Shown: one piece after another, positions 1 through 64,000 of the stretch
Layout: each line of letters begins with the position of its first letter
Numbering within the stretch: position 1 is the stretch's first letter
NCBI GenBank assembly: GCA_012728375.1
Contig: JAAYFF010000041.1
Span: 1 to 64,000 of the forward strand
Reading direction: 5' to 3'
Length of the DNA stretch: 64,000 bases
Source of the DNA: Bacillota bacterium
GTDB taxonomy: Bacteria > Bacillota > Dethiobacteria > DTU022 > UBA8154
Notes under the pieces: generated by a model
What the model was told of the DNA's origin: nothing
What the model saw: only the letters and a program-made list of their open reading frames with translations
Database searches by the model: none
Made by a program: the position numbers and the translations under genes

Positions 1-372
1 GGGCCTGTTTCTCTGATATCTAAGCTTTGCATCGCTTACACCTGTTAAATTATTTCTTTAATCATATAACAGGTAAAAGCAAAAGTCAAGGAAATATATG
101 AAAATTATACTAATTTTAAATAATTTTTTTTCATAAAATGCTGTTTTTCTAAATTCGCGAGAATGTTAAATTATAATTTTTTGATTTTAGGGGTGCGAAA
201 GATCAGATATAATAACATTTTCTCCAGCGTCAATATGCCTGCTCTTCCTTTTGCAACCTTAGAGTTAATCCATAAATCACTCTTTTTTAACCTTGCTTCC
301 ATGCTTTTAAGTGATATTCAAGTATTTTTGCTTTTAGTAAAGTAGCTAGAGACTTATATTGAGGGTTTTGCA
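1..372. other. AT-rich leader region without a convincing gene
   Basis: No gene is supported here. The stretch is AT-rich and holds an 8-bp inverted repeat (ACCTGTTA at 40-47, TAACAGGT at 67-74, loop of 19) that could be an operator or a weak hairpin, and one copy of an 84-bp direct repeat at 260-343. A 60-codon open frame from 163 runs through the repeat but has no ribosome binding site, and I do not call it. Confidence 0.5.
260..343 (+). repeat. 84-bp direct repeat, copy A
   Basis: This stretch aligns without gaps to 9212-9295, with 6 mismatches that I count by eye. The two copies have the same orientation and flank the methyltransferase-to-acyl-CoA-ligase block, about 8.9 kb apart. Both copies are open in the same frame and would encode a short hydrophobic segment. 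That suggests the two ends of one duplicated gene or element, but the mismatches are not biased to silent positions. It could be a remnant of an insertion sequence or the footprint of a duplication. Confidence 0.85.
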
Positions 373-1086
373 ATGGATGATTACCTGAGCGATCTTATCT
401 TCAGCCTTAACAGTGAACAAGTATATTTTTTTAAAAGCCTTGTTCGCACATACAATATAAAAACTGCACTCGATCTTACCCGCGGCAACAGCGATCTGGC
501 TGTCTTGATGGCAAAATGGGGTGTAGATGTTACCGTCCTGGGCAGCTCTTCGTACTCCGTCCGCAGACTGGAAGAAGGGAAAAAAAACGGATTGAAAATA
601 AATGTCATAAAGGGCGATATGAGAGATATTTACAAAATTTACAATAAAAGAAGCCATTTAACTATTTGTTTAAAAAACTCGCTTTCCAGATTGCTGAGCC
701 CTAAAGACATCCTGGGTACACTGGCACAAGTCTATTTAAACCTGGAGCCGGGGGGAATAATAGTTCTTCATACCCTCAATTATGAATATCTGGCAGGCCA
801 GGGAGACCTGCCTGTTTTTATTGCGGAAGAGTATGATCGCGATCTTGTCGTTAGATTATTTTTTGACATTAGTACTGACGGAAAGTATGCAAATCTAATT
901 TTTAAACGCTGTCTGGAAGAAGAAACTGTCTGTGAAATTACAATACCCGTCTTTCCCCTATCCAGAAAGAAGATTAATTTATGGCTGGCGGAATTGGGAT
1001 TTAAAAGAATTGAAAATTATTACTGGTTGGGACAAAAAAATAATGATGCAAATTTTCAATTAATTACAACAGCTTGTCGGCCTTGA
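373..1086 (+). CDS. class I SAM-dependent methyltransferase-like protein
   Basis: The 237-residue protein has the layout of a small Rossmann-fold methyltransferase. Residues 32-40 (ALDLTRGNS) sit where motif I normally lies, after an N-terminal helix, and residues near 126-136 (LEPGGIIVL) match the strand-4/5 region typical of the family. Motif I lacks the usual GxGxG, so SAM binding is not assured. The start at 373 has only a weak upstream GAGGG. It lies just after repeat copy A and 94 bp before the SDR gene on the same strand. No substrate can be named; a decayed or non-catalytic family member is an alternative. Confidence 0.6.
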   Translation: MDDYLSDLIFSLNSEQVYFFKSLVRTYNIKTALDLTRGNSDLAVLMAKWGVDVTVLGSSSYSVRRLEEGKKNGLKINVIKGDMRDIYKIYNKRSHLTICLKNSLSRLLSPKDILGTLAQVYLNLEPGGIIVLHTLNYEYLAGQGDLPVFIAEEYDRDLVVRLFFDISTDGKYANLIFKRCLEEETVCEITIPVFPLSRKKINLWLAELGFKRIENYYWLGQKNNDANFQLITTACRP

Positions 1087-1180
1087 ACTTTAATGAGTAC
1101 TCTATAGAGGAAAACAGGGATGGATGTAGAAATATACTAACTGAGGAGTGAAAGAAATCCAGGGAGGAGGTGACAAACAA

Positions 1181-1927
1181 GTGCGTTTAAAAGATAAGGT
1201 AATCCTTGTGACGGGGGCCAGAAAAGGGATTGGGGAAACAGTAGCTCTGGCCTTAGCCAAAGAAGGTGCGGACCTTGCTCTGGTAAGCCGGAGTATTCAG
1301 GCTGATTCTCCACTGGTAAATGAAATTAAAGCATTGGGGCGTAAAGTTTTTGTCCGGCAAGTTGATATCGGGGACAGGTCCCAAGTTTTTGCCATGGTAG
1401 ATGCTGTTTTGGATGAATTTGGAAGGATAGATGTGCTCTTCAACAACGCCGGGGTAAGTAAACCGGTGATGTTGTGGAATACAACCGAGGAAAATTGGAA
1501 TGAGATTATAAGGATTAACCTGTCCGGTACTTTCTTTTGCATCCAGGCAGTCGCTAAACCCATGATGGAACAAAAGAGCGGTTCAATTATTAACGTCTCT
1601 TCTGCCGCAGGTATTGTAGGGACTATTGGTCAAGTAAATTATACGGCAGCCAAAGGCGGCATTTATGCGATGACTAAATCAGTTGCCAAAGAGCTGGCTC
1701 GTTACGGAATCAGGGTTAACACGATCGTCCCCTTGGCCGAAACGGATATGACGGCAAAGATCGCCCACGATCCTAAATTTAAAGAAAAATATCTGGAAAG
1801 GATACCGCTTGGACGTTTTGCCAAACCGGAAGAAGTTGCTCCGGCTGTTATCTTTTTCGCGTCCGATGAGTCAAGCATTATTACAGGGCAGACGCTTTGT
1901 ATTGACGGCGGAATGGTAATGATGTAA
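1181..1927 (+). CDS. SDR-family NAD(P)-dependent oxidoreductase
   Basis: This is a short-chain dehydrogenase/reductase of 248 residues, the classical length. The cofactor motif TGxxxGIG is at 11-18, NNAG at 88-91, the catalytic Ser at 140/141 and YxxxK at Tyr154/Lys158. The GTG at 1181 is chosen because GGAGGAGGTGA ends eight bases upstream; an in-frame GTG at 1148 lies before that site and is not used. The gene precedes a thiolase and a DUF35 protein in one tight run, so oxidation of a 3-hydroxyacyl-CoA (or a branched equivalent) before thiolytic cleavage is the likely job. This is inferred from context; FabG-like reductase activity is the alternative. Confidence 0.85.
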   Translation: MRLKDKVILVTGARKGIGETVALALAKEGADLALVSRSIQADSPLVNEIKALGRKVFVRQVDIGDRSQVFAMVDAVLDEFGRIDVLFNNAGVSKPVMLWNTTEENWNEIIRINLSGTFFCIQAVAKPMMEQKSGSIINVSSAAGIVGTIGQVNYTAAKGGIYAMTKSVAKELARYGIRVNTIVPLAETDMTAKIAHDPKFKEKYLERIPLGRFAKPEEVAPAVIFFASDESSIITGQTLCIDGGMVMM

Positions 1928-1963
1928 AGTGAGGTATTTTTTAATACACAGGGAGGTTAAGCC

Positions 1964-3118
1964 ATGCCTAAAGATGTAGCTGTCATCGGCGTAGGGCAGA
2001 GTTATTTTGTCAGAGGCTATGAAGGTTCTATCAGGGAGTTGGCGTTTGATGCTTATAGCGAAGCGATGAAGGATGCCGGGATAGGACCGGAAGACGTTGA
2101 TGCTTCAGTGGTCTGCACTGCGCCGGAATATGATAAGCAACGCAGTCCTTCTGGACTTATTGCTGAGTATCTGGGATTAAACCCCCAGCCCACATTCGCG
2201 ATTGAGACGGTTTGTTCCGCGAGCACTACCGGGTTTAAGGTCGCTTATTCCATGATTAAATCAGGATTGCACGATATCGTCGTCGTCCTGGGTTTCCAAA
2301 AAATGTCGGAGATAACCTCGGCTGATTCGCAGGAACGGATGGGCCGCGGCGCGGATATTATGTGGGAATCCCCCTTCGGGACAATGATGCCTGCATATTA
2401 CGCCATGCACGCTCGTGCTCATTTTAGCAAATATGGCAGCACAGAAAAAGATCTGGCGTTAATCAGGGTTAAAGCAGCCACATATGGAAAATTAAATGAA
2501 AGGGCTGTTTTCCGTAAGGAAGTAGAGCTGGACCAGGTTTTAAATGCAGATGTTATCGCCAGCCCCTTAAAAGTATTTGACTGCTGTGCCAATGCTGACG
2601 GATCTTCCTGCATAATTCTGGCCAATGCCGATAGAGCCAAGGAAATTTGTAAGAAGCCCGTTTGGGTTTTGGGAATAGGGTCTGCAACCGCGCCGATGAC
2701 CATGACAGGGCGGGATTCACTGGCCGGTTTGGACGCTGCCCGGCAAGCAGCCAAGACCGCTTATGAAATGGCGGGTGTATCTCCTCAAGATATTGATGTG
2801 GCCGAGGTTCACGATTGCTTCACCATTGCCGAGCTAATGGCTTATGAAAACCTTGGATTTGCCGAACCAGGCAAGGGTATGGAATTAATCCAGAACGGCG
2901 AAACTTATCTCGGTGGAAAAATTCCGGTAAATGTCGACGGCGGCTTATTGTCCAAAGGGCATCCCATTGGTGCTACCGGGGGGTCTCAGCTTCGGACTAT
3001 CGTGCTGCAGCTCAGAGGTGAGGCCGGAGATATTCAGGTTCCGGGAGCGGAAATCGGCCTGGTCCATAATGTCGGCGGGGTTGGTATTTACGGCAATGTG
3101 GTCATATTGGGGAGGTAA
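1964..3118 (+). CDS. thiolase (SCP-x / acetyl-CoA acetyltransferase-like)
   Basis: The 384-residue thiolase-fold protein has nucleophilic Cys84 in VCSAS, a histidine in HDCF (about residue 280), the GHPIGATGG motif near residue 333 and the C-terminal HNVGG block. This is the short SCP-x-type branch, which in bacteria and archaea typically works with a separately encoded DUF35 OB-fold/zinc-ribbon partner. That partner follows immediately here. An AGGGAGG site precedes ATG 1964. Together with the upstream SDR it forms a beta-oxidation-like module. The arrangement resembles the thiolase-plus-DUF35 BbsAB of toluene-derived benzylsuccinate degradation, but the sequence alone does not identify the substrate. 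Confidence 0.88.
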   Translation: MPKDVAVIGVGQSYFVRGYEGSIRELAFDAYSEAMKDAGIGPEDVDASVVCTAPEYDKQRSPSGLIAEYLGLNPQPTFAIETVCSASTTGFKVAYSMIKSGLHDIVVVLGFQKMSEITSADSQERMGRGADIMWESPFGTMMPAYYAMHARAHFSKYGSTEKDLALIRVKAATYGKLNERAVFRKEVELDQVLNADVIASPLKVFDCCANADGSSCIILANADRAKEICKKPVWVLGIGSATAPMTMTGRDSLAGLDAARQAAKTAYEMAGVSPQDIDVAEVHDCFTIAELMAYENLGFAEPGKGMELIQNGETYLGGKIPVNVDGGLLSKGHPIGATGGSQLRTIVLQLRGEAGDIQVPGAEIGLVHNVGGVGIYGNVVILGR

Positions 3119-3123
3119 AAATA

Positions 3124-3534
3124 ATGGGATTTGAAAAATTTGGAGTAGTAAGTTTTACATCTCAGAGCAGGGCATCGGCTTTTGTTGACTACCTGGAAAA
3201 AGGAGAAGTAAGAGGGACAAAGTGCCGCTCGTGCGGGCGCGTCTTTTTCCCGCCTCGTGCAGACTGTTCCTGGTGCATGAAAAGTGATGTTGAGTGGGTT
3301 GAAATTAAAGGAGAGGGCACTCTCGTCAGCTACACCAAGGTCAACTATGGGCCGACAGGATTTGAAAAAGAGGTGCCCTATATCCTGGCGCTGGCAGATT
3401 TTAACGGAACCAAAGTTTTTGGGCGCTTTAATAAAGACGTTGCCGAAGACACTGTTAAAGTGGGGATGGCTGTCAAGGTTTCGCCTCTTAATCTTTCCGA
3501 AGGCAGAATTAGTTATGAGTTTTTGCCTGCTTAA
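3124..3534 (+). CDS. DUF35 OB-fold/zinc-ribbon acyl-CoA-binding partner of thiolase
   Basis: This 136-residue protein carries a rubredoxin-like zinc ribbon with Cys34, Cys37, Cys48 and Cys51, followed by an OB-fold (about residues 60-135). Members of this family bind SCP-x-type thiolases or HMG-CoA synthases and help bind the acyl-CoA. It starts five bases after the thiolase stop, the usual pairing, and is the last gene before the terminator at 3615. It is very likely non-catalytic and forms a complex with the preceding protein. Confidence 0.88.
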   Translation: MGFEKFGVVSFTSQSRASAFVDYLEKGEVRGTKCRSCGRVFFPPRADCSWCMKSDVEWVEIKGEGTLVSYTKVNYGPTGFEKEVPYILALADFNGTKVFGRFNKDVAEDTVKVGMAVKVSPLNLSEGRISYEFLPA

Positions 3535-3614
3535 AAAACAATATATATTAAAATAGACTTATAATTATAATATATTTCATTTTCTCTTTTAGTTTACTTA
3601 GCAAAAATTATTTC

Positions 3615-3640
3615 AGGGAAAGACATTTCCCTTTTTTTCT
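3615..3640 (+). terminator. intrinsic terminator after the SDR-thiolase-DUF35 genes
   Basis: A stem AGGGAAA (3615-3621) / TTTCCCT (3626-3632) with a four-base loop runs straight into a run of seven T. It ends the transcription unit and separates it from the amidohydrolase gene. Confidence 0.75.
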
Positions 3641-3736
3641 TATAAATATAATCATTTTTCTCCTTTTTCTGAACAATTGCTCCAATTGACAAGATAGTTG
3701 AAGAAATGACAAAAATCAAAAAAGGAGGTCAATTTA

Positions 3737-4570
3737 ATGACCGCGCCCATTATCGATTTTCATGTTCATACGGTTTACTATGAACAATACAATAGCAGTG
3801 CCATTGAATGGATTAAAAATAATCACGGAGAGGAGAAATGGGACAAAATATTTTCTCTATACCAGGATCCCGCGCATTTTTGTACTTACCTGCAGGAATG
3901 TGGAATTGATTATGCAGTAATTCTGGCAGAATTAAGCCCGGCAGCAACAGGGATATGCTCCAATGAGTATGTTCTAAAATTTTGCCAAGGTCACTCTTCT
4001 CTCATCCCTTTTGCCAGCATTAATCCATTTTTTTCAGTAGATATGGGCTCGGAGCTATTACGGCTTATAGATAAGGGTTTTCGGGGTTTAAAGATGTATC
4101 CCACGTACCAGCACTTTTATCCCAATGATAACACCTTATATCCTCTTTATGCCCAGGCAGAAAGGCTGCAAATCCCTGTTATGTTCCATACCGGTTCCTC
4201 CGTTTTTAGAGGTGCCAGATTAAAATATGGGGATCCATTATTTTTTGACGATGTGGCAGTTGATTTTCCCGAATTAAATATTATCCTTGTGCATGGCGGA
4301 AGAGGTTTTTGGTACGACCGGGCTTTTTTTCTCAGCCGGCTTCATAATAATGTTTACCTGGAAGTTGCCGGACTTCCTCCCCAAAAATTGTTGAGTTACT
4401 TTCCTGAATTGGAACGAATTGCAGATAAAGTGCTTTTTGGTTCGGATTGGCCCGGGTTGTCCGATTTGAAGAACAATATTAAAGCCATTAGAGAACTTTC
4501 TATTTCTGAAGAAGCAAAAGAAAAAATTTTGGGTGGCAATGCCGCCAAATTGCTTAAAATTGACTTTTAA
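3737..4570 (+). CDS. amidohydrolase-2 family metal-dependent hydrolase/decarboxylase
   Basis: The 277-residue TIM-barrel protein shows the amidohydrolase-2 (ACMSD-like) signature: HxH at His9/His11, His151 in FHTG, His186 in VHGGRG, and Asp237 in GSDWP. The family hydrolyses or decarboxylates cyclic and aromatic-derived acids, among other substrates. A strong AAGGAGG site precedes ATG 3737. It stands alone between a terminator and the T-box promoter, so its pathway link to the flanking acyl-CoA genes is only positional. A TTGACA lies at 3686-3691, but no good -10 follows at the right distance. Confidence 0.75.
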   Translation: MTAPIIDFHVHTVYYEQYNSSAIEWIKNNHGEEKWDKIFSLYQDPAHFCTYLQECGIDYAVILAELSPAATGICSNEYVLKFCQGHSSLIPFASINPFFSVDMGSELLRLIDKGFRGLKMYPTYQHFYPNDNTLYPLYAQAERLQIPVMFHTGSSVFRGARLKYGDPLFFDDVAVDFPELNIILVHGGRGFWYDRAFFLSRLHNNVYLEVAGLPPQKLLSYFPELERIADKVLFGSDWPGLSDLKNNIKAIRELSISEEAKEKILGGNAAKLLKIDF

Positions 4571-4692
4571 CTTTATTACATCCTTAAGGGAATTGTACAC
4601 CTAAAAAGTAGGGGGTTGCTCAAGTTCAATTTACAGGCATCATATACATAAAGTGCTGTTCAAGATTTTCTTATTAAACTAAAAAATTTCTC

Positions 4693-4721
4693 TTGCATAT
4701 TATCTAAATTTATTATAGAAT
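4693..4721 (+). promoter_or_regulatory. sigma-A-type promoter for the T-box leader
   Basis: TTGCAT (4693-4698) and TAGAAT (4716-4721) are separated by 17 bases. The predicted start near 4728-4732 is just upstream of the T-box, as expected for a leader-controlled operon. Confidence 0.7.
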
Positions 4722-4740
4722 AGATTGCAAGCAAGTAAAT

Positions 4741-5040
4741 ATTGCCAGCGGCTATGAATGAGAAAAGTAGTCTGGGGGTACTTCCTACAGAGAGGCGGGA
4801 GCCAGAGGCTGTAAGCTCCTCCGGAAGGAACCAGGTGAAGTTCGCTCGGGAGCTTCCGATTGAAACCCCGGAGGGGGTAAGTAGGTCGTTGACGGGTTCT
4901 CTCCCGTTATCCTTGAGGAGGAATAAGGTGCCTTTTGGGCTACACCTTTGTTCCTTTTGCCAAAGAGGGCCTGGTATTTATACCGGTCAACTAGGGTGGT
5001 ACCGCGGAAGATAATCCGCCCCTTGAAGGGGCGGATTTTT
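4741..5040 (+). ncRNA. T-box leader, specifier read as UUC (phenylalanine)
   Basis: The conserved T-box AGGGTGGTACCGCGG is at 4993-5007, followed by a terminator hairpin (5013-5022 with 5028-5037) and a T run. Stem I is recognisable: AGTA at about 4767, AGAGAGG at 4789-4795, and CTTCC/GGAAG pairing (4781-4785 with 4823-4827). A stem-III-like hairpin is at 4892-4907. Aligning the 3' side of the specifier loop to the usual layout puts the specifier codon TTC at 4841-4843, followed by a purine. The TGGT of the antiterminator bulge fits a tRNA with discriminator A, which tRNA-Phe has. The family responds to uncharged tRNA by antitermination. The T-box call is firm; the Phe assignment is a manual reading. 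Confidence 0.92.
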
Positions 5041-5066
5041 TAACGTTCAGGCTTTTTTAAGCCGGG

Positions 5067-5112
5067 GTGTTTACTGCTTTCGTCCCTATGAATGCAGTAA
5101 ACACTTTTTTTT
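5067..5112 (+). terminator. second strong intrinsic terminator between T-box and iorA
   Basis: A perfect 11-bp stem GTGTTTACTGC (5067-5077) / GCAGTAAACAC (5094-5104) is followed by eight T. It lies after the T-box terminator and only 27 bases before the iorA start. No promoter is apparent between it and iorA, so transcription must pass this element as well. A smaller GGCTT/AAGCC hairpin (5050-5063) sits in between. Confidence 0.85.
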
Positions 5113-5138
5113 ATGAATAATTGGAAAGGGGAATAACA

Positions 5139-6896
5139 TTGAAGAAACTAATGACCGGCAACGAAGCCATAGCATACGGGGCTTACCTAAACGGAGTGCG
5201 TGTAGGTGCCGCCTATCCGGGCACCCCCAGTACGGAGATCATGGAAAATTTCGCCAAATATCCCGGAGTATACGCCGAATGGTCACCGAACGAAAAAGTA
5301 GCCTTGGACGTAGGGATCGGTGCCGCCTACGCCGGCACCAGGGCCCTCGTAGCCATGAAACACGTCGGCGTAAACGTCGCGGCTGACTCCCTCTTTTATG
5401 CCGTGTATACAGGGCTAAAAGGCGGACTTGTCCTGGTTACCTCCGACGATCCCGGCATGCACAGCTCCCAGAACGAACAAGACAACCGCAACTATGCCAA
5501 ATTTGCCAAACTCCCCATGCTTGAACCATCCGACAGCGAGGAAGCCAAACAATTTATCGGCTTGGCCCTTCAAATAAGTGAAACTTTTGACACGCCGGTT
5601 ATGCTGCGTACCGTAACCCGCCTGTCCCACTCATCATCACCCGTAGAAATATCGGACGTCACACCTGACCCGGCACCGGCAGACCCTCCCCTGTACGACA
5701 GAAACCCTCTTAAATTTGTTATGGTACCGGCCAATGCTCGCCACCGTCATCGCGTCGTAGAAGAGCGCCTTCAAAAAATTGCCCAATACGCCGAAGAAGC
5801 AGCCATCAATCGCATCGAACCCGGAGACGACAACCTGGGCATCATTGCCGCAGGCTCAGTGTACCAGTATGCGCGGGAAGTTTTTCCCCATGCTACCTTT
5901 CTAAAGCTTGGGATGGTATACCCCTTGCCTGAAAAACTTATTCGCGAATTTGCCTCCCGCGTTAAAACAATAATTGTCATCGAAGAACTCGATCCCTTTC
6001 TCCAAGAACAAATCAACCTCATGGGCATCCCGGCAAGAGGCAAAGACATCTTTCCCATTACCGGGGAATTCAGCCCTGCGCTCATTCGCCAATGCGCAGC
6101 CTCCGCGGGCATTATCCAAGCGCCGGCAGCCAGTGCGGAAGCCGCTGCAGCAGCCGCCACCGCCGCCGAGCTTCCCATACGCCCGCCCATCCTCTGCCCC
6201 GGCTGTGGCCACCGCGGCATGTTCCACGTTTTCCGCGAATCCGGAGCCCTCGTCCTCGGCGACATAGGATGCTACACCCTTGGCTATGCCCCGCCCCTCA
6301 GCGCCATGCACACCACCGGATGTATGGGAGCCAGCATAGGCGTTGCCCACGGCGTTGCCAAAGCCAAAGTAAAGGACCGTATTATCGCAGTAATAGGCGA
6401 TTCCACTTTCTTTCATTCCGGTATACACCCCCTCATCAACATACTCTACAACCAGAGCAACATAACCGTCGTCATTGCCGATAACAGCGTCACAGCCATG
6501 ACCGGCCATCAGCAGCACCCGGGCACCGGCATCACCCTGCAGCAAAAAACCACCCGGGCTATAAACCTCGAACAACTAGTGCGCAGCCTGGGCTTTCAAA
6601 AAGTAGATATCTGCGATCCCTATGACCTAAGCAATCTTGCCCAAACCCTCGAAGCCCACCTGGAAAGCAGCGAACCCTCGGTTATCATTGCCAGGCGACC
6701 CTGTGTCCTTTACACCAAACAAAAAAGTTCGCCCCCCCACGTAGATCCGGAACTCTGTGTCAACTGCGGAACCTGCTTGGAACTTGGCTGCTCGCCCCTC
6801 ATACAGCAGCAAGACTGCGTCTCAATCGATCCCGGCCTGTGCAACGGCTGCGGCCTCTGCGTCCAGGTTTGCCCTGCCGGAGCTATCAGCAAATAG
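5139..6896 (+). CDS. iorA: indolepyruvate:ferredoxin oxidoreductase alpha subunit
   Basis: IorA is the TPP-containing large subunit that interconverts aryl pyruvates (indole-, phenyl-, hydroxyphenylpyruvate) with aryl-acetyl-CoA and CO2, using ferredoxin. The 585-residue protein opens with the typical KKLMTGNEA, carries the CPGCGHR motif at about 353, and ends in two 4Fe-4S motifs (Cys540, 543, 546, 550 and a second set to about 580). TTG 5139 is chosen because GAAAGGGGA sits seven bases upstream; an in-frame TTG at 5121 precedes that site. It is cotranscribed with iorB and an acyl-CoA ligase behind the T-box. Base composition is unusual: one 60-base line at 6181 is 41/60 G+C, while many neighbours are near 45%. 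Confidence 0.95.
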   Translation: MKKLMTGNEAIAYGAYLNGVRVGAAYPGTPSTEIMENFAKYPGVYAEWSPNEKVALDVGIGAAYAGTRALVAMKHVGVNVAADSLFYAVYTGLKGGLVLVTSDDPGMHSSQNEQDNRNYAKFAKLPMLEPSDSEEAKQFIGLALQISETFDTPVMLRTVTRLSHSSSPVEISDVTPDPAPADPPLYDRNPLKFVMVPANARHRHRVVEERLQKIAQYAEEAAINRIEPGDDNLGIIAAGSVYQYAREVFPHATFLKLGMVYPLPEKLIREFASRVKTIIVIEELDPFLQEQINLMGIPARGKDIFPITGEFSPALIRQCAASAGIIQAPAASAEAAAAAATAAELPIRPPILCPGCGHRGMFHVFRESGALVLGDIGCYTLGYAPPLSAMHTTGCMGASIGVAHGVAKAKVKDRIIAVIGDSTFFHSGIHPLINILYNQSNITVVIADNSVTAMTGHQQHPGTGITLQQKTTRAINLEQLVRSLGFQKVDICDPYDLSNLAQTLEAHLESSEPSVIIARRPCVLYTKQKSSPPHVDPELCVNCGTCLELGCSPLIQQQDCVSIDPGLCNGCGLCVQVCPAGAISK

Positions 6897-6929
6897 AAAC
6901 AAACTAAAAAAAGGAGGAGGCCCTTCAAA

Positions 6930-7517
6930 ATGAAAAAAACAGACATCTTAATGGCGGGAGTAGGTGGCCAGGGCACCATCCTGGCCGGCAACATTCTGGC
7001 GCAAGTAGGCCTTAAGCTGGGATACGATGTCAAAAAATCAGAAGTACACGGCATGGCCCAGCGCGGAGGCACAGTCGAGAGCCATGTTCGCTGGGGAGAA
7101 AAAGTCTATGCCCCCCTGATTGAAGAGGGCCATGCGGACTACCTTTTGGGCTTTGAAATGCTCGAAGCAGCCCGCTGGCCTATATACCTGCAGGAGGGCT
7201 CCATTGCATTACTAAACCGTTACCGGATACCTCCCCCCTCAGTAAACCTCGGCAAAGCAAAATATCCTTCCGAAAAGGAGGTTGAATCCATTCTAAAAGC
7301 AGCCGGTGGCCGGGTAATTTGGGTTGACGGGACCGGTACCGCCGAAAAGCTGGGCAATCCTGCGGCCGCCGGGGTGGTCCTGTTGGGCGTGCTTTCCAAG
7401 ATGTTGGGCGGCGCAGAAGAAGTCTGGTTGGATGTTATCGGGAGCCTGGTGCCCGGAAAGTTTCTGGAGCTTAATGAGAAAGCGTTTCTGGCCGGTCGGG
7501 AATTTAATGTAGCGTAA
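6930..7517 (+). CDS. iorB: indolepyruvate:ferredoxin oxidoreductase beta subunit
   Basis: The 195-residue partner of IorA belongs to the pyruvate ferredoxin/flavodoxin oxidoreductase gamma-domain family. The signature GVGGQGT at about residues 10-16 and the MAQRGG block near 48 are clear. It starts 33 bases after iorA behind AAAGGAGGAGG. IorA and IorB together form the functional enzyme. Its cytoplasmic role is electron exchange with ferredoxin during oxidative decarboxylation or reductive carboxylation of aryl acids. Nothing is missing or truncated. Confidence 0.95.
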   Translation: MKKTDILMAGVGGQGTILAGNILAQVGLKLGYDVKKSEVHGMAQRGGTVESHVRWGEKVYAPLIEEGHADYLLGFEMLEAARWPIYLQEGSIALLNRYRIPPPSVNLGKAKYPSEKEVESILKAAGGRVIWVDGTGTAEKLGNPAAAGVVLLGVLSKMLGGAEEVWLDVIGSLVPGKFLELNEKAFLAGREFNVA

Positions 7518-7545
7518 CATTATTATCGAAGGAGGTTTGAAAAAA

Positions 7546-9135
7546 ATGAATTTTGCCCGGTATGGAATTATTAATGCCAAGAAATTTCCTGATAAGGAAT
7601 TTCTTGTAGAATTAAAGCCGTCCGAAAAGAAGAGGAGAGCTCTAACCTGGAAAGCTTTTAATGAAGAGACGAATAAAGTGGCAAATTACCTGCAGAACAA
7701 GATTGGATTAAAAAAAGGAGATTTTGTTTTGCATCTTTTGATGAACAGCCTGGAATGGATAATAACATTTCATGCCATTTTAAGGGTCGGGGCTACGGCT
7801 GTTCCCCTAAATTTCCGTTTTGCCCCTGCAGATATTAAACATGCCGCCGAGGCGTGCAACCCTAAAGCTTTTATTTTTGGTGAGAGTTTTTTACCCAAGA
7901 TAGAGCCTATTAAAAACGAAATGAGCAGTATCAGCGCCTGTATCTGCCTCGGGGATAACGTTCCCGAAGGAATGCACTCTTACGACGAAATAATAAAAAC
8001 GAGCGATCCGGGCGATATTCTTGTTGATGTTGAAAAAAATGCTCCTGCGGAACTTATGTTTACTTCAGGAACGACCGGACCGCCGAAACCGGTTTGCCAC
8101 TCTCATGATACCCTTTACCAGATCGCCATAGGAAATGCCTTGACGTACTGTGAAGGTCATGAGACTGTATACCTTGCACCTCATCCTTTTTATCATAGCG
8201 GAAGTTTCTTTCTATCATTTCCTTCTTATTTGGCAGGCGGCAAGATCGTTATCTTGTTGGAACTTAATGATCCAAGGTATTTACTGGATGCCATTTGTGA
8301 TGAAAAGGTCAACAATGGCTGGGTTTCCGTCCCGACCATGTCCGATTCGGTAAATGCCATTAAAAAAGGGCTTATCGATATCACAAGGTATGATTTTTCT
8401 CATGTTACCGGAAGTATTGTGATTGGTGCCCAACCGGTTCCTTTTTCACTTTTTAAGGATATGAAAACTTTTTTGCCCTTTAAAACCGGCAATATTTACG
8501 GTATTACAGAAGGCGGAGGCGGAGGATTAATAAATCTTTACGATGAAGATGTGTTAACTAAGCCTGGTTCCATTGGCAAGCCTACTTTTAATGTTGAGGC
8601 CCGAATCGTTGATGAAAACGGTATAGATGTCCCTGTGGGCGAGGTTGGGGAGCTTATCCTGCGCGGCCCAAGAAATATGAAAGAATATTTTAGAAACAGT
8701 GAAATGACTGCAGCTACTGTTCGGGATGGCTGGCTTTACACCGGGGATTTGGTGAAAGCGGACGAAGAAGATTACATTTATATTGTCGACAGAAAAAAAG
8801 ATCTGATCATTCGTGGTGGAGAAAACATTTTTCCGGTGGAGATTGAGGATGTTTTGCGACGCCATTCCAAAATAGCCGATGTGGCAGTAATAGGTTATCC
8901 TCATGAACGCTTGGTTGAGATTGCCATGGCTATAGTCCAGCTCCATCCGGGGGAAAAAATGGAGGAGAAAGAGGTTATTGATTTTTGTGCACAGCAAGGG
9001 CTGGCAAAATACAAATGGCCTGAACGAGTTGTTTTTGACTATGTTATTCGCAATGCGACCGGAAAAATTGATAAACCAAAGCTTAGGGAAAAGTATATAC
9101 AAAATAAAGAAATTGCTGTTAGTCAACCGGTTTAA
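7546..9135 (+). CDS. AMP-forming acyl-CoA/aryl-CoA ligase
   Basis: This 529-residue ANL-superfamily ligase activates a carboxylic acid to its CoA thioester through an acyl-adenylate. The P-loop TSGTTGPPKP starts at Thr173, YTGDL is at 398-402, the DRKKD hinge follows at about 412, and the C-terminal catalytic Lys507 is in TGKIDK. ATG 7546 lies nine bases after GGAGGT; a TTG at 7537 abuts the site and is unlikely. It begins 28 bases after iorB and is followed by a terminator, so it is the third gene of the T-box operon. The substrate is not readable from the sequence. An arylacetate such as phenylacetate is suggested by the neighbours; a fatty or alicyclic acid is possible. Confidence 0.88.
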   Translation: MNFARYGIINAKKFPDKEFLVELKPSEKKRRALTWKAFNEETNKVANYLQNKIGLKKGDFVLHLLMNSLEWIITFHAILRVGATAVPLNFRFAPADIKHAAEACNPKAFIFGESFLPKIEPIKNEMSSISACICLGDNVPEGMHSYDEIIKTSDPGDILVDVEKNAPAELMFTSGTTGPPKPVCHSHDTLYQIAIGNALTYCEGHETVYLAPHPFYHSGSFFLSFPSYLAGGKIVILLELNDPRYLLDAICDEKVNNGWVSVPTMSDSVNAIKKGLIDITRYDFSHVTGSIVIGAQPVPFSLFKDMKTFLPFKTGNIYGITEGGGGGLINLYDEDVLTKPGSIGKPTFNVEARIVDENGIDVPVGEVGELILRGPRNMKEYFRNSEMTAATVRDGWLYTGDLVKADEEDYIYIVDRKKDLIIRGGENIFPVEIEDVLRRHSKIADVAVIGYPHERLVEIAMAIVQLHPGEKMEEKEVIDFCAQQGLAKYKWPERVVFDYVIRNATGKIDKPKLREKYIQNKEIAVSQPV

Positions 9136-9159
9136 AATAAATAGTCAACAGGAAAAAAT

Positions 9160-9193
9160 CGCCCGTATTAATATCAGCGGGCGTTCTTTTTTC
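9160..9193 (+). terminator. intrinsic terminator of the iorAB-ligase operon
   Basis: A stem CGCCCG (9160-9165) / CGGGCG (9178-9183) is followed by TTCTTTTTT. It ends the T-box-controlled operon 25 bases after the ligase stop. Confidence 0.8.
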
Positions 9194-9211
9194 TATTTTG
9201 AGTTAATCCTG

Positions 9212-9295
9212 TAGAGTTAATCTATAAATCACTCTTTTTTAACCTTGCTTCCATGCTTTTAAGTGATTCTCAAGTACATTTACTTTTAGTAAAGT
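9212..9295 (+). repeat. 84-bp direct repeat, copy B
   Basis: This is the second copy of the element at 260-343, in the same orientation with 6 mismatches. It sits just after the operon terminator and forms the beginning of the open frame that ends at 9591, whereas copy A runs into a stop after the shared part. Confidence 0.85.
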
Positions 9296-9591
9296 TAGGG
9301 CAAGAAGTGAAAAAGTGCCCTAATAAAAGCTGTCCGTCTTTATATAATCAGATTCCGGTGAGCGCAGGGACGCCTGTCTTAAAGTATGCACTCTTGAAGC
9401 AATCAGCCATTCGTGGTAAAATAAAGGAGCGGTTTCCCGCAAATATTATTACCTGCCGAAAGGGCTACATAAATGCCCGTGGAAACTGCTCTTTCTACCT
9501 TCAAGATTTTAATTTTGAAGGGTATCAAAAATTAGAAAGTTGTAAAACAGGGGGTGGGAACAGCAAAACAAAAACTAAAAAAGATAAGTAG
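9253..9591 (+). CDS. small ORF of unknown function, possibly an element remnant
   Basis: This is a 112-codon open frame whose first 14 codons lie in repeat copy B. It contains a cysteine pair (CPNKSC, about residues 22-27) and a lysine-rich tail. No ribosome binding site is clear before ATG 9253, and the frame extends upstream without another good start. I recognise no family. The link to a dispersed repeat and the following broken coding sequence suggest the remains of a mobile or duplicated gene rather than an active one. Confidence 0.3.
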   Translation: MLLSDSQVHLLLVKLGQEVKKCPNKSCPSLYNQIPVSAGTPVLKYALLKQSAIRGKIKERFPANIITCRKGYINARGNCSFYLQDFNFEGYQKLESCKTGGGNSKTKTKKDK

Positions 9592-9683
9592 GAGTCGTAT
9601 TCAAAAGAAAGAGTATTTTGTATTTTTTTGCAGTTTTTTTGGGAAGATAGTCAATGGCAAATCGTTTTAAAAAAATTAGATAA

Positions 9684-9962
9684 TTATGGAAGGTAATCAT
9701 GGATTAAAAAGTCTGAACAAATGGCTTCGCCAGAATGATCCGAAAAGTCACGATTTGTATGGAGACGAGCATCTTGGTACCCTTTGATGACGCTCCATGC
9801 GTCGTATAATGTAACAGGATTATCTGGACCTTTACCAACCTTTTCCCCAACTGCTTGATGATGTCTATCGACGGTGTCCGCGCGTTTAACAATAAGAAAG
9901 CAACCGGGAAAGACACCATCGACTTTATAGTAGGCTGCTGGCAGAAAAGCATCCATATACAA
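9684..9962 (-). pseudogene. unrecognised coding remnant on the minus strand
   Basis: Read on the minus strand, this gives 92 codons of protein-like sequence (composition and codons look natural: Gly-Asp turns, RADTVDRHH, LYDAWSVIKGYQDA). It lacks a plausible start: an in-frame TGA lies a few codons upstream of the TTG at 9962, and no ribosome binding site is present. It is therefore probably a decayed gene fragment. I cannot name the family. It shares the interval 9.2-10.2 kb with the repeat copy and looks like part of a gene graveyard. Confidence 0.3.
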
Positions 9963-10160
9963 CGGAATTCTTTGAAGCAGTCATGGCACCTCTTCTGGAT
10001 AAATAATTTCAGGGTTTTAGGCATAGTTTAACATTATTTCAAAATTGAGCATTTTTTCTTAAAATTAAAAGTGAGGCCGGTATTTTCCAGGATCCATGGC
10101 GGGTCTGAAGCCTTTTGCAGTTGATCTCTTTGTGCGAGAGGAGGAATGTCTTAGTTGATA

Positions 10161-10208
10161 AGGATGGCACCGGCCCGCTCTTTAATCCTCTTAGAAGAGG
10201 AAGATCTT
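10161..10208 (+). promoter_or_regulatory. T-box-like 3' fragment upstream of dch, probably decayed
   Basis: AGGATGGCACCGG (10161-10173) resembles the conserved T-box core with two substitutions. It is followed by CTCTTTAATCCTCT and a short CCTCT/AGAGG hairpin (10187-10200) like the usual terminator, but without a T run. No stem I (AGTA, AGAGAGG, specifier loop) is visible in the 140 bases upstream. If real, it is degenerate or truncated. Confidence 0.3.
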
Positions 10209-10222
10209 AGGGGGGATAAGCC

Positions 10223-10987
10223 TTGTCTTTTCAGTTCATTAAAACAGCAAGTGAGGGGAGTATTGTTCGAATAACTTTAAACAGACCTCCCCTTAACGTA
10301 TTGACTATTGCCATGATGGAAGAAATGATTCAAGCTTTTAAATGGGCAAATGAGCAGCCCGGGGGAGTAGTGGTTGTTGATGCCGAAGGAAAAGCCTTTT
10401 CTGCAGGTGTCGATGTCGCGGATCATACTCCGGATAAAGTTAATTCCATGATAGATGTTTTTGACCGGCTTTTCATGGCCATGTCCGAAGTGGAGAAGCC
10501 TATTATCGGTGTGGTAAACGGTGCAGCCCTTGGAGGAGGCTACGAAGTCGTCCTGTTCTGTGATATGGTTATCGCCTCGGAAAAAGCTAAATTGGGCCAA
10601 CCGGAAATAAACGTCGGAGTATTTCCGCCGGTTGCTTGTTATGTACTTCCCCGACTTCTTTCCTGGCCAAAAGCGATGGAGTATCTTTTAAGCGGTGATG
10701 TATTTGATGCTGCCACTGCTGAGAAGTTTGGACTGGTTAATATAGTACTCCCCGCGGAAGGTTTTGCTGAAGGGGTGGAGGCATTCTTACAGAAATTTAC
10801 CAAGCAAAGCCCAGTTGTTCTTGCTATGACCAAAAAAGCAGCCAACGCCGGTCTGAACAAAAATTTTGCAGAAGGTCTCAAAGCCATTGACAACATTTAT
10901 CTGAATGAATTGATGAAAACAGAAGATGCGGTTGAAGGCTTAAAGGCGTTTATGGATAAACGTAAGCCTGTCTGGAAAGGAAAATAA
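10223..10987 (+). CDS. dch: cyclohexa-1,5-dienecarbonyl-CoA hydratase-like crotonase
   Basis: The 254-residue crotonase-fold enzyme has oxyanion-hole segments FSAGVDV (about 69-75) and GAALGGGYE (about 102-110). Diagnostic stretches resemble Dch/BamR of the anaerobic benzoyl-CoA pathway: VADHTPD near 76, KLGQPEINVGVF near 125, and the C-terminal ELMKTEDAVEGLKAF. Dch adds water to cyclohexa-1,5-diene-1-carbonyl-CoA to give 6-hydroxycyclohex-1-ene-1-carbonyl-CoA. A TTG start at 10223 follows AGGGGGGATA. The next gene encodes the matching dehydrogenase, which strengthens the call. A generic enoyl-CoA hydratase is the fallback. Confidence 0.82.
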   Translation: MSFQFIKTASEGSIVRITLNRPPLNVLTIAMMEEMIQAFKWANEQPGGVVVVDAEGKAFSAGVDVADHTPDKVNSMIDVFDRLFMAMSEVEKPIIGVVNGAALGGGYEVVLFCDMVIASEKAKLGQPEINVGVFPPVACYVLPRLLSWPKAMEYLLSGDVFDAATAEKFGLVNIVLPAEGFAEGVEAFLQKFTKQSPVVLAMTKKAANAGLNKNFAEGLKAIDNIYLNELMKTEDAVEGLKAFMDKRKPVWKGK

Positions 10988-11040
10988 TTAAAGGTTTCTT
11001 ATTATTGTACTAAACTTATAATTTCAAGGAGGTATTTATA

Positions 11041-12108
11041 ATGAGCATACCGACAAAAATTGATACCTGGCAAATGGTTGAGCCCGGCAAACTGGAGCGC
11101 ACAACCATTGATGTCCCTGAATTAAAACCGGGAGAAGCGCTGGTTAAGGTGGCTGCTTGCGGCGTTTGTCACACTGACGTGGGCTATTTTTTTGATGGTG
11201 TCCCGACTGTTCAGAAGCCTCCCCTGACCCTGGGTCACGAGGTCAGCGGAACAGTAGTGGCGGGAGATGCTTCGTTAATCGGCAAAGAAGTCATTGTCCC
11301 GGCTGTAATGCCCTGCAACAAGTGCGACATCTGCGCTTCAGGCCGGGGTAACCGCTGCTTGAAACAAAAAATGCCCGGCAACAGCATGGGTATTTACGGC
11401 GGATTTGCCTCCTATATGCCGGTTCCTGCAGACGATCTCTGCATTATCGAAGATCGCAAAGGGATGCCTCTGGAGCATATGGCGGTTATTGCCGACGCTA
11501 TTACTTCCCCCTATCAGGCAGCAATGCGTGCCGGGATTAAAGAGGGGGATTTGGTCATTGTTACCGGAGCTACCGGTGGTATCGGTGTTTATATGACGCA
11601 AATCGCTGCGGCCCTTGGTGCCAAGGAAGTAATTGCTATTGCCAGGAATAAGGAAAAACTGGAGCGCTCATTACAATATGGCGCAACAAAAGCTATCAGC
11701 ACGCTTGATAAAGATGTTAAAGGAATTAGAGATGATTTTCGTGCCTACTGCAAGGAAAAAGGCCTGCCGACCTATGGTTGGAAAATTTTTGAATGCAGCG
11801 GGAGCAAAGTGGGACAAGAAATCGGCCTGGAGCTGCTTTCCTTTGTCTGGAAAATGATTGTTGTGGGCTACGGGATGCAAAAAACGGAATATATGCTCTC
11901 CCGCTTGATGGCTTTTGATGCAGAAATAATCGGTACATGGGGTTGCCTGCCTAAATATTATAAGGACGTTCTTAATATGGTTTTAGACGGCAAAATTAAA
12001 GTCGAACCTTTTGTTGAAGTCAGGCCGATGAGCCAGATTTTGAAAGCCTTTGAGGAATCCCACGCTGGCAAGTTGACGAAACGAATTGTCCTGGTACCTG
12101 ATTTTTAA
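11041..12108 (+). CDS. had: 6-hydroxycyclohex-1-ene-1-carbonyl-CoA dehydrogenase-like zinc alcohol dehydrogenase
   Basis: This is a 355-residue zinc-dependent medium-chain dehydrogenase. The catalytic zinc region has Cys40, Cys43-His44 and His66-Glu67; the structural zinc has Cys92, 95, 98 and 106; the NAD loop is GATGGIG at 176-182. Family-specific stretches MGIYGGFASY (about 116-125), FECSG and GTWGCLPKYY match Had/BamQ, which oxidises the product of Dch to 6-oxocyclohex-1-ene-1-carbonyl-CoA with NAD. It lies 53 bases after dch behind AAGGAGG, and a terminator follows. The next enzyme of the route, the ring-opening hydrolase Oah/BamA, is not in the window. Confidence 0.85.
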   Translation: MSIPTKIDTWQMVEPGKLERTTIDVPELKPGEALVKVAACGVCHTDVGYFFDGVPTVQKPPLTLGHEVSGTVVAGDASLIGKEVIVPAVMPCNKCDICASGRGNRCLKQKMPGNSMGIYGGFASYMPVPADDLCIIEDRKGMPLEHMAVIADAITSPYQAAMRAGIKEGDLVIVTGATGGIGVYMTQIAAALGAKEVIAIARNKEKLERSLQYGATKAISTLDKDVKGIRDDFRAYCKEKGLPTYGWKIFECSGSKVGQEIGLELLSFVWKMIVVGYGMQKTEYMLSRLMAFDAEIIGTWGCLPKYYKDVLNMVLDGKIKVEPFVEVRPMSQILKAFEESHAGKLTKRIVLVPDF

Positions 12109-12138
12109 GGAAAATAATAGCATAAACTTTCCCGAAAT

Positions 12139-12172
12139 AATAAGAGGGTTGCTCGAAGCGGCCCTCTTATTT
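12139..12172 (+). terminator. intrinsic terminator after had
   Basis: A perfect 10-bp stem AATAAGAGGG (12139-12148) / CCCTCTTATT (12162-12171) ends in T-rich sequence; it may work in both directions. Confidence 0.75.
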
Positions 12173-12229
12173 GGTCTATGCAAAACGATTTATTTCCTGC
12201 TTTGATTAAAAACATAAAGGATACCGAAA

Positions 12230-12275
12230 AAACAACTTTATGCCGGTTCCAAGTTGGAAACGCATAAAGTTGTTT
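12230..12275. repeat. 14-bp perfect inverted repeat
   Basis: AAACAACTTTATGC (12230-12243) is exactly complementary to 12262-12275, with an 18-base loop that itself contains GTTCC/GGAAAC. It lies in the 330-base gene-free gap between had and the DegV gene. Apart from the terminator, this palindrome and a promoter, I see nothing else in that gap. The role is unknown: a second terminator, an operator or a small mobile palindrome are all possible. Confidence 0.7.
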
Positions 12276-12335
12276 GCATTATATATAATACCGAAATTGC
12301 TCTGATAAAGTATTATACGGTAATATTAGCGTGCG

Positions 12336-12363
12336 TTGACAAATATAAATAATGTTTTAAAAT
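12336..12363 (+). promoter_or_regulatory. sigma-A-type promoter for the degV-fakA pair
   Basis: TTGACA (12336-12341) and TAAAAT (12358-12363) are separated by 16 bases, 76 bases upstream of the DegV-family start. Confidence 0.6.
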
Positions 12364-12439
12364 AATTCTTTAAAAATGAAGGGTTTGCTAAAATAAAAGC
12401 CGAATTTTAGCATTATATTTTTGCTAGGGGAGGATTGTT

Positions 12440-13273
12440 ATGGCTGTGGTCCGGATTGTAACCGACTCAACCGCTTTTTTGCCGAGAGAAAAGATGGAGG
12501 CATATAATATTAAAGTTGTGCCCCTTTACGTACATTTTCCTGACGAAATTATTCTTGATGGGAGCATAGATAATAAAGTTTTTTTTGAAAAAATGAAAAA
12601 AACGTCCAAGCTGCCCTTTACTTCCCAGCCGTCACCGGGCGATTTTCTAAAGGTTTACGAGCCTATTATAAATAATGGCGACGAAATTGTCTCAATTCAT
12701 ATATCATCGGGTATTAGCGGAACGGTTGAAAGCGCTGCCACTGCAGCAAGAATGCTACAAACGGATCGTATTTCCATTGTCGATTCAACGGTTACTTCGG
12801 GCGGATTGGCCTTGTTGACCATAGCTGCTGCAGAAGCAGCAGAAGAAGGTAAAGCAAGGGATGAAATTGTTGATCTGCTGGAACAGCTAAAAAAGAAAAT
12901 GAAGGTATTATTTGTGCCTGCCACATTGGAATATTTAAAGAAAGGGGGCAGGATCGGCGGGGCTCAGGCGTTGCTGGGCACGATCTTACAAATTAAACCG
13001 GTCCTGATGTTTAAAGATGGAAAGATAGAGGTATTCGATAAAATAAGGACCATGAAAAAAGCCATGAGGAGAATGGTTGACGAACTTCCGGAAAAAGGGC
13101 AGAATTTGCGGATCACAATTCTGCAGGCTGAAGCCGTGGAAACTGCCGGCATTCTGAAAGAGCTTATTGAAGAACGTTTGCCGGGCACTGCTGTAGAAAT
13201 AATGGGAATTAGCCCTGTAATCGGTACACATGTGGGCCCGGGTGTTATAGGGCTTGCTTTTTTACAAAAATAA
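12440..13273 (+). CDS. DegV family fatty-acid binding protein (FakB-like)
   Basis: This 277-residue DegV-fold protein presents a bound fatty acid to the kinase FakA, which phosphorylates it for phospholipid synthesis. The N-terminal RIVTDSTAFLP and the SQPSPGDF and SSGISGT blocks (about residues 57-95) are family hallmarks, as is YLKKGGRIG near 170. GGGGAGG precedes ATG 12440. It lies 32 bases upstream of fakA, so the two partner proteins are produced together. The fatty-acid specificity cannot be read from the sequence. Confidence 0.92.
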   Translation: MAVVRIVTDSTAFLPREKMEAYNIKVVPLYVHFPDEIILDGSIDNKVFFEKMKKTSKLPFTSQPSPGDFLKVYEPIINNGDEIVSIHISSGISGTVESAATAARMLQTDRISIVDSTVTSGGLALLTIAAAEAAEEGKARDEIVDLLEQLKKKMKVLFVPATLEYLKKGGRIGGAQALLGTILQIKPVLMFKDGKIEVFDKIRTMKKAMRRMVDELPEKGQNLRITILQAEAVETAGILKELIEERLPGTAVEIMGISPVIGTHVGPGVIGLAFLQK

Positions 13274-13305
13274 CAGCAAATAAAAAGCACAATGGAGCAA
13301 ATAAA

Positions 13306-15003
13306 ATGAACGAAAAACAAGAGGACATTTTTACACTTCATGGCGAAGATTTACGGCATATGATCCTGTCGGCATGCGAATATTTTGAACACCATAAGGA
13401 GTCCATAAATGATCTGAATGTTTTTCCTGTTCCAGACGGCGATACAGGGACTAATATGAGTTTGACGTTAAAAGCTGCTGCCGACGCGCTCCTTTCTGTT
13501 AACTCGAGCTCAATCGGGGAAGTTGCCGGGATTGCCGCTCGGAGTTCTTTAATGGGAGCAAGAGGAAATTCAGGAGTTATTTTATCTCAACTTTTCCGAG
13601 GGATAGCCCGCGGGCTTGCCGGAAAGGATAAAGCTACTCTTTATGAGTTTGGAAGAGCATTTCAGTACGGGATCGTTTACGCGTATAATGCGGTGTCCAA
13701 ACCTATTGAAGGGACAATTCTTACGGTAGCCAGGGAGATCGCCAGGGGAAGCAGGGAAGCTGTTCAGAGTTCATTAAATATTGTCGGACTGCTTCAAATC
13801 GCCTTGGAAAGCGGTAAAAAGGCTTTAGACCGGACACCTGACCTTTTGCCTGCCCTTAAAGAAGCCGGGGTAGTCGATGCAGGGGGGCTGGGTCTGGTCG
13901 TTTTTATTGAAGGATGCCTTCAGAGTATGATGGAGAAAACTTCCGGCAAAGAAGCAACCGGATACAAATTAACGCCGTCTTTAGTAGAAACAAGAAAAAA
14001 GACTCAAAACGGGCCGGAGGAATTTGACGAGCGTTATCCTTATTGTACTGAACTTTTGATTCAGGGCAGCGGGCTTTCTGTGGAGAAAATTCGCAGTGAA
14101 CTGGAAAGGTGGGGTGATTCCCTCCTGGTCGCGGGAGAAGATGAAATTGTAAAGGTTCATATTCATACCGCGGAACCTGGCCGTATCCTGCAAATATGCA
14201 TGCAGAGCGGAAGTTTGCACGATATAAAGATTGATAACATGGCCGACCAGTATAAAAGCACCCACTGGGCAAAATTTCCTGCCTGGAAGAACCTGCCGGA
14301 GAGCAAGACGCCGGAAAACAATGTCGGGGCAGATGTTAACGATTTGGTAAAAATTGGCATTGTGACAATATCCTCCGGAGATGGTCTAGCAAATATTTTT
14401 ACCGCTCTGGGCGCAGATAAAGTTATCGCCGGCGGACAAAGTATGAACCCGTCCATTGAGGAAATTGTCAGGGCAATTGAAAGCCTGTCAAGCGAAATGG
14501 TCATTGTTCTTCCCAATAATAACAATATCAGATTTGCAGCGGAACAGGCTGCCAAACTGGTAGAAAAAGAAGTAGCAATAGTTGATACCAATAGTATACC
14601 TCAGGGGCTTGCTGCTATGCTGGCCTTTGACCGGACTGCTTCCCTGGCCCAAAACCAAAGCCGGATGCTTGAAAGGGCGCAGCAAGTGAAAACAGGAGAA
14701 GTAACTTTTGCGGTCAGAGAGGCGCGGATAAACGATATTCAGATTAAAAAGAATGATATTATCGGCCTTGCCGACGGTAATTTGCTTGTTCGGGGTGAAG
14801 TTGTTAACAGAACTACAGTTGCTCTCCTTCAGGCAATGTTGACCGGTGAAGAAGAAATACTAACAATTTTTTACGGGAGCGAGGTGTCTTCTTCCCAGGT
14901 AGAGGAGCTGGTAAAAGAAATAACTGCAAAGTACCCCTCTTTGGAAGTAGAATTTCATTACGGCGGTCAGCCGCTTTATTACTATCTTTTTTCGCTTGAA
15001 TAA
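13306..15003 (+). CDS. fakA: fatty acid kinase FakA (DAK2/DhaL domain, YloV-like)
   Basis: FakA phosphorylates FakB-bound fatty acids. The 565-residue protein has the nucleotide-binding DhaL domain first (about 10-210), with the Mg/ATP motif PDGDTGTNM at about 44-52 and the GARGNSGVI block at 84-92. A middle domain follows, then a DegV-like C-terminal half. Length is normal for the family. It usually sits beside asp23 (yloU) and rpmB; here it is instead paired with a fakB-like gene. No promoter is seen in the short gap, so it is probably cotranscribed with its partner. Confidence 0.94.
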   Translation: MNEKQEDIFTLHGEDLRHMILSACEYFEHHKESINDLNVFPVPDGDTGTNMSLTLKAAADALLSVNSSSIGEVAGIAARSSLMGARGNSGVILSQLFRGIARGLAGKDKATLYEFGRAFQYGIVYAYNAVSKPIEGTILTVAREIARGSREAVQSSLNIVGLLQIALESGKKALDRTPDLLPALKEAGVVDAGGLGLVVFIEGCLQSMMEKTSGKEATGYKLTPSLVETRKKTQNGPEEFDERYPYCTELLIQGSGLSVEKIRSELERWGDSLLVAGEDEIVKVHIHTAEPGRILQICMQSGSLHDIKIDNMADQYKSTHWAKFPAWKNLPESKTPENNVGADVNDLVKIGIVTISSGDGLANIFTALGADKVIAGGQSMNPSIEEIVRAIESLSSEMVIVLPNNNNIRFAAEQAAKLVEKEVAIVDTNSIPQGLAAMLAFDRTASLAQNQSRMLERAQQVKTGEVTFAVREARINDIQIKKNDIIGLADGNLLVRGEVVNRTTVALLQAMLTGEEEILTIFYGSEVSSSQVEELVKEITAKYPSLEVEFHYGGQPLYYYLFSLE

Positions 15004-15064
15004 TTTAATTTAAGGACAATAATCATTGGCAGCAGGATTTTTCCTTTTAACGGTGAATAAAAAT

Positions 15065-15157
15065 ATGAGTTGCCCAGCTGTAATTAAATGTTTTTTGGTA
15101 CCGGAAGGCAGAATGAATGAATTGATGTCCTCCAAAAGGGAAATAGTAATTAATTAG
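15065..15157 (+). CDS. possible 30-codon ORF upstream of pyrH
   Basis: ATG 15065 opens 30 codons (two cysteines near the N-terminus, charged C-terminal half) ending at TAG 15155-15157, 20 bases before pyrH. Only a weak CGGTGA lies upstream. It could be a leader peptide or chance; there is no family evidence. Confidence 0.15.
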   Translation: MSCPAVIKCFLVPEGRMNELMSSKREIVIN

Positions 15158-15174
15158 AACTTATCGGAGGTTAA

Positions 15175-16459
<1,285 letters not shown>

Positions 16460-16574
16460 AAGATGGTAGGTCCTTTACTTTTTCATTCGCGTTTTGAAAC
16501 AGGCTGAGATTGGGGAGAATTTTTTTTAACCAAGTGTTGTTTGAAGGCAATTTTTTCCTCAATGTTTGTTTGTT

Positions 16575-16596
16575 ACCCCCAAACGGGGGTCTATTT
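16575..16596 (+). terminator. hairpin between frr and uppS
   Basis: ACCCCC (16575-16580) / GGGGGT (16585-16590) with a four-base loop is followed by CTATTTATA. The tail is poor in T, so it may be a weak terminator or an RNA-processing hairpin. Confidence 0.45.
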
Positions 16597-16614
16597 ATAG
16601 TTGAAGGTGATTAG

Positions 16615-17412
16615 ATGCCTGAGAAAGAAAAAGTAACGAATGATTTAGCTCTCCTGCAAAAAATTGACAGAGAAAAACTTCCTTTTCATGTGGCAATTAT
16701 TATGGACGGTAATGGAAGGTGGGCCAGGCAAAGAGGATTGCCGAGAATTGTAGGGCATAAAAAGGGAATGGATACCCTTAAACAAATCGTTACCTGTGCC
16801 CATGAACTGGGAATAGGGGTACTATCCCTTTATGCTTTTTCTACAGAGAATTGGAAAAGGCCGTCTTTGGAAGTTGACTTTTTAATGCGTTTGCCTGAGG
16901 AATATCTGCACAAAGAATTAGACAGGTTAATAGAAAAAAACATTAAAATAATGGTTGCAGGCGACCTCAGTCAAGTTCCGGAAAGGACCCGCTTGGCAAT
17001 AGAAAAAGCACTGATAAAAACCAGTGGAAATACCGGTATGGTCCTTAATTTTGCCGTAAATTACGGCGGCCGCTCTGAAATTGTCAGGGCCTGTAAAAAA
17101 ATCCTTTCTTTTATCCTTGAAGGCCGTTACAGCGAAGAAGATATTACAGAAGAGCTTTTGGCCAGGCATCTTTATACTGTTAATCTTCCTGATCCGGATC
17201 TTTTGATCCGTTCCAGCGGTGAAATAAGAATTAGCAATTTTATGCTTTGGCAACTTGCTTACACTGAGTTGTGGTTCACAAAAACTTTATGGCCTGATTT
17301 TAGCAGAGAACATTTTTTACGCGCTATCCTTGATTACCAGACAAGAGAACGGCGCTTCGGGAATATTCAGGCAAAAGCACACGGCAAGCTTCATATTGAC
17401 GAGGAAGGTTAA
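16615..17412 (+). CDS. uppS: undecaprenyl (isoprenyl) diphosphate synthase
   Basis: This cis-prenyltransferase makes the undecaprenyl carrier lipid for cell-wall synthesis. In the 265-residue protein, catalytic Asp31 is in IIMDGNGRWA, the IVGHKKG and ALYAFSTENW-type blocks follow, and the C-terminal PDLLIRSSGE and LAYTELWF motifs bind the isopentenyl diphosphate. ATG 16615 follows GAAGGTGA. It begins a run with cdsA, dxr, rseP and ispG, a conserved Firmicute order. Confidence 0.96.
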   Translation: MPEKEKVTNDLALLQKIDREKLPFHVAIIMDGNGRWARQRGLPRIVGHKKGMDTLKQIVTCAHELGIGVLSLYAFSTENWKRPSLEVDFLMRLPEEYLHKELDRLIEKNIKIMVAGDLSQVPERTRLAIEKALIKTSGNTGMVLNFAVNYGGRSEIVRACKKILSFILEGRYSEEDITEELLARHLYTVNLPDPDLLIRSSGEIRISNFMLWQLAYTELWFTKTLWPDFSREHFLRAILDYQTRERRFGNIQAKAHGKLHIDEEG

Positions 17413-17444
17413 AGGGAATACTTTGGGGCAGGATGGTGATTTAA

Positions 17445-18242
17445 TTGCTTAAAACGAGAGCCCTAACAGCTCTAGCAGGAATGCCGGCGCTTCTTTTTTT
17501 TGCCTATCTCGGAAAATATTGTTATGCTATCCTTATCCTGTTCCTTTCTTTTCTTGCTTTAAGGGAATATTTTGCTCTTGCACGAAAAGGCGGCTGGAAG
17601 CCGTTTGAAACTGCCGGTTATATTTTTATTCCCGCAGTTTTGCTGGCAGTTTATCAGTCTAATTTGTTGTTAGTTATTTCAATCCTGGTCCTTTTATTTG
17701 CTTTTTTAAATTATTTGCCTGTTTTTTTACAAGGCCGTGTTAAATATTGGGAATCTGCCGTAACCTTCTGGGGTATAATATATACTGGAGGGTTGGCCGG
17801 TTTTTTATTAGCAATTCGCCTTTTACCCGATGGTTTTTTGCTAACAATTTTTTTATTTTTTGTTATCTGGTCCGCGGATATATTTGCTTATCTTGTCGGT
17901 AGAAAATTTGGAAAAAGACCTCTTGCTTCGAGGATCAGCCCCAAAAAGACCGTTGAAGGATTCTTGGCAGGGTTAACCGGAAGTGCTGTAATCGGTTCCG
18001 CACTCATGTTTTTTTTCCCGCTGCCTTATCTCAATTGGCAGGGAGGAGCTTTGCTCGGTTTTTTGAGCGGTTTTGTAGGTACCATCGGCGATCTGAGCCA
18101 GTCTGCCATGAAAAGAAGCGTTGGAGCGAAAGATTCCGGTAGCCTCCTTCCGGGTCATGGAGGCATACTGGACCGTTTTGACAGCCTTTTTTTTACAGCG
18201 CCGTTCTTTTATTTTTACCTATATTTTACTGGTATGATATAA
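17445..18242 (+). CDS. cdsA: phosphatidate cytidylyltransferase
   Basis: CDP-diglyceride synthase makes CDP-diacylglycerol from phosphatidate and CTP in the membrane. The 265-residue protein has about seven hydrophobic segments. The family signature lies in the C-terminal part: SPKKTVEGFLAGL at about 165-177 and the final KDSGSLLPGHGGILDRFDS block with its metal-binding Asp residues. A TTG start at 17445 follows AGGATGGTGA. It sits 32 bases after uppS and 19 bases before dxr. Confidence 0.95.
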   Translation: MLKTRALTALAGMPALLFFAYLGKYCYAILILFLSFLALREYFALARKGGWKPFETAGYIFIPAVLLAVYQSNLLLVISILVLLFAFLNYLPVFLQGRVKYWESAVTFWGIIYTGGLAGFLLAIRLLPDGFLLTIFLFFVIWSADIFAYLVGRKFGKRPLASRISPKKTVEGFLAGLTGSAVIGSALMFFFPLPYLNWQGGALLGFLSGFVGTIGDLSQSAMKRSVGAKDSGSLLPGHGGILDRFDSLFFTAPFFYFYLYFTGMI

Positions 18243-18261
18243 TGGATTCAAAGGAGGGCTT

Positions 18262-19437
18262 ATGGCGCGCGGAATTATTATTTTAGGTTCAACAGGTTCT
18301 ATTGGAACGCAAACGCTGCAGGTTATTGAACAGTTCCCGGGCAAATTTAAAGTAGTTGGGCTTTCAACAAACAGCAATATCGACCTTCTGGAAAAGCAGG
18401 CCAGAAAATTTAACCCTTCTGTTATTGCTGTTAGGAACGAGGAAAAAGCCCGGGAGGTTAAAAGCCGGCTCAGAGATCTGCCAATAAAAATATTAGCAGG
18501 GGAAGATGGATTAAATGAGCTTTCCACATATCCCGGTGCGGAGCTTGTTGTCGTGGCCGTGGTGGGATTTAGCGGTTTGCAGCCCACTTATCGGGCTTTA
18601 GAAAAAGGGAAAACAATTGCCCTGGCTAATAAGGAGACACTGGTTGCCGGCGGCGGGCTGATCATGAAGAAAGCAAGAGAAAAAGGGGCTGTCATTTTGC
18701 CCGTTGACAGTGAGCACTCCGCCCTTTTTCAATGTCTCCATGCCGGCAATGCCGGGGAAGTGAAAAAAATTCTTTTAACAGCTTCAGGCGGGCCGTTTCT
18801 CGGCCTGAGCAAAGAGGAGCTTGCCTTTGTAAATGCTTCCCAGGCCCTGAAACATCCCAATTGGAAAATGGGCGCAAAAGTAACAATTGATTCGGCGACC
18901 TTAATGAATAAGGGCTTTGAAGTAATCGAGGCCCGCTGGCTTTTTGATCTGGACTATGATCAGATTGGAGTTGTGGTTCATCCTGAAAGTATCGTCCATT
19001 CCATGGTACACTTTGTTGACGGTTCAATTATCGCGCAAATGAGCCTGCCTAGTATGCTCTTCCCCATTCAGTATGCCCTCAGTTATCCCAAGAGGTGGGA
19101 AAATAATTTTCCTCATCTTCAGTGGGAAGAGAAGTCGACTCTTAGTTTTCTCCCCCCGGACAAGGAAAATTTCCCCTGCCTGGAATTGGCTTATTACGCC
19201 GGAAGAAAGGGCGGCACCATGCCTGCTGTACTTAACGCGGCAAACGAACTGGCAGTGGAAAGTTTTTTAAAAGGAGAAATATCCTTTTTGCATATACCCT
19301 GTCTTTTAGAAGAAGTGATGAACAAACATAAACTTATTCCGTCCCCCGGTTTATCGGACATAATCGACGCTGACCGGTGGGCCAGGGAAGAAACCCTTGC
19401 AGTGTTACCCAAGATAAAAAAGGAGATTCGTAAATGA
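18262..19437 (+). CDS. dxr: 1-deoxy-D-xylulose 5-phosphate reductoisomerase
   Basis: Dxr converts DXP to MEP with NADPH, the second step of the methylerythritol phosphate route to isoprenoids. The 391-residue protein starts with the nucleotide loop GSTGSIGTQT (9-18), has LANKETLVAGG near 121, the metal-binding PVDSEHSA near 150, and the MNKGFEVIEA and HPESIVHSMV active-site segments. AAAGGAGG precedes ATG 18262. Its stop overlaps the rseP start in an ATGA. It belongs to the same pathway as ispG two genes downstream. Confidence 0.97.
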   Translation: MARGIIILGSTGSIGTQTLQVIEQFPGKFKVVGLSTNSNIDLLEKQARKFNPSVIAVRNEEKAREVKSRLRDLPIKILAGEDGLNELSTYPGAELVVVAVVGFSGLQPTYRALEKGKTIALANKETLVAGGGLIMKKAREKGAVILPVDSEHSALFQCLHAGNAGEVKKILLTASGGPFLGLSKEELAFVNASQALKHPNWKMGAKVTIDSATLMNKGFEVIEARWLFDLDYDQIGVVVHPESIVHSMVHFVDGSIIAQMSLPSMLFPIQYALSYPKRWENNFPHLQWEEKSTLSFLPPDKENFPCLELAYYAGRKGGTMPAVLNAANELAVESFLKGEISFLHIPCLLEEVMNKHKLIPSPGLSDIIDADRWAREETLAVLPKIKKEIRK

Positions 19438-20450
19438 TAGGAACCATTATTGCTTCTGTTATTATCTTCGGGTTGCTTATTTTTGTTCATGAGCTTGGCC
19501 ACTTCCTGGTAGCCAAATGGGCAAAAATTCGCGTTTTAGAATTTGCCCTGGGATTTGGGAAGGAGCTGCTTACCTGGGAAAAAGGAGAAACCAGGTATTC
19601 CCTGCGCTTGTTTCCTCTGGGAGGGTTCTGCCGCATGTTGGGAGAGGACCCGGAAGATCTTCCCCAAGAAGGTAATTTTCAGGAAAAGCCTTTGCTAAAC
19701 CGTTTTGCCGTTATTGCTGCAGGCTCGGTTATGAATTTCTTGCTGGCAGTTGTTCTTTTTTCGCTGCTATTCTTTCTAATTGTTGGGGTTCCTGGGACCG
19801 ATTCAACCAGGGTCGGCGCTGTCTTACCCCAAAGCAGGGCCTTTGAAGCAGGGATTCGGGAAAACGATCTGATTTTGGCTATTGACGGCGTTAAAATGAA
19901 CAACTGGAACAGCGTGGTTTCCAAAATTAATTCCAGCCCGGGAAAAGAGCTGACCATTCATATTGAAAGAAATCAACAAGATATTTTTATTTCCGTTGTA
20001 CCGGAAGAAAAGGACGGGCGGGGATTAATCGGTATTACTCCTGTTTATGAAAAATATAATTTTTTCTCCTCCATTGTCCTCGGCGTTGACTATTTCTTCT
20101 TCTGGATTAAACTGATTTTTGTCGGACTTTACCAGATGATCACCGGCATTATTCCCCCCGATGTTACGGGTCCTGTTGGAATTGTCGGTGTTATCGGCGA
20201 GGTAATGCAGGAAGGGATAAGCAATCTTTTTTCATTGACAGCAGTTATCAGTATTAATCTTGGTATTATCAATCTGCTTCCCATCCCTGCTCTCGACGGA
20301 AGTAGACTTGTGTTCTTGCTTTTAGAAGGGATTAGGGGAAAACCGATTGATCCAAAAAAAGAAGGTTTTATCCATTTTATTGGCTTTACCTTTTTGATTC
20401 TGTTAATGATTTTTATTGCTTTTCAGGATATCACACGTCTTATCTATTAG
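19434..20450 (+). CDS. rseP: site-2 intramembrane metalloprotease RseP/RasP
   Basis: This M50 protease cleaves transmembrane anti-sigma factors and signal peptide remnants. The 338-residue protein has the zinc motif HELGH (His19, Glu20, His23) in the first membrane segment, one PDZ domain at about 115-190, and the second catalytic motif NLLPIPALDG near 280-290 in a later segment. It is ATGA-overlapped with dxr. In the related B. subtilis protein (RasP) the targets include RsiW and FtsL; the target here is unknown. Confidence 0.95.
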   Translation: MIGTIIASVIIFGLLIFVHELGHFLVAKWAKIRVLEFALGFGKELLTWEKGETRYSLRLFPLGGFCRMLGEDPEDLPQEGNFQEKPLLNRFAVIAAGSVMNFLLAVVLFSLLFFLIVGVPGTDSTRVGAVLPQSRAFEAGIRENDLILAIDGVKMNNWNSVVSKINSSPGKELTIHIERNQQDIFISVVPEEKDGRGLIGITPVYEKYNFFSSIVLGVDYFFFWIKLIFVGLYQMITGIIPPDVTGPVGIVGVIGEVMQEGISNLFSLTAVISINLGIINLLPIPALDGSRLVFLLLEGIRGKPIDPKKEGFIHFIGFTFLILLMIFIAFQDITRLIY

Positions 20451-20470
20451 AAAACTTGGAGGCACTGGCA

Positions 20471-21535
20471 GTGAGAAGAGTATCTATCCCTGTGATGGTG
20501 GGAAACATGCCTGTTGGAGGCGGCGCTCCTGTTTCTATTCAGTCCATGACGAACACTGATACAAGCGATGTGGAGGCGACGGTACGTCAGATTAACGGTC
20601 TTTTTGAAGCCGGCTGTGAGCTTGTAAGGGTTGCTGTCCCTGACGAAGCGGCGGCAAAATCTTTGGGTGCCATTAAAAAAAATATTTCTATTCCCCTTAT
20701 TGCAGATATTCATTTTAATTATAAATTAGCTCTCATGGCGATTAATCAGGGTGTGGACAAGGTTAGGATTAACCCGGGTACTCTTGGGGGGGTGAAAAAT
20801 TTTGACCGTATTATTGCTGCGGCAAAAGACAGGGGTATTCCTCTCCGCATCGGGGTAAATTCCGGTTCTGTTGAAAAGGAAGTTATGGCCAGGCATAAGG
20901 GGAGGATCTCTGAAGCCCTGGTTGAATCCACGCTTAGGGCTGTTGATTATCTGGAAAAACATGCGTTTTCCAATATTGTTGTATCTGTAAAAGCAACCAG
21001 TGTTTCTTCCACAGTGAATGCTTACGAAAAAATTGCTGCGCAAATTCCCTATCCGCTGCACCTGGGGGTAACTGAAGCGGGCAGGGGAATGGACGGTGTA
21101 ATTAAATCTTCCATAGGAATCGGTTCCCTTTTACTCAAGGGCATCGGGGATACCATCAGGGTTTCTCTGACAGGCGACCCGGTTGAAGAAATAGCCGCTG
21201 CAAAAAAGATCATACAGGCGACCGGCCAAAGGTCATTTGGACCCGAAATTATTTCCTGCCCCACATGTGCCAGGTGTAAAATTGATCTCGGCGGGCTGGT
21301 TAAAAAAATAGAGGTGCTGGTAAAGGATGTAACAGCTCCTTTAAAAATTGCTGTTATGGGTTGCCCCGTCAATGGGCCCGGTGAAGCCAAGGAAGCCCAT
21401 CTGGGAATTTCCGGGGCAGGAGAAAATGCTGTTCTTTTTCGGGAAGGAGTTCTTCTAAAAAAGGTTCCCATCAGCAAGCTGGAAGAAGAATTTTTGGCGG
21501 AGCTTCAAAAACTGGCATTATCTTTCCAGAGTTAA
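20471..21535 (+). CDS. ispG: 4-hydroxy-3-methylbut-2-enyl-diphosphate synthase
   Basis: IspG reductively converts MEcPP to HMBPP using a 4Fe-4S cluster. Cluster ligands Cys263, Cys266 and Cys298 (GCPVNGPGE) with Glu305 are present; Cys269 is extra. The N-terminal TIM barrel carries QSMTNTDT near 24-31. GTG 20471 is preferred because TTGGAGG is eight bases upstream; the in-frame TTG 20456 is part of that site. This gives 354 residues, normal for the family. It completes the dxr-rseP-ispG run. Confidence 0.96.
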   Translation: MRRVSIPVMVGNMPVGGGAPVSIQSMTNTDTSDVEATVRQINGLFEAGCELVRVAVPDEAAAKSLGAIKKNISIPLIADIHFNYKLALMAINQGVDKVRINPGTLGGVKNFDRIIAAAKDRGIPLRIGVNSGSVEKEVMARHKGRISEALVESTLRAVDYLEKHAFSNIVVSVKATSVSSTVNAYEKIAAQIPYPLHLGVTEAGRGMDGVIKSSIGIGSLLLKGIGDTIRVSLTGDPVEEIAAAKKIIQATGQRSFGPEIISCPTCARCKIDLGGLVKKIEVLVKDVTAPLKIAVMGCPVNGPGEAKEAHLGISGAGENAVLFREGVLLKKVPISKLEEEFLAELQKLALSFQS

Positions 21536-21559
21536 ACAGGAGGAACGGAGGATTATCAT

Positions 21560-22201
21560 ATGGATATAATGGCTATTATCCCGGCTTACAACGAGGAGAG
21601 AACGATTGGCAACGTTTTATCAGCCCTTAAAGAGGTTTCTCTTGTTAAGAAAATTATTGTTGTTAGCGACGGCTCAACGGATAATACAGTTCAGGTTGCC
21701 AGAAGCTACGGCGTGGAAGTTGTGGAACTAGAAGAGAACCGAGGAAAAGGGGGAGCTTTAAAAGCAGGCCTTGACAATGCCAAAGCAGATGTGGTTCTTT
21801 TCCTGGATGCCGATTTACTGGGGCTTACCCCCAGCCATGTGTATAATCTTCTTTACCCGGTAATTAACGGTGAAGCGGATATGACCATCGGCATTTTTGA
21901 AAAGGGCAGAATAGCAACGGATCTTGCCCAAAAGATGGCACCGTACCTCTCAGGGCAAAGGGCATTAAAATTTCATTTGCTGGAACAAATTTCCGACCTG
22001 GATGTGGCACGTTTTGGTGTGGAAGTAGCGCTGAACCGTTTTATGGAATCTTCAAAGATTACTGTTAAAGAGGTACTTCTTCGGGATATGTCTCATGTAA
22101 TGAAAGAAGAAAAACTTGGCGTCTGGAAGGGAATGGCGGCCAGAATGAAGATGTATTGGGAGATCATCAAGTATTTAACCCGGGTCAACTCATTAAGATA
22201 A
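21560..22201 (+). CDS. family 2 glycosyltransferase (GT-A)
   Basis: The 213-residue single-domain GT2 protein has IIPAYNEERT at 6-15, VSDGSTDNT near 36-44 and the metal-binding DAD of FLDADLLG near 78-85. No transmembrane segment is evident, so it probably acts in the cytoplasm or at the membrane face. AGGAGGAACGGAGG precedes ATG 21560. It follows ispG by 24 bases. The donor and acceptor are unknown; small GT2 enzymes of this type include polyprenyl-phosphate sugar transferases and glucosyl-phosphoglycerate synthase relatives. Confidence 0.85.
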   Translation: MDIMAIIPAYNEERTIGNVLSALKEVSLVKKIIVVSDGSTDNTVQVARSYGVEVVELEENRGKGGALKAGLDNAKADVVLFLDADLLGLTPSHVYNLLYPVINGEADMTIGIFEKGRIATDLAQKMAPYLSGQRALKFHLLEQISDLDVARFGVEVALNRFMESSKITVKEVLLRDMSHVMKEEKLGVWKGMAARMKMYWEIIKYLTRVNSLR

Positions 22202-22286
22202 GAAAGTAACCGCTCCTTAACTTGCGTATATACTTAGGATATGATAAAATGACCCTGTCCGTAGAATTAATAGTGGTCCGGCCTGA

Positions 22287-22318
22287 AGAGTGGGTTTTTT
22301 GCCCCACTCTTTATTCTT
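22287..22318 (+). terminator. intrinsic terminator before rimP
   Basis: AGAGTGGG (22287-22294) pairs with CCCACTCT (22303-22310) and is followed by TTATTCTT. It ends the uppS-to-glycosyltransferase unit, or acts as a leader attenuator for rimP-nusA. Confidence 0.7.
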
Positions 22319-22343
22319 AAAGGATGCCAAGGAGATTAAAAAG

Positions 22344-22820
22344 ATGGATAGGAAGAAAATCAGAAGTATCGTGGAAGAGCTGGCGGAGGGTGCTGCCGGA
22401 GCTTTAGGGATGGAACTGGTGGACGTCGATTTTAAAACAACCAACAGGGGATATCATATTATTGTTTATATTGACAAACCGGGAGGGGTTTTTTTGGAGG
22501 ATTGCGAAATGGTGAGCAAATCCCTTGGGGAACTTCTTGATCTTCACGATCCCATCCCTTCCCGTTATATATTGGAAGTGTCTTCGCCGGGGATTGAAAG
22601 GCCTTTGAAAAAAAGAGAGGATTTTGTACGATTTCTCGGTGAGGAAGCCAAAATAAAAACGGCAAGCAAGATAAACGGTTGCAAAAATTTTACCGGCATC
22701 CTGGGAGAGGTTCGGGGAGACAATTTAATTTTAAGGGTAGGAAAAGAGGAGATTGCAATTCCTTTTCAAGACATAACCAAGGCTAACCTCTGCTATAAAA
22801 AAGGGGGGAGGAAAAAGTGA
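22344..22820 (+). CDS. rimP: ribosome maturation factor RimP
   Basis: RimP assists 30S subunit maturation. ATG 22344 is chosen because AAGGAG is nine bases upstream; the longer open frame from 22290 starts inside a terminator hairpin. This gives 158 residues, normal for the family. Conserved stretches include LGMELVDVDF near 20-29, the DCEMVSKSLG segment and the EVSSPGIERPL motif near 80. It overlaps nusA in GTGA and opens the conserved rimP-nusA-rnpM-infB-rbfA operon. Confidence 0.96.
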   Translation: MDRKKIRSIVEELAEGAAGALGMELVDVDFKTTNRGYHIIVYIDKPGGVFLEDCEMVSKSLGELLDLHDPIPSRYILEVSSPGIERPLKKREDFVRFLGEEAKIKTASKINGCKNFTGILGEVRGDNLILRVGKEEIAIPFQDITKANLCYKKGGRKK

Positions 22821-23977
22821 ATCCGGATTTTATGCTGGCGCTGGAAGCTATTGAAAAAGAAAAAGGTATTAAAAAAGAGACTCTGTTCGAGGCAATTGAA
22901 GCAGCGTTAATTTCAGCATACAAGCGAAATTTTAATTCTGCTCATAATGTAAGGGTCAGTATTGAAAGGGAAACCGGAGAAATAAAAGTTTTTTCCTGTA
23001 TGGATGTGGTAGAAAAAGTGGTAAACCCGCAGCAGGAAATTCATATAGACAAAGCCCGCCAGAACAATCCGCTCTGTAAGAGCGGAGATATTCTTGAGAT
23101 CGAGGTTACCCCTAAAAATTTCGGGCGGATTGCTGCTCAGACGGCGAAACAGGTTGTTATCCAGCGCATTCGCGAAGCCGAACGGGAAATGATATATGAA
23201 GAATTTATCGACCGGGAAGAAGATATTATTACGGGTGTAATTCATCGTTTTGAGCATAAAAATGCTATAATTAATTTAGGAAAAGCCGAGGCAATACTGA
23301 CACCGGCCGAACAAATCCCGCGGGACAATTATAAACAAGGCGATAGGATAAAAGCGTATATTATTGAAGTTAAAAAAACGAGTAAGGGTCCGCAAATTTT
23401 TATTTCCAGAACTCATCCGGGACTTTTAAAGCGTTTATTTGAACTGGAAGTACCGGAGATTTATAATGGAATTGTTGAAATTAAAGGTGTAGTGCGTGAA
23501 CCGGGGAATAGATCCAAGATCGCCGTTTATTCCCATAAAAAAGACGTTGATCCGGTAGGTGCATGCGTTGGTCCCAGAGGCTCCAGGGTTCAGGCCATTG
23601 TCAATGAATTAAAAGGCGAAAAAATTGATATAATCGAGTGGAATGAAGATCCTGGGGTTTTTATTGCCAGTACCCTTAGCCCGGCAAAAACAATTAAAGT
23701 AGAAACCAACCCGGAGAACAAATCAGCTTTGGTAGTTGTTCCGGATTACCAGCTTTCGCTGGCCATCGGCAAGGAAGGGCAGAACGTTCGCCTGGCTGCC
23801 AAATTATCGGGATGGAAAATAGATATTATCAGTGAATCCAGTTACTTGGAAAAAGCTAAGAACAATAAACTTCAAGAAGAAAGCAGCATTTCCCCGCCGG
23901 AAGGAGCAACGGAAGGTTCGTGTGAAAAGGACGGCAGCAATACAGGCGAAAATATATTGGAAAAAGAAGGGATGTAG
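22817..23977 (+). CDS. nusA: transcription termination/antitermination factor NusA
   Basis: NusA binds RNA polymerase and modulates pausing, termination and antitermination. The 386-residue protein has the N-terminal polymerase-binding domain (1-125), an S1 domain (about 130-200) and two KH domains (about 205-345, with GPRGSRVQAI and AIGKEGQNVRLA). A short acidic tail follows. It lacks the extra C-terminal repeats of Proteobacteria, as expected for Firmicutes. The GTG start at 22817 is coupled to rimP. Confidence 0.97.
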   Translation: MNPDFMLALEAIEKEKGIKKETLFEAIEAALISAYKRNFNSAHNVRVSIERETGEIKVFSCMDVVEKVVNPQQEIHIDKARQNNPLCKSGDILEIEVTPKNFGRIAAQTAKQVVIQRIREAEREMIYEEFIDREEDIITGVIHRFEHKNAIINLGKAEAILTPAEQIPRDNYKQGDRIKAYIIEVKKTSKGPQIFISRTHPGLLKRLFELEVPEIYNGIVEIKGVVREPGNRSKIAVYSHKKDVDPVGACVGPRGSRVQAIVNELKGEKIDIIEWNEDPGVFIASTLSPAKTIKVETNPENKSALVVVPDYQLSLAIGKEGQNVRLAAKLSGWKIDIISESSYLEKAKNNKLQEESSISPPEGATEGSCEKDGSNTGENILEKEGM

Positions 23978-24247
23978 ATGCTCCGCAAACGTAAGCTGCC
24001 GATGAGAATGTGCTTGGGATGCCGCGAATCTAAAGCAAAAAGAGAGCTCATCAGGGTGGTTCGAACCCCCGAAGGGGAAATAGAGTTGGATTTTACCGGA
24101 AAAAAAGCAGGAAGAGGTGCTTATATTTGCCCTTCCGCTGATTGCTTGAAGAAAGCGATAAAAGGGAAGGGACTGGCAAAAAGCCTTGAAAGCCCCATAC
24201 CCGAGCACATCATCGCTACTTTAAAAGAACAGCTGGATAAGGAGTAA
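23978..24247 (+). CDS. rnpM: RNase P modulator RnpM (YlxR)
   Basis: The 89-residue basic protein of the YlxR/DUF448 family has the hallmark MRMCLGCRESK near residues 8-18 and GRGAYICP near 46-53. YlxR binds the RNase P RNA and modulates its activity in B. subtilis. It begins directly after the nusA stop. The ylxQ (L7Ae-like) gene that usually follows is missing; infB comes next after 54 bases. Confidence 0.95.
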   Translation: MLRKRKLPMRMCLGCRESKAKRELIRVVRTPEGEIELDFTGKKAGRGAYICPSADCLKKAIKGKGLAKSLESPIPEHIIATLKEQLDKE

Positions 24248-24301
24248 CTGGAGTGCATTTCTTTACAATTCTAAGGAGGTCTAAAAATGGAGGTGTAGTG
24301 T

Positions 24302-26416
24302 ATGGGAAAAGTAAGAGTTTACGAGTTGGCTAAAGAATTAGGGATCAATAGCAAAAAATTAATTACAGTGCTGCAGGAACTGAATGTTGAAGTTAAAAAC
24401 CATATGAGCACAATGGAAGAAGATGAGGCCAAAAGGGTAATGGAGGTTCTGACGGGTGGTGAAAAAACACCTGATAAAACCGGTCCGACTGGAAATTCCG
24501 CAATGAATAAGCCTGAAGAAAGCAGGGCAGATGAACCTCAAAAAGAGCTTCAAGGGAAAGTAGATGCTGAGAGCGGGAAAGGAAAAAATAAAAAAGCAAA
24601 ATCTGTAAAGGAAGGCCGTAAAGCGAGAAAGGCAGCTAAAGCGGCTCTGGAAAAAAAGATAAAAACAGAGGAGGTGCTGCACCTCGAAGGAAGGGTTACC
24701 GTCGGTGAACTGGCCGGGAGGTTAAATGTACAGACTTCCGAAATATTGGGGAAACTTTTGGAGGTAGGCATAATTTCCAATATTAATCAGCCGTTAGACG
24801 AGGATACTCTGGATATTTTATCGGAAGAATACGGAATAAAGTTTGAACTGAAACCCGATCCCGATGAGCAAGAATTGTTAAACCTCGGGGAGAGCGGGGG
24901 AGAAAAACAGCTGCGCCCCAGACCTCCGGTTGTTACAGTTTTGGGGCATGTTGATCATGGGAAAACCTCTCTTCTTGATCGCATCAGGAAAACAAACGTT
25001 ACCGCTTCTGAAGCCGGAGGCATTACGCAACATATCGGCGCATATATGGTGGAAGTGGACGGTAAAAAAATTGTTTTCCTCGATACGCCCGGGCATGAAG
25101 CTTTTACGGCTATGCGTGCCAGGGGAGCCCAGGTCACGGATATTGCTGTTCTGGTTGTCGCTGCAGATGACGGCGTTATGCCGCAAACCATTGAGGCTAT
25201 CAACCATGTTAAAGCTGCGGGGGTCTCCATAATTGTTGCCATTAATAAAGTAGATAAACCCACTGCTAATGTAGATAGGGTAAAGCAACAATTAAGTGAG
25301 GCAGGTTTAATACCTGAAGAATGGGGCGGGGATACTATTTGTGTACCCGTGAGCGCTTTGAAAGGTGAAGGTCTGGAAGACCTTCTGGAAATGATTTTGC
25401 TTGTGGCCGAAATGTCGGAACTGAAAGCCGATTACTCACGACCTGCCAGAGGAACGGTTATTGAAGCCAAGCTTGATAAGGGACGCGGCCCGGTGGCCAC
25501 AGTTCTAATTCAGGATGGTGTAATGAAAATTGGCGACCCCATTATCTGTGGGACTATTTACGGTAAGGTAAGGGCATTGCTTGACGATAAAGGAAAGAGG
25601 ATTAAAAAAGCGGATCCTTCTACTCCTGTTGAGATTTTGGGCCTTAGCGATGTTCCACAGGCCGGGGACAGTTTTATGGTCGTTAAGGACGAAAAATTGG
25701 CCAGGCAAATCGCTGCGAAAAGAGGAGAGAAACTTCGGGAGGCAACTCTCCGTAAAGTGCAAAAAGTGTCCCTTGACGATCTTTTTAAACAGGCCCAAGA
25801 AAACGAGGTTGATCTAAATATTATTATCAAGGCCGATACCCAGGGATCTGCAGAAGCGTTGCAGGATTCTCTGCAAAAAATTGAAAGCGATAAAGTTAAG
25901 ATTAAAATTCTTCACACCGGGGTAGGAGCGATAACTGAGTCGGATATCATGCTGGCTTCGGCTTCAAATGCCATAATAATAGGTTTCAATGTCCGCCCCG
26001 AGCCGAGCGCCAGGAAGCTGGCGGAAAAAGAAGGGGTTGACATACGCCTTTACCGGGTAATTTACGAGATCATTGAAAATATTAAAGCTGCCATTAATGG
26101 AATGCTTGAGCCGGAATATGAAGAAGTAATTTTTGGACAGGCGGAAATAAGGCATCTTTTTAAAGTTTCCAAATTGGGAACCGTGGCCGGTTCTTATGTG
26201 CTGGAGGGGACAATTAAGAGAAATGCGGGTATTCGGGTAATCCGCGACGGTAAGGTTGTGCATGTGGGAAGAATAGAGTCTCTAAAACGCTTCAAGGATG
26301 ATGTCAAAGAAGTTCCCAGCGGATTTGAATGCGGCATCCTTTTGGAGAACTTTAACGACTTGCGAGAGGTCGATATTCTGGAATCATTCTCTTCCCGGAA
26401 GGTGACTTCGACGTAA
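24302..26416 (+). CDS. infB: translation initiation factor IF-2
   Basis: IF-2 delivers initiator tRNA to the ribosome and hydrolyses GTP at subunit joining. The 704-residue protein has an IF2 N-terminal helix domain (about 1-55), a lysine-rich linker (to about 125), a second IF2-N domain (about 128-185), then the G domain: GHVDHGKT near 218, DTPGHEAF near 262 and NKVDKP near 317. Domains II to IV follow. A four-codon ATG GAG GTG TAG mini-frame lies between its AAGGAGG (24272-24278) and the ATG at 24302, which itself follows GGAGGTGTAG. Confidence 0.97.
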
Positions 26417-26440
26417 TCTACCTTCAAGGAGGGTATTCTG

Positions 26441-26803
26441 ATGTCAAAACAGAGGCCCCAAAGAGTTGCCGAAAGAATTAAGGAGGAAGTTAGCGATATT
26501 CTCCGGCTGGAAATTAAAGATCCCGGGCTGTATAAAATGACCAGTGTAACAGATGTTGAAGTATCAAGGGATCTCGGTTACGCGAAGATTTACGTCAGCG
26601 TTTTCGGAGATAAAAATGAGCAGGAAAATATCTTAAAATTATTGTCAAAAGCCTCCGGTTTCATTCGTTCAGAGCTGGGAAAAAGAATTCGGCTGCGACA
26701 TATCCCTGAGGTGGAATTTCGCCTCGATCGTTCTCTTGAATACGGTGCCCATATTAATAAAGTTTTAAAAACATTAAATTTGGGTGCGGGAGATGATAAG
26801 TAA
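26441..26803 (+). CDS. rbfA: ribosome-binding factor A
   Basis: RbfA is a 30S maturation and cold-shock factor with a KH-like fold. The 120-residue length is normal. RVAERIKEEVSDIL at the N-terminus and the VTDVEVSRDLGYAKIYVS strand region (about 31-48) are diagnostic, as is RHIPEVEFRLD near 86-96. CAAGGAGG precedes ATG 26441, 24 bases after infB. It precedes nrnA by two bases, a common Firmicute order. Confidence 0.96.
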   Translation: MSKQRPQRVAERIKEEVSDILRLEIKDPGLYKMTSVTDVEVSRDLGYAKIYVSVFGDKNEQENILKLLSKASGFIRSELGKRIRLRHIPEVEFRLDRSLEYGAHINKVLKTLNLGAGDDK

Positions 26804-26805
26804 AA

Positions 26806-27765
26806 GTGATTGATGTTGAGCTGGAACCTCTTCTGCAAAAATACGAACAAATTTATATTTTTACCCATATCCGGCCTGACGGTGATGCAATCGGCTCTTC
26901 CCTGGCATGGGAAAGGGCCTTGAAGCAGATGGGGAAAAGCGTCAAACTTTTTTGTCCGGATGTTATTCCTCAGAAATATGCGTCATTCATTTCGGATGAA
27001 AATATTTCCAACGTTTTTGTCGCCCCTGGAGATACTCCTACACTGGCATTTGTCCTCGACTGCAGTGATTTGGACCGGTTAGATTATATGAAAGAGGATC
27101 TGTTAAAGCTGGACGGGGTTTTCAACATCGATCATCACAAAACGAACCTTAGATTTGGCGATTATAATCTGGTGGATCCTTCTGCAGCTGCAACCGGGGA
27201 GATCATTTACAGATTGATTCAGGATCTTCAGCTGGAGCTTACTGAAGAGATGAGTTTGTTTTTATATATCGCCCTCGCTTCCGATACGGGTTCTTTTAAA
27301 TATGATAATACATCTCCTCAAACAATGTATATCGCGGGAAAGCTGTTAGAAAAAGGAGTTAATCCGTCATTTGTCAGTATGAAAATTTTTGACGAAATTT
27401 CCTTTTCTTCTTTTTTACTCCTCAGGGATTGCCTGCAAGCCTTAAAGCTCGATGAGACGGGAAAAATAGCCTGGATGAGCGTAGATGAAAAAATGCTTGC
27501 CGGGTATGGTGTTAATCCTTCAGAACTCGATGGTTATATAAACTATGCGAAAAACATTAGTGGCGTAGAGGTTGGAGCTTTTTTTTATCATACTATGGAT
27601 GGGGAAACCAAGGTGGGTTTTCGCTCCAAAACCGTTGATATTTCTTCTATCGCTTTTTCCCTCGGCGGTGGAGGGCACCCTCACGCCTCCGGGTGTTCGA
27701 TTGTTGGAAAACCTGATGAAATTGAAAAAATGGTAATTCAAAAAATCTCAGCAATGCTTGCTTAG
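26806..27765 (+). CDS. nrnA: bifunctional oligoribonuclease / PAP phosphatase NrnA (DHH-DHHA1)
   Basis: NrnA degrades nano-RNAs and dephosphorylates pAp, and relatives act on linear dinucleotides. The 319-residue protein has the DHH domain with RPDGDAIGS near 25-33, LDCSDLDR near 83-90 and the name-giving FNIDHHKTN near 104-112, followed by the C-terminal DHHA1 domain with GGGGHPHASG near 290. The GTG start at 26806 lies two bases after rbfA and is probably translated by coupling. Confidence 0.94.
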   Translation: MIDVELEPLLQKYEQIYIFTHIRPDGDAIGSSLAWERALKQMGKSVKLFCPDVIPQKYASFISDENISNVFVAPGDTPTLAFVLDCSDLDRLDYMKEDLLKLDGVFNIDHHKTNLRFGDYNLVDPSAAATGEIIYRLIQDLQLELTEEMSLFLYIALASDTGSFKYDNTSPQTMYIAGKLLEKGVNPSFVSMKIFDEISFSSFLLLRDCLQALKLDETGKIAWMSVDEKMLAGYGVNPSELDGYINYAKNISGVEVGAFFYHTMDGETKVGFRSKTVDISSIAFSLGGGGHPHASGCSIVGKPDEIEKMVIQKISAMLA

Positions 27766-27783
27766 TAGTTTGCAGGGGGTAAA

Positions 27784-28713
27784 ATGGACGGTTTTTTAAA
27801 TATATTGAAACCTCCGGCTATGACATCACACGATGTTGTCAAAAAAGTAAGAGGGCTGTTTCCTACCGTAAAAGTTGGCCACGGAGGAACCCTTGATCCG
27901 GATGCCGTGGGCGTCCTGCCGCTGCTTCTCGGTAAAGCGACGAAGCTTTCATCTTATCTGTTGGAGTTTTCTAAAGTGTATAGGGCAGGCCTGCAACTCG
28001 GAATTACTACCGATACAGAGGATTCTTCAGGAAAGGTTTTAACAAAGCAGGATGTCCCTGCCCTTTCAGTTGCGGATATTGAGAAAGTTTTTCATCTGTT
28101 TCAGGGAGAAATTCAGCAGATTCCTCCCATGTATTCAGCAGTGAAACAAAAGGGAAAGAAATTGTATCAGTATGCACGGGAGGGAAGAAATGTAGACCGC
28201 TCTCCCAGAAAGGTAACGGTCTACTCATTAAAAATAATTGAATTTTATCCTCCTTCCAGAATACTGTTTGAAGTCAAATGTTCAAAAGGAACATATATTC
28301 GTACCCTTTGCTCCCAAATAGGGGATTATCTGGGGTGCGGCGGTCATATGTTCTCTTTGCTGAGAAAAGAGGTCGGTGTTTTTTCTATCCAAGACGCACA
28401 CACAATCGAAGAACTGGAAGAATCGTACCGTCAGAACAGGATTGCCGAACTGCTTCTTCCTTTGGATTATCCGTTTCAGAATTGTAAAAAGCTGTTTTTG
28501 GAGGAGACGGAAATTAAAGCATTGCGTCAGGGCCGTTATCTTTCTTATTTTAATTTATTAGAGAAATATGGGCAAGCGCTGCCTGAACCCGTTGACGAAA
28601 CAATACTGCCGGTATATACTAAAAAAAGCATTTTTACTTTGCTTGCCAGGTGGAAGAAGGACAAAAAAAATCTATTTTATCTGAAGCCGGAAAAAGTTTT
28701 GAAGTCTTGTTAA
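27784..28713 (+). CDS. truB: tRNA pseudouridine(55) synthase
   Basis: TruB makes pseudouridine 55 in the T-arm of tRNAs. The 309-residue protein has catalytic Asp38 in GGTLDPDA, the KVYRAGLQLG block near 66-75, PPMYSAVKQKG near 116-126 and CSKGTYIRTL near 168-177. CAGGGGG precedes ATG 27784. It is part of the rbfA-nrnA-truB-ribF run. Confidence 0.97.
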   Translation: MDGFLNILKPPAMTSHDVVKKVRGLFPTVKVGHGGTLDPDAVGVLPLLLGKATKLSSYLLEFSKVYRAGLQLGITTDTEDSSGKVLTKQDVPALSVADIEKVFHLFQGEIQQIPPMYSAVKQKGKKLYQYAREGRNVDRSPRKVTVYSLKIIEFYPPSRILFEVKCSKGTYIRTLCSQIGDYLGCGGHMFSLLRKEVGVFSIQDAHTIEELEESYRQNRIAELLLPLDYPFQNCKKLFLEETEIKALRQGRYLSYFNLLEKYGQALPEPVDETILPVYTKKSIFTLLARWKKDKKNLFYLKPEKVLKSC

Positions 28714-28726
28714 TTGTTGGTGAGAG

Positions 28727-29683
28727 ATGATGAAAATAATACATGGAGCAGCTAATTTTCAATATATAAAAGATCGACCGGCATTGGCAATTGCTCTGGG
28801 AAACTTTGATGGTTTGCATATTGCCCATAAAAGAATTATCGACAAAACCAGAGAAATTGCCAAGGCAAAGAATTTAAAATGCGCTGCCTTTCTTCTGGAT
28901 CCCCACCCTGTTAAGGTTCTTTTCCCCCAGTCCGATCTTTTCCTTCTTTCTTCAGTAGCGGAAAGAGCGGAAAAGCTCGACAAATGGGGGGTGGATTACC
29001 TCATTATCGAAGACTTTACTCCAGAGTTTTCCGCACTTTCTCCCCATAGCTTTGTGAAGGACTATCTGGCAGGTTTTTTAAATGTTTCTGAGATTATTGT
29101 TGGCTATGATTATTCGTTTGGGTTCCAGGGGCAGGGGACTCCCAAAGAGCTGTTAAGGTGGAGTGAGGAATTCGGATACCATGTGGAAATAATGCCTCCT
29201 GTTGCCCTTGGCAGCGAGGTTGTCAGCAGTTCATTAATCCGGGAATTAATTTTACAGGGTGAGGTGAAAGCTGCCTCTGTCTATCTGGGGGATTATTTTT
29301 CAAGAACCGGTACAGTGGTGCACGGAGAAGGGCGCGGAAGGCATTTGGGTTATCCGACGGCAAATTTAAAGACCCCGCCCGGATTACTTTTGCCGGGAAA
29401 CGGGGTTTATTTAACTTTAGCCGAATGGAAAGGGAAAACGTATTTTTCGTTGACAAATATCGGTAAAAAACCGACATTTAAACAGGACAATGAAATTGTA
29501 GTTGAAGTATACCTTATGGACTTCAGCGGAGATCTTTATGGTGAAGAATTAACAATAAAATTTTTGAACAGAATTAGAAAAGAAAAGTATTTTCCTGAGG
29601 TAAGTCTTCTGGTAAAACAAATAAAGGATGACGAAAAAAAAGCCAGGGACCTTATTGCAGAAGAATACGCAAAGATATTGTAA
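28727..29683 (+). CDS. ribF: bifunctional riboflavin kinase / FAD synthetase
   Basis: RibF converts riboflavin to FMN and then FAD. The 318-residue protein has the N-terminal nucleotidyltransferase domain with GNFDGLHIAHK near 26-36 (HxGH-like, with His in HIAH) and the SSSLIRELI region near 165-173. The C-terminal kinase domain carries GRGRHLGYPTANL near 203-215 and a GVYLT strand. GGTGAG precedes the start at 28727, and a second ATG at 28730 is equally possible. It ends the operon before the rpsO promoter. Confidence 0.96.
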   Translation: MMKIIHGAANFQYIKDRPALAIALGNFDGLHIAHKRIIDKTREIAKAKNLKCAAFLLDPHPVKVLFPQSDLFLLSSVAERAEKLDKWGVDYLIIEDFTPEFSALSPHSFVKDYLAGFLNVSEIIVGYDYSFGFQGQGTPKELLRWSEEFGYHVEIMPPVALGSEVVSSSLIRELILQGEVKAASVYLGDYFSRTGTVVHGEGRGRHLGYPTANLKTPPGLLLPGNGVYLTLAEWKGKTYFSLTNIGKKPTFKQDNEIVVEVYLMDFSGDLYGEELTIKFLNRIRKEKYFPEVSLLVKQIKDDEKKARDLIAEEYAKIL

Positions 29684-29715
29684 AATGCCGGTGTTAGGCA
29701 AGGAAATCGTCTTAG

Positions 29716-29744
29716 TTTACAAAGGGGCGGGGATATGATAGAAT
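29716..29744 (+). promoter_or_regulatory. sigma-A-type promoter for rpsO
   Basis: TTTACA (29716-29721) and TAGAAT (29739-29744) have a 17-base spacer, about 50 bases upstream of the rpsO start. Confidence 0.7.
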
Positions 29745-29793
29745 CTTGCTTAATCCGGCAGGAATTATGCACTAGTTAAGGGAGGTGAGCCAG

Positions 29794-30063
29794 TTGGCAT
29801 TATCTAACCAGGCAAAGATTGATATTATTCAAGAGTACAGAACCCACAGCAATGATACGGGGTCTCCGGAAGTGCAAATTGCCATGTTGACAAAGCGGAT
29901 TAATCAGTTGACTGAACATCTAAAGAAACACAAGAAGGATTTTCATTCACGCCGCGGGTTGTTAAAAATGGTCGGTAAACGCAGAGGTTTGTTAAATTAC
30001 TTGCGCAACAAAAGTCCGGAGAGGTACAGAAACATTATCGAAAAATTGAGCTTAAGAAAATAG
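29794..30063 (+). CDS. rpsO: 30S ribosomal protein S15
   Basis: S15 binds 16S rRNA early in 30S assembly. TTG 29794 is chosen: GGGAGGTGA ends seven bases upstream and the product then starts MALSN, as in other S15 proteins. The GTG at 29785 is part of the binding site. This gives 89 residues, the exact family length. [11 protein letters not shown] near 19-29 and [13 protein letters not shown] near 51-63 are diagnostic. It precedes pnp, the usual pairing. Confidence 0.97.
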
Positions 30064-30108
30064 ATGAAGGCTAATTCCAGGTTTTCTGTTTTAAAGGAGG
30101 TTTGTTAT

Positions 30109-32280
30109 TTGGATGAATTTCAAATTGAAGTAGCCGGTAGGTTACTTACTTTAGAAACTGGGAAACTAGCCAGACAAGCAAGTGGCTCCGTAATGATTAG
30201 GTACGGCGATACGGCACTGCTGGTAACGGCAACCGTTGCTGATGAACCACGGGAAGGAGCGGACTTTTTACCGCTTACTGTCGATTTTGAGGAAAGGCTC
30301 TATGCTGTGGGGCGGATACCGGGCGGTTTTATTAAAAGGGAAGGGCGCCCGACAGAAAAAGCAATTCTGGCAGACAGGCTGACCGACAGGCCTCTAAGAC
30401 CCCTCTTCCCAAATAATTTTAGAAATGCGATTCATATTGTTGCTACAGTTCTTTCTATAGATCAGGATTGTGTGCCCGAGCCTCTGGCAATTATAGGGGC
30501 TTCGGCCGCGCTTTCAATTTCTAAAATTCCTTTTGACGGTCCTGTTGGTGCAGTCAGCGTGGGACTGGTTGACGGTAAGCCTGTCATAAATCCTACAGTG
30601 GAGCAGAACGAGGCCAGCACCCTTAACCTAATTGTCGCGGGTACGGAAGATGCAATTTTAATGATTGAAGCAGGGGCCAAAGAAGTTCCCGGGGAACAAA
30701 TTCTGGAAGCCATTTTAGCCGGCCATGAAGTTATTAAGGATATTGTCCGTCTGCAAAAAGAAATGGTCGAAAAAATTGGTCGGGAAAAGATGGAAGTCCC
30801 GGTTTTGGAAATTGATCCTGAATTGAGCCGGGAAGTGCAGGATTTCTGCGCAGCCAAAATCAACAGCACCTTCCGGATTGAAGAAAAGCTGGAAAGGGAG
30901 CGGGCTTTAGATCTCGTCAAAGAAGAGACGATAGCTCATTTTAATGAACTTTATCCAGAGCGTGAAACGGAAATTATTGAAGCGTTAAACAATTACATTA
31001 AAACTACATTTCGTTCCATGATCCTTAAAGAAGGAGTTCGCCCGGACGGAAGGTCCTGGAATGAAATAAGGCCGATTACTTCTGAAGTTGGGCTGTTTAA
31101 AAGGACCCATGGTTCAGGCCTTTTTACCAGAGGGCAAACCCAGGTTCTCAATATTTGTACATTGGGAGCCTTGCGGGATGTGCAAATTTTAGACGGCCTC
31201 GGACTGGAAGAGTCCAAACGCTTTATGCATCACTATAATTTTCCGCCGTACAGCGTCGGTGAAACCGGGTTTATGCGGGGACCGGGCAGAAGGGAGATAG
31301 GCCATGGTGCCCTGGCCGAAAGAGCCCTTTCCGCCGTAATTCCCAAAGAGGATGATTTTCCTTATACAATTCGCCTGGTTTCCGAAGTTCTGGAATCCAA
31401 CGGATCAACTTCCATGGCCAGCGTCTGTGCATCTTCATTATCTTTGATGGATGCTGGGGTTCCAATTAAAACTCCGGTGGCCGGTATTGCCATGGGCTTG
31501 ATTAAAGAAGGAGAAGATATCGCTATTCTGTCTGATATTCAGGGAATAGAGGATTTCCTGGGCGATATGGATTTTAAAGTTGCAGGGACAGTAAACGGCA
31601 TTACTGCACTGCAAATGGATATAAAAATTAAGGGATTATCCCGCGAGATCCTGGAAATGGCCCTGGAAAAAGCCAGGGAAGGATACCTGTATATCATGGA
31701 CAAGATGAATGAGACTATTAGCGCTCCAAGGCCGAACTTATCCGATTATGCACCCCGTATCTTTACAATGCAGATTAGTACGGATAAAATCAGGGATGTT
31801 ATCGGGCCGGGAGGCAAGGTTATTAACCGGATAATTGAAGAAACCGGTGTGGATATTAATATTGAGTCGGACGGCAGGATATTTATTGTTGCCCTGGATG
31901 CTGCCGCAGCAAAAAAGGCCCAGGAAATTATTGAGACATTAACTGCTGACGTAGAACCCGGCCGAATCTACCTGGGAAAGGTAACCAGGACGGAAAAATA
32001 CGGCGCTTTTGCTGAGATACTTCCCGGTAAAGAGGGGCTCATTCATATTTCGCACCTGGAAAGAACCAGGGTAAACAGAACGGAGGATGTGGTTAAGGTC
32101 GGGGATCAGGTCATGGTTAAAGTGCTCGATATCGATGAAAAGGGAAGAATTAACCTTTCAAGAAGAGACGCTTTACCGGCTGTCAATTCCCAGGAAAATA
32201 GCACAGGGGAGAGGAGCAAACCCCGTGCAGAGGGTGCATCTTTCTCCAGACACAGGCATAATAGATTTAACAGAAAGTAA
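30109..32280 (+). CDS. pnp: polyribonucleotide nucleotidyltransferase (PNPase)
   Basis: PNPase is a phosphorolytic 3'-5' exoribonuclease of mRNA decay. The 723-residue protein has two RNase PH domains (about 1-140 and 300-540), an alpha-helical linker, a KH domain (about 550-615, with IGPGGKVI) and an S1 domain (about 620-690). A basic tail follows. TTG 30109 lies eight bases after AAAGGAGG; the ATG at 30064 precedes that site and is not used. An rpsO-pnp transcript from the promoter at 29716 is likely. Confidence 0.97.
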
Positions 32281-32282
32281 GG

Positions 32283-32341
32283 TTCCCCTTGCAGCAGGCA
32301 CGCTCAAAATTTACTTTGTTAAAGGGGAATAACTCCCCTTT
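32283..32341 (+). terminator. overlapping hairpins after pnp
   Basis: AAAGGGG (32321-32327) can pair with CCCCTTT (32335-32341). The same AAGGGGAA (32322-32329) can also pair with an upstream TTCCCCTT (32283-32290). The two stems exclude each other. There is no T run, so a classical terminator is doubtful; a processing or attenuator role is possible. Confidence 0.45.
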
Positions 32342-32387
32342 AACTGTAATATTAATTAAATAGACAACACAAGAGAGGTTTGAAAAG

Positions 32388-33076
32388 ATGAAAAAGCCTC
32401 TTTTTTTTTTTTAGCTTTAACCGTCGCTGCTGTTACCGGTCTTTTTGCCCTTACTTTATCCCTACCTACAGGTGCTTCTTACCCTCCTGAACCTGTTTTC
32501 CAGGTGGAAAGGGCGCAAGGGACTGTGTTTTTTACTTTTAATATCCTCTGGGAAGAGGAGCCGGTTAAAGATATATTGCAAATTTTGCAGGAAAACGAGA
32601 TTAAAGCTGTCTTCTTTGCAACCGGGGAATGGGTGAAAAGGTATACAAATAATGCCCTGGAAATTATTCTTTCCGGCCATTATCTTGGCAACCATTCGTA
32701 TTCTCACCGCAAACTGCTGCTTCTTTCCGAAGATGAAGTCATCTCCGAAATTCAAGGTTTTAACCAGGTCTGCCTGGAACATTTAAACTACCGGCCCTCA
32801 TTTTTCCGGCCGCCATATGGTGAATATAACGCCCGGATGATCAATCTTGCCCGGGAACATGGCTGCCTTACCCTTTTGTGGAGCATCAATGCCTTAATGC
32901 TTTCAAATTTTGAAGGTGAACTGATTATCTCCCGCCTGGAAGAACGTCTGCACGATGGAGCGGTTATTCTATTCCATACTTCTTCGCCGCGCCTAAAGGA
33001 CACTCTTCCTGAGATGATCAGTTACTTGAAATGGAAAGGGTACCGCATTGGTTCGCCGGAAGAAATTTTAAGGTGA
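32388..33076 (+). CDS. polysaccharide deacetylase-like protein (YlxY position), frame broken at a 12-T tract
   Basis: ATG 32388 behind GAGAGGTTTGAAAAG starts MKKPLFFF and hits TAG inside a run of 12 T (32401-32412). One extra T (or two fewer) would join it to the open frame that continues ALTVAAVTGLFALTL, a normal signal peptide, and then the deacetylase-fold domain to 33076. The intact part alone would need an internal start such as GTG 32504. Motif 1 (normally TFDD) is degraded to TFNILW. HSYSH near the second motif, RPPYGEYN and a late LFHTS are kept. B. subtilis ylxY sits in the same place after pnp. Catalysis is doubtful. The cause could be an assembly error, phase variation or transcriptional slippage. 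Confidence 0.75.
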
Positions 33077-33090
33077 GGTAAGGTGGAGGA

Positions 33091-34122
33091 ATGTTTGTCA
33101 TCTATTTTGGATCAAAAAAAGGAAAGAAGACCATTATTTTCTTTTTTCTTTTCCTCTTCTTGCTCGGCGGTTTTTTCTTTTTGGGAAACCCACTCTACCG
33201 CTTGCTTCATCGTTCCCTCGACCGGGTTGAAAAAAGGGTTGTCTTTATGGGGCAAGGACTCGAAGGAAAGACCCGGGAGCAAATTGAGGAAATGTTTGCG
33301 GCTAAATTTGAGGAATGGCAGATTAACCCGGTTAATGCAGTCTATAATTCCCTTGACAATACGATAATTCCGGAAACTTGGGGTTACAGAATAAATATAC
33401 CGGAGACCGTCAATAAAATCATGTCCGCAGGGCCCGGAGAAGAGGTTGAGCCCTTCTACGAGGCCGTTTTCCCGCAGATTACCATTGCCGACTACCCCTC
33501 AGCCGTAATTAAAAAAGGAAATGCCGCCAAAAAGCAAATTGCTTTCATGATTAATGTGGCTTGGGGTACGGAATATATTCAACCCATGCTCGAAGTCCTT
33601 GAAGCGGAGAAGGCACAAGGCACCTTTTTTGTTGTGGGAACATGGGCAAAGAAAAATATTGAACTGGTGGAGGAGATTTATCGCCGGAAACACCTTCTGG
33701 CCAATCATGGGCATACAGATAGCGTGGTTTATACGGAATTGACGGCTGCAGAAATACAAAGCGGCCTGGAGGAGGTCAATAACCTCATCTTTGACGTGAC
33801 AGGAGAGAAGCCGCACTTTTTTACCCCCCATAAAGGCGAGTATAATCCGCTGGTTTTGGAAACCGTTTCCCGCTGCGGGATGAGAACGGTTTTATGGACG
33901 CTTGATACTGTGGATTGGATGGAGCCCGGTGTAGAAAAAATGCATGAAAGAGTGACGGAAAAGATTCACGGGGGAGCAATTGTCCTCATGCATCCTACCC
34001 GCGATACCGTTCTTTTTTTAAAAGAAGCGATACCTGTTATAAAGGATAAAGGGTTGGCTATTGTTACCCTGGAAGAGCTTTTCAGCCCTCAAAATCCACC
34101 AAGCTCGTTAATTGGATATTAA
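33091..34122 (+). CDS. membrane-anchored deacetylase-fold protein with VanW-type N-terminal domain
   Basis: The 343-residue protein has an N-terminal membrane segment (about 13-33), then a domain (about 45-125) that resembles the N-terminal domain of the next gene's VanW protein. Both contain a NP.NA / RPRNA stretch, an IIPE / ILPE, a G.RI / GKKI and TVN.IM in the same order. A polysaccharide-deacetylase fold follows (about 145-335). Its metal site looks lost: the TFDDG position reads MINVAWG, the second motif reads NHGHTD and the RPPYG position reads TPHKGE. LWTLDTVDW and LMHPT are kept. It may bind rather than deacetylate peptidoglycan. GGTGGAGG precedes ATG 33091. Confidence 0.8.
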   Translation: MFVIYFGSKKGKKTIIFFFLFLFLLGGFFFLGNPLYRLLHRSLDRVEKRVVFMGQGLEGKTREQIEEMFAAKFEEWQINPVNAVYNSLDNTIIPETWGYRINIPETVNKIMSAGPGEEVEPFYEAVFPQITIADYPSAVIKKGNAAKKQIAFMINVAWGTEYIQPMLEVLEAEKAQGTFFVVGTWAKKNIELVEEIYRRKHLLANHGHTDSVVYTELTAAEIQSGLEEVNNLIFDVTGEKPHFFTPHKGEYNPLVLETVSRCGMRTVLWTLDTVDWMEPGVEKMHERVTEKIHGGAIVLMHPTRDTVLFLKEAIPVIKDKGLAIVTLEELFSPQNPPSSLIGY

Positions 34123-34126
34123 GAAA

Positions 34127-34960
34127 ATGAGAAAAGTTACAATACTTACTATTAATGGAACAACCCTTCTTTTGCTTGCCCTGCTTTTTGTTTCCGGCTG
34201 CCTGACAGTTAATATCCGGGATAGTTATATAAGGTTAAAATACGGCGTTGCGCCGGGCGTTTTTCTGGAAGGAATCCCTATGGAAAGGAAACTGGAAGAA
34301 GAAGTAACTTTTCTTGTTCAAGCTTTAAGCCGCGAGCGCCAAATCCGCCCCCGTAACGCCTATCTGGATCCTTTCTCCGGAGAGATACTGCCGGAACAGT
34401 ACGGGAAAAAAATTGATGTACAGGCAACCGTAAACCTGATTATGAATTCAAGTGCTCACACTACTCATAGTCCTGTTTTCATTGAACTGGACCCCGAAGT
34501 AACAGAGGATATTTTGCGAAACATTTGTCACAGAAAAGGTTCCTATGCCACCGGTTTTGGAAATGGAGGCAGGGGCGTAAATATCAGGCTCGCAGCCCAG
34601 TCAATAAACAATTATCTCTTGGCGCCGGGAGAAGTTTTTTCATTTAACGAGGCAACCGGACCGAGAGAACCTGAAAGGGGCTATAAGCTGGCGCCAATTA
34701 TTGTTGGCGGCACGGTAATTCCCGGATACGGAGGAGGGGTGTGCCAGGTTTCCACAACCCTATATAATGCTGTCCTGAATGCGGGACTCGAGGTTGTTCA
34801 GAGGTTTCCCCACAGCCGTCCGGTTGGTTATGTCCCTCCCGGTAAAGACGCTACAGTTTCCAATTATCTTGATTTTAAATTCAGAAATAATACCGATAAT
34901 TTCATTCTTATAAAAACTTCTTCTTACGGATACCGCCTTGTTGTCGAAATATGGGGTTAA
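34127..34960 (+). CDS. VanW family lipoprotein
   Basis: The 277-residue protein has a signal peptide ending in VSGC, a lipobox-like site with Cys at about residue 25. A putative peptidoglycan-binding-4-like domain follows, then the VanW domain (about 140-270), marked by PGEVFSFNEATGP, GGGVCQVSTTLYNA and the HSRPVGYVPPG segment. ATG 34127 is used, five bases after the previous stop; TTG 34112 overlaps that gene. VanW proteins are found with vancomycin clusters and sporulation/cell-wall genes, but the biochemical role is not established. It probably acts with the preceding protein at the envelope. Confidence 0.85.
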   Translation: MRKVTILTINGTTLLLLALLFVSGCLTVNIRDSYIRLKYGVAPGVFLEGIPMERKLEEEVTFLVQALSRERQIRPRNAYLDPFSGEILPEQYGKKIDVQATVNLIMNSSAHTTHSPVFIELDPEVTEDILRNICHRKGSYATGFGNGGRGVNIRLAAQSINNYLLAPGEVFSFNEATGPREPERGYKLAPIIVGGTVIPGYGGGVCQVSTTLYNAVLNAGLEVVQRFPHSRPVGYVPPGKDATVSNYLDFKFRNNTDNFILIKTSSYGYRLVVEIWG

Positions 34961-35024
34961 TGTACATGAGGAGGATATTGCTGATTTTGCAGTAGAGCCA
35001 TGGCGATCGATTGCACTGCCTTTA

Positions 35025-35053
35025 TTGACAAAGAAAGACCGGCATCATATACT
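35025..35053 (+). promoter_or_regulatory. sigma-A-type promoter for dut
   Basis: TTGACA (35025-35030) and TATACT (35048-35053) have a 17-base spacer and lie 53 bases upstream of the dut start. Confidence 0.75.
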
Positions 35054-35105
35054 TGGCATAACAAATTTTTAGAGCAAGTAGCTATTTGACAAAGGTGGTG
35101 GCATT

Positions 35106-35561
35106 ATGCGGGAAACAGTTCATGTACTGGTTAAAAAGCTCAAGCATGCCGAAGATCTTCCGCTGCCGCGTTTTATGAGCGAGGAAGCTGCAGGGATGGA
35201 TATTTTTGCCGCTGTAGAGAAAGAGGTTGTAATAGAGCCGGGTAAGTTTGTTCTCGTTCCCACCGGGATTATGATGGCTATTCCGCCGGGTTTTGAAGCA
35301 CAGGTGCGTCCCAGAAGCGGCCTTGCTTTTAAACACGGGATTACGATTTTAAATTCACCGGGGACAATCGATGCCGATTACCGCGGCGAGATAAAAGTTC
35401 TTCTAATTAACCTCGGTTACCAGGACTATACTATTGTAAGGGGCGAAAGAATTGCCCAGCTTGTTATTCATGCCCTACCTGCAGTTAAGTTGATCCAGGC
35501 GGAAGAATTGCCTCCTTCTTCGCGCGGCGGCGGGGGGTTCGGGCATACGGGATCATTTTAA
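35106..35561 (+). CDS. dut: dUTP diphosphatase
   Basis: dUTPase hydrolyses dUTP to dUMP, protecting DNA from uracil and feeding dTMP synthesis. The 151-residue trimeric-type protein has all five motifs: AAGMDI near 28-33, PRSGLAFK near 76-83, GTIDADYRGEI near 92-102, ERIAQLVI near 118-125, and the glycine-rich C-terminal GGGGFGHTGSF. AAAGGTGG precedes ATG 35106. Confidence 0.96.
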   Translation: MRETVHVLVKKLKHAEDLPLPRFMSEEAAGMDIFAAVEKEVVIEPGKFVLVPTGIMMAIPPGFEAQVRPRSGLAFKHGITILNSPGTIDADYRGEIKVLLINLGYQDYTIVRGERIAQLVIHALPAVKLIQAEELPPSSRGGGGFGHTGSF

Positions 35562-35660
35562 ATTTTCAAAAAACCGATCTCTTTTGCCGGTGCCGTATAG
35601 AAGAAATAGAGTAGGAAATACTACCTCCATAGTAAAAAACAAAGAAGGAGGCAGCGAGCT

Positions 35661-36161
35661 ATGGCAAAAACAGTTATCGGTGTTTTTCGTAGCGAAGAGC
35701 GGGCGAGGGAAGCGATAAATGAACTTAAACGCCAGGGGTTTGACGAAAGAGAAATATCCCTTATAGCAAAAGACAATCAAGGAGGCAGGCCGGAAGAAAC
35801 CGGCGAGCCTGAAAATGAAGGTTTGACCATGGGAGAACAAAACGTCGGCGACGGGACGTTGACGGGCAGCGCCATCGGAGGTATTGCCGGTTTGCTGGCC
35901 GGGGCAGGAGCCCTGTTAATCCCCGGTGTCGGTCCCATTGTCGCGGCAGGTCCCCTGGCTGCTTTTTTAACCGGAGTTGTAGGCGGCGGTCTTGTCGGAA
36001 GCCTGGTTGACTTTGGTATTCCGGAAGAAAGAGGCCGCCATTATGAAGAAAGAGTTAAAAGGGGCGATATTCTTGTTACCCTTAAAGCGGGCGAGGATGA
36101 AACGCCTAAAGTGTCGTCCGTTTTAAAACGGTTTGGGGCTGAGGACGTAGAATCTTATTAG
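35661..36161 (+). CDS. YflT/general-stress-17M-like protein
   Basis: The 166-residue protein has a ferredoxin-like N-terminal domain (about 1-45: VIGVFRSEERAREAINEL) typical of the YflT/heat-induced stress family. An acidic linker is followed by a long glycine/alanine-rich hydrophobic stretch (about 70-115), which could be a membrane hairpin, and a C-terminal alpha/beta segment with RGDILVTL. GAAGGAGG precedes ATG 35661. Members accompany the general stress response, but no enzymatic activity is known. A terminator follows. Confidence 0.8.
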   Translation: MAKTVIGVFRSEERAREAINELKRQGFDEREISLIAKDNQGGRPEETGEPENEGLTMGEQNVGDGTLTGSAIGGIAGLLAGAGALLIPGVGPIVAAGPLAAFLTGVVGGGLVGSLVDFGIPEERGRHYEERVKRGDILVTLKAGEDETPKVSSVLKRFGAEDVESY

Positions 36162-36208
36162 ACAATTTCAGTTAAGCTCTACCGCTAACTTTACAACGAT
36201 AAGCATAT

Positions 36209-36232
36209 GCGCCGGACACGGCGCTTTTTTTT
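36209..36232 (+). terminator. intrinsic terminator after the YflT-like gene
   Basis: GCGCCG (36209-36214) / CGGCGC (36219-36224) with a GACA loop and eight T. Confidence 0.85.
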
Positions 36233-36274
36233 ATTGAGTGAAATTCTTTAGCAAAATAATCCTTCATTTGCTTC

Positions 36275-36302
36275 ACACCGTTATTAGCTTTTTCATAACA
36301 TA
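36275..36302 (+). promoter_or_regulatory. sigma-K-like promoter for spoVFA-spoVFB
   Basis: CATAACATA (36294-36302) matches the sigma-K -10 consensus CATAnnnTA. CACAC at 36274-36278 fits the AC-type -35 at 15-17 bases. It lies 73 bases before spoVFA, an operon that in B. subtilis is made in the mother cell under sigma-K. Confidence 0.55.
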
Positions 36303-36374
36303 GAATAAGATGTAATTACCCCGAAATGCAGGAGCTGCCGAATTAATATGCTTTTGGGGGAAGAGGTGGAGTAA

Positions 36375-37295
36375 ATGGACACTTCCTTGCGAGATATGAA
36401 TATCTTAATTATCGGCGGAGATAAAAGAGAAGCAGAGCTGTTTTTTCGCCTTAAAAAAACCGGTGCAAAGGTGTCAATGTATGGTTTCGAAAAGTATGAA
36501 TATTTAAACGAAATTGTCTCTGCGGAAAACCTTGTGGAAGCAATACTTTCAGCACAAGTTGTCATTACCCCCCTGGCCGGAATTGAAGCGGATGGAGAAA
36601 TTTATGCGCCTTATTCTTCAAAAAAAATTTCTTTAAACAATTTAACCATACTTCGGGCGTTTAGCCCGGGGACAATTTTCCTTGCAGGGCATATTCATCC
36701 TTCTTTAAAGGAACTTCTTGCAAATCAAAAGGTTATTATTAGTGAGACGAGTAAACTTGATGAAATTTCTACCCTTAACGCAGTTCCCACCGCCGAGGGT
36801 GCCATTCAGGCCGCCATGGAACACACAGAGATTACAATTAACAAGAGCAGCAGTTTTGTGCTTGGTTTTGGACGGTGTGGGAAAATACTGGCCCTAACAC
36901 TGAAAGCGCTGGGCGCTAAGGTAAGCGTTGCGGCAAGAAGGCCCGAAGTTCTCGCATGGATCGAAGCTTTAAATATGACTCCTATTCCTCTCGGTCAGCT
37001 TGCCGATAAGATTAATTCTGCCGATATTGTTTTTAATACAATACCTGCTGTAGTCGTCGATGCTGAAGTACTCTACCGCATCAAGAGCTCGGCAATAATA
37101 ATTGATATATCCTCATTTCCCTATGGAGTAGATTTTGCTGTTGCAGAGAGGCTGAATATCAAAGCAATTCTTCTTCCCGGACTGCCGGGAAAAGTTGCTC
37201 CCAAAACTGCCGGAAAAATACTTGCCCAGGTGTACCCGGAACTTATTAAAAAAGTATTAAAAGGAGGGGAAAAGGGTGAGCTTACAGGGTATTAA
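36375..37295 (+). CDS. spoVFA: dipicolinate synthase subunit A
   Basis: DpaA with DpaB oxidises (hydroxy)tetrahydrodipicolinate to dipicolinic acid, the calcium chelator of the spore core. The 306-residue protein has an N-terminal domain (NILIIGGDKREAE at 9-21) and a C-terminal NAD(P)-binding Rossmann domain with GFGRCGK near 159-165, typical of the SpoVFA family. GGAAGAGGTGGAG precedes ATG 36375. It overlaps spoVFB by 20 bases. B. subtilis has asd and dapG downstream; here dapA follows directly after spoVFB. Confidence 0.95.
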   Translation: MDTSLRDMNILIIGGDKREAELFFRLKKTGAKVSMYGFEKYEYLNEIVSAENLVEAILSAQVVITPLAGIEADGEIYAPYSSKKISLNNLTILRAFSPGTIFLAGHIHPSLKELLANQKVIISETSKLDEISTLNAVPTAEGAIQAAMEHTEITINKSSSFVLGFGRCGKILALTLKALGAKVSVAARRPEVLAWIEALNMTPIPLGQLADKINSADIVFNTIPAVVVDAEVLYRIKSSAIIIDISSFPYGVDFAVAERLNIKAILLPGLPGKVAPKTAGKILAQVYPELIKKVLKGGEKGELTGY

Positions 37296-37860
37296 AATTG
37301 GCCTGGCTTTAACCGGTTCCCACTGTACAATAGATAAAATATTCGTGCAAGTAGATAGGCTAATTGCTGCCGGTGCGGATATTACTCCCATTATATCCCC
37401 TGCGATTGATTTAATTGATACACGTTTTGGAGATGCCGAGGCCGTTAAATCCAGGTTATTTGAAAGCACGGGAAAAGATATTATCAGGAGTATTGTTGAT
37501 GCCGAACCGGTTGGCCCCCAAAAGCTATTTGACTTAATAATAGTTGCCCCCTGCACGGGAAATACTCTGGCTAAGCTGGCTAACGGAATTACAGATACTG
37601 CTGTTTTAATGGCGGTTAAATCACATCTTAGAAATCAAAGGCCGGTTCTTCTGGCCATATCAACGAATGACGGGCTGGGGTTAAATGCCAGAAATATCGG
37701 TTTTTTATTGGCTGCAAAAAATATTTTTATGGTTCCTTTCGGACAGGATGACCCAATACTTAAACCTAATTCCCTGGTTTCCAAGATGGACCTGTTGCTT
37801 CCTGCCGCAGAAAGCGCTTTGCGGTACGAGCAGCTTCAACCGCTTTTGGTTTCCTATTAA
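37276..37860 (+). CDS. spoVFB: dipicolinate synthase subunit B
   Basis: DpaB is the flavoprotein-like subunit of dipicolinate synthase. The 194-residue protein has the flavoprotein fold with GLALTGSHCTID near 9-20 and the PCTGNTLAKLANGITD segment near 92-107. The GTG start at 37276 follows AAGGAGG within the end of spoVFA, implying translational coupling and equal amounts of the two subunits. Confidence 0.95.
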   Translation: MSLQGIKIGLALTGSHCTIDKIFVQVDRLIAAGADITPIISPAIDLIDTRFGDAEAVKSRLFESTGKDIIRSIVDAEPVGPQKLFDLIIVAPCTGNTLAKLANGITDTAVLMAVKSHLRNQRPVLLAISTNDGLGLNARNIGFLLAAKNIFMVPFGQDDPILKPNSLVSKMDLLLPAAESALRYEQLQPLLVSY

Positions 37861-37894
37861 TTTAAAATAAAATTGCGTTCTCTCCAATGTTTGT

Positions 37895-37923
37895 TTGATA
37901 AAAGCAATAAGCTTTGTTATAAT
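37895..37923 (+). promoter_or_regulatory. sigma-A-type promoter for dapA
   Basis: TTGATA (37895-37900) and a perfect TATAAT (37918-37923) with a 17-base spacer lie 33 bases before the chosen dapA start. This gives dapA vegetative expression independent of the sporulation operon upstream. Confidence 0.8.
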
Positions 37924-37956
37924 ATTTACAATATCCTGGTAAGGGAGGTTGCAGAT

Positions 37957-38841
37957 TTGTCCTCGTTTTTTGGCTCTTTAGTTACTGCAATGATAACGCC
38001 TTTTAATTCCAAGCTGGAGATAGATTATCAAAAGGTGGAAGAACTGGTTGATCTGCTGCTGCGCAAGGGCTCCGACAGCCTGGTTGTTGCCGGTACAACC
38101 GGAGAATCTCCGGTTTTATCCGAAAAGGAGAAGCTAACCCTTTTTAAAGTTGTCTCCAATGCTTCCGGAGGAAAGGTCAAGGTCCTTGCCGGGGCGGGAA
38201 GCAATAATACCCAGGCTACCCTTGAATTTTGCCAAAAAGCGGAAAAAACGGGTATTGATGGTTTAATGCTCGTTGCACCATACTACAACAAACCTCCCCA
38301 AGAGGGATTATACCGTCATTTTTCAACTATAGCCCGGTCAGTATCGCTTCCGATTATGCTTTATAATATCCCCGGGAGAACCGGCGTTAATCTTCAGGTG
38401 GAAACAACCTTGCGCCTTGCGGAAATCGATAATATTGTTGCTATTAAAGAGGCAAGCGGCGATCTGGAACAAATAACAGCCATCTGTGACGGTGCACCGG
38501 ACGGTTTTGATGTTTACAGCGGGGATGATTCCATGACGCTTCCGGTTTTAAGCGCCGGGGGGTGCGGAGTAGTCAGTATTGCTTCCCATCTTGCCGGTCT
38601 GGAAATTAAACAAATGATTGATGATTTTTTTAACGGGGATATAAAGAAGGCTGTCAGGATGCACCAAAAGTTAATGCCGTTTTTTAAAGCCCTGTTTATT
38701 ACTACAAATCCCATACCGCTAAAGGCGGCATTGAACCTTTCCGGAATGAACGTGGGAGAGCCGCGGCTGCCTTTAATACCTTTGCCGGAGAAAATGTCCA
38801 AAACGTTAAAGGAAGTGCTGGATCGCTATACTTTTAATTAA
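37957..38841 (+). CDS. dapA: 4-hydroxy-tetrahydrodipicolinate synthase
   Basis: DapA condenses pyruvate with aspartate semialdehyde, the first step toward lysine, meso-diaminopimelate and dipicolinate. TTG 37957 is chosen because AAGGGAGG is nine bases upstream; the open frame reaches back to 37873, but that would cross the promoter. The 294-residue product has the GTTGES block at 46-51, Tyr136 in YNIPGRTG and Schiff-base Lys164 in AIKEASG. A clear terminator follows. Its location beside spoVFAB links the precursor and the dipicolinate branch. Confidence 0.96.
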   Translation: MSSFFGSLVTAMITPFNSKLEIDYQKVEELVDLLLRKGSDSLVVAGTTGESPVLSEKEKLTLFKVVSNASGGKVKVLAGAGSNNTQATLEFCQKAEKTGIDGLMLVAPYYNKPPQEGLYRHFSTIARSVSLPIMLYNIPGRTGVNLQVETTLRLAEIDNIVAIKEASGDLEQITAICDGAPDGFDVYSGDDSMTLPVLSAGGCGVVSIASHLAGLEIKQMIDDFFNGDIKKAVRMHQKLMPFFKALFITTNPIPLKAALNLSGMNVGEPRLPLIPLPEKMSKTLKEVLDRYTFN

Positions 38842-38869
38842 CGGCTCTGCTTACATTACATCAAGTGTT

Positions 38870-38898
38870 GCGCCTCATGCTCAAAGGGGCGCTTTTTT
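38870..38898 (+). terminator. intrinsic terminator of dapA
   Basis: GCGCCTC (38870-38876) / GGGGCGC (38886-38892) with a nine-base loop and six T. Confidence 0.8.
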
Positions 38899-38986
38899 AT
38901 ATGTTTGCCTTTCGCATGGGAATGGAGTATAATAAAAAACAATAAAAATGGAGCGGAAAATAACTTAAGAGAGGTGTTATTTTTTT

Positions 38987-40669
38987 TTGCGTAAGGGAAA
39001 AGAAAAGGGTGGGCGAGATAAAATCCAAATCATCCCTTTGGGCGGTGTAGGGGAGATTGGAAAAAATATGTTTGTAATTCAATACAATCAAGAGATAATA
39101 GTTATCGATGCGGGGCTAAAATTTCCCGAAGATGAAATGCTTGGTGTAGATATGGTTATACCTGATATAACCTATTTGGTTGAAAACAAAAGCAAAATAA
39201 AGGCGATCATTTTAACCCACGGGCATGAGGACCATATTGGCGCACTCCCCTACGTTCTTCCCCACATAAATGTGCCTATTTACGGTACCAGGTTGACCTT
39301 GGGCCTTTTAAAAATAAAGCTGGAAGAGTTCGGTTTGCTAAAGCAAGCTTCCTTGCATGAAATTCACGGCGGGGATAATATTACGATCGGTTCAATAAAC
39401 GTAAGTTTTTTTTCAACCAATCACAGTATACCGGATTCTGTAGGGGTTATCTTAAGAACGCCGGCGGGTAATATCGTCTATACCAGCGATTTTAAATTTG
39501 ACCATACACCTGTCTTGGGAAATATAACTCAATTTGATCTTCTTGCAGATGTAGGCAGGGAAGGAGTTCTCGTGGCTCTTTCAGACAGCACGAATGCTGA
39601 ACGGGAGGGCTATACCCATTCCGAGAAAGAAGTCGGGGAAACATTAAATGATATTTTTTTATCTGCAGAAGGAAGAATCATTATTGTTTCTTTTGCCTCC
39701 AATGTCCACCGGATTCAACAGATTGTCAATGCGGCCAGTTTTGCCGGCAGAAAAATTGCCGTGGACGGTTGGAGTATGGTCAATGTGGTGGAAATTGCCC
39801 GCGAATTGGGTTACCTGCACATTCCCCCAGAGCTAATGATCGATGTGGATGATGTTAAAAAGTTTCCCCGGGAAAAAATTGTTGTCCTTACTACCGGAAC
39901 TCAGGGAGAGCCGCTATCGGCTCTTGCCAGGCTGGCCAATGCCAACCACCGGAAGCTGGAAATCATTCCGGGAGATACTGTTGTTATAGCTGCAACTCCA
40001 ATTCCCGGAAATGAAAAGCTGGTTCACCGGACTATTGATAATCTTTTTCGCCGCGGGGCAAAAGTAATCTATGGGGGAGTTTCGGGAGTTCATGTTTCCG
40101 GGCATGGAAGCCGGGAAGAACTTAAGTTAATGTTAAACATGCTCCGTCCAAAATATCTAATTCCGGTTCACGGAGAATATCGCCATTTGATACATCACGC
40201 TGCCCTAGCGGAAACGATCGGTATTCCCAAGGATAATATTTTTATTGTCGAAAACGGTGCCGTAATGGAGTTTTCCCCGTCACAGGGCAAGGTAGTATCA
40301 AGTGTACAGGCCGGTGCAGTTTTTATTGACGGACTGGGGATTGGCGATGTGGGCAATATCGTTTTAAGGGATAGAAAAGTTTTATCTGAAGACGGTATTT
40401 TTATTGTTGTCATGGCCATTGACAGCAAGGAGAAGGAGCTGTTGTCAGGCCCCGATATTGTTTCCAGGGGATTTGTTTATGTTAAAGAATCAGAGGAACT
40501 GTTGGATGAAGCCAGGGAAATCGTAAGTTCAGTCATTACAAACTTGTTATCGAAGAAAGTCAGCAATTGGCAGGTTATAAAAAACAGTATCAAAGAGTCA
40601 ATGGGAAAATTTTTATGGGAGAAAACCGGGAGAAAACCGATGATTTTGCCCATTATAATGGAAATTTAA
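38987..40669 (+). CDS. rnjB: ribonuclease J
   Basis: RNase J is a zinc-dependent endo/5'-3' exoribonuclease of mRNA turnover and rRNA maturation. The 560-residue protein has a metallo-beta-lactamase core with HGHEDHIG at 78-85 and a later SDSTNAE, the beta-CASP domain (about 210-370), and IPVHGEYRHL near 385. The C-terminal domain is present. The TTG start at 38987 follows AGAGAGGTG and nine T. Its place between dapA and tepA matches the B. subtilis rnjB (ymfA) locus, which is why I give that symbol; function as rnjA cannot be excluded. Confidence 0.93.
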   Translation: MRKGKEKGGRDKIQIIPLGGVGEIGKNMFVIQYNQEIIVIDAGLKFPEDEMLGVDMVIPDITYLVENKSKIKAIILTHGHEDHIGALPYVLPHINVPIYGTRLTLGLLKIKLEEFGLLKQASLHEIHGGDNITIGSINVSFFSTNHSIPDSVGVILRTPAGNIVYTSDFKFDHTPVLGNITQFDLLADVGREGVLVALSDSTNAEREGYTHSEKEVGETLNDIFLSAEGRIIIVSFASNVHRIQQIVNAASFAGRKIAVDGWSMVNVVEIARELGYLHIPPELMIDVDDVKKFPREKIVVLTTGTQGEPLSALARLANANHRKLEIIPGDTVVIAATPIPGNEKLVHRTIDNLFRRGAKVIYGGVSGVHVSGHGSREELKLMLNMLRPKYLIPVHGEYRHLIHHAALAETIGIPKDNIFIVENGAVMEFSPSQGKVVSSVQAGAVFIDGLGIGDVGNIVLRDRKVLSEDGIFIVVMAIDSKEKELLSGPDIVSRGFVYVKESEELLDEAREIVSSVITNLLSKKVSNWQVIKNSIKESMGKFLWEKTGRKPMILPIIMEI

Positions 40670-40684
40670 GCAAAACTATAAACG

Positions 40685-40720
40685 ATGCCCTTTCCGTTAA
40701 ATGCGGAAAGGGCATTTCTT
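40685..40720 (+). terminator. intrinsic terminator of RNase J gene
   Basis: A perfect 12-bp stem (40685-40696 with 40704-40715) encloses a seven-base loop, followed by TTTCTT. Confidence 0.85.
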
Positions 40721-40813
40721 AAGATGCGCCCGTGTAAAAAGGGTTTTTGCAAAAGGCGTCAAATATGTAGAAAAGAAGAAATCTGCGTAAAAAAGAAAGT
40801 AAGGATCTAAGGC

Positions 40814-42412
40814 ATGAAAAAAATTGGTTTTTTGGCGGTGGTGTTTGTTTTTTGCATATCAATACCCGTTACCAGTGTATTTGGAAATGAAGTTGAAAGT
40901 ATTTATATCATAAACGGTAAGCAAACCGAAATACCACCGGATTTTACTTCACAGGATGATCTCAAGGTTATTAAGCCGGTTAGTGCCCTTTATAACCAAT
41001 ATATTGATTATCCCTGCGGTTATGCAATTAATTATCCTAATCATATGAGGGTTGATGTTACACTGTCTCTGGTTAGAACAGTTATTGCCGATAAAGATAC
41101 GCAAATAGAAATTTATTATGACAATTTTGAAGGTACCGTTCATTCTGCTGAGTCTTATATTAATTACAGCAATCGTTTTAAATACAATAAAGAGCATACA
41201 ATAGAAAAAGACGAGTTCATTTATGTAAACGGCTTAAGGGCGCATTTGCTCAAATGGCGTAGAAATAAATGTGCAAATATTGAAGTCGATAAAAACTACT
41301 ATGTCAATGTCAAGATCGTCAAGAATCGGAACGAAGTTTATACTATTTTTATAAAATCTGCTGAACCGGTACAGGATTATATGACAATTTTAAGCAGCTT
41401 TAAACTGGTTGATAAAAAGGGGGTCTCCAAGGTTTATGCCCGCTATAAAACTACTTTAAAAAATCTTAATGAAGAGACAAATAATTTTCTTAAAGAATAT
41501 TTTTTAGAAAGCAGCAGTCTAAAATGGGGAATATTCGAGTGGTCAACAATTAATAATTTCGATTTTTTAAAGAGCCTTGAAGAAAGGCTGGATTATACTT
41601 TTGAGTTTATCGTGAGGTATCAATCTTTTGACAGCAGCTTTCCTGAGACAGAAATAATAAACGCATACAACAACAATAAATATGTAGAGTTAACGCTTCA
41701 AACGGAGCATCTCTTCCGGAGCGATGATGATTCAATCGCTATTTACGACATACTTAATGGGAAATATGACGCTTTTTTAAATCAATACGCCGCAGCAATA
41801 AAAGAATTTGGCCATCCTGTCTTATTTAGACTGAACAACGAGATGAACGGGGATTGGTGTTCCTATTCGGGCTATTATACTTCAAACGATACAGAATTAT
41901 TCAAAGCGGCCTGGCGATATATTTATAATCTCTTTCAAAAAAACGGGGTGGACAACGTCCTGTGGGTCTGGAATCCCCATGACATTTCTTTCCCCGGATT
42001 CAAGTGGAATCATTACCTAACCTATTATCCCGGGGATAAATATGTGGACATCATTGGGCTAACCGGATATAATACAGGGACTTATTTTAAAGGTGAAGTA
42101 TGGAGAAGTTTTGCTGAAATTTATTCCGGCCTTTATCAGGAATATATCTCTATTTTTCAACAGCCCTTTATGATAACGGAGTTTGGTTCCAGCTCCATTG
42201 GAGGAGATAAAATTGCTTGGCTCAAAGATATGTTTGCCGGCATTGGTCAATTTGATAATATCAAAGTTGCCATCTGGTGGAACGGTATTGACTATGATCA
42301 GGAAGGTAATCCCGGAAGAATCTACCGGCTTGATGAAACAGACGGAATGATTGAAGTTTTTAAAAACGGTTTAAAATACTGGAAGGCGGAACCGGCAGTT
42401 CTTGGAGACTGA
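40814..42412 (+). CDS. exported GH26-like glycoside hydrolase with N-terminal unknown domain
   Basis: The 532-residue protein has a signal peptide (about 1-25, hydrophobic core then SVFGNE). An N-terminal domain of about 200 residues resembles surface or accessory domains but is not recognised. The C-terminal half is a TIM-barrel like GH26 (beta-mannanase family): acid/base candidate Glu343 in NNEMNGDW, WVWNPHD near 395 and nucleophile candidate Glu456 in ITEFGSSS. GGATCTAAGG precedes ATG 40814. It is inserted between rnj and tepA relative to B. subtilis order. Substrate could be a mannan-like or own-envelope glycan. Confidence 0.75.
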   Translation: MKKIGFLAVVFVFCISIPVTSVFGNEVESIYIINGKQTEIPPDFTSQDDLKVIKPVSALYNQYIDYPCGYAINYPNHMRVDVTLSLVRTVIADKDTQIEIYYDNFEGTVHSAESYINYSNRFKYNKEHTIEKDEFIYVNGLRAHLLKWRRNKCANIEVDKNYYVNVKIVKNRNEVYTIFIKSAEPVQDYMTILSSFKLVDKKGVSKVYARYKTTLKNLNEETNNFLKEYFLESSSLKWGIFEWSTINNFDFLKSLEERLDYTFEFIVRYQSFDSSFPETEIINAYNNNKYVELTLQTEHLFRSDDDSIAIYDILNGKYDAFLNQYAAAIKEFGHPVLFRLNNEMNGDWCSYSGYYTSNDTELFKAAWRYIYNLFQKNGVDNVLWVWNPHDISFPGFKWNHYLTYYPGDKYVDIIGLTGYNTGTYFKGEVWRSFAEIYSGLYQEYISIFQQPFMITEFGSSSIGGDKIAWLKDMFAGIGQFDNIKVAIWWNGIDYDQEGNPGRIYRLDETDGMIEVFKNGLKYWKAEPAVLGD

Positions 42413-42479
42413 AAAATAAATGAAAAATTTTGCAGTAATAACGGGTACAAAATGAGCAAAGCAAGAGATGACATGCTTG

Positions 42480-42710
42480 TTATTTTATCAGGTCCCATGT
42501 TAATTTGATTTCCTTCCCGGGCTGCAGCTCGGGATGCAGATAATCATTAATGTCAGAGCTGACCAGGCGTACTATTTTGGCAGTGGAATCTGAGGTAAGT
42601 TCAACTTCAATCGTCCCTCTGGCAAAAGGTAACTGCACGTTGCTTTTCTTTTTTTCCTCCGATTGTTCCTGGAAAATTTCTTGAAGGGGAATGGGCGTAT
42701 AAAGCACCAT
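42480..42710 (-). CDS. ylzJ: YlzJ-like protein
   Basis: The small protein of the YlzJ family has a start MVLYTPIPL and ends in a TWDLI-type tail, about 76 residues. The ATG at 42710 is preferred since AAGGAGTG is about ten bases upstream on this strand; the open frame extends to 42743. It lies directly downstream of tepA on the minus strand, as ylzJ does in B. subtilis. The function is unknown. Confidence 0.75.
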   Translation of the reverse strand: MVLYTPIPLQEIFQEQSEEKKKSNVQLPFARGTIEVELTSDSTAKIVRLVSSDINDYLHPELQPGKEIKLTWDLIK

Positions 42711-42758
42711 ATCCGTTTCACTCCTTTTTTTCCCCATTATCAACGATAGGATATTTTG

Positions 42759-43514
42759 TTAATGCCTCTCGTTCGTTTCTTTTTCCCTGATAAGCGAGCG
42801 CAGCTTGGATACCGCGTCGGAAAGGCCGCCTACTGCATCGATAAGGCCGACCTCAACAGCTTCCTGGCCGATCAGAACCGTTCCAATATCCCTTCCCAGC
42901 TGGTTGGTATTGAACATGAGTTCCTTGAACTTTTCCCGAGAAACATGGGAATGTTTGCTGACAAACTCAATGACTCTTTCCTGCATTTTATCCAGGTACT
43001 CAAAAAATTGAAAGATACCGATAACCTGACCGGTTAATCTGATGGGGTGAATCGTCATTGTGGCAGTTGGGGAGATAATACTGTAATCACAACTGACGGA
43101 GATCGGCACTCCAATAGAGTGTCCGCCGCCCAGCACCAAAGAGACGGTTGGTTTGGAAAGGGTGCTAACCATTTCAGCAATAGCCAAACCTGCTTCTACA
43201 TCACCACCGACCGTATTTAGAATAAGGAGTACTCCCTTTACCTGGGGGTTTTGTTCTACGGCTACGAGTTGGGGGATGACATGTTCATATTTGGTAGTTT
43301 TGTTCTGGGGTGGAAGGACAAGGTGCCCTTCAATTTGCCCGATTATGGTTAGAATAAAGATATCATTGTCCTGTTTCGGCAAAGCAAGCTGGCCGACATT
43401 CTGAAGGCTGGCTGTCCTTTCTTCCTGGGTGGGCTGTTCTTTCGGCGTTTCAAATTCAGGTCTTCCGTGCGGTTCCTGCATGAGAAAATCTTTTCCATGA
43501 AAATCTCTTTTCAA
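42759..43514 (-). CDS. tepA: ClpP-like serine protease TepA (translocation-enhancing protein)
   Basis: TepA is a ClpP-fold peptidase (S14) related to protein secretion and sporulation. The 251-residue protein has a disordered N-terminus (1-45), [11 protein letters not shown] near 100-109, nucleophile Ser133 in GGGHSIGVP and His156 in TIHPIRL; the third residue is likely an Asp in the GRDIGT region. The TTG start at 43514 follows AAAGGGG on the minus strand. It is encoded opposite to its neighbours, whereas in B. subtilis it runs with rnjB and spoIIIE. It diverges from the transporter gene at 43640. Confidence 0.9.
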
Positions 43515-43639
43515 TTTATTTGCCCCTTTCTTTTTTCATATTTTTCCCCAACCAGCAAAGTTGAATTCTCTTAAGAACAAAGTTCTATTTGTGTCTCTTC
43601 CTGGGTAAAGATAAAAAAAAGCCCTGAGAAGAGAAATTG

Positions 43640-44653
43640 ATGTTACTTTTGGAGACGGGAAAATTTATCCTGGCCTTGCTTTTATTGCTGGGCGGTATTA
43701 AAGCTGTCGGCAAAAGTTTGCATCAGCTGGCGGGAGGGAAGTTTCATGCGCTTCTTAAAAAAAGCGTATCAACTTCCGGGAGGGGTTTTTGTGTCGGACT
43801 GGCGGCAACTATTTTTTTGCAAAGCAGCAGCCTGGTAACAGTAATGGTCGTCGGCTTTATTAACGGCGGTTTTATGAACTTAACCCAAGGACTGGGCGTA
43901 ATTATCGGGGCTAATGTCGGTACTACCGTTACTTCGCAGATTTTTTCCATTGAGACGGAATTTTTAATTATTCCTTTTCTGCTGACCGGTTTTGTCTTAT
44001 ATCTATTCGAAATTATTTTCCACCGTCCTCTGGGAGGAAAGGTTCTGTTGAGCATTGCCGCTGTTTTGACCGGTATACAGCTGTTGATCATAACATTGGA
44101 ACCTTTTGCAGATACTGCCGTGTTTCGCCGGCTTTTTCACTTCAGCCGGGGAACTCCCCTGAGGGGGATCATTGCAGGCATTACCGCTGCGGCGATCATC
44201 CAGAGCAGCAGTGTCACAATTGGCATGGTCATCCTGCTGGCCGGGGAAGGTTATTTTACTTTGCCCGAAGCCCTGGCAATGGTTGTCGGCGCAGACCTCG
44301 GCACTTGTTTGACTGCCCTGATAGCATCCATTGGTACTATACCTCCTGCGAAGAGGGTAGCCTGGGGGCATCTATTTTTTAATCTGGTTTCAATTATTTT
44401 TGTTTTGCTGTTTTGGGATTCTTTTTTGTTCATAACGGAAATGACTTCAAAAGATATAGCAAGGCAGGTAGCGAACTCTCATACCCTTTATAACCTGCTG
44501 GGGGCCGCGCTTTTCTTGCCGTTAGTTGACAATTATGCAATTATCTTGCAAAATATAGGGGCAAAAGACAAGCTCAATAAGAAGGAAAAGGGCTCGTATC
44601 TGAAGAAAAGAAAGTTTAAATATTTAATGGAGAAACTCAAAGAGCTTCTCTAA
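43640..44653 (+). CDS. Na/Pi-cotransporter II-related membrane protein
   Basis: The 337-residue polytopic protein has the duplicated QSSS motif of the NptA/PNaS family: FLQSSSLVTVMVVGF near 54-68 and IIQSSSVTIGMVIL near 193-206. Eight or more hydrophobic segments are visible. It lacks the C-terminal PhoU-like domain of longer relatives. ATG 43640 is preferred over TTG 43637. The predicted role is sodium-coupled phosphate transport, but short versions near spore genes have other proposed roles (SpoVA-like or lipid phosphate transport), so the substrate is uncertain. Confidence 0.85.
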   Translation: MLLLETGKFILALLLLLGGIKAVGKSLHQLAGGKFHALLKKSVSTSGRGFCVGLAATIFLQSSSLVTVMVVGFINGGFMNLTQGLGVIIGANVGTTVTSQIFSIETEFLIIPFLLTGFVLYLFEIIFHRPLGGKVLLSIAAVLTGIQLLIITLEPFADTAVFRRLFHFSRGTPLRGIIAGITAAAIIQSSSVTIGMVILLAGEGYFTLPEALAMVVGADLGTCLTALIASIGTIPPAKRVAWGHLFFNLVSIIFVLLFWDSFLFITEMTSKDIARQVANSHTLYNLLGAALFLPLVDNYAIILQNIGAKDKLNKKEKGSYLKKRKFKYLMEKLKELL

Positions 44654-44679
44654 CGTCGAATATATGTAGGAGGTTTTTC

Positions 44680-45480
44680 ATGAATTTAGCGGAAGCAGCA
44701 ATATTGGGGTTATTGCAGGGTTTTGCTGAATTTCTGCCTATCAGCAGCTCGGGCCATCTTGTTATTTCTCAGCATCTTTTCGGTATCTCGCAGCCGGGGG
44801 TTACCTTTGAAGTGCTGGTCCATTTTGGAACAATGCTCTCAATTGTAACTGTTTTCTGGGGCGATCTGGTCGCGCTTATAAAAGGGCTGGCAAACAATCG
44901 TGAACAAAAGAAGCTCTTTATTCTTTTGCTTGTCGGGACAATTGCAACGGGATTTGTGGGCCTAGTTTTGGGGTCGTTTTTTAAAAGCCTGTTTGAACAG
45001 CCTGTTGTAACAGGTTTTATGCTGTTGATTACCGGCATCCTTGTTTTTCTAATTTCCAGGTTAAGCCAATCGCCGGGAGGGAAGACTATAGAAAAGATGA
45101 GCTATCTGGATGGGGTAGTTACGGGAATTTTTCAAGGAATAGCGATTATTCCGGGCATATCCCGCTCCGGGTCAACAATACTGGCTTCCCTTTTTCGGGG
45201 GTTAAAAAGGCAGGCAGCCATTAAATACTCTTTTTTGCTGGCGCTGCCGGCAATAGCGGGAGCTACGTTACTGGAGGCAATAGATATATTTCGTATGCCC
45301 GGGATCCCCGAGTACCTGTGGTTATATCTTTTTGCCGCTTTTATGGCATTTTTAGCCGGTATTCTCTCGATTAAAATATTTATTAAGTTTTTAAATGAGG
45401 GGAAATTTTATTATTTCTCCTACTACTGCTGGTTTGCAGGAGCTTTTACCATTTTATACTTTCTTATCTTTAAAAAGTAA
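44680..45480 (+). CDS. uppP: undecaprenyl-diphosphatase (BacA)
   Basis: UppP recycles undecaprenyl diphosphate to the monophosphate at the membrane, supporting peptidoglycan synthesis. The 266-residue polytopic protein has the two signatures EFLPISSSGHL near 17-27 and PGISRSGSTI near 157-166 with Glu17, Ser26/27 and Arg161-type residues. TAGGAGG precedes ATG 44680. It functionally connects to uppS in the same window. Confidence 0.96.
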   Translation: MNLAEAAILGLLQGFAEFLPISSSGHLVISQHLFGISQPGVTFEVLVHFGTMLSIVTVFWGDLVALIKGLANNREQKKLFILLLVGTIATGFVGLVLGSFFKSLFEQPVVTGFMLLITGILVFLISRLSQSPGGKTIEKMSYLDGVVTGIFQGIAIIPGISRSGSTILASLFRGLKRQAAIKYSFLLALPAIAGATLLEAIDIFRMPGIPEYLWLYLFAAFMAFLAGILSIKIFIKFLNEGKFYYFSYYCWFAGAFTILYFLIFKK

Positions 45481-45499
45481 CTTATAACATGAGGTTAAA

Positions 45500-47803
45500 A
45501 TGGCCGCCAAAAAAAATAAAAAAGTTAACGCTGCAGAAAAAAAGAAAACAGATGCTATTCTCAGCCAGGTAAAAGCAGTTATACTGATCGCTACAGCTGT
45601 TTTTCTGTTTGTTTGCCTTCAATTTACCGATCAAACGGGATTTTTGGGCACGGTGATAAATTTAATTTTTAAGACGCTTTTTGGTGAAGCAGCAATAGCA
45701 CTTCCATTTTTCTTTCTAATTGCCTCTTTGGGCTATTTTTGGCCTTATAAAATTGAAAATTTAAAAAACCGCCTTATCGGCCTGGCAATTGTTTTCGCTC
45801 TTCTGGTTATCTCTCTGCATCTTAGGGCTTTTTTGCAGGGACCCGCGGCTACCGGGTGGAAAAATATTTTTTTCTTAATGATGGAACTGGGCCTTTTACA
45901 ACAAGGGGGCGGGCTATTGGGAGCCCTGCTGACGACGGTTTTATTTTTTCTTTTTAAAGATTTGGGAAGTTATATTGTCATTACTGCCTTGGGCCTTATC
46001 GCTTTAATGTTGATAACGAACAATTCATTTTGGGAATTGTACAAAGGAGCGCGGGGTATTTTCGGCTTTGTTGGCAAGTTTTGCCAAAAATTTAACCGGG
46101 TATTAAGCTACGCGGGGGAAAGAAAAGAAACAGCTCAAGAAAGCAGTTATACAATTAAGGATTACGCCGCTTTTCAGCCTGTGGAAGAAGAGGGCGGAGA
46201 AGAGGTCGGCGCAGGCGGAAAGGAAAATAACGGCTTAATTGTTTTCCCGGCTGGAGAAGAGTTTAAAAACGAAGAAATCGGTAAAGAAGCAGATATTAGT
46301 AAAGAAAAGAGTGCTTCACCGCCGGAAGAAACCCCGGCAACCATTTCGCGGACTATTATTGAGAATAATGAGCCTTATGAAGGGTATAAAATTCCTCCGT
46401 TGGATTTGCTCACAAAAGTGAACAGGCTGCGGGATTATCAGCAGCAAAAGCTTATTCACGAGCGAGCCAAAGCGCTGGAAAACACTTTTGAAAGCTTCGG
46501 GGTAAAAGTAAGAATTAAAGAAGTGCTGACAGGTCCTGCTGTTACCCGTTATGAAATACAGCCGGAGACAGGTGTCAAGGTCAGCAAGATCCTGAGCTTA
46601 AGCGACGACCTTGCTTTAAATCTTGCTGCATCCGATGTTCGCATTGAAGCTCCGATTCCCGGAAAAGCAGCGATAGGAATAGAAGTTCCCAATAAAATCA
46701 TATCGCTGGTTTATTTGAGGGAAGTACTGGAAGACAGCGCTTTTCAGAATTCAGCATCCCCTCTGATAACCGGACTTGGTAAAGATATCACCGGTGTGCC
46801 TGTGTTTGCTGATTTAATTAAGATGCCGCACCTCCTTGTGGCCGGCTCTACCGGTTCAGGAAAAAGCGTCTGCATCAACTCTATTCTCTGCAGTATTCTT
46901 TTTAAAGCTCCTCCGTGGAAAGTGAAATTTTTATTGATTGACCCAAAAATCGTTGAGCTTAGCGTTTATAACGGTATCCCCCACCTTATTAGCCCGGTGG
47001 TGACGGAAGCGAAAAAAGCCTCGCAGGCCTTACGGGCTATGGTTAAGGAAATGGAAAGAAGGTATGAATTGTTTGCTCAGAGCGGTGTCCGGGATATCTC
47101 CAAATACAATGAAGCTTATGATGATTCCCTTCCGTATATTGTTGTAGTTATCGATGAGCTTGCGGATCTGATGATGGTCGCTCCTTCGGAAGTGGAAGAT
47201 TCCATCGTCAGACTGTCGCAAATGGCCAGGGCTGCCGGTATACATTTGGTTATTGCAACCCAGCGGCCGTCAGTGGATGTTATTACCGGTTTGATCAAGG
47301 CTAATATCCCCTCAAGGATTGCTTTTGCCGTTTCTTCCCAAATTGATTCCCGGACCATTCTTGATACAGGGGGGGCTGAGAAACTTCTCGGAAGAGGTGA
47401 TATGCTTTACCATCCCATAGGTTTACATAAAATGCTAAGGGTGCAGGGAGCTTTTATCAGCGAAAATGATATTGTAAAAGTTGTCGATTTTATTAAACAG
47501 CAGGAAAGCCCGCTCTATCAGCATTCTTTTTTAACCGAGGAAACAACGGAAGAAATAGTGGAAGAAGATACTGATATACTTTTGCCCGAAGCAATTGATT
47601 TAGTCCTGGAAACGGGACATGCATCCATTTCTCTTATCCAGAGGAGGTTTCGCATCGGGTATAATAGAGCGGCGCGTATTATTGACGATATGGAACGGCT
47701 CGGCATCGTAGGAAAATTTGAGGGAAGCAAACCCAGACAGGTCCTTGTTAGGGCTGATCAGGTTAAAGGAATTCTGGAAGGAAAAATTAAGGCTAAAAAC
47801 TAG
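45500..47803 (+). CDS. spoIIIE: DNA translocase SpoIIIE/FtsK
   Basis: This ATP-driven pump moves DNA across the division or spore septum. The 767-residue protein has four N-terminal membrane segments (about 25-175), an acidic linker (about 215-290), the alpha/beta motor with Walker A GSTGSGKS near 452-459 and Walker B-type VVIDELADLM near 550, and a C-terminal gamma winged helix (about 695-760) for polar DNA sequence recognition. ATG 45500 follows GAGGTTAAA. It precedes a RodZ-like gene, as in B. subtilis order. Confidence 0.95.
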   Translation: MAAKKNKKVNAAEKKKTDAILSQVKAVILIATAVFLFVCLQFTDQTGFLGTVINLIFKTLFGEAAIALPFFFLIASLGYFWPYKIENLKNRLIGLAIVFALLVISLHLRAFLQGPAATGWKNIFFLMMELGLLQQGGGLLGALLTTVLFFLFKDLGSYIVITALGLIALMLITNNSFWELYKGARGIFGFVGKFCQKFNRVLSYAGERKETAQESSYTIKDYAAFQPVEEEGGEEVGAGGKENNGLIVFPAGEEFKNEEIGKEADISKEKSASPPEETPATISRTIIENNEPYEGYKIPPLDLLTKVNRLRDYQQQKLIHERAKALENTFESFGVKVRIKEVLTGPAVTRYEIQPETGVKVSKILSLSDDLALNLAASDVRIEAPIPGKAAIGIEVPNKIISLVYLREVLEDSAFQNSASPLITGLGKDITGVPVFADLIKMPHLLVAGSTGSGKSVCINSILCSILFKAPPWKVKFLLIDPKIVELSVYNGIPHLISPVVTEAKKASQALRAMVKEMERRYELFAQSGVRDISKYNEAYDDSLPYIVVVIDELADLMMVAPSEVEDSIVRLSQMARAAGIHLVIATQRPSVDVITGLIKANIPSRIAFAVSSQIDSRTILDTGGAEKLLGRGDMLYHPIGLHKMLRVQGAFISENDIVKVVDFIKQQESPLYQHSFLTEETTEEIVEEDTDILLPEAIDLVLETGHASISLIQRRFRIGYNRAARIIDDMERLGIVGKFEGSKPRQVLVRADQVKGILEGKIKAKN

Positions 47804-47839
47804 AACGGCTGATCCTAAAGCGGGGAAAGGAGGATTGTT

Positions 47840-48658
47840 TTGCAGGAAATCGGCAATTTATTAAAAAAAGAACGTCAGGAAAAGGGGATAAGCCTGGAGG
47901 AAATCAGCCGGAAAACCAAAATCCAAGTAAGATATCTGCAAGCTCTTGAAGATGGCGACTTTTCCTGTTTTGCAGGCAAAGTCTATATTAAAGGGGCCTT
48001 GCGCAATTATGCCGAATCTATCGGAATTAATGCCGATGAGCTGATCTCATATTATGAGCGGAATGCTAGGGGGCAGGAGAACGACAAAGACAATGAAGAG
48101 AAAGTTGAGCTGTTTAAGGGCAAAGAAAGAAGGCCCCTCCCTTTTGTGGCGCTAATCTGGATAATCCTGCTGGCAGTTGTTTTTGGCGGAAGTATCTGGT
48201 ATCGCTTCCAGGGCGGTTCAAAGGGAGGCGAACAACCTCCGTCCCAGGGTGTTCCGAGCCTTGAAGGACAAATGGAAGAAGGCAGTGAAGAAGGGGAACC
48301 GGCAATTCCTTCCCCCGGTTTAGAAGAAGTTTTAGAAGAGCCTGAAGAATCTCCCCAGCTTGTTCAGTTGTCTTTCAGCAAAAGAGAAGCGGTGTATTTG
48401 TTAAGAGGCGTGGAAGAAATGGAGCCGGTTCTTTACTTTACGGAAAAGTGCTGGGTGGAAATTGAACAGGACGGAATTTTCGTGGAACAAAAAATCTGCT
48501 CAGCCGGCGAGGAGAAGGCTTTGCCGGAAGGCGGCAGCGAGGTTAAAATTCGTCTGGGATATCCACCGGGTGCCTGGTTGGAGGTAAACGGTTTAAAACT
48601 TAATGATTGGAACGAAATATCCAATGCTTTTAACGTTATAATAAAAAAAGATGACTGA
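47840..48658 (+). CDS. RodZ-like protein (HTH, one membrane segment, DUF4115)
   Basis: The 272-residue protein has an Xre-type helix-turn-helix domain of the HTH_25 kind (about 1-70, with KERQEKGISLEEISRKTKI-type sequence), a single membrane segment (about 98-117), an acidic linker (about 120-175) and a C-terminal DUF4115 beta domain (about 180-270). RodZ couples the MreB cytoskeleton to the membrane in rod-shaped cells; B. subtilis YmfM occupies the same place. The TTG start at 47840 follows AAAGGAGG. The role is inferred from architecture and position. Confidence 0.88.
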   Translation: MQEIGNLLKKERQEKGISLEEISRKTKIQVRYLQALEDGDFSCFAGKVYIKGALRNYAESIGINADELISYYERNARGQENDKDNEEKVELFKGKERRPLPFVALIWIILLAVVFGGSIWYRFQGGSKGGEQPPSQGVPSLEGQMEEGSEEGEPAIPSPGLEEVLEEPEESPQLVQLSFSKREAVYLLRGVEEMEPVLYFTEKCWVEIEQDGIFVEQKICSAGEEKALPEGGSEVKIRLGYPPGAWLEVNGLKLNDWNEISNAFNVIIKKDD

Positions 48659-48685
48659 CTTATAACATCTGATTGGAGCATTTAT

Positions 48686-50011
48686 ATGCCGAAAAGCTTT
48701 TTTTTAGTTTCTTTGGGATGTGCCAAAAATTTTGTTGACTCGGAAGTAATTGCCGGCAACCTTATTAAGGAAGGATATACTCTTAGCCCTAACCCCGGAG
48801 AGTCTCAAGTAGCAATTGTTAATACCTGCGCCTTTTTGCATGATGCCCGCGTTGAAGCGCTGGAAACCGTCAAAAAAATGGTCGATATTAAAAAGGCTCC
48901 CGCTTCCAGGCTGAAAACCATTATCCTGACGGGTTGCTTAACAAATTATTATAAAGAAACCGCTCTAAAGAAAATAATTCCGGAAATTGATCTGGTAGTG
49001 CCGTTTAAATATGCACAGCTGATTCCCTTATATTTACGAAATAAAAAGCTGCCTCCCGCAAATACATGGAAGCGCACTTTGACAAAAAATAACCGCTTTA
49101 TTACAGGTTCACCCCACTCGGTTTACGTTAAAATTGCTGAAGGTTGCAACAACAGATGTTCATATTGTTTAATTCCGTTTATTAGGGGGAAACTGCGCAG
49201 TAAGCCTATTGAGGATATTGTCTTTGAAGTTAAAGCTCTGCAAAAGCTGGGGGCAAAAGAAATTAATATTGTTGCCCAGGATACCACTGCTTATGGTAAG
49301 GATCGCTACGGCAAATTTATGCTCGTCCCCCTTCTGCAAAGAATTAGCCTCGTAAAAGGCATAAAATGGATTCGTTTGCTGTATGCTCAGCCGGATCGTA
49401 TTAAGGCTGATTTGATTGATCTTATTGCCGGAGAGGAAAAAATTTGTAAATACCTGGATATTCCCATTCAGCATATTGACCCCAAAATATTGCGCATGAT
49501 GGGAAGGACTGCCACACCGGAGAAAATTGTTGCCCTATATCAGATGATCAGGGAAAAGATCCCTTCTTCCGTTCTTAGAACTACCGTGATGGTAGGTTCT
49601 CCGGGAGAAGGGGAAGAGGAGTTTAACAATCTCCTTGCCTTCTTAGAGCGGTATCCCTTTGAAAGGGTGGGAGTCTTTCGTTTTTCACCTGAAAGAAAGA
49701 CCGCTGCTTATTCCCAGCGGCCAAGGGTAAGTCCCCATGTAGCCCTTCAAAGGGCGCAGGAAATAATGGGCAGACAAAAAGTACAGTCACGGCTTTTTAA
49801 CCGCAATTTGCTGGGAAAAAAACTGGAGGTTTTGGTTGACTCCTATGACGGGAAGAAAAAAATGCTTCAAGGAAGATATCAAGGCCAGGCTCCTGAAGTG
49901 GACGGAAAAGTATATGTTCCAAATTCTGCAGGAAAACCGGGGGAATTTATTCAGGTTAAGATTAACGGATGCGGGGATTACGATTTATTGGGTGAGAGGA
50001 TTATTATATAA
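48686..50011 (+). CDS. rimO: ribosomal protein S12 methylthiotransferase RimO
   Basis: RimO is a radical SAM enzyme that adds a methylthio group to Asp of ribosomal protein S12. The 441-residue protein has the UPF0004 domain (Cys10 in LGCAKN, NTCAF near 48, TGCL near 81), the radical SAM triad GCNNRCSYC near 149-157, and a C-terminal TRAM domain (about 370-435). GATTGGAG precedes ATG 48686. RimO rather than MiaB is supported by SLGCAKNFVDSE and the C-terminal region. A strong terminator follows. Confidence 0.94.
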   Translation: MPKSFFLVSLGCAKNFVDSEVIAGNLIKEGYTLSPNPGESQVAIVNTCAFLHDARVEALETVKKMVDIKKAPASRLKTIILTGCLTNYYKETALKKIIPEIDLVVPFKYAQLIPLYLRNKKLPPANTWKRTLTKNNRFITGSPHSVYVKIAEGCNNRCSYCLIPFIRGKLRSKPIEDIVFEVKALQKLGAKEINIVAQDTTAYGKDRYGKFMLVPLLQRISLVKGIKWIRLLYAQPDRIKADLIDLIAGEEKICKYLDIPIQHIDPKILRMMGRTATPEKIVALYQMIREKIPSSVLRTTVMVGSPGEGEEEFNNLLAFLERYPFERVGVFRFSPERKTAAYSQRPRVSPHVALQRAQEIMGRQKVQSRLFNRNLLGKKLEVLVDSYDGKKKMLQGRYQGQAPEVDGKVYVPNSAGKPGEFIQVKINGCGDYDLLGERIII

Positions 50012-50041
50012 TCGTGAGGAGCTTGTTACGGGTCTTTTTTC

Positions 50042-50066
50042 CCGGGCTTTTGCCCGGCTTTTTTTA
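50042..50066 (+). terminator. intrinsic terminator of rimO
   Basis: CCGGGC (50042-50047) / GCCCGG (50052-50057) with a TTTT loop and seven T; ends the spoIIIE-rodZ-rimO unit. Confidence 0.88.
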
Positions 50067-50181
50067 TATTCGGAAATTATCGGGGCAATATTAGCCGGCA
50101 GGATTATTTTATTAATATTGCTTTTACAGCCGGGTATTTGTTATAATAACTTATGTTAAGTTATTATGTAAACTTGCGGGG

Positions 50182-50721
50182 ATGGTTGCTTTGAGGGGAA
50201 GTACGTTCCGCTGGCCTGTTATGCTTATTGTTGCGCTCCTGACTTTCGGGGCTATCTTTGCATTTAACCTGTGGCACCAGCAGCGAATAATAAAAGAACC
50301 TCTTTTAGAAAGCCTCCAGCAAATGGACGGCGTTCAAAGCGTCGAGGTAAGCACGCAGGAACACAGTCAAAAAATGATCTATTTGGTCACTTTGTCCGAT
50401 GCGAACAATCTGCCGGCTGTATACAGTCAAATGGACGAACTTCTGCTGTCAACCTATCATAATAGAGATAATTATCTTTTATTATTAGCAGAAAACAGCA
50501 ATTCTTATCTGCAATCAGTTTATGAAAAAATACAATTTGCCTTAATGGAAGGCGAGAGGACAGGGAATTATACCGGGATGAACGAGGAAGTATCCCGATT
50601 GCTTGAACAGGAAGAGGACAAAGTTGACTATAGTCTCTGGGTTGATCAAGACAGAATATACCTTTTTCTTTCTTCCGGGTCAAATTACTTGTACAAGATA
50701 ATTCCCATTAAACCCTGTTGA
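50182..50721 (+). CDS. hypothetical single-pass membrane protein
   Basis: The 179-residue protein has one N-terminal membrane segment (about 11-29) and an extracytoplasmic domain of about 145 residues, with alternating charged helices and strands. I recognise no family. ATG 50182 follows CGGGG only weakly; TTG 50191 is also possible. It lies between the rimO terminator and an FtsH-like protease and ends 61 bases before that gene, so a shared unit is possible. Confidence 0.6.
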   Translation: MVALRGSTFRWPVMLIVALLTFGAIFAFNLWHQQRIIKEPLLESLQQMDGVQSVEVSTQEHSQKMIYLVTLSDANNLPAVYSQMDELLLSTYHNRDNYLLLLAENSNSYLQSVYEKIQFALMEGERTGNYTGMNEEVSRLLEQEEDKVDYSLWVDQDRIYLFLSSGSNYLYKIIPIKPC

Positions 50722-50782
50722 TATGGGACAAGTTTAATAGAGCAAAGAATATGTTTAGATTTTGCTTTGGAGGTTAATTTCC

Positions 50783-52282
50783 ATGCTAAAAGAAATTGGT
50801 GCGGGTTTAGCCCTCGGCATACTGGCCGGATTATTTGCCTTAGGATTTAATGTGTATCCTTTTCTACTTCTGATTGGGTTATTTTTTCTGCTTACCAGAG
50901 TAGCGGACATAAAAGGAAATAAACAATTTGTTCCGGTTAGTAACTCCAAGGCAAATACCAGGATATCATTTGAAGATATCGGCGGGCAAAATACAGCCAA
51001 GCGGGAGCTTCTTGAAGCCCTTGATTTTTTAAAAGTACCCGAGAAAATGAGTTCGCTGGGAATCAGGCCTTTAAAAGGTATACTTTTGGTTGGTCCGCCC
51101 GGGACCGGCAAGACGCTCCTCGCCAAGGCCGCGGCTTATTATACTGATTCCCTTTTTTTATCGGCGGCCGGAAGCGAATTTATCGAAATGTACGCGGGAG
51201 TTGGCGCCCAAAGAATCCGTCAGTTATTTAATCAGGCCAGGAACAGCGGGAAAAAAAGCAATAAAAAAAGTGCCATCATCTTTATTGATGAAATTGATAT
51301 CCTGGGAGCCAAAAGGGGAAGCGGCAGTTCTTCTCACCTGGAACATGAACAAACTTTGAATCAGCTCCTCGTGGAGATGGACGGCCTGAGCTTCAATGAT
51401 GAGATAAAGATCCTTTTAATCGGGGCGACCAACAGGGCGGACCTTCTTGACAATGCCCTGCTAAGGCCGGGACGTTTTGACCGGATTGTACAGGTTGAAC
51501 TTCCTGACCAGGAAGGAAGGCTGCAGATCTTGCAACTGCATACCAGGAACAAACCCCTGGCCGATGATGTTTGTTTAGAAAACATCGCTCGCGAGACTTT
51601 CGGTTTTTCCGGAGCCCATTTGGAAAGTCTTGCCAATGAAGCCGCGATTATTGCGCTCAGAGAAAAAAAGAAGTTTTTAGAAAACAGGCATTTTAGTGAA
51701 GCCATAGACAAGGTTATTATGGGGGAAAAAATAGACCGCCGTCCCGATAAGGAAGAGTTTTGGAGAATTGCTGTCCATGAAACCGGGCATGCCGTTGTCA
51801 GCGAGTGCATTCGTTCCTGCTCAGTTTCCACAATCACCATTATTCCCCGGGGTAAGGCCATGGGCTATATTAGGCAGACGCCGTCCAAAGACAGCTATAT
51901 TTCCACCAGAGAAGATATTGAGGAGCAGATTGCAATTTTGCTGGGGGGCGCCATCAGCGAAGAAGAGATTCTTGGCAGCCGCAGCACCGGGTCGTCAGGC
52001 GATTTTCAGCAGGCCGTCGAGCTGGCAAAAAAGATCATTTCAGCAGGCATGTCTTCTCTTGGCATTGTGAGTGTTGCCGATCTGCCAAGCGGTGTGCTGT
52101 ACGACAGTTTAAAAGAAATCCTGAATGCTCAGGAACAGCGCGTTCGGAGCATTATTCGAAAATACAGGAGTATGATCGAAAATGTGGCCCGGTATTTGCT
52201 TGAAAAAGAAAAGATTAGCGGGGCCTATCTGCGCAACATCCTTAAAGAACATGAGCAAAGAAGCAGAAATGAAGTTTGTTAA
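50783..52282 (+). CDS. short FtsH-like AAA+ zinc metalloprotease
   Basis: The 499-residue protein has two close hydrophobic segments (about 5-38) with only a few residues between them. The long extracytoplasmic domain of classical FtsH is thus missing. The AAA domain has Walker A GPPGTGKT at 104-111, Walker B IIFIDEID and second-region RPGRFDR. The M41 zinc site has HETGH (His332, Glu333, His336) and a third ligand candidate Asp407 in SGDFQQA, so proteolysis should be intact. ATG 50783 follows TTTGGAGG. It overlaps the next gene by about 30 bases. Its partner and substrates are unknown. Confidence 0.88.
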   Translation: MLKEIGAGLALGILAGLFALGFNVYPFLLLIGLFFLLTRVADIKGNKQFVPVSNSKANTRISFEDIGGQNTAKRELLEALDFLKVPEKMSSLGIRPLKGILLVGPPGTGKTLLAKAAAYYTDSLFLSAAGSEFIEMYAGVGAQRIRQLFNQARNSGKKSNKKSAIIFIDEIDILGAKRGSGSSSHLEHEQTLNQLLVEMDGLSFNDEIKILLIGATNRADLLDNALLRPGRFDRIVQVELPDQEGRLQILQLHTRNKPLADDVCLENIARETFGFSGAHLESLANEAAIIALREKKKFLENRHFSEAIDKVIMGEKIDRRPDKEEFWRIAVHETGHAVVSECIRSCSVSTITIIPRGKAMGYIRQTPSKDSYISTREDIEEQIAILLGGAISEEEILGSRSTGSSGDFQQAVELAKKIISAGMSSLGIVSVADLPSGVLYDSLKEILNAQEQRVRSIIRKYRSMIENVARYLLEKEKISGAYLRNILKEHEQRSRNEVC

Positions 52283-53690
52283 ATTTGCCTTAAAAAGTGT
52301 ATGCAGTGTGCTGCTTTTGTTGTTAGCCTTACATTTTCTAAGCCCGACCCTTTTTTCCGCGGGAGCTTTTGAATTTGACGCCTACGTAAAGATCTTCGGG
52401 CGAGGTAATACGGTTATTCATCTTCCTCCACTTGGGAAATTGATTGCGCAAACCCATCTGCCTCCTTTTGACCTGCACTTTACCTTGCAATATATAAATT
52501 TGCAGGAACTTAGCCATTTTCTAGGCAATTCAAACTTGGAAACCAATTGGCCCTTTCTTTTTTTAGAGCAAATAAAGGCGAGTTTAATTCGCTATGCGGG
52601 TTACTTCCTTTTGCTGGCATTTTTTCTGGGGGCGGGGAGTTCATTGCTCTGGTCCCAGGGAAAGATAAATAAAAAAGAGATGGGTATTCTGGGGTTTGTA
52701 AATGTTTTGGCCTTAGTATTTTTCATGCTCTTTGTCGTCTCCTTTTATGATTTCGGAGCTTTTAAGCATGTTGAGTACCAGGGAATTATTGAAGCAGCAC
52801 CTTTGGTTCTCAATGTACTGGAAAAAGGAATTGAGGTGATTGATAGCCTGGGAGTTCAGGTTTCCGGAGTTGTAGAAAATATTTCGGCACTGCATGATGA
52901 AATGGAAACGGATATTGCTGTTCAAAAAAATTCGGTAAAAGTTTTGCATGTTTCAGATATCCATAACAATCCCGCTGCTCTGGAGTTCATCCGGAGCATT
53001 GTGGAGACTTTTCAAGTAGATTTAATTATTGATACGGGAGACCTTGTTGATTACGGTACAGTCTTTGAAGCAGGGCGCTTTGCCGATTTTTTTGCCAGGT
53101 TAAGCATTCCTTATGTTTTTATCCCTGGAAACCACGAATCACCGCAGGTTGTGGACTATCTGAAGGGGTTGGAAAGTGTGATCGTTATTGAAGAGGGGAT
53201 TATCGAAGCCTCCGGTGTAAAAATTGCTGCCGTGGCAGACCCTTCTTCATATTCTCCGGGAATGGACGCAGCGGATGAAGAGGTCATGGAGGAAGCTGCA
53301 GAAAAACTGGCAGGTATGGTTAAAGACGGCGGACCGGTAGACATTATCGCCGCTCATAATCCGGACATATTTATGCATCTGAGAAAAGACGGGCGCCTCT
53401 TTCTCTGCGGCCATCTTCATGTTCCCATGATTAAACAGGAAGATGGGTACGTGGAGATTAATGCCGGAAGCACGGGGGCTTCCGGTGTCCGCGGTTTCAG
53501 GGACATGGATTTGACATTCAGCCTGGTACTCCTTTCTTTTGAATATTCAGAGCAAAATTTGGCTTTGAACCTGTATTCTGCAGATATGATTAAAATAAAA
53601 CATAATCCTCTAAATTACAGCCTTGAAAGGGTTCTTTTTAATATTCAGCCGGGTGAGCAGGAAACTGGCTATGAAAAAGATAATAATTAA
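52251..53690 (+). CDS. membrane metallophosphoesterase
   Basis: The protein of about 479 residues has an N-terminal membrane segment, then two more near 105-175, and a C-terminal calcineurin-like phosphoesterase domain (about 225-410). The metal motifs are DIHNN, DTGDLVDYG, GNHES, AAHNPD and GHLHVP. The start is uncertain: ATG 52251 and ATG 52269 are both possible within the end of the preceding gene, and neither has a clean binding site. The overlap suggests coupling to the FtsH-like protease. The membrane setting resembles YkuE-like phosphoesterases; the substrate is unknown. Confidence 0.82.
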   Translation: MSKEAEMKFVKFALKSVCSVLLLLLALHFLSPTLFSAGAFEFDAYVKIFGRGNTVIHLPPLGKLIAQTHLPPFDLHFTLQYINLQELSHFLGNSNLETNWPFLFLEQIKASLIRYAGYFLLLAFFLGAGSSLLWSQGKINKKEMGILGFVNVLALVFFMLFVVSFYDFGAFKHVEYQGIIEAAPLVLNVLEKGIEVIDSLGVQVSGVVENISALHDEMETDIAVQKNSVKVLHVSDIHNNPAALEFIRSIVETFQVDLIIDTGDLVDYGTVFEAGRFADFFARLSIPYVFIPGNHESPQVVDYLKGLESVIVIEEGIIEASGVKIAAVADPSSYSPGMDAADEEVMEEAAEKLAGMVKDGGPVDIIAAHNPDIFMHLRKDGRLFLCGHLHVPMIKQEDGYVEINAGSTGASGVRGFRDMDLTFSLVLLSFEYSEQNLALNLYSADMIKIKHNPLNYSLERVLFNIQPGEQETGYEKDNN

Positions 53691-53716
53691 GGGAAAGATT
53701 ATTCGAGGAGAATACA

Positions 53717-54298
53717 ATGCGGGCTTTTCTGGCTGTAAATTTGGACGAAAAGATGAGAGAAAAAGTTGCCGAGGTGCAGGAAAAGTTAAAAAAGCGTACC
53801 AGCGGTATCCGTTGGGTTAAACCCGAACTTTTACATCTCACCCTAAAATTTCTTGGGGATATCAGGGCAGAGGAGCTTAAGGCTTTTGAACAGCACCTTG
53901 AGAAAGCGGCAAGGGAAGTAGCGGCTTTTCACCTTACTTTTAACCGGCTCGGTGCCTTTCCCGGTTTGCGCAATCCCCGAGTCATCTGGATTGGGACGCA
54001 GACGGGAACCGCTCAATTGGTGCTTCTCGCTAGTAAAATTGAAAATATTTTTAAATCCACTGCAAACTTCCAATCCGCTTCAAATAAGGTTAAAGACACA
54101 ACCCCTTTTGTTCCTCACCTTACCATAGGCAGAAGACAAAAAAACTCCGACCTTCTTTTTCCCATGGAGATTTTTCGAGAGTCATTTGATTGTAAATATG
54201 CGCTCCATGTCGATCGTTTTTTTCTGATGCAAAGCACCCTTTATTCTTCCGGTCCTGTTTATACTCCGGTAAAAGAATTTTTGCTGGATTCTTTTTAG
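53717..54298 (+). CDS. thpR: RNA 2',3'-cyclic phosphodiesterase ThpR
   Basis: This 2H-family protein (LigT/ThpR) of 193 residues opens RNA 2',3'-cyclic phosphate ends; in vitro it can join 2'-5' RNA. The two HxTx motifs are HLTLKFLG near 36-43 and HLTIGRR near 135-141. The N-terminal MRAFLAVNL is typical. ATG 53717 follows CGAGGAG. Next to recA, the arrangement thpR-recA is common in Clostridia. CinA, often between them, is absent. Confidence 0.92.
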   Translation: MRAFLAVNLDEKMREKVAEVQEKLKKRTSGIRWVKPELLHLTLKFLGDIRAEELKAFEQHLEKAAREVAAFHLTFNRLGAFPGLRNPRVIWIGTQTGTAQLVLLASKIENIFKSTANFQSASNKVKDTTPFVPHLTIGRRQKNSDLLFPMEIFRESFDCKYALHVDRFFLMQSTLYSSGPVYTPVKEFLLDSF

Positions 54299-54393
54299 TA
54301 AGAAGGATTTTCCTTTTTTTTAAAGAATAGTAATAAAATCAGACAGGTGTTCAAAATAAGCTTACTACCGGGCCACTGCCGGGAGGTTTCAAT

Positions 54394-55434
54394 ATGGAGA
54401 AGAAAAAAGCTTTAGAAACGGCTTTATTACAGATTGAAAAACAGTTTGGCAAAGGATCGATTATGAAACTCGGATCCGAAGGGATTTGTAATATTGATGT
54501 TATTCCTACCGGAGCTTTATCTCTGGATATTGCTTTGGGTGTTGGAGGGCTGCCCAGGGGCAGAATAATTGAAATTTTTGGCCCGGAGTCTTCCGGTAAA
54601 ACAACGGTAGCATTGCATGTAATTGCCGAAGCGCAGAAGAGCGGAGGATTTGCCGCCTTTATCGATGCTGAACATGCCTTGGATCCCACTTATGCCAGGA
54701 ACCTGGGTGTAAATATCGATGAACTGCTGGTTTCCCAACCGGATACCGGAGAGCAGGCGCTGGAAATTGCCGAGATGCTGGTGCGCAGCGGGGCGATTGA
54801 TATTCTTGTCGTGGATTCCGTTGCGGCACTTGTCCCCAGGGCAGAGATTGAAGGGGAAATGGGGGACACCCATGTGGGTCTCCAGGCACGGCTCATGTCC
54901 CAGGCCATGAGAAAGCTTTCCGGGATTATCAGCAAGTCTCAAACAGTAGCTATTTTTATAAACCAGATTAGGGAAAAGGTTGGCGTTATGTTCGGAAACC
55001 CTGAGACGACTCCAGGTGGGCGTGCTTTAAAATTTTATGCTTCAGTCAGGCTGGATATCAGAAAACTTGAGCCGCTTAAACAAGGAAACGATATTATCGG
55101 TAGCCGGACCCGGGCAAAGGTTGTCAAGAATAAAGTGGCTCCCCCTTTTCGTCAGGCTGACTTTGATATAATTTACGGAAAAGGTATTTCCCGGGAAGGA
55201 TGTATTTTGGATCTGGCTATTGAAAGCGAGATTGTCAAAAAAAGCGGAGCCTGGTATTCATATGGGGAAGAGAGATTGGGGCAGGGTAAAGAAAATGTCA
55301 GGGAATTTCTTAAAAATAACCCCGAACTTTTTAAGTCTATTGAAAAACAAATTTCTACCTATTATAAACTTGGAGCCGGCACGGAAGACGGTTCTCCGGA
55401 AAAAGAGACAAAAGCGTCTCCGGACGTGGAATAA
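54394..55434 (+). CDS. recA: recombinase RecA
   Basis: RecA forms filaments on single-stranded DNA for homologous recombination and SOS induction. The 346-residue protein has Walker [10 protein letters not shown] near 66-74, the L1 loop [11 protein letters not shown] near 155-165, and [20 protein letters not shown] near 193-212. The acidic C-terminal tail is short. GGGAGG precedes ATG 54394. I found no convincing LexA box in the 90 bases before it. Confidence 0.98.
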
Positions 55435-55465
55435 CAATAAAAGGATACGGGTAAACCTTTCTCCC

Positions 55466-55495
55466 TTGACATAGTCGCTTCTTAGAGGATACAAT
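55466..55495 (+). promoter_or_regulatory. sigma-A-type promoter for rny
   Basis: A perfect TTGACA (55466-55471) and TACAAT (55490-55495) have an 18-base spacer. The start would be about 200 bases before rny, leaving a long AT-rich leader. Confidence 0.7.
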
Positions 55496-55700
55496 GAAAA
55501 AAGCCTGAGCATTTAAAGGCTTGAGATCTTAAAATAGAATTGACCATAATTAATGCTGATTGCATTTAATATATATTTTTAGAAAGATTAAGCTTCCATT
55601 TCTAAAAAAGAATTTGGCCATTTCTATTTTAAGCTGTTCATTTACAGCTTTATTTTTATGTTTAGAAGCAGAGACAATATCAGGAGGTGAAAATGGTTAG

Positions 55701-57239
55701 TTGGATGCATTTACTGTTATCATTGTAATTGTCGGTATATTATTTGGACTAGGAGCCGGTTATTTTTTTCGCAAGTACCTGGCGGAGGCGAAAATTAAAT
55801 CAGCAGAGGAAGAAGCAGCAAAGATTATTCAGGAAGCCAATGAAAAAGCCAGGTCTTTGAAGAAGGAGAAAATTCTTGAGGCTAAAGAGGAAGTCTTTAA
55901 ATTAAAAAATGAATTTGATCGGGAGGCAAAAGAACGGCGTTCCGAAGTGCAGCGGCTGGAACGGAGGCTCTTACAAAAAGAAGAAAACCTGGATAAAAAA
56001 ACGTCCCAGTTAGAGAAAAAAGAGGACGAAATAAAGAAACAGGAACAAGAAATTTTACAGATTCAAGAAAAGCTGGAGGACCTGCATAAACAGCAACTTG
56101 CCATGTTGGAGAAAATATCGGGGATGTCTGCCGATGAGGCCAAGGATATCCTGCTGAGCAGAGTGAGGGATGAAATTCAGCACGAAATTGCCCAGATGAT
56201 TAAAGATGTTGAATCGCAGGCCAAAGAAGAAGCTGAAAAGAGAGCCAGAGAGATAGTTACACAGGCTATTCAACGCTGTGCCGCTGATCATGTCTCCGAG
56301 TCTACTGTTTCTGTGGTAAACCTGCCCAACGACGAGATGAAAGGCAGAATTATCGGAAGAGAGGGAAGGAATATCCGTACCCTTGAGACTCTAACCGGTA
56401 TAGATTTAATTATTGATGATACTCCCGAAGCAGTAATCCTCTCAGGATTTGATCCGATTCGCAGGGAAGTGGCGCGCATTGCCTTGGAAAAACTTATTAT
56501 TGATGGACGGATTCACCCTGCCCGCATTGAGGAAATGGTTGAAAAAGCCCGCCATGAAGTAGATGTTCAGATTCGTGAAGAGGGTGAACAGGCAGCTTTT
56601 GAAGTAGGTGTCCACGGCCTGCATCCGGAATTGGTGCGCATGCTGGGGCGGCTCAAGTTTCGTACAAGTTATGGACAAAATGTGCTCAAGCACTCGGTGG
56701 AGGTGGCGCACCTGGCCGGTATTATGGCTGCGGAACTTTCATTAGATGTCAAGATGGCCAAAAGAGCGGGCCTGCTTCACGATATCGGCAAAGCACTGGA
56801 CCATGAAACAGAAGGGCCGCATGTTGTAAATGGAGCCGAACTTGCGAAAAAGTACCGGGAATCGCCGGAGATTGTCAATGCTATTGCTGCGCATCATGGT
56901 GATATTGAGCCGCAGACTCTGGTTGCCGTCCTTATACAGGCCGCAGATGCCGTTTCCGCTGCAAGGCCGGGGGCAAGAAGAGAAACCCTTGAAGCTTATA
57001 TTAAACGACTGGAAAAACTTGAGGATATTGCCGATTCTTTTGATGGTGTAGAAAAATCCTACGCCATCCAAGCGGGCAGAGAGATCAGGATCATGGTTAA
57101 GCCCGATAAAATAGACGATTTGACGGCAGCACAAGTAGCGAGGGAAATTGTGAAAAAGATTGAGCAGGAACTGGAGTACCCAGGACAGATCAAGGTTACT
57201 GTCATCAGGGAAACAAGGGCAGTAGAATATGCTAGGTAG
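55701..57239 (+). CDS. rny: ribonuclease Y
   Basis: RNase Y is the membrane-bound endonuclease that starts mRNA decay in many Firmicutes. The 512-residue protein has one N-terminal membrane segment (about 4-24), a long coiled coil (about 28-140), a KH domain (about 205-270, with [12 protein letters not shown]), and an HD domain (about 330-430, with [12 protein letters not shown]). A TTG at 55701, 13 bases after AGGAGG, is the only in-frame start. An ATG at 55693 is better spaced but is out of frame and stops after 11 codons. One inserted base there would restore an ATG start, so a sequence error is possible. Confidence 0.95.
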
Positions 57240-57258
57240 TTTTTTGCGATATGGTAAT

Positions 57259-57290
57259 AAGTGCCGAAAGGCACTTTCTTCTTTTTCCTG
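57259..57290 (+). terminator. intrinsic terminator of rny
   Basis: AAGTGCC (57259-57265) / GGCACTT (57270-57276) with a GAAA loop and TCTTCTTTTT. Confidence 0.85.
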
Positions 57291-57395
57291 AAGGAATTCA
57301 AAAAGGCATTATTGAATATTAAAAGTCATACATAAGGATGTAGAGCTTTTCTTGGCAAATAAACAGAGTGATCTTTTAAGGGAGAGTGTTCTTAA

Positions 57396-57908
57396 ATGAA
57401 GTTGAAGCAGGTACCCGAGGAACTTTCTACTGTAGATTTGCTAATTGTGTTATTATTGCGCTTTCCGGAAATTTTTACGATAAAGTATAATTTACCGGAA
57501 ACCAAATTTGAACTTTCCTTTATGTTAAAAAGTAATCCGGAAAAAAGCAGATACATAAAATTTAAAGAAAGCTTTGATGAAGCAGCCAAAGCTTATAACG
57601 AACTGGCAAAACTGAAAACAGCCGTTCCCAAGCTTAGCCGCAAGTTTATTGATTCCTGGGTTTTGCTCCAGGTAACCTGGAAAAAAGATAATATTACTTT
57701 TGAGGAGGTAAATTTAATCAATCAAATAATTTCGAATGAATTTAAAAATGATTTGGTTTTGGATTCAAGAGTGGATGAGCCCTTAGAAAAGGATTTGTCA
57801 TTTAAGGAGGAATTTATTGAATTTTTACTTTCCAGAAAAAATGAAAAGAATGAAGAAAACTTATTCGCTTTTCGTGAAGCAGGTAAAGTCTACGTATTTG
57901 ATAGATAA
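57396..57908 (+). CDS. unknown protein between rny and spoVS
   Basis: The 170-residue protein has no recognised domain: a short hydrophobic patch near 13-25 (not a clear membrane segment), then a mixed alpha/beta region and a charged, helical C-terminal half ending in GKVYVFDR. GGGAGAG precedes ATG 57396 by several bases more than usual. It has no paralog in the window. The AT-rich composition (about 38% by impression) is lower in G+C than the surrounding core genes. It lies where B. subtilis has no gene between rny and spoVS. Confidence 0.6.
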   Translation: MKLKQVPEELSTVDLLIVLLLRFPEIFTIKYNLPETKFELSFMLKSNPEKSRYIKFKESFDEAAKAYNELAKLKTAVPKLSRKFIDSWVLLQVTWKKDNITFEEVNLINQIISNEFKNDLVLDSRVDEPLEKDLSFKEEFIEFLLSRKNEKNEENLFAFREAGKVYVFDR

Positions 57909-58048
57909 GTAAAAAATACCGCTCCATATAAAATACATACAATTAATATTTAAAATTTTTTAAATTAAGAAGGAACTTTTTCAATCATTGCAGAATAGAA
58001 TAATTATAATATTAATATTGCTTCGTCAAAAGGAGGTACATGGACTTA

Positions 58049-58309
58049 ATGGAAGTATTAAAGGTTTCAGCAAAATCCAACCCCAATTCTGTGGCAGGGG
58101 CTCTAGCAGGGGTTTTAAGGGAGCGGGGAGGCGCAGAAATGCAGGCTATCGGAGCAGGCGCTTTAAATCAAGCAGTAAAGGCGGTTGCAATTGCCAGAGG
58201 GTTTGTTGCCCCCAGTGGTATGGATTTAATTTGTATTCCTGCTTTTACAGATATTCAAATCGATGGAGAGGAAAGGACTGCTATCAAACTGATTGTTGAA
58301 CCGCGTTAA
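58049..58309 (+). CDS. spoVS: stage V sporulation protein S
   Basis: SpoVS is a small Alba-like protein that affects spore coat assembly and septation in B. subtilis. ATG 58049 is chosen: AAAGGAGG is 11 bases upstream and the product begins MEVLKVSAK with 86 residues, the family length; ATG 58040 is in frame but only two bases from the site. The very conserved SNPNSVAGALAGVLRE and IDGEERTAIKLIVEPR stretches make the call certain. Confidence 0.97.
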   Translation: MEVLKVSAKSNPNSVAGALAGVLRERGGAEMQAIGAGALNQAVKAVAIARGFVAPSGMDLICIPAFTDIQIDGEERTAIKLIVEPR

Positions 58310-58351
58310 CCCCGGAAAACAAATATATCATTGACTCCTTTTATAAAAAAT

Positions 58352-58376
58352 ACTCCTTACCAGGGAGTGTTTTTTT
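58352..58376 (+). terminator. intrinsic terminator of spoVS
   Basis: ACTCC (58352-58356) / GGAGT (58364-58368) with a seven-base loop and seven T. Confidence 0.75.
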
Positions 58377-58417
58377 GTCTTTTTTTTTTAATAAAATAAT
58401 TTGAAAAGGAGGATGAA

Positions 58418-59431
58418 TTGTTGTATATTTCTTTAAGGGAAAAGAATAAAGATACCGATGTTGATAGGATTTTTGATGCCCATTGTGATACGGTGCTGCA
58501 CTTTACCGGAGAACATGGCAGCTATAATTTTCTGAAGGAAAACAACCATGCCCATGTTGATCTGCCCCGTTTAAAAAAAGGAGGGATTAAGGCACAAATT
58601 TTTGCTTTGTTTATTGAGCCGTGCTTTAAGAGCGGAGGGGCCTTACAAAGGTGTCTTAGACTTTTAAATTCTTTTTATGAAACGGTGGATGGCTGCGGGA
58701 ATGAGATTATTACCGTATATGATTATCCGCAATTTATAGAGGTGACAGAGTCCGGAAAGATTGCCGCCTTACTTTTAGTGGAAGGTGGAGAAGCGCTGGA
58801 AGGGGAACTCAAAAATTTGCGTAAACTCTTTTTCCTAGGTGTCAGGGGGTTGGGGCTGACCTGGAATTTTGAAAACGAGATTTCCGGAGCTGCCATGGAA
58901 GGTCCCGGAAGTAAAGGTTTAAAAAGTTTTGGCAAAAAGGTTGTTCGAGAGATGAACAGGTTGGGAATGATTATTGATCTCGCACATATCTCACCAAAGG
59001 GCTTTCAAGATGTTTTAGCGGTTACCGATGCCCCTGTTATTGTCTCCCATGCAAATGCTGCGGCTCTGTGCAATCATCCCCGTAATTTAACGGATGAACA
59101 AATGAAATTACTGCGGGATAACAAAGGAGTATTGGGAATTTCCTTTTATCCTCCTTTTATTGATCATAGGGAAGCCGGTTTGGACAGACTGCTGGACCAT
59201 TTTGAACATGCCGCGGATATTCTGGGGGTTGATTATTTGGGTATCGGGTCAGATTTCGACGGGATTGATATTGTTTTAAAAGAATTAAGGGATGTTTCTT
59301 TTTTACCCCGCTTAACTGCCGGCTTACGAAAGCGGGGCTTTAGCGAAACAGAAATTCGAAAAATTCTTTTTGAAAACTTTCTCCGGATTGTAAAAGAAAC
59401 CGTTACAGGAGAAGGCAATGAGGTTTGTTGA
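58418..59431 (+). CDS. membrane dipeptidase family (M19) protein
   Basis: This renal-dipeptidase-like zinc enzyme of 337 residues has FDAHCDTVLH near 22-31, a glutamate in LLVEGGEAL near 112-120, LAHIS near 191, VSHANA near 207-212 and GSDFDGID near 274-281, all conserved metal or substrate positions. It would hydrolyse dipeptides (with L or D second residue). The TTG start at 58418 follows AAAAGGAGGA. There is no signal peptide, so it acts in the cytoplasm. It overlaps the following PHP gene by 14 bases. Confidence 0.93.
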   Translation: MLYISLREKNKDTDVDRIFDAHCDTVLHFTGEHGSYNFLKENNHAHVDLPRLKKGGIKAQIFALFIEPCFKSGGALQRCLRLLNSFYETVDGCGNEIITVYDYPQFIEVTESGKIAALLLVEGGEALEGELKNLRKLFFLGVRGLGLTWNFENEISGAAMEGPGSKGLKSFGKKVVREMNRLGMIIDLAHISPKGFQDVLAVTDAPVIVSHANAAALCNHPRNLTDEQMKLLRDNKGVLGISFYPPFIDHREAGLDRLLDHFEHAADILGVDYLGIGSDFDGIDIVLKELRDVSFLPRLTAGLRKRGFSETEIRKILFENFLRIVKETVTGEGNEVC

Positions 59432-60263
59432 CTTCCACGTTCATACATCTGCTTCGGACGGAAGTTTTAGTCCGGGTGAAGTTGTTGACAGGGCTGCAAA
59501 AGCAAAGCTGACTGCTATTGGAATAACGGATCACGACACGATGGCCGGAATATCCGGCGCCGTAATTGCCGGAAGAAAATATAACATAGAGATTATCCCG
59601 GGTATTGAATTTAGTACGCATTTAAAATACGAGGAAATTCATATTCTTGGTTATTATTGCCGGCCTGACAACGTCCCGCTTATTAAGACGATAAACAGGC
59701 TTAAATCAGACCGCCATGAACGAATGGAAAAAATGGTTGACAAGATAAACAAGCTGGGGCTTCGGGTTACCTTTGACGAAGTTCTGGCAGAAGTAAAGGG
59801 TAAGGCTATTGGAAGACCGCATCTGGCCAGAGTGCTCTGTAAAAAAGGGTACTGCAAAGATCTGGGAGAGGCTTTTGCACGCTATATCGGCTTTAATGCC
59901 CCGGCCTATGTTAAGAGAAAGGAATTTACTCCCGTTGAAGCTATAGAAATTATTCGCGGCGCGGGCGGAGTTCCGGTGCTGGCCCACCCCGGGACTTACG
60001 GAAAAGTTGATTTTCTTTCTTATTTGGTCGAGGCCGGTCTTATGGGAATTGAGGTTTTTCATCCCCGCAATTCAATTCAGGTCAGCCGCAGGTATTTCAG
60101 GTATGCTTTAAAGTGCGGGCTGTTAATAACCGGCGGCTCGGATTATCATGGAGATAAAAACGGTCATGGGACAAGGTTGGGAGATGTCAAAATAGACCTG
60201 TCTTTTTTAAAGAGATTAAAGCAGCGGAGCAGGGCATTAAAAAAACACGGAGGAAGATTTTAA
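59418..60263 (+). CDS. PHP-domain phosphoesterase (TrpH/YciV type)
   Basis: The 281-residue PHP protein has the four motifs: HVHTSASDGS near 7-16, ITDHDT near 36-41, PGIEFST near 61-67, and later AHPG near 192 and GSDYHG near 238-243. RPHLARVL near 133 is typical of the YciV group, which acts as 3',5'-nucleoside bisphosphate phosphatase or 5'-3' RNA exonuclease. ATG 59418 follows AGGAGAAGG inside the end of the dipeptidase gene, indicating coupling. Confidence 0.9.
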   Translation: MRFVDFHVHTSASDGSFSPGEVVDRAAKAKLTAIGITDHDTMAGISGAVIAGRKYNIEIIPGIEFSTHLKYEEIHILGYYCRPDNVPLIKTINRLKSDRHERMEKMVDKINKLGLRVTFDEVLAEVKGKAIGRPHLARVLCKKGYCKDLGEAFARYIGFNAPAYVKRKEFTPVEAIEIIRGAGGVPVLAHPGTYGKVDFLSYLVEAGLMGIEVFHPRNSIQVSRRYFRYALKCGLLITGGSDYHGDKNGHGTRLGDVKIDLSFLKRLKQRSRALKKHGGRF

Positions 60264-60556
60264 TTTATCTAAAAAAAGGATTTCATAGATCAATCAAGAA
60301 TACCTTTTTTATGCTGAAAAATAATATGAGTCAGCCTTATCACAAAGAAGATAATGGGTTGCAGTTTTATGTAACGGGTCTTCCATGGTAAGGCCGGTTT
60401 TTCACTTGTACAGGCAGTGAAACTGCCGCCAAGTTTTTGTAAAGGCCAGAAGTATTATTTTTTAGATGGATGGTGAATGGAAGGGTACTTGCGCAAAAAG
60501 GAGGTGCAACACGATTAAGCTTAAGGCTACATAAACAACGAGGGGAGGTTTAGGTA
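60264..60556. other. 293-base gap before the decarboxylase genes
   Basis: No gene is seen. It contains a small hairpin GGCAGT (60413-60418) / ACTGCC (60422-60427) without a T run, and two Shine-Dalgarno-like sites (AAGGAGGTG at about 60499 and AGGGGAGG at about 60541). Only the second serves a clear gene. A promoter for the following genes probably lies here but is not obvious. Confidence 0.4.
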
Positions 60557-60976
60557 ATGAATCTTTTAATGTATGGGCTGGAATTTTCGGTATTAGGTTT
60601 TGCTGTTGTTCTTGTTGCGCTTTTTGCCTTGGCCTTAATACTCTTGCTTTTCAATAAAATGTTTACCGGGAGCGAATCAACTCCCAAGCAGGGGAAGGGC
60701 GGTCAGGACATAAAAGGAGCGCAGCTTAAAAATCAACCTGTCCAGGCCAAGGAGACGCTTACCCCTGCTGTGCCCCTGCAGGGGGAAAAACCGGAAATTG
60801 TCGCAGCAGCCATGGGTGCCCTTTTATATGCCCTGGAGGGAGGTAGGGGCCGGCGTTTTGCCGTTACTAAAGTTACAGGAGCCGCCATGCCCAGCAGCTG
60901 GGGACAGGTCGGAAGAAGCAGGCTACTGCAGCTCAGGCAGGATTTTGTATTAAGTAAAAGGGGGAAGATTAGATGA
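60557..60976 (+). CDS. sodium-pump decarboxylase small membrane subunit (OadG/MmdD-like)
   Basis: The 139-residue protein has one N-terminal membrane segment (about 12-33) with the OadG family layout, a disordered linker, and a C-terminal region (about 75-139). The subunit anchors and assembles the decarboxylase complex at the membrane. GGGGAGG precedes ATG 60557. It overlaps the biotin carrier gene by four bases (ATGA) and precedes the beta subunit, as in methylmalonyl-CoA and oxaloacetate decarboxylase operons. Confidence 0.85.
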   Translation: MNLLMYGLEFSVLGFAVVLVALFALALILLLFNKMFTGSESTPKQGKGGQDIKGAQLKNQPVQAKETLTPAVPLQGEKPEIVAAAMGALLYALEGGRGRRFAVTKVTGAAMPSSWGQVGRSRLLQLRQDFVLSKRGKIR

Positions 60977-61377
60977 AAAAGTACAGAGTTTTGGTAAATG
61001 GACAGCCTTATGAAGTTGTTGTGGAAGAGGTAAAAGATACATCCGGGCCGGTATCCTCGCCGCAGCAGGCCGCTCCAGCTCCGGCTGCTCCGGCTGCTCC
61101 GGCGGCAAAGGCAGCCGCACCGCAGCCTGCCCCGGCTCCGAGTCCGGCGGGGGGCAGCGGTGCCGGTACATCTGTCCCCGCACCCATGCCCGGTTCGGTT
61201 CTCGCCATCAAGGTAAATGTGGGAGATAGCGTCAGCGAGGGAGACGTTTTGTTGATCCTGGAAGCGATGAAAATGGAAAATGAGATTACGTCTCCTGCCT
61301 CAGGGGTTATCAAGGCCATTAATGTATCCGTAGGTGCAACAGTGAATACGGGAGATACAATGATTGTTATTGAATAA
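60973..61377 (+). CDS. biotin carboxyl carrier subunit
   Basis: The 134-residue protein has an N-terminal segment (1-30), a proline/alanine-rich flexible linker (about 32-65) and a biotinyl domain (about 66-134) with the biotin-accepting Lys in EAMKMEN near 98-104. It shuttles the carboxyl group from the carboxyltransferase to the beta subunit. ATGA overlap with the upstream gene and an 17-base gap to the beta gene indicate one operon. Confidence 0.93.
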
Positions 61378-61394
61378 GGCATGGAGGGGTAAAA

Positions 61395-62519
61395 ATGTTA
61401 ATTAAGTTGTTGGAATTTGCCAACTCGACGGGCTTTTTAAATATTACCGGCCCACAGGCGATTATGATCGTTATTTCACTTATTCTTCTGTATCTAGGGA
61501 TAGTCAAAAAATATGAACCCCTTTTGTTGGTGCCGATCAGTTTTGGTATGCTCCTGGTAAACCTGCCCCTCGGCGGATTGATGGCTCCCCCGGGAGAAGA
61601 GCCCGGTGGGTTGCTCTATTATCTCTACCAGGGTATTGAGCTGGGAATATATCCGCCGCTGATTTTTCTCGGGGTGGGCGCGATGACGGATTTCGGGCCT
61701 TTAATTGCTAACCCGATGACATTGCTTTTGGGGGCGGCAGCACAGCTCGGTATCTTTTTTACTTTTATCGGGGCGTTACTGCTGGGGTTTACGCCGTTTG
61801 AAGCGGGTTCCATCGGTATTATCGGCGGCGCGGACGGCCCCACGGCTATTTATGTTACCTCCCGTCTGGCACCTCACCTTCTCGGGGCTATTGCTATTGC
61901 AGCTTATTCTTACATGGCTCTCGTGCCCATTATTCAGCCTCCGATCATGAAAGCCCTGACCACGGAAAAGGAAAGAAAAATTGTTATGCAGCAGCTCAGA
62001 CCTGTTTCCAAAAAAGAGAAAATTTTATTTCCTATTGTTGTCATTATTTTAACCGGCCTTCTTTTGCCGGCGGCCATTCCCCTTCTGGGGATGCTTATGT
62101 TCGGGAATCTCCTCCGAGAGTGCGGGGTGACCGAGCGGCTGAGCAAGACTGCACAAAACGATCTGAACAATATCGTGGTCATCTTTTTAGGCCTTACCGT
62201 GGGGGCCAAGGCCAGTGCAGAATATTTTTTAACATTTCAGACGATTTCGATTATCATTTTAGGATTGATTGCCTTTGCAGTGGGAACTGCCGGAGGAGTA
62301 TTGATGGGGAAAATTATGTGCAAGCTTTCGGGTGGTAAAATTAATCCGCTGATCGGTTCGGCCGGTGTTTCTGCCGTGCCCATGGCAGCCAGGGTTTCTC
62401 AAACCGTTGGCAAGCAGTATAATCCCAATAACTACCTGTTAATGCATGCCATGGGCCCCAATGTTGCCGGAGTAATCGGCTCAGCCGTTGCAGCAGGAAT
62501 TTTTCTCTCAATGCTCTAA
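61395..62519 (+). CDS. sodium ion-translocating decarboxylase beta subunit
   Basis: The 374-residue polytopic membrane protein decarboxylates carboxybiotin and exports Na+. About nine hydrophobic segments are seen. Family signatures are [11 protein letters not shown] near 95-105, [13 protein letters not shown] near 144-156 and the C-terminal [14 protein letters not shown] and [11 protein letters not shown] motifs. TGGAGG precedes ATG 61395. The alpha (carboxyltransferase) subunit that sets the substrate (methylmalonyl-CoA, oxaloacetate, glutaconyl-CoA or malonate) is not in the window. Confidence 0.95.
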
Positions 62520-62541
62520 AAATAGATGCGTTAAGATAAAA

Positions 62542-62576
62542 GAGAACCTGGTTGATGGCCAGGTTCTCTCATTTTT
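62542..62576 (+). terminator. intrinsic terminator of the decarboxylase operon
   Basis: A perfect 10-bp stem GAGAACCTGG (62542-62551) / CCAGGTTCTC (62559-62568) is followed by TCATTTTT. Confidence 0.85.
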
Positions 62577-62583
62577 AGCCCTG

Positions 62584-62612
62584 TTGCCACGGGAAAACAG
62601 ATCTCCTATAAT
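62584..62612 (+). promoter_or_regulatory. sigma-A-type promoter for the response regulator
   Basis: TTGCCA (62584-62589) and a perfect TATAAT (62607-62612) are 17 bases apart, with the likely start about 25 bases before the coding region. Confidence 0.75.
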
Positions 62613-62644
62613 AGTATGAAGAAAAAGAGTTGGGCGGATTAAGA

Positions 62645-63307
62645 ATGCAAAAGATATCAATTTTAATTGTAGATGATCATACAATTTTGCGAACAGGGAT
62701 TAAACTGATTTTGAATCCTTACGAAGACCTGGAGATTGTCGGTGAAACAGGCAGCGGAAATGCCGCTTTAAAGATGGCTGCAGAACTGAAACCCCGTATT
62801 GTGCTGCTCGATCTTTCTTTGGAAGATGGAAGTGGTTTAGAATTACTTCCATTGTTTAAGAAAATTGACCCTTCTCTGAAAGTATTAGTTTTAACAATGC
62901 ATGATGACGAGAGCTATGTTCATAAAGTTTTACAGAAAGGCGGAGACGGCTACCTGTTAAAGAATGCTGCTGATCTTGAATTGGTTACAGCAATAAGAGC
63001 TGTAAACCGTGATCAATTGTACCTTGACCCCTCCCTGACAAAAACAGTGTTAAAAAACATTTATGGAGATAACGAAGATCGCGGCAACATAAAAAATGAT
63101 GAAATACTCAGCAAAAGGGAAAAGGAAATTTTAAAACTGGTAGCACTTGGTTATACCAATAAACAAATAGCCGCAAAGCTTTCGTTAAGCGTTAAGACAG
63201 TAGAGAGCCATAAAGCAAGTATTAAAGAAAAACTTAATGCCAGGTACAGGTCTGATATGGTCAAATATGCCGTTGAAAAAGGGATTGTAAATAAAGACGA
63301 TGTTTAG
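62645..63307 (+). CDS. NarL/FixJ-family response regulator
   Basis: The protein of about 220 residues has a receiver domain (about 1-118) with acidic pocket VDDH near 9, phosphoacceptor Asp in LLDLSLEDG near 54, and KN in LLKNAAD near 104. A LuxR-type helix-turn-helix (about 153-210) follows with LSKREKEILKLVALG and SVKTVESHK. ATG 62645 is used, although TTG 62630 is in frame. No histidine kinase is adjacent in the window, so its partner is encoded elsewhere. Confidence 0.92.
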   Translation: MQKISILIVDDHTILRTGIKLILNPYEDLEIVGETGSGNAALKMAAELKPRIVLLDLSLEDGSGLELLPLFKKIDPSLKVLVLTMHDDESYVHKVLQKGGDGYLLKNAADLELVTAIRAVNRDQLYLDPSLTKTVLKNIYGDNEDRGNIKNDEILSKREKEILKLVALGYTNKQIAAKLSLSVKTVESHKASIKEKLNARYRSDMVKYAVEKGIVNKDDV

Positions 63308-63321
63308 TGTGTCTGAAAAGG

Positions 63322-64000
63322 TTACTTGTATTTATTGATCAGACGGCTGTAACAAAACGAAGCATTTCTTTTATCCCCCAAAAGATCATAAAGAACTCCC
63401 AGTTCTAATAATATTTTTGTCTCCGATGGATTTAGAGAAAGGGCTTTTTTCAAGTTTTGCAAACCTTTCTGCGGATTTCCTGCCAGGGTATATGCCCTCC
63501 CCAGACAATAACTTACTTCCCAATCGAAAGGAAGAGCTTCTTTGGCTTTTTCGAAATACTCTATGGCTTCATGATAACGGTGCTGGTTAAAGCAGATTGC
63601 ACCCGCATTAAAATAGCCATTATAAAAACTGGGATCTTCTTCAACGGCTTTGGTAAATTCATTGAGCGCCTCGTCATATTTTTTTTCACCGGCATAAATA
63701 TTTCCTATGGAGTTGTAGACAAAAGCATTAAGCTGCGGGTCCCTGCTCAATGCTTTTACAAGCCTTAGTTTGCTTAGAGCTTTGCTGTTCAGACCTTTTT
63801 GGCTGTAAGCGAGCCCCAGGCAAAAATGCCCAAAGATAAAGTTTGGCTCAAGTTCCACAACTTTTTCAAATTCGCGGATAGCTTCCTCAAGCATGGCCAG
63901 ATCCCAAAAGCCCAGGCCTTTGCGAAACGAGTCAATTCCCTGGTCACTTTCCAGTTTTAAAAAAGAATATTTTTGGGGAAACTTTTTTTCATCGATGTCG
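63322..64000 (-). CDS. tetratricopeptide repeat protein, cut by the window edge
   Basis: The frame is open from the stop at 63322-63324 to the right edge, so the N-terminus is missing. At least 226 residues are visible. Four to five TPR units are clear, for example AIREFEKVVELEPNF, ALNEFTKAVEEDPSF, AIEYFEKAKEALPF and GLQNLKKALSLNPSE. It is convergent with the response regulator, only 14 bases apart. TPR proteins act as scaffolds; no enzymatic domain is visible in this part. A methyltransferase, kinase or signal-transfer domain could lie beyond the edge. Confidence 0.85.
   Translation of the reverse strand, partial: DIDEKKFPQKYSFLKLESDQGIDSFRKGLGFWDLAMLEEAIREFEKVVELEPNFIFGHFCLGLAYSQKGLNSKALSKLRLVKALSRDPQLNAFVYNSIGNIYAGEKKYDEALNEFTKAVEEDPSFYNGYFNAGAICFNQHRYHEAIEYFEKAKEALPFDWEVSYCLGRAYTLAGNPQKGLQNLKKALSLNPSETKILLELGVLYDLLGDKRNASFCYSRLINKYK

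Follow-up and report, generated by a model that had tools for sequence, protein, structure and literature searches.

The window, by which the whole analysed stretch of 64 kb of DNA is meant, carries a three-gene operon behind a phenylalanine (Phe)-specific T-box leader. It encodes both subunits of an indolepyruvate (arylpyruvate):ferredoxin oxidoreductase (IOR; IorA and IorB) and an AMP-forming acyl-CoA ligase, and is probably an arylacetate salvage operon induced by Phe starvation. Sequence evidence establishes the T-box and its codon, the operon, the shared regulon, and the conservation. The ligase substrate, the direction of IorAB, the substrate of a co-regulated symporter, and the transamination are inferred. 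The original prediction had proposed such an arylacetate-to-phenylalanine route, and the UUC specifier, the Phe regulon, the conserved pairing of leader and ligase, and tryptophan (Trp) T-box parallels in other families make it likely, with substrate and direction remaining inferences.

The T-box leader and the promoter

T-boxes turn genes on when the cognate tRNA is uncharged, that is, when the amino acid is short. The features of the operon are as follows.

4693 to 4721, plus strand: promoter TTGCAT-N17-TAGAAT, a weak consensus match whose box is kept upstream of most sister leaders
4745 to 5026, plus strand: T-box leader RNA, Phe-specific (RF00230, 106.3 bits)
4841 to 4843, plus strand: specifier codon UUC (Phe), from the specifier columns of the Rfam alignment; the pheST leader reads alike
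4993 to 5008, plus strand: antiterminator 5' strand AGGG-UGGUACC-GCGGA with the tRNA-end bulge UGGU, invariant in 10 leaders
5013 to 5041, plus strand: terminator 1, the T-box expression platform (fold of 4995-5042: -21.9 kcal/mol, z -2.9)
5067 to 5112, plus strand: terminator 2, with an 11-bp stem, the loop UUUCGUCCCUAUGAAU, and a T run (fold z -5.3; loop present twice in the genome)
5139 to 6896, plus strand: iorA, indolepyruvate (arylpyruvate):ferredoxin oxidoreductase alpha subunit, TTG start (TIGR03336 above cut-off)
6930 to 7517, plus strand: iorB, beta subunit (PF01558 and IOR beta models)
7537 to 9135, plus strand: AMP-forming acyl-CoA ligase, inferred to be an arylacetate-CoA ligase (PF00501 and PF13193; T-box-linked clade, support 100/98)
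9160 to 9192, plus strand: operon terminator (fold z -4.7 and a T run)

A cmscan search of the whole 64 kb returned the T-box as its single match, above the RF00230 gathering score of 93 bits, and the E value of 1.8e-22 rules out a chance T-box. In the Rfam alignment, the specifier stands in the context GAA-G-UUC-G, the usual GAA-N-specifier setting, and the genome's own pheST leader, with an identical GAA-G-UUC, calibrates the reading. The predicted UUC specifier was thus confirmed, and a non-aromatic specifier, which would have refuted the prediction, was not found by the covariance-model alignment. UUC is invariant across the 10 sister leaders of the window leader family; its suitability for the downstream genes depends on the salvage reading. 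The antiterminator and terminator 1 are mutually exclusive, both using the strand 5015-5023, and the antiterminator pairs are formed in all 10 leaders. The window promoter scored below the promoter-prediction cut-off. Among the 10 sister leaders, a cTTGCat-N17-TAaAAT box precedes the majority, and a perfect TTGACA-N17-TATAAT stands before one.

The operon and its genes

IorA scores 691.4 bits against TIGR03336 (IOR_alpha; cut-off 650.9), contains the TPP domain and C-terminal 4Fe-4S domains (PF02775, PF01855, Fer4), and has a clear ribosome-binding site before its TTG start. It is the only full-length copy in the genome, so the possibility that IorAB is one of several genomic copies was rejected. 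The top matches of IorB, which adjoins iorA, are IOR beta models (best 227.8 bits, cut-off 237), and its PF01558 match is clear. By its domains PF00501 and PF13193, the ligase is an ANL enzyme. It lacks the PaaK-type architecture (AMP-binding_C_2, PF14535), carrying PF13193 instead; it reached none of the substrate-specific models, and its nearest solved relatives are a mixture of fatty-acyl and aryl ligases. The three genes lie on the plus strand with narrow gaps and are closed by CGCCCGU-loop-GCGGGCG followed by a T run. All parts of the predicted unit, from promoter and T-box through iorA, iorB, and ligase to the terminator, were thereby located. No aminotransferase gene is present in the operon.

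Adjoining the operon, positions 10223-12108 hold a dienoyl-CoA hydratase-like gene and a gene for 6-hydroxycyclohex-1-ene-1-carbonyl-CoA dehydrogenase, of benzoyl-CoA-type ring degradation. These genes, 1-3 kb downstream (the dehydrogenase at 477 bits, cut-off 339), are the basis for a reading in which the operon feeds aryl acids to that degradation, the ligase activating aromatic or fatty acids with IorAB as an accessory. This is scarcely credible, since the degradation genes lie past a terminator and such a pathway has no need for tRNA-Phe control.

Proposed phenylacetate salvage

In the proposed route, uncharged tRNA-Phe would bind the T-box through the UUC codon and stabilise the antiterminator, allowing RNA polymerase to read iorA, iorB, and the ligase gene; the response to tRNA is itself inferred. 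The ligase would then convert phenylacetate and ATP to phenylacetyl-CoA, both activity and substrate being inferred. AMP-forming ligases favour acyl-CoA synthesis. IorAB, if running in reverse, would combine phenylacetyl-CoA, CO2, and reduced ferredoxin into phenylpyruvate, which a general aminotransferase is presumed to turn into phenylalanine. A symporter with a paralogous leader probably imports the arylacetate, although its substrate is also an inference; a known SSF transporter, PaaL, is a phenylacetate permease, in agreement with such a role.

Several points count against the salvage reading: the route is unneeded for prototrophy, no ligase model fixes the substrate, the operon has no aminotransferase, and a second terminator stands before iorA. 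Moreover, the nearest iorAB clusters without a T-box, with a 2-hydroxyacid dehydrogenase and HGD-D pairs, look like those of aromatic amino acid fermentation.

The Phe regulon in the same genome

The genome (2.38 Mb, 88 contigs) was checked for its content by searches and stretches, and contains 13-14 T-boxes. Those with UUC precede pheST (contig C59), an SSF-family symporter (C21), the window operon, and an aro operon (C62). The aro operon has a tandem Phe-Tyr T-box pair and begins with the genes for DAHP synthase and prephenate dehydrogenase, with further aro genes, named by eye from their sequences, after them. Its leader (L037, G000:C62:18796-19311) carries UUC first (Phe, a weak 46-bit match) and UAC second (Tyr). 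With pheST, the aro operon, and the symporter under Phe T-boxes, the IorAB-ligase operon is placed in a Phe-supply regulon. The chief reason to regard IorAB and the ligase as anabolic is that the remaining members of the group supply or use Phe, although the part of the symporter in supplying Phe is inferred. A gene for prephenate dehydratase (pheA) is present elsewhere in the genome and, together with the aro operon, would allow Phe to be made de novo. Phe auxotrophy was therefore rejected as the reason for the operon, and the route is a salvage route, neither "the Phe pathway" nor the sole route.

A wider salvage, in which other or several aryl acids serve Tyr or Trp besides Phe and Phe is merely the signal, could be imagined since phenyl-, hydroxyphenyl-, and indolepyruvate are all IOR substrates (PMC13285125) and since Trp T-boxes also stand on operons whose IorAB belongs to the same family. 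It is nevertheless very unlikely, because all ten leaders of the window leader family have UUC, and the genome has a separate Tyr T-box, on a DctP-type TRAP transporter operon, and a separate Trp T-box, on the trp operon. The Tyr T-box (UAC) lies at L038 (G000:C68:3053 on). Another T-box (L043, G000:C50:20790) precedes an apparent ABC transporter; UCG (Ser) stands in its specifier columns, UUC begins one base before this, and its specificity is unclear.

Conservation of the leader and the ligase

The leader of iorAB is paralogous to that of the symporter, and the two have in common a hairpin that occurs nowhere else in the genome. A 17-base loop motif 3' of the T-box terminator has exactly two genomic occurrences, one in each of these leaders. 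The motif was searched in 98 genomes of the class, and the matches were read individually for leader and target, except TTTCGTCCCTATGGACG. The leader of T-box plus hairpin was found before iorAB-ligase in G001, of the window's genus; before the ligase alone in G005, G013, G017, and G021; before the ligase with iorAB adjoining in G009; and before the symporter in G001 and G015. Loop-like matches in the more distant G092, G030, G070, and G096 lack a T-box context and were rejected as chance. The TTTCGTCCCTATGGACG matches were set aside without a one-by-one check as probable ordinary T-box terminators.

The seven T-box ligases, from seven genomes and five genera, form one clade in a maximum-likelihood tree (support 100/98), apart from the ligases of iorAB clusters without a T-box; both types of ligase occur in G005 and in G013. 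The conserved target of the leader is thus the ligase more than IorAB. The original prediction had argued that a T-box over IorAB and a ligase has an anabolic logic, and this argument is strengthened by the other UUC T-boxes, which precede pheST, aromatic-biosynthesis genes, and a transporter gene, and by a pairing kept across genera.

Two further observations concern iorAB loci. A UUC T-box (L091:151-417), with an iorAB cluster ~6.6 kb further downstream, is followed by a 128-aa ORF without a Pfam match and an XylR_N-type regulator. In isolate UBA9862 (L095/L179), iorA is split into two overlapping frames, by a frameshift or an assembly error.

Origin of the operon

Relatives without the T-box have genes for an SDR, a thiolase, an OB-fold protein, an amidohydrolase, a 2-hydroxyacid dehydrogenase, and two HGD-D dehydratases, followed by iorA, iorB, and a ligase. 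The window and G001 retain the block from the SDR to the amidohydrolase, and a promoter and T-box replace the dehydrogenase and both dehydratase genes. In the IorA tree, the window copy groups with those of G001 and G002, non-T-box paralogs included. This suggests, by inference, that a Phe T-box came to control a gene set that was reversible and probably fermentative, and that the set was trimmed to its arylacetate-carboxylation part.

A rival reading makes the operon catabolic, with arylpyruvate from Phe oxidised to arylacetyl-CoA and on to arylacetate, as in the oxidative Stickland branch, and the T-box a by-product of rearrangement. The clustering of relatives' iorAB with the 2-hydroxyacid dehydrogenase and HGD-D dehydratases, and the block that remains upstream in the window, agree with this, and all steps of the related tyrosine fermentation pathway are reversible (PMC13285125). 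However, a Phe T-box would then turn on a Phe-wasting pathway just when Phe is short, the link of T-box to ligase has held across five genera and recurs with Trp T-boxes elsewhere, and AMP-forming ligases are poor ATP-yielding partners. The catabolic explanation is thus judged unlikely, and Phe-starvation salvage remains the preferred one.

Trp T-box operons in other families

Among 90 IorA loci in a phylum-wide sample, a T-box stands just upstream of iorA at two loci of one genus (family f11) and one locus of family f14; in that f11 genus, four genomes in all have a T-box before iorA. Since most of the sampled loci have no T-box, such control is a special use and not the rule. The aligned specifier of the f11 and f14 leaders is UGG (Trp) with GAA immediately before it, and the same GAA-UGG occurs in the trp-operon leader of the window genome (L012, minus strand). 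Their RF00230 scores (88-93 bits for f11, 78 for f14) are around or below the gathering score, with E values of 1e-15 to 1e-20. The operon order is T-box, iorA, iorB, and a PaaK-family ligase (PF14535). This same plan with a different aromatic specifier and a different ligase family is the strongest outside support for the salvage reading, and was reached independently of the Phe version in the window. Within the Trp group, the f11 and f14 IorA proteins group together, and the two may therefore share one origin.

The loci L309, L310, L311, L314-L317, and L344 (f11 and f14), with the UGG T-box directly before iorA, iorB, and the PaaK gene, are possible indoleacetate-to-tryptophan salvage operons. 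In G440, a strong T-box of 121.7 bits (L321:464-700, minus strand) lies downstream of iorA; its specifier is possibly UGG, and its target gene extends past the end of the locus. Thermincola, Desulfotomaculaceae, and Sporotomaculum have T-boxes at a distance of 2-5 kb upstream of iorA, but the specifier of these is GCC (Ala) and they start an lrp-aminotransferase unit; they were excluded as support. In L097-L100, L118, and L137, the GCC T-box and lrp-aminotransferase unit are followed, in some cases after a lactate-permease-like gene and/or a PaaK-like ligase gene, by iorAB. A BsrG-like RNA match in Rfam (L100:2951-3195, 68.5 bits) adjoins the Ala T-box in a Firmicutes MAG.

Relation to known systems

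IOR enzymes are bidirectional, and are normally annotated on the assumption of breakdown. Because a T-box specifies which amino acid is scarce, it offers physiological evidence on direction with no assay needed. The aryl-acid route of methanogens (Methanothermobacter and Methanococcus maripaludis) resembles the window operon in its IOR of the same family, its acyl-CoA ligase, and the proposed reductive direction. In contrast, the window operon is bacterial and its control RNA names the amino acid; to our knowledge, no T-box is known for the methanogen route. Reversible arylpyruvate oxidation and a biosynthetic role of IOR in methanogens have been described (PMC13285125). The same 2026 paper assayed an IOR-linked AMP-forming ligase of Bacteroides as an arylacetate-CoA ligase and proposed a biosynthetic role, so that gene pair, ligase type, and proposed role all agree with the window. 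The direction there is argued from the ligase type alone, whereas here it rests on the Phe T-box and its conservation. The HpdDEFG-HpdJ-HpdK tyrosine fermentation (PMC13285125) is alike in its arylpyruvate to arylacetyl-CoA chemistry, but employs another oxidoreductase class with a phosphotransacylase and a kinase, and is oxidative and ATP-yielding.

Feeding studies in rumen bacteria found Phe made from phenylacetate (Allison 1965, cited in PMC7356843), the same net conversion as proposed here. That work is physiology in other organisms, without these genes or their regulation. The window operon is a gene-level candidate for this old observation on anaerobes. Firmicutes T-boxes for Phe and Trp are recorded on tRNA ligases, transporters, and biosynthesis operons, without mention of IOR (PMC2494555). 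They have RF00230 and the specifier logic in common with the window, which differs in its iorAB-ligase target and in a second conserved terminator after the T-box. No report of a T-box before iorAB was found in the open-licence literature searched, and an earlier mention is not excluded; the salvage chemistry is known, and it is regulatory evidence of this kind that was not found there. Taken with the Trp operons of other families, the Phe operon suggests that arylacetate salvage has repeatedly come under amino-acid control in anaerobic Bacillota.

A second conserved terminator

The double-terminator leader is a separate RNA question. Terminator 2, which the original prediction did not mention, sits between terminator 1 and iorA. 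Pairing is retained in 96.9% of its pair cells across the 10 leaders, and both sides have changed in three pairs; its covariation score was reached by 0 of 500 shuffles, and slid controls pair at 26-51%. The evidence is modest because the 10 sequences are close relatives. A simple T-box model leaves a conserved terminator between the switch and iorA unexplained.

All 10 leaders have the same loop strand, UUUCGUCCCU, although its inner-helix partners vary. The strand complements the antiterminator strands AGGG and GCGGAA at ten positions and is the canonical T-box antiterminator 3' strand, whereas the version in terminator 1, CGCCCC, is divergent. This makes an alternative antiterminator possible. 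At equilibrium, antiterminator 1 with terminator 2 (-30.6 kcal/mol) is more stable than antiterminator 2 with terminator 1 (-21.5 kcal/mol), so energy alone does not favour strand exchange. A two-stage T-box, with one antiterminator 5' strand, two successive terminators, and UUUCGUCCCU in the loop of the second, can be offered only as a tentative and rather doubtful idea. Passage of terminator 1 would require uncharged tRNA-Phe; at terminator 2, read-through would depend either on the same antiterminator exchanging strands or on another signal, such as the supply of aryl acid. If this were true, the salvage genes would be under an AND gate, and the leader would be an RNA-encoded marker of reductive arylpyruvate synthesis. 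A second conserved terminator hairpin 3' of a T-box, with the canonical antiterminator strand in its loop as at window 5067-5112, also occurs at L036 (7850-7900, minus strand).
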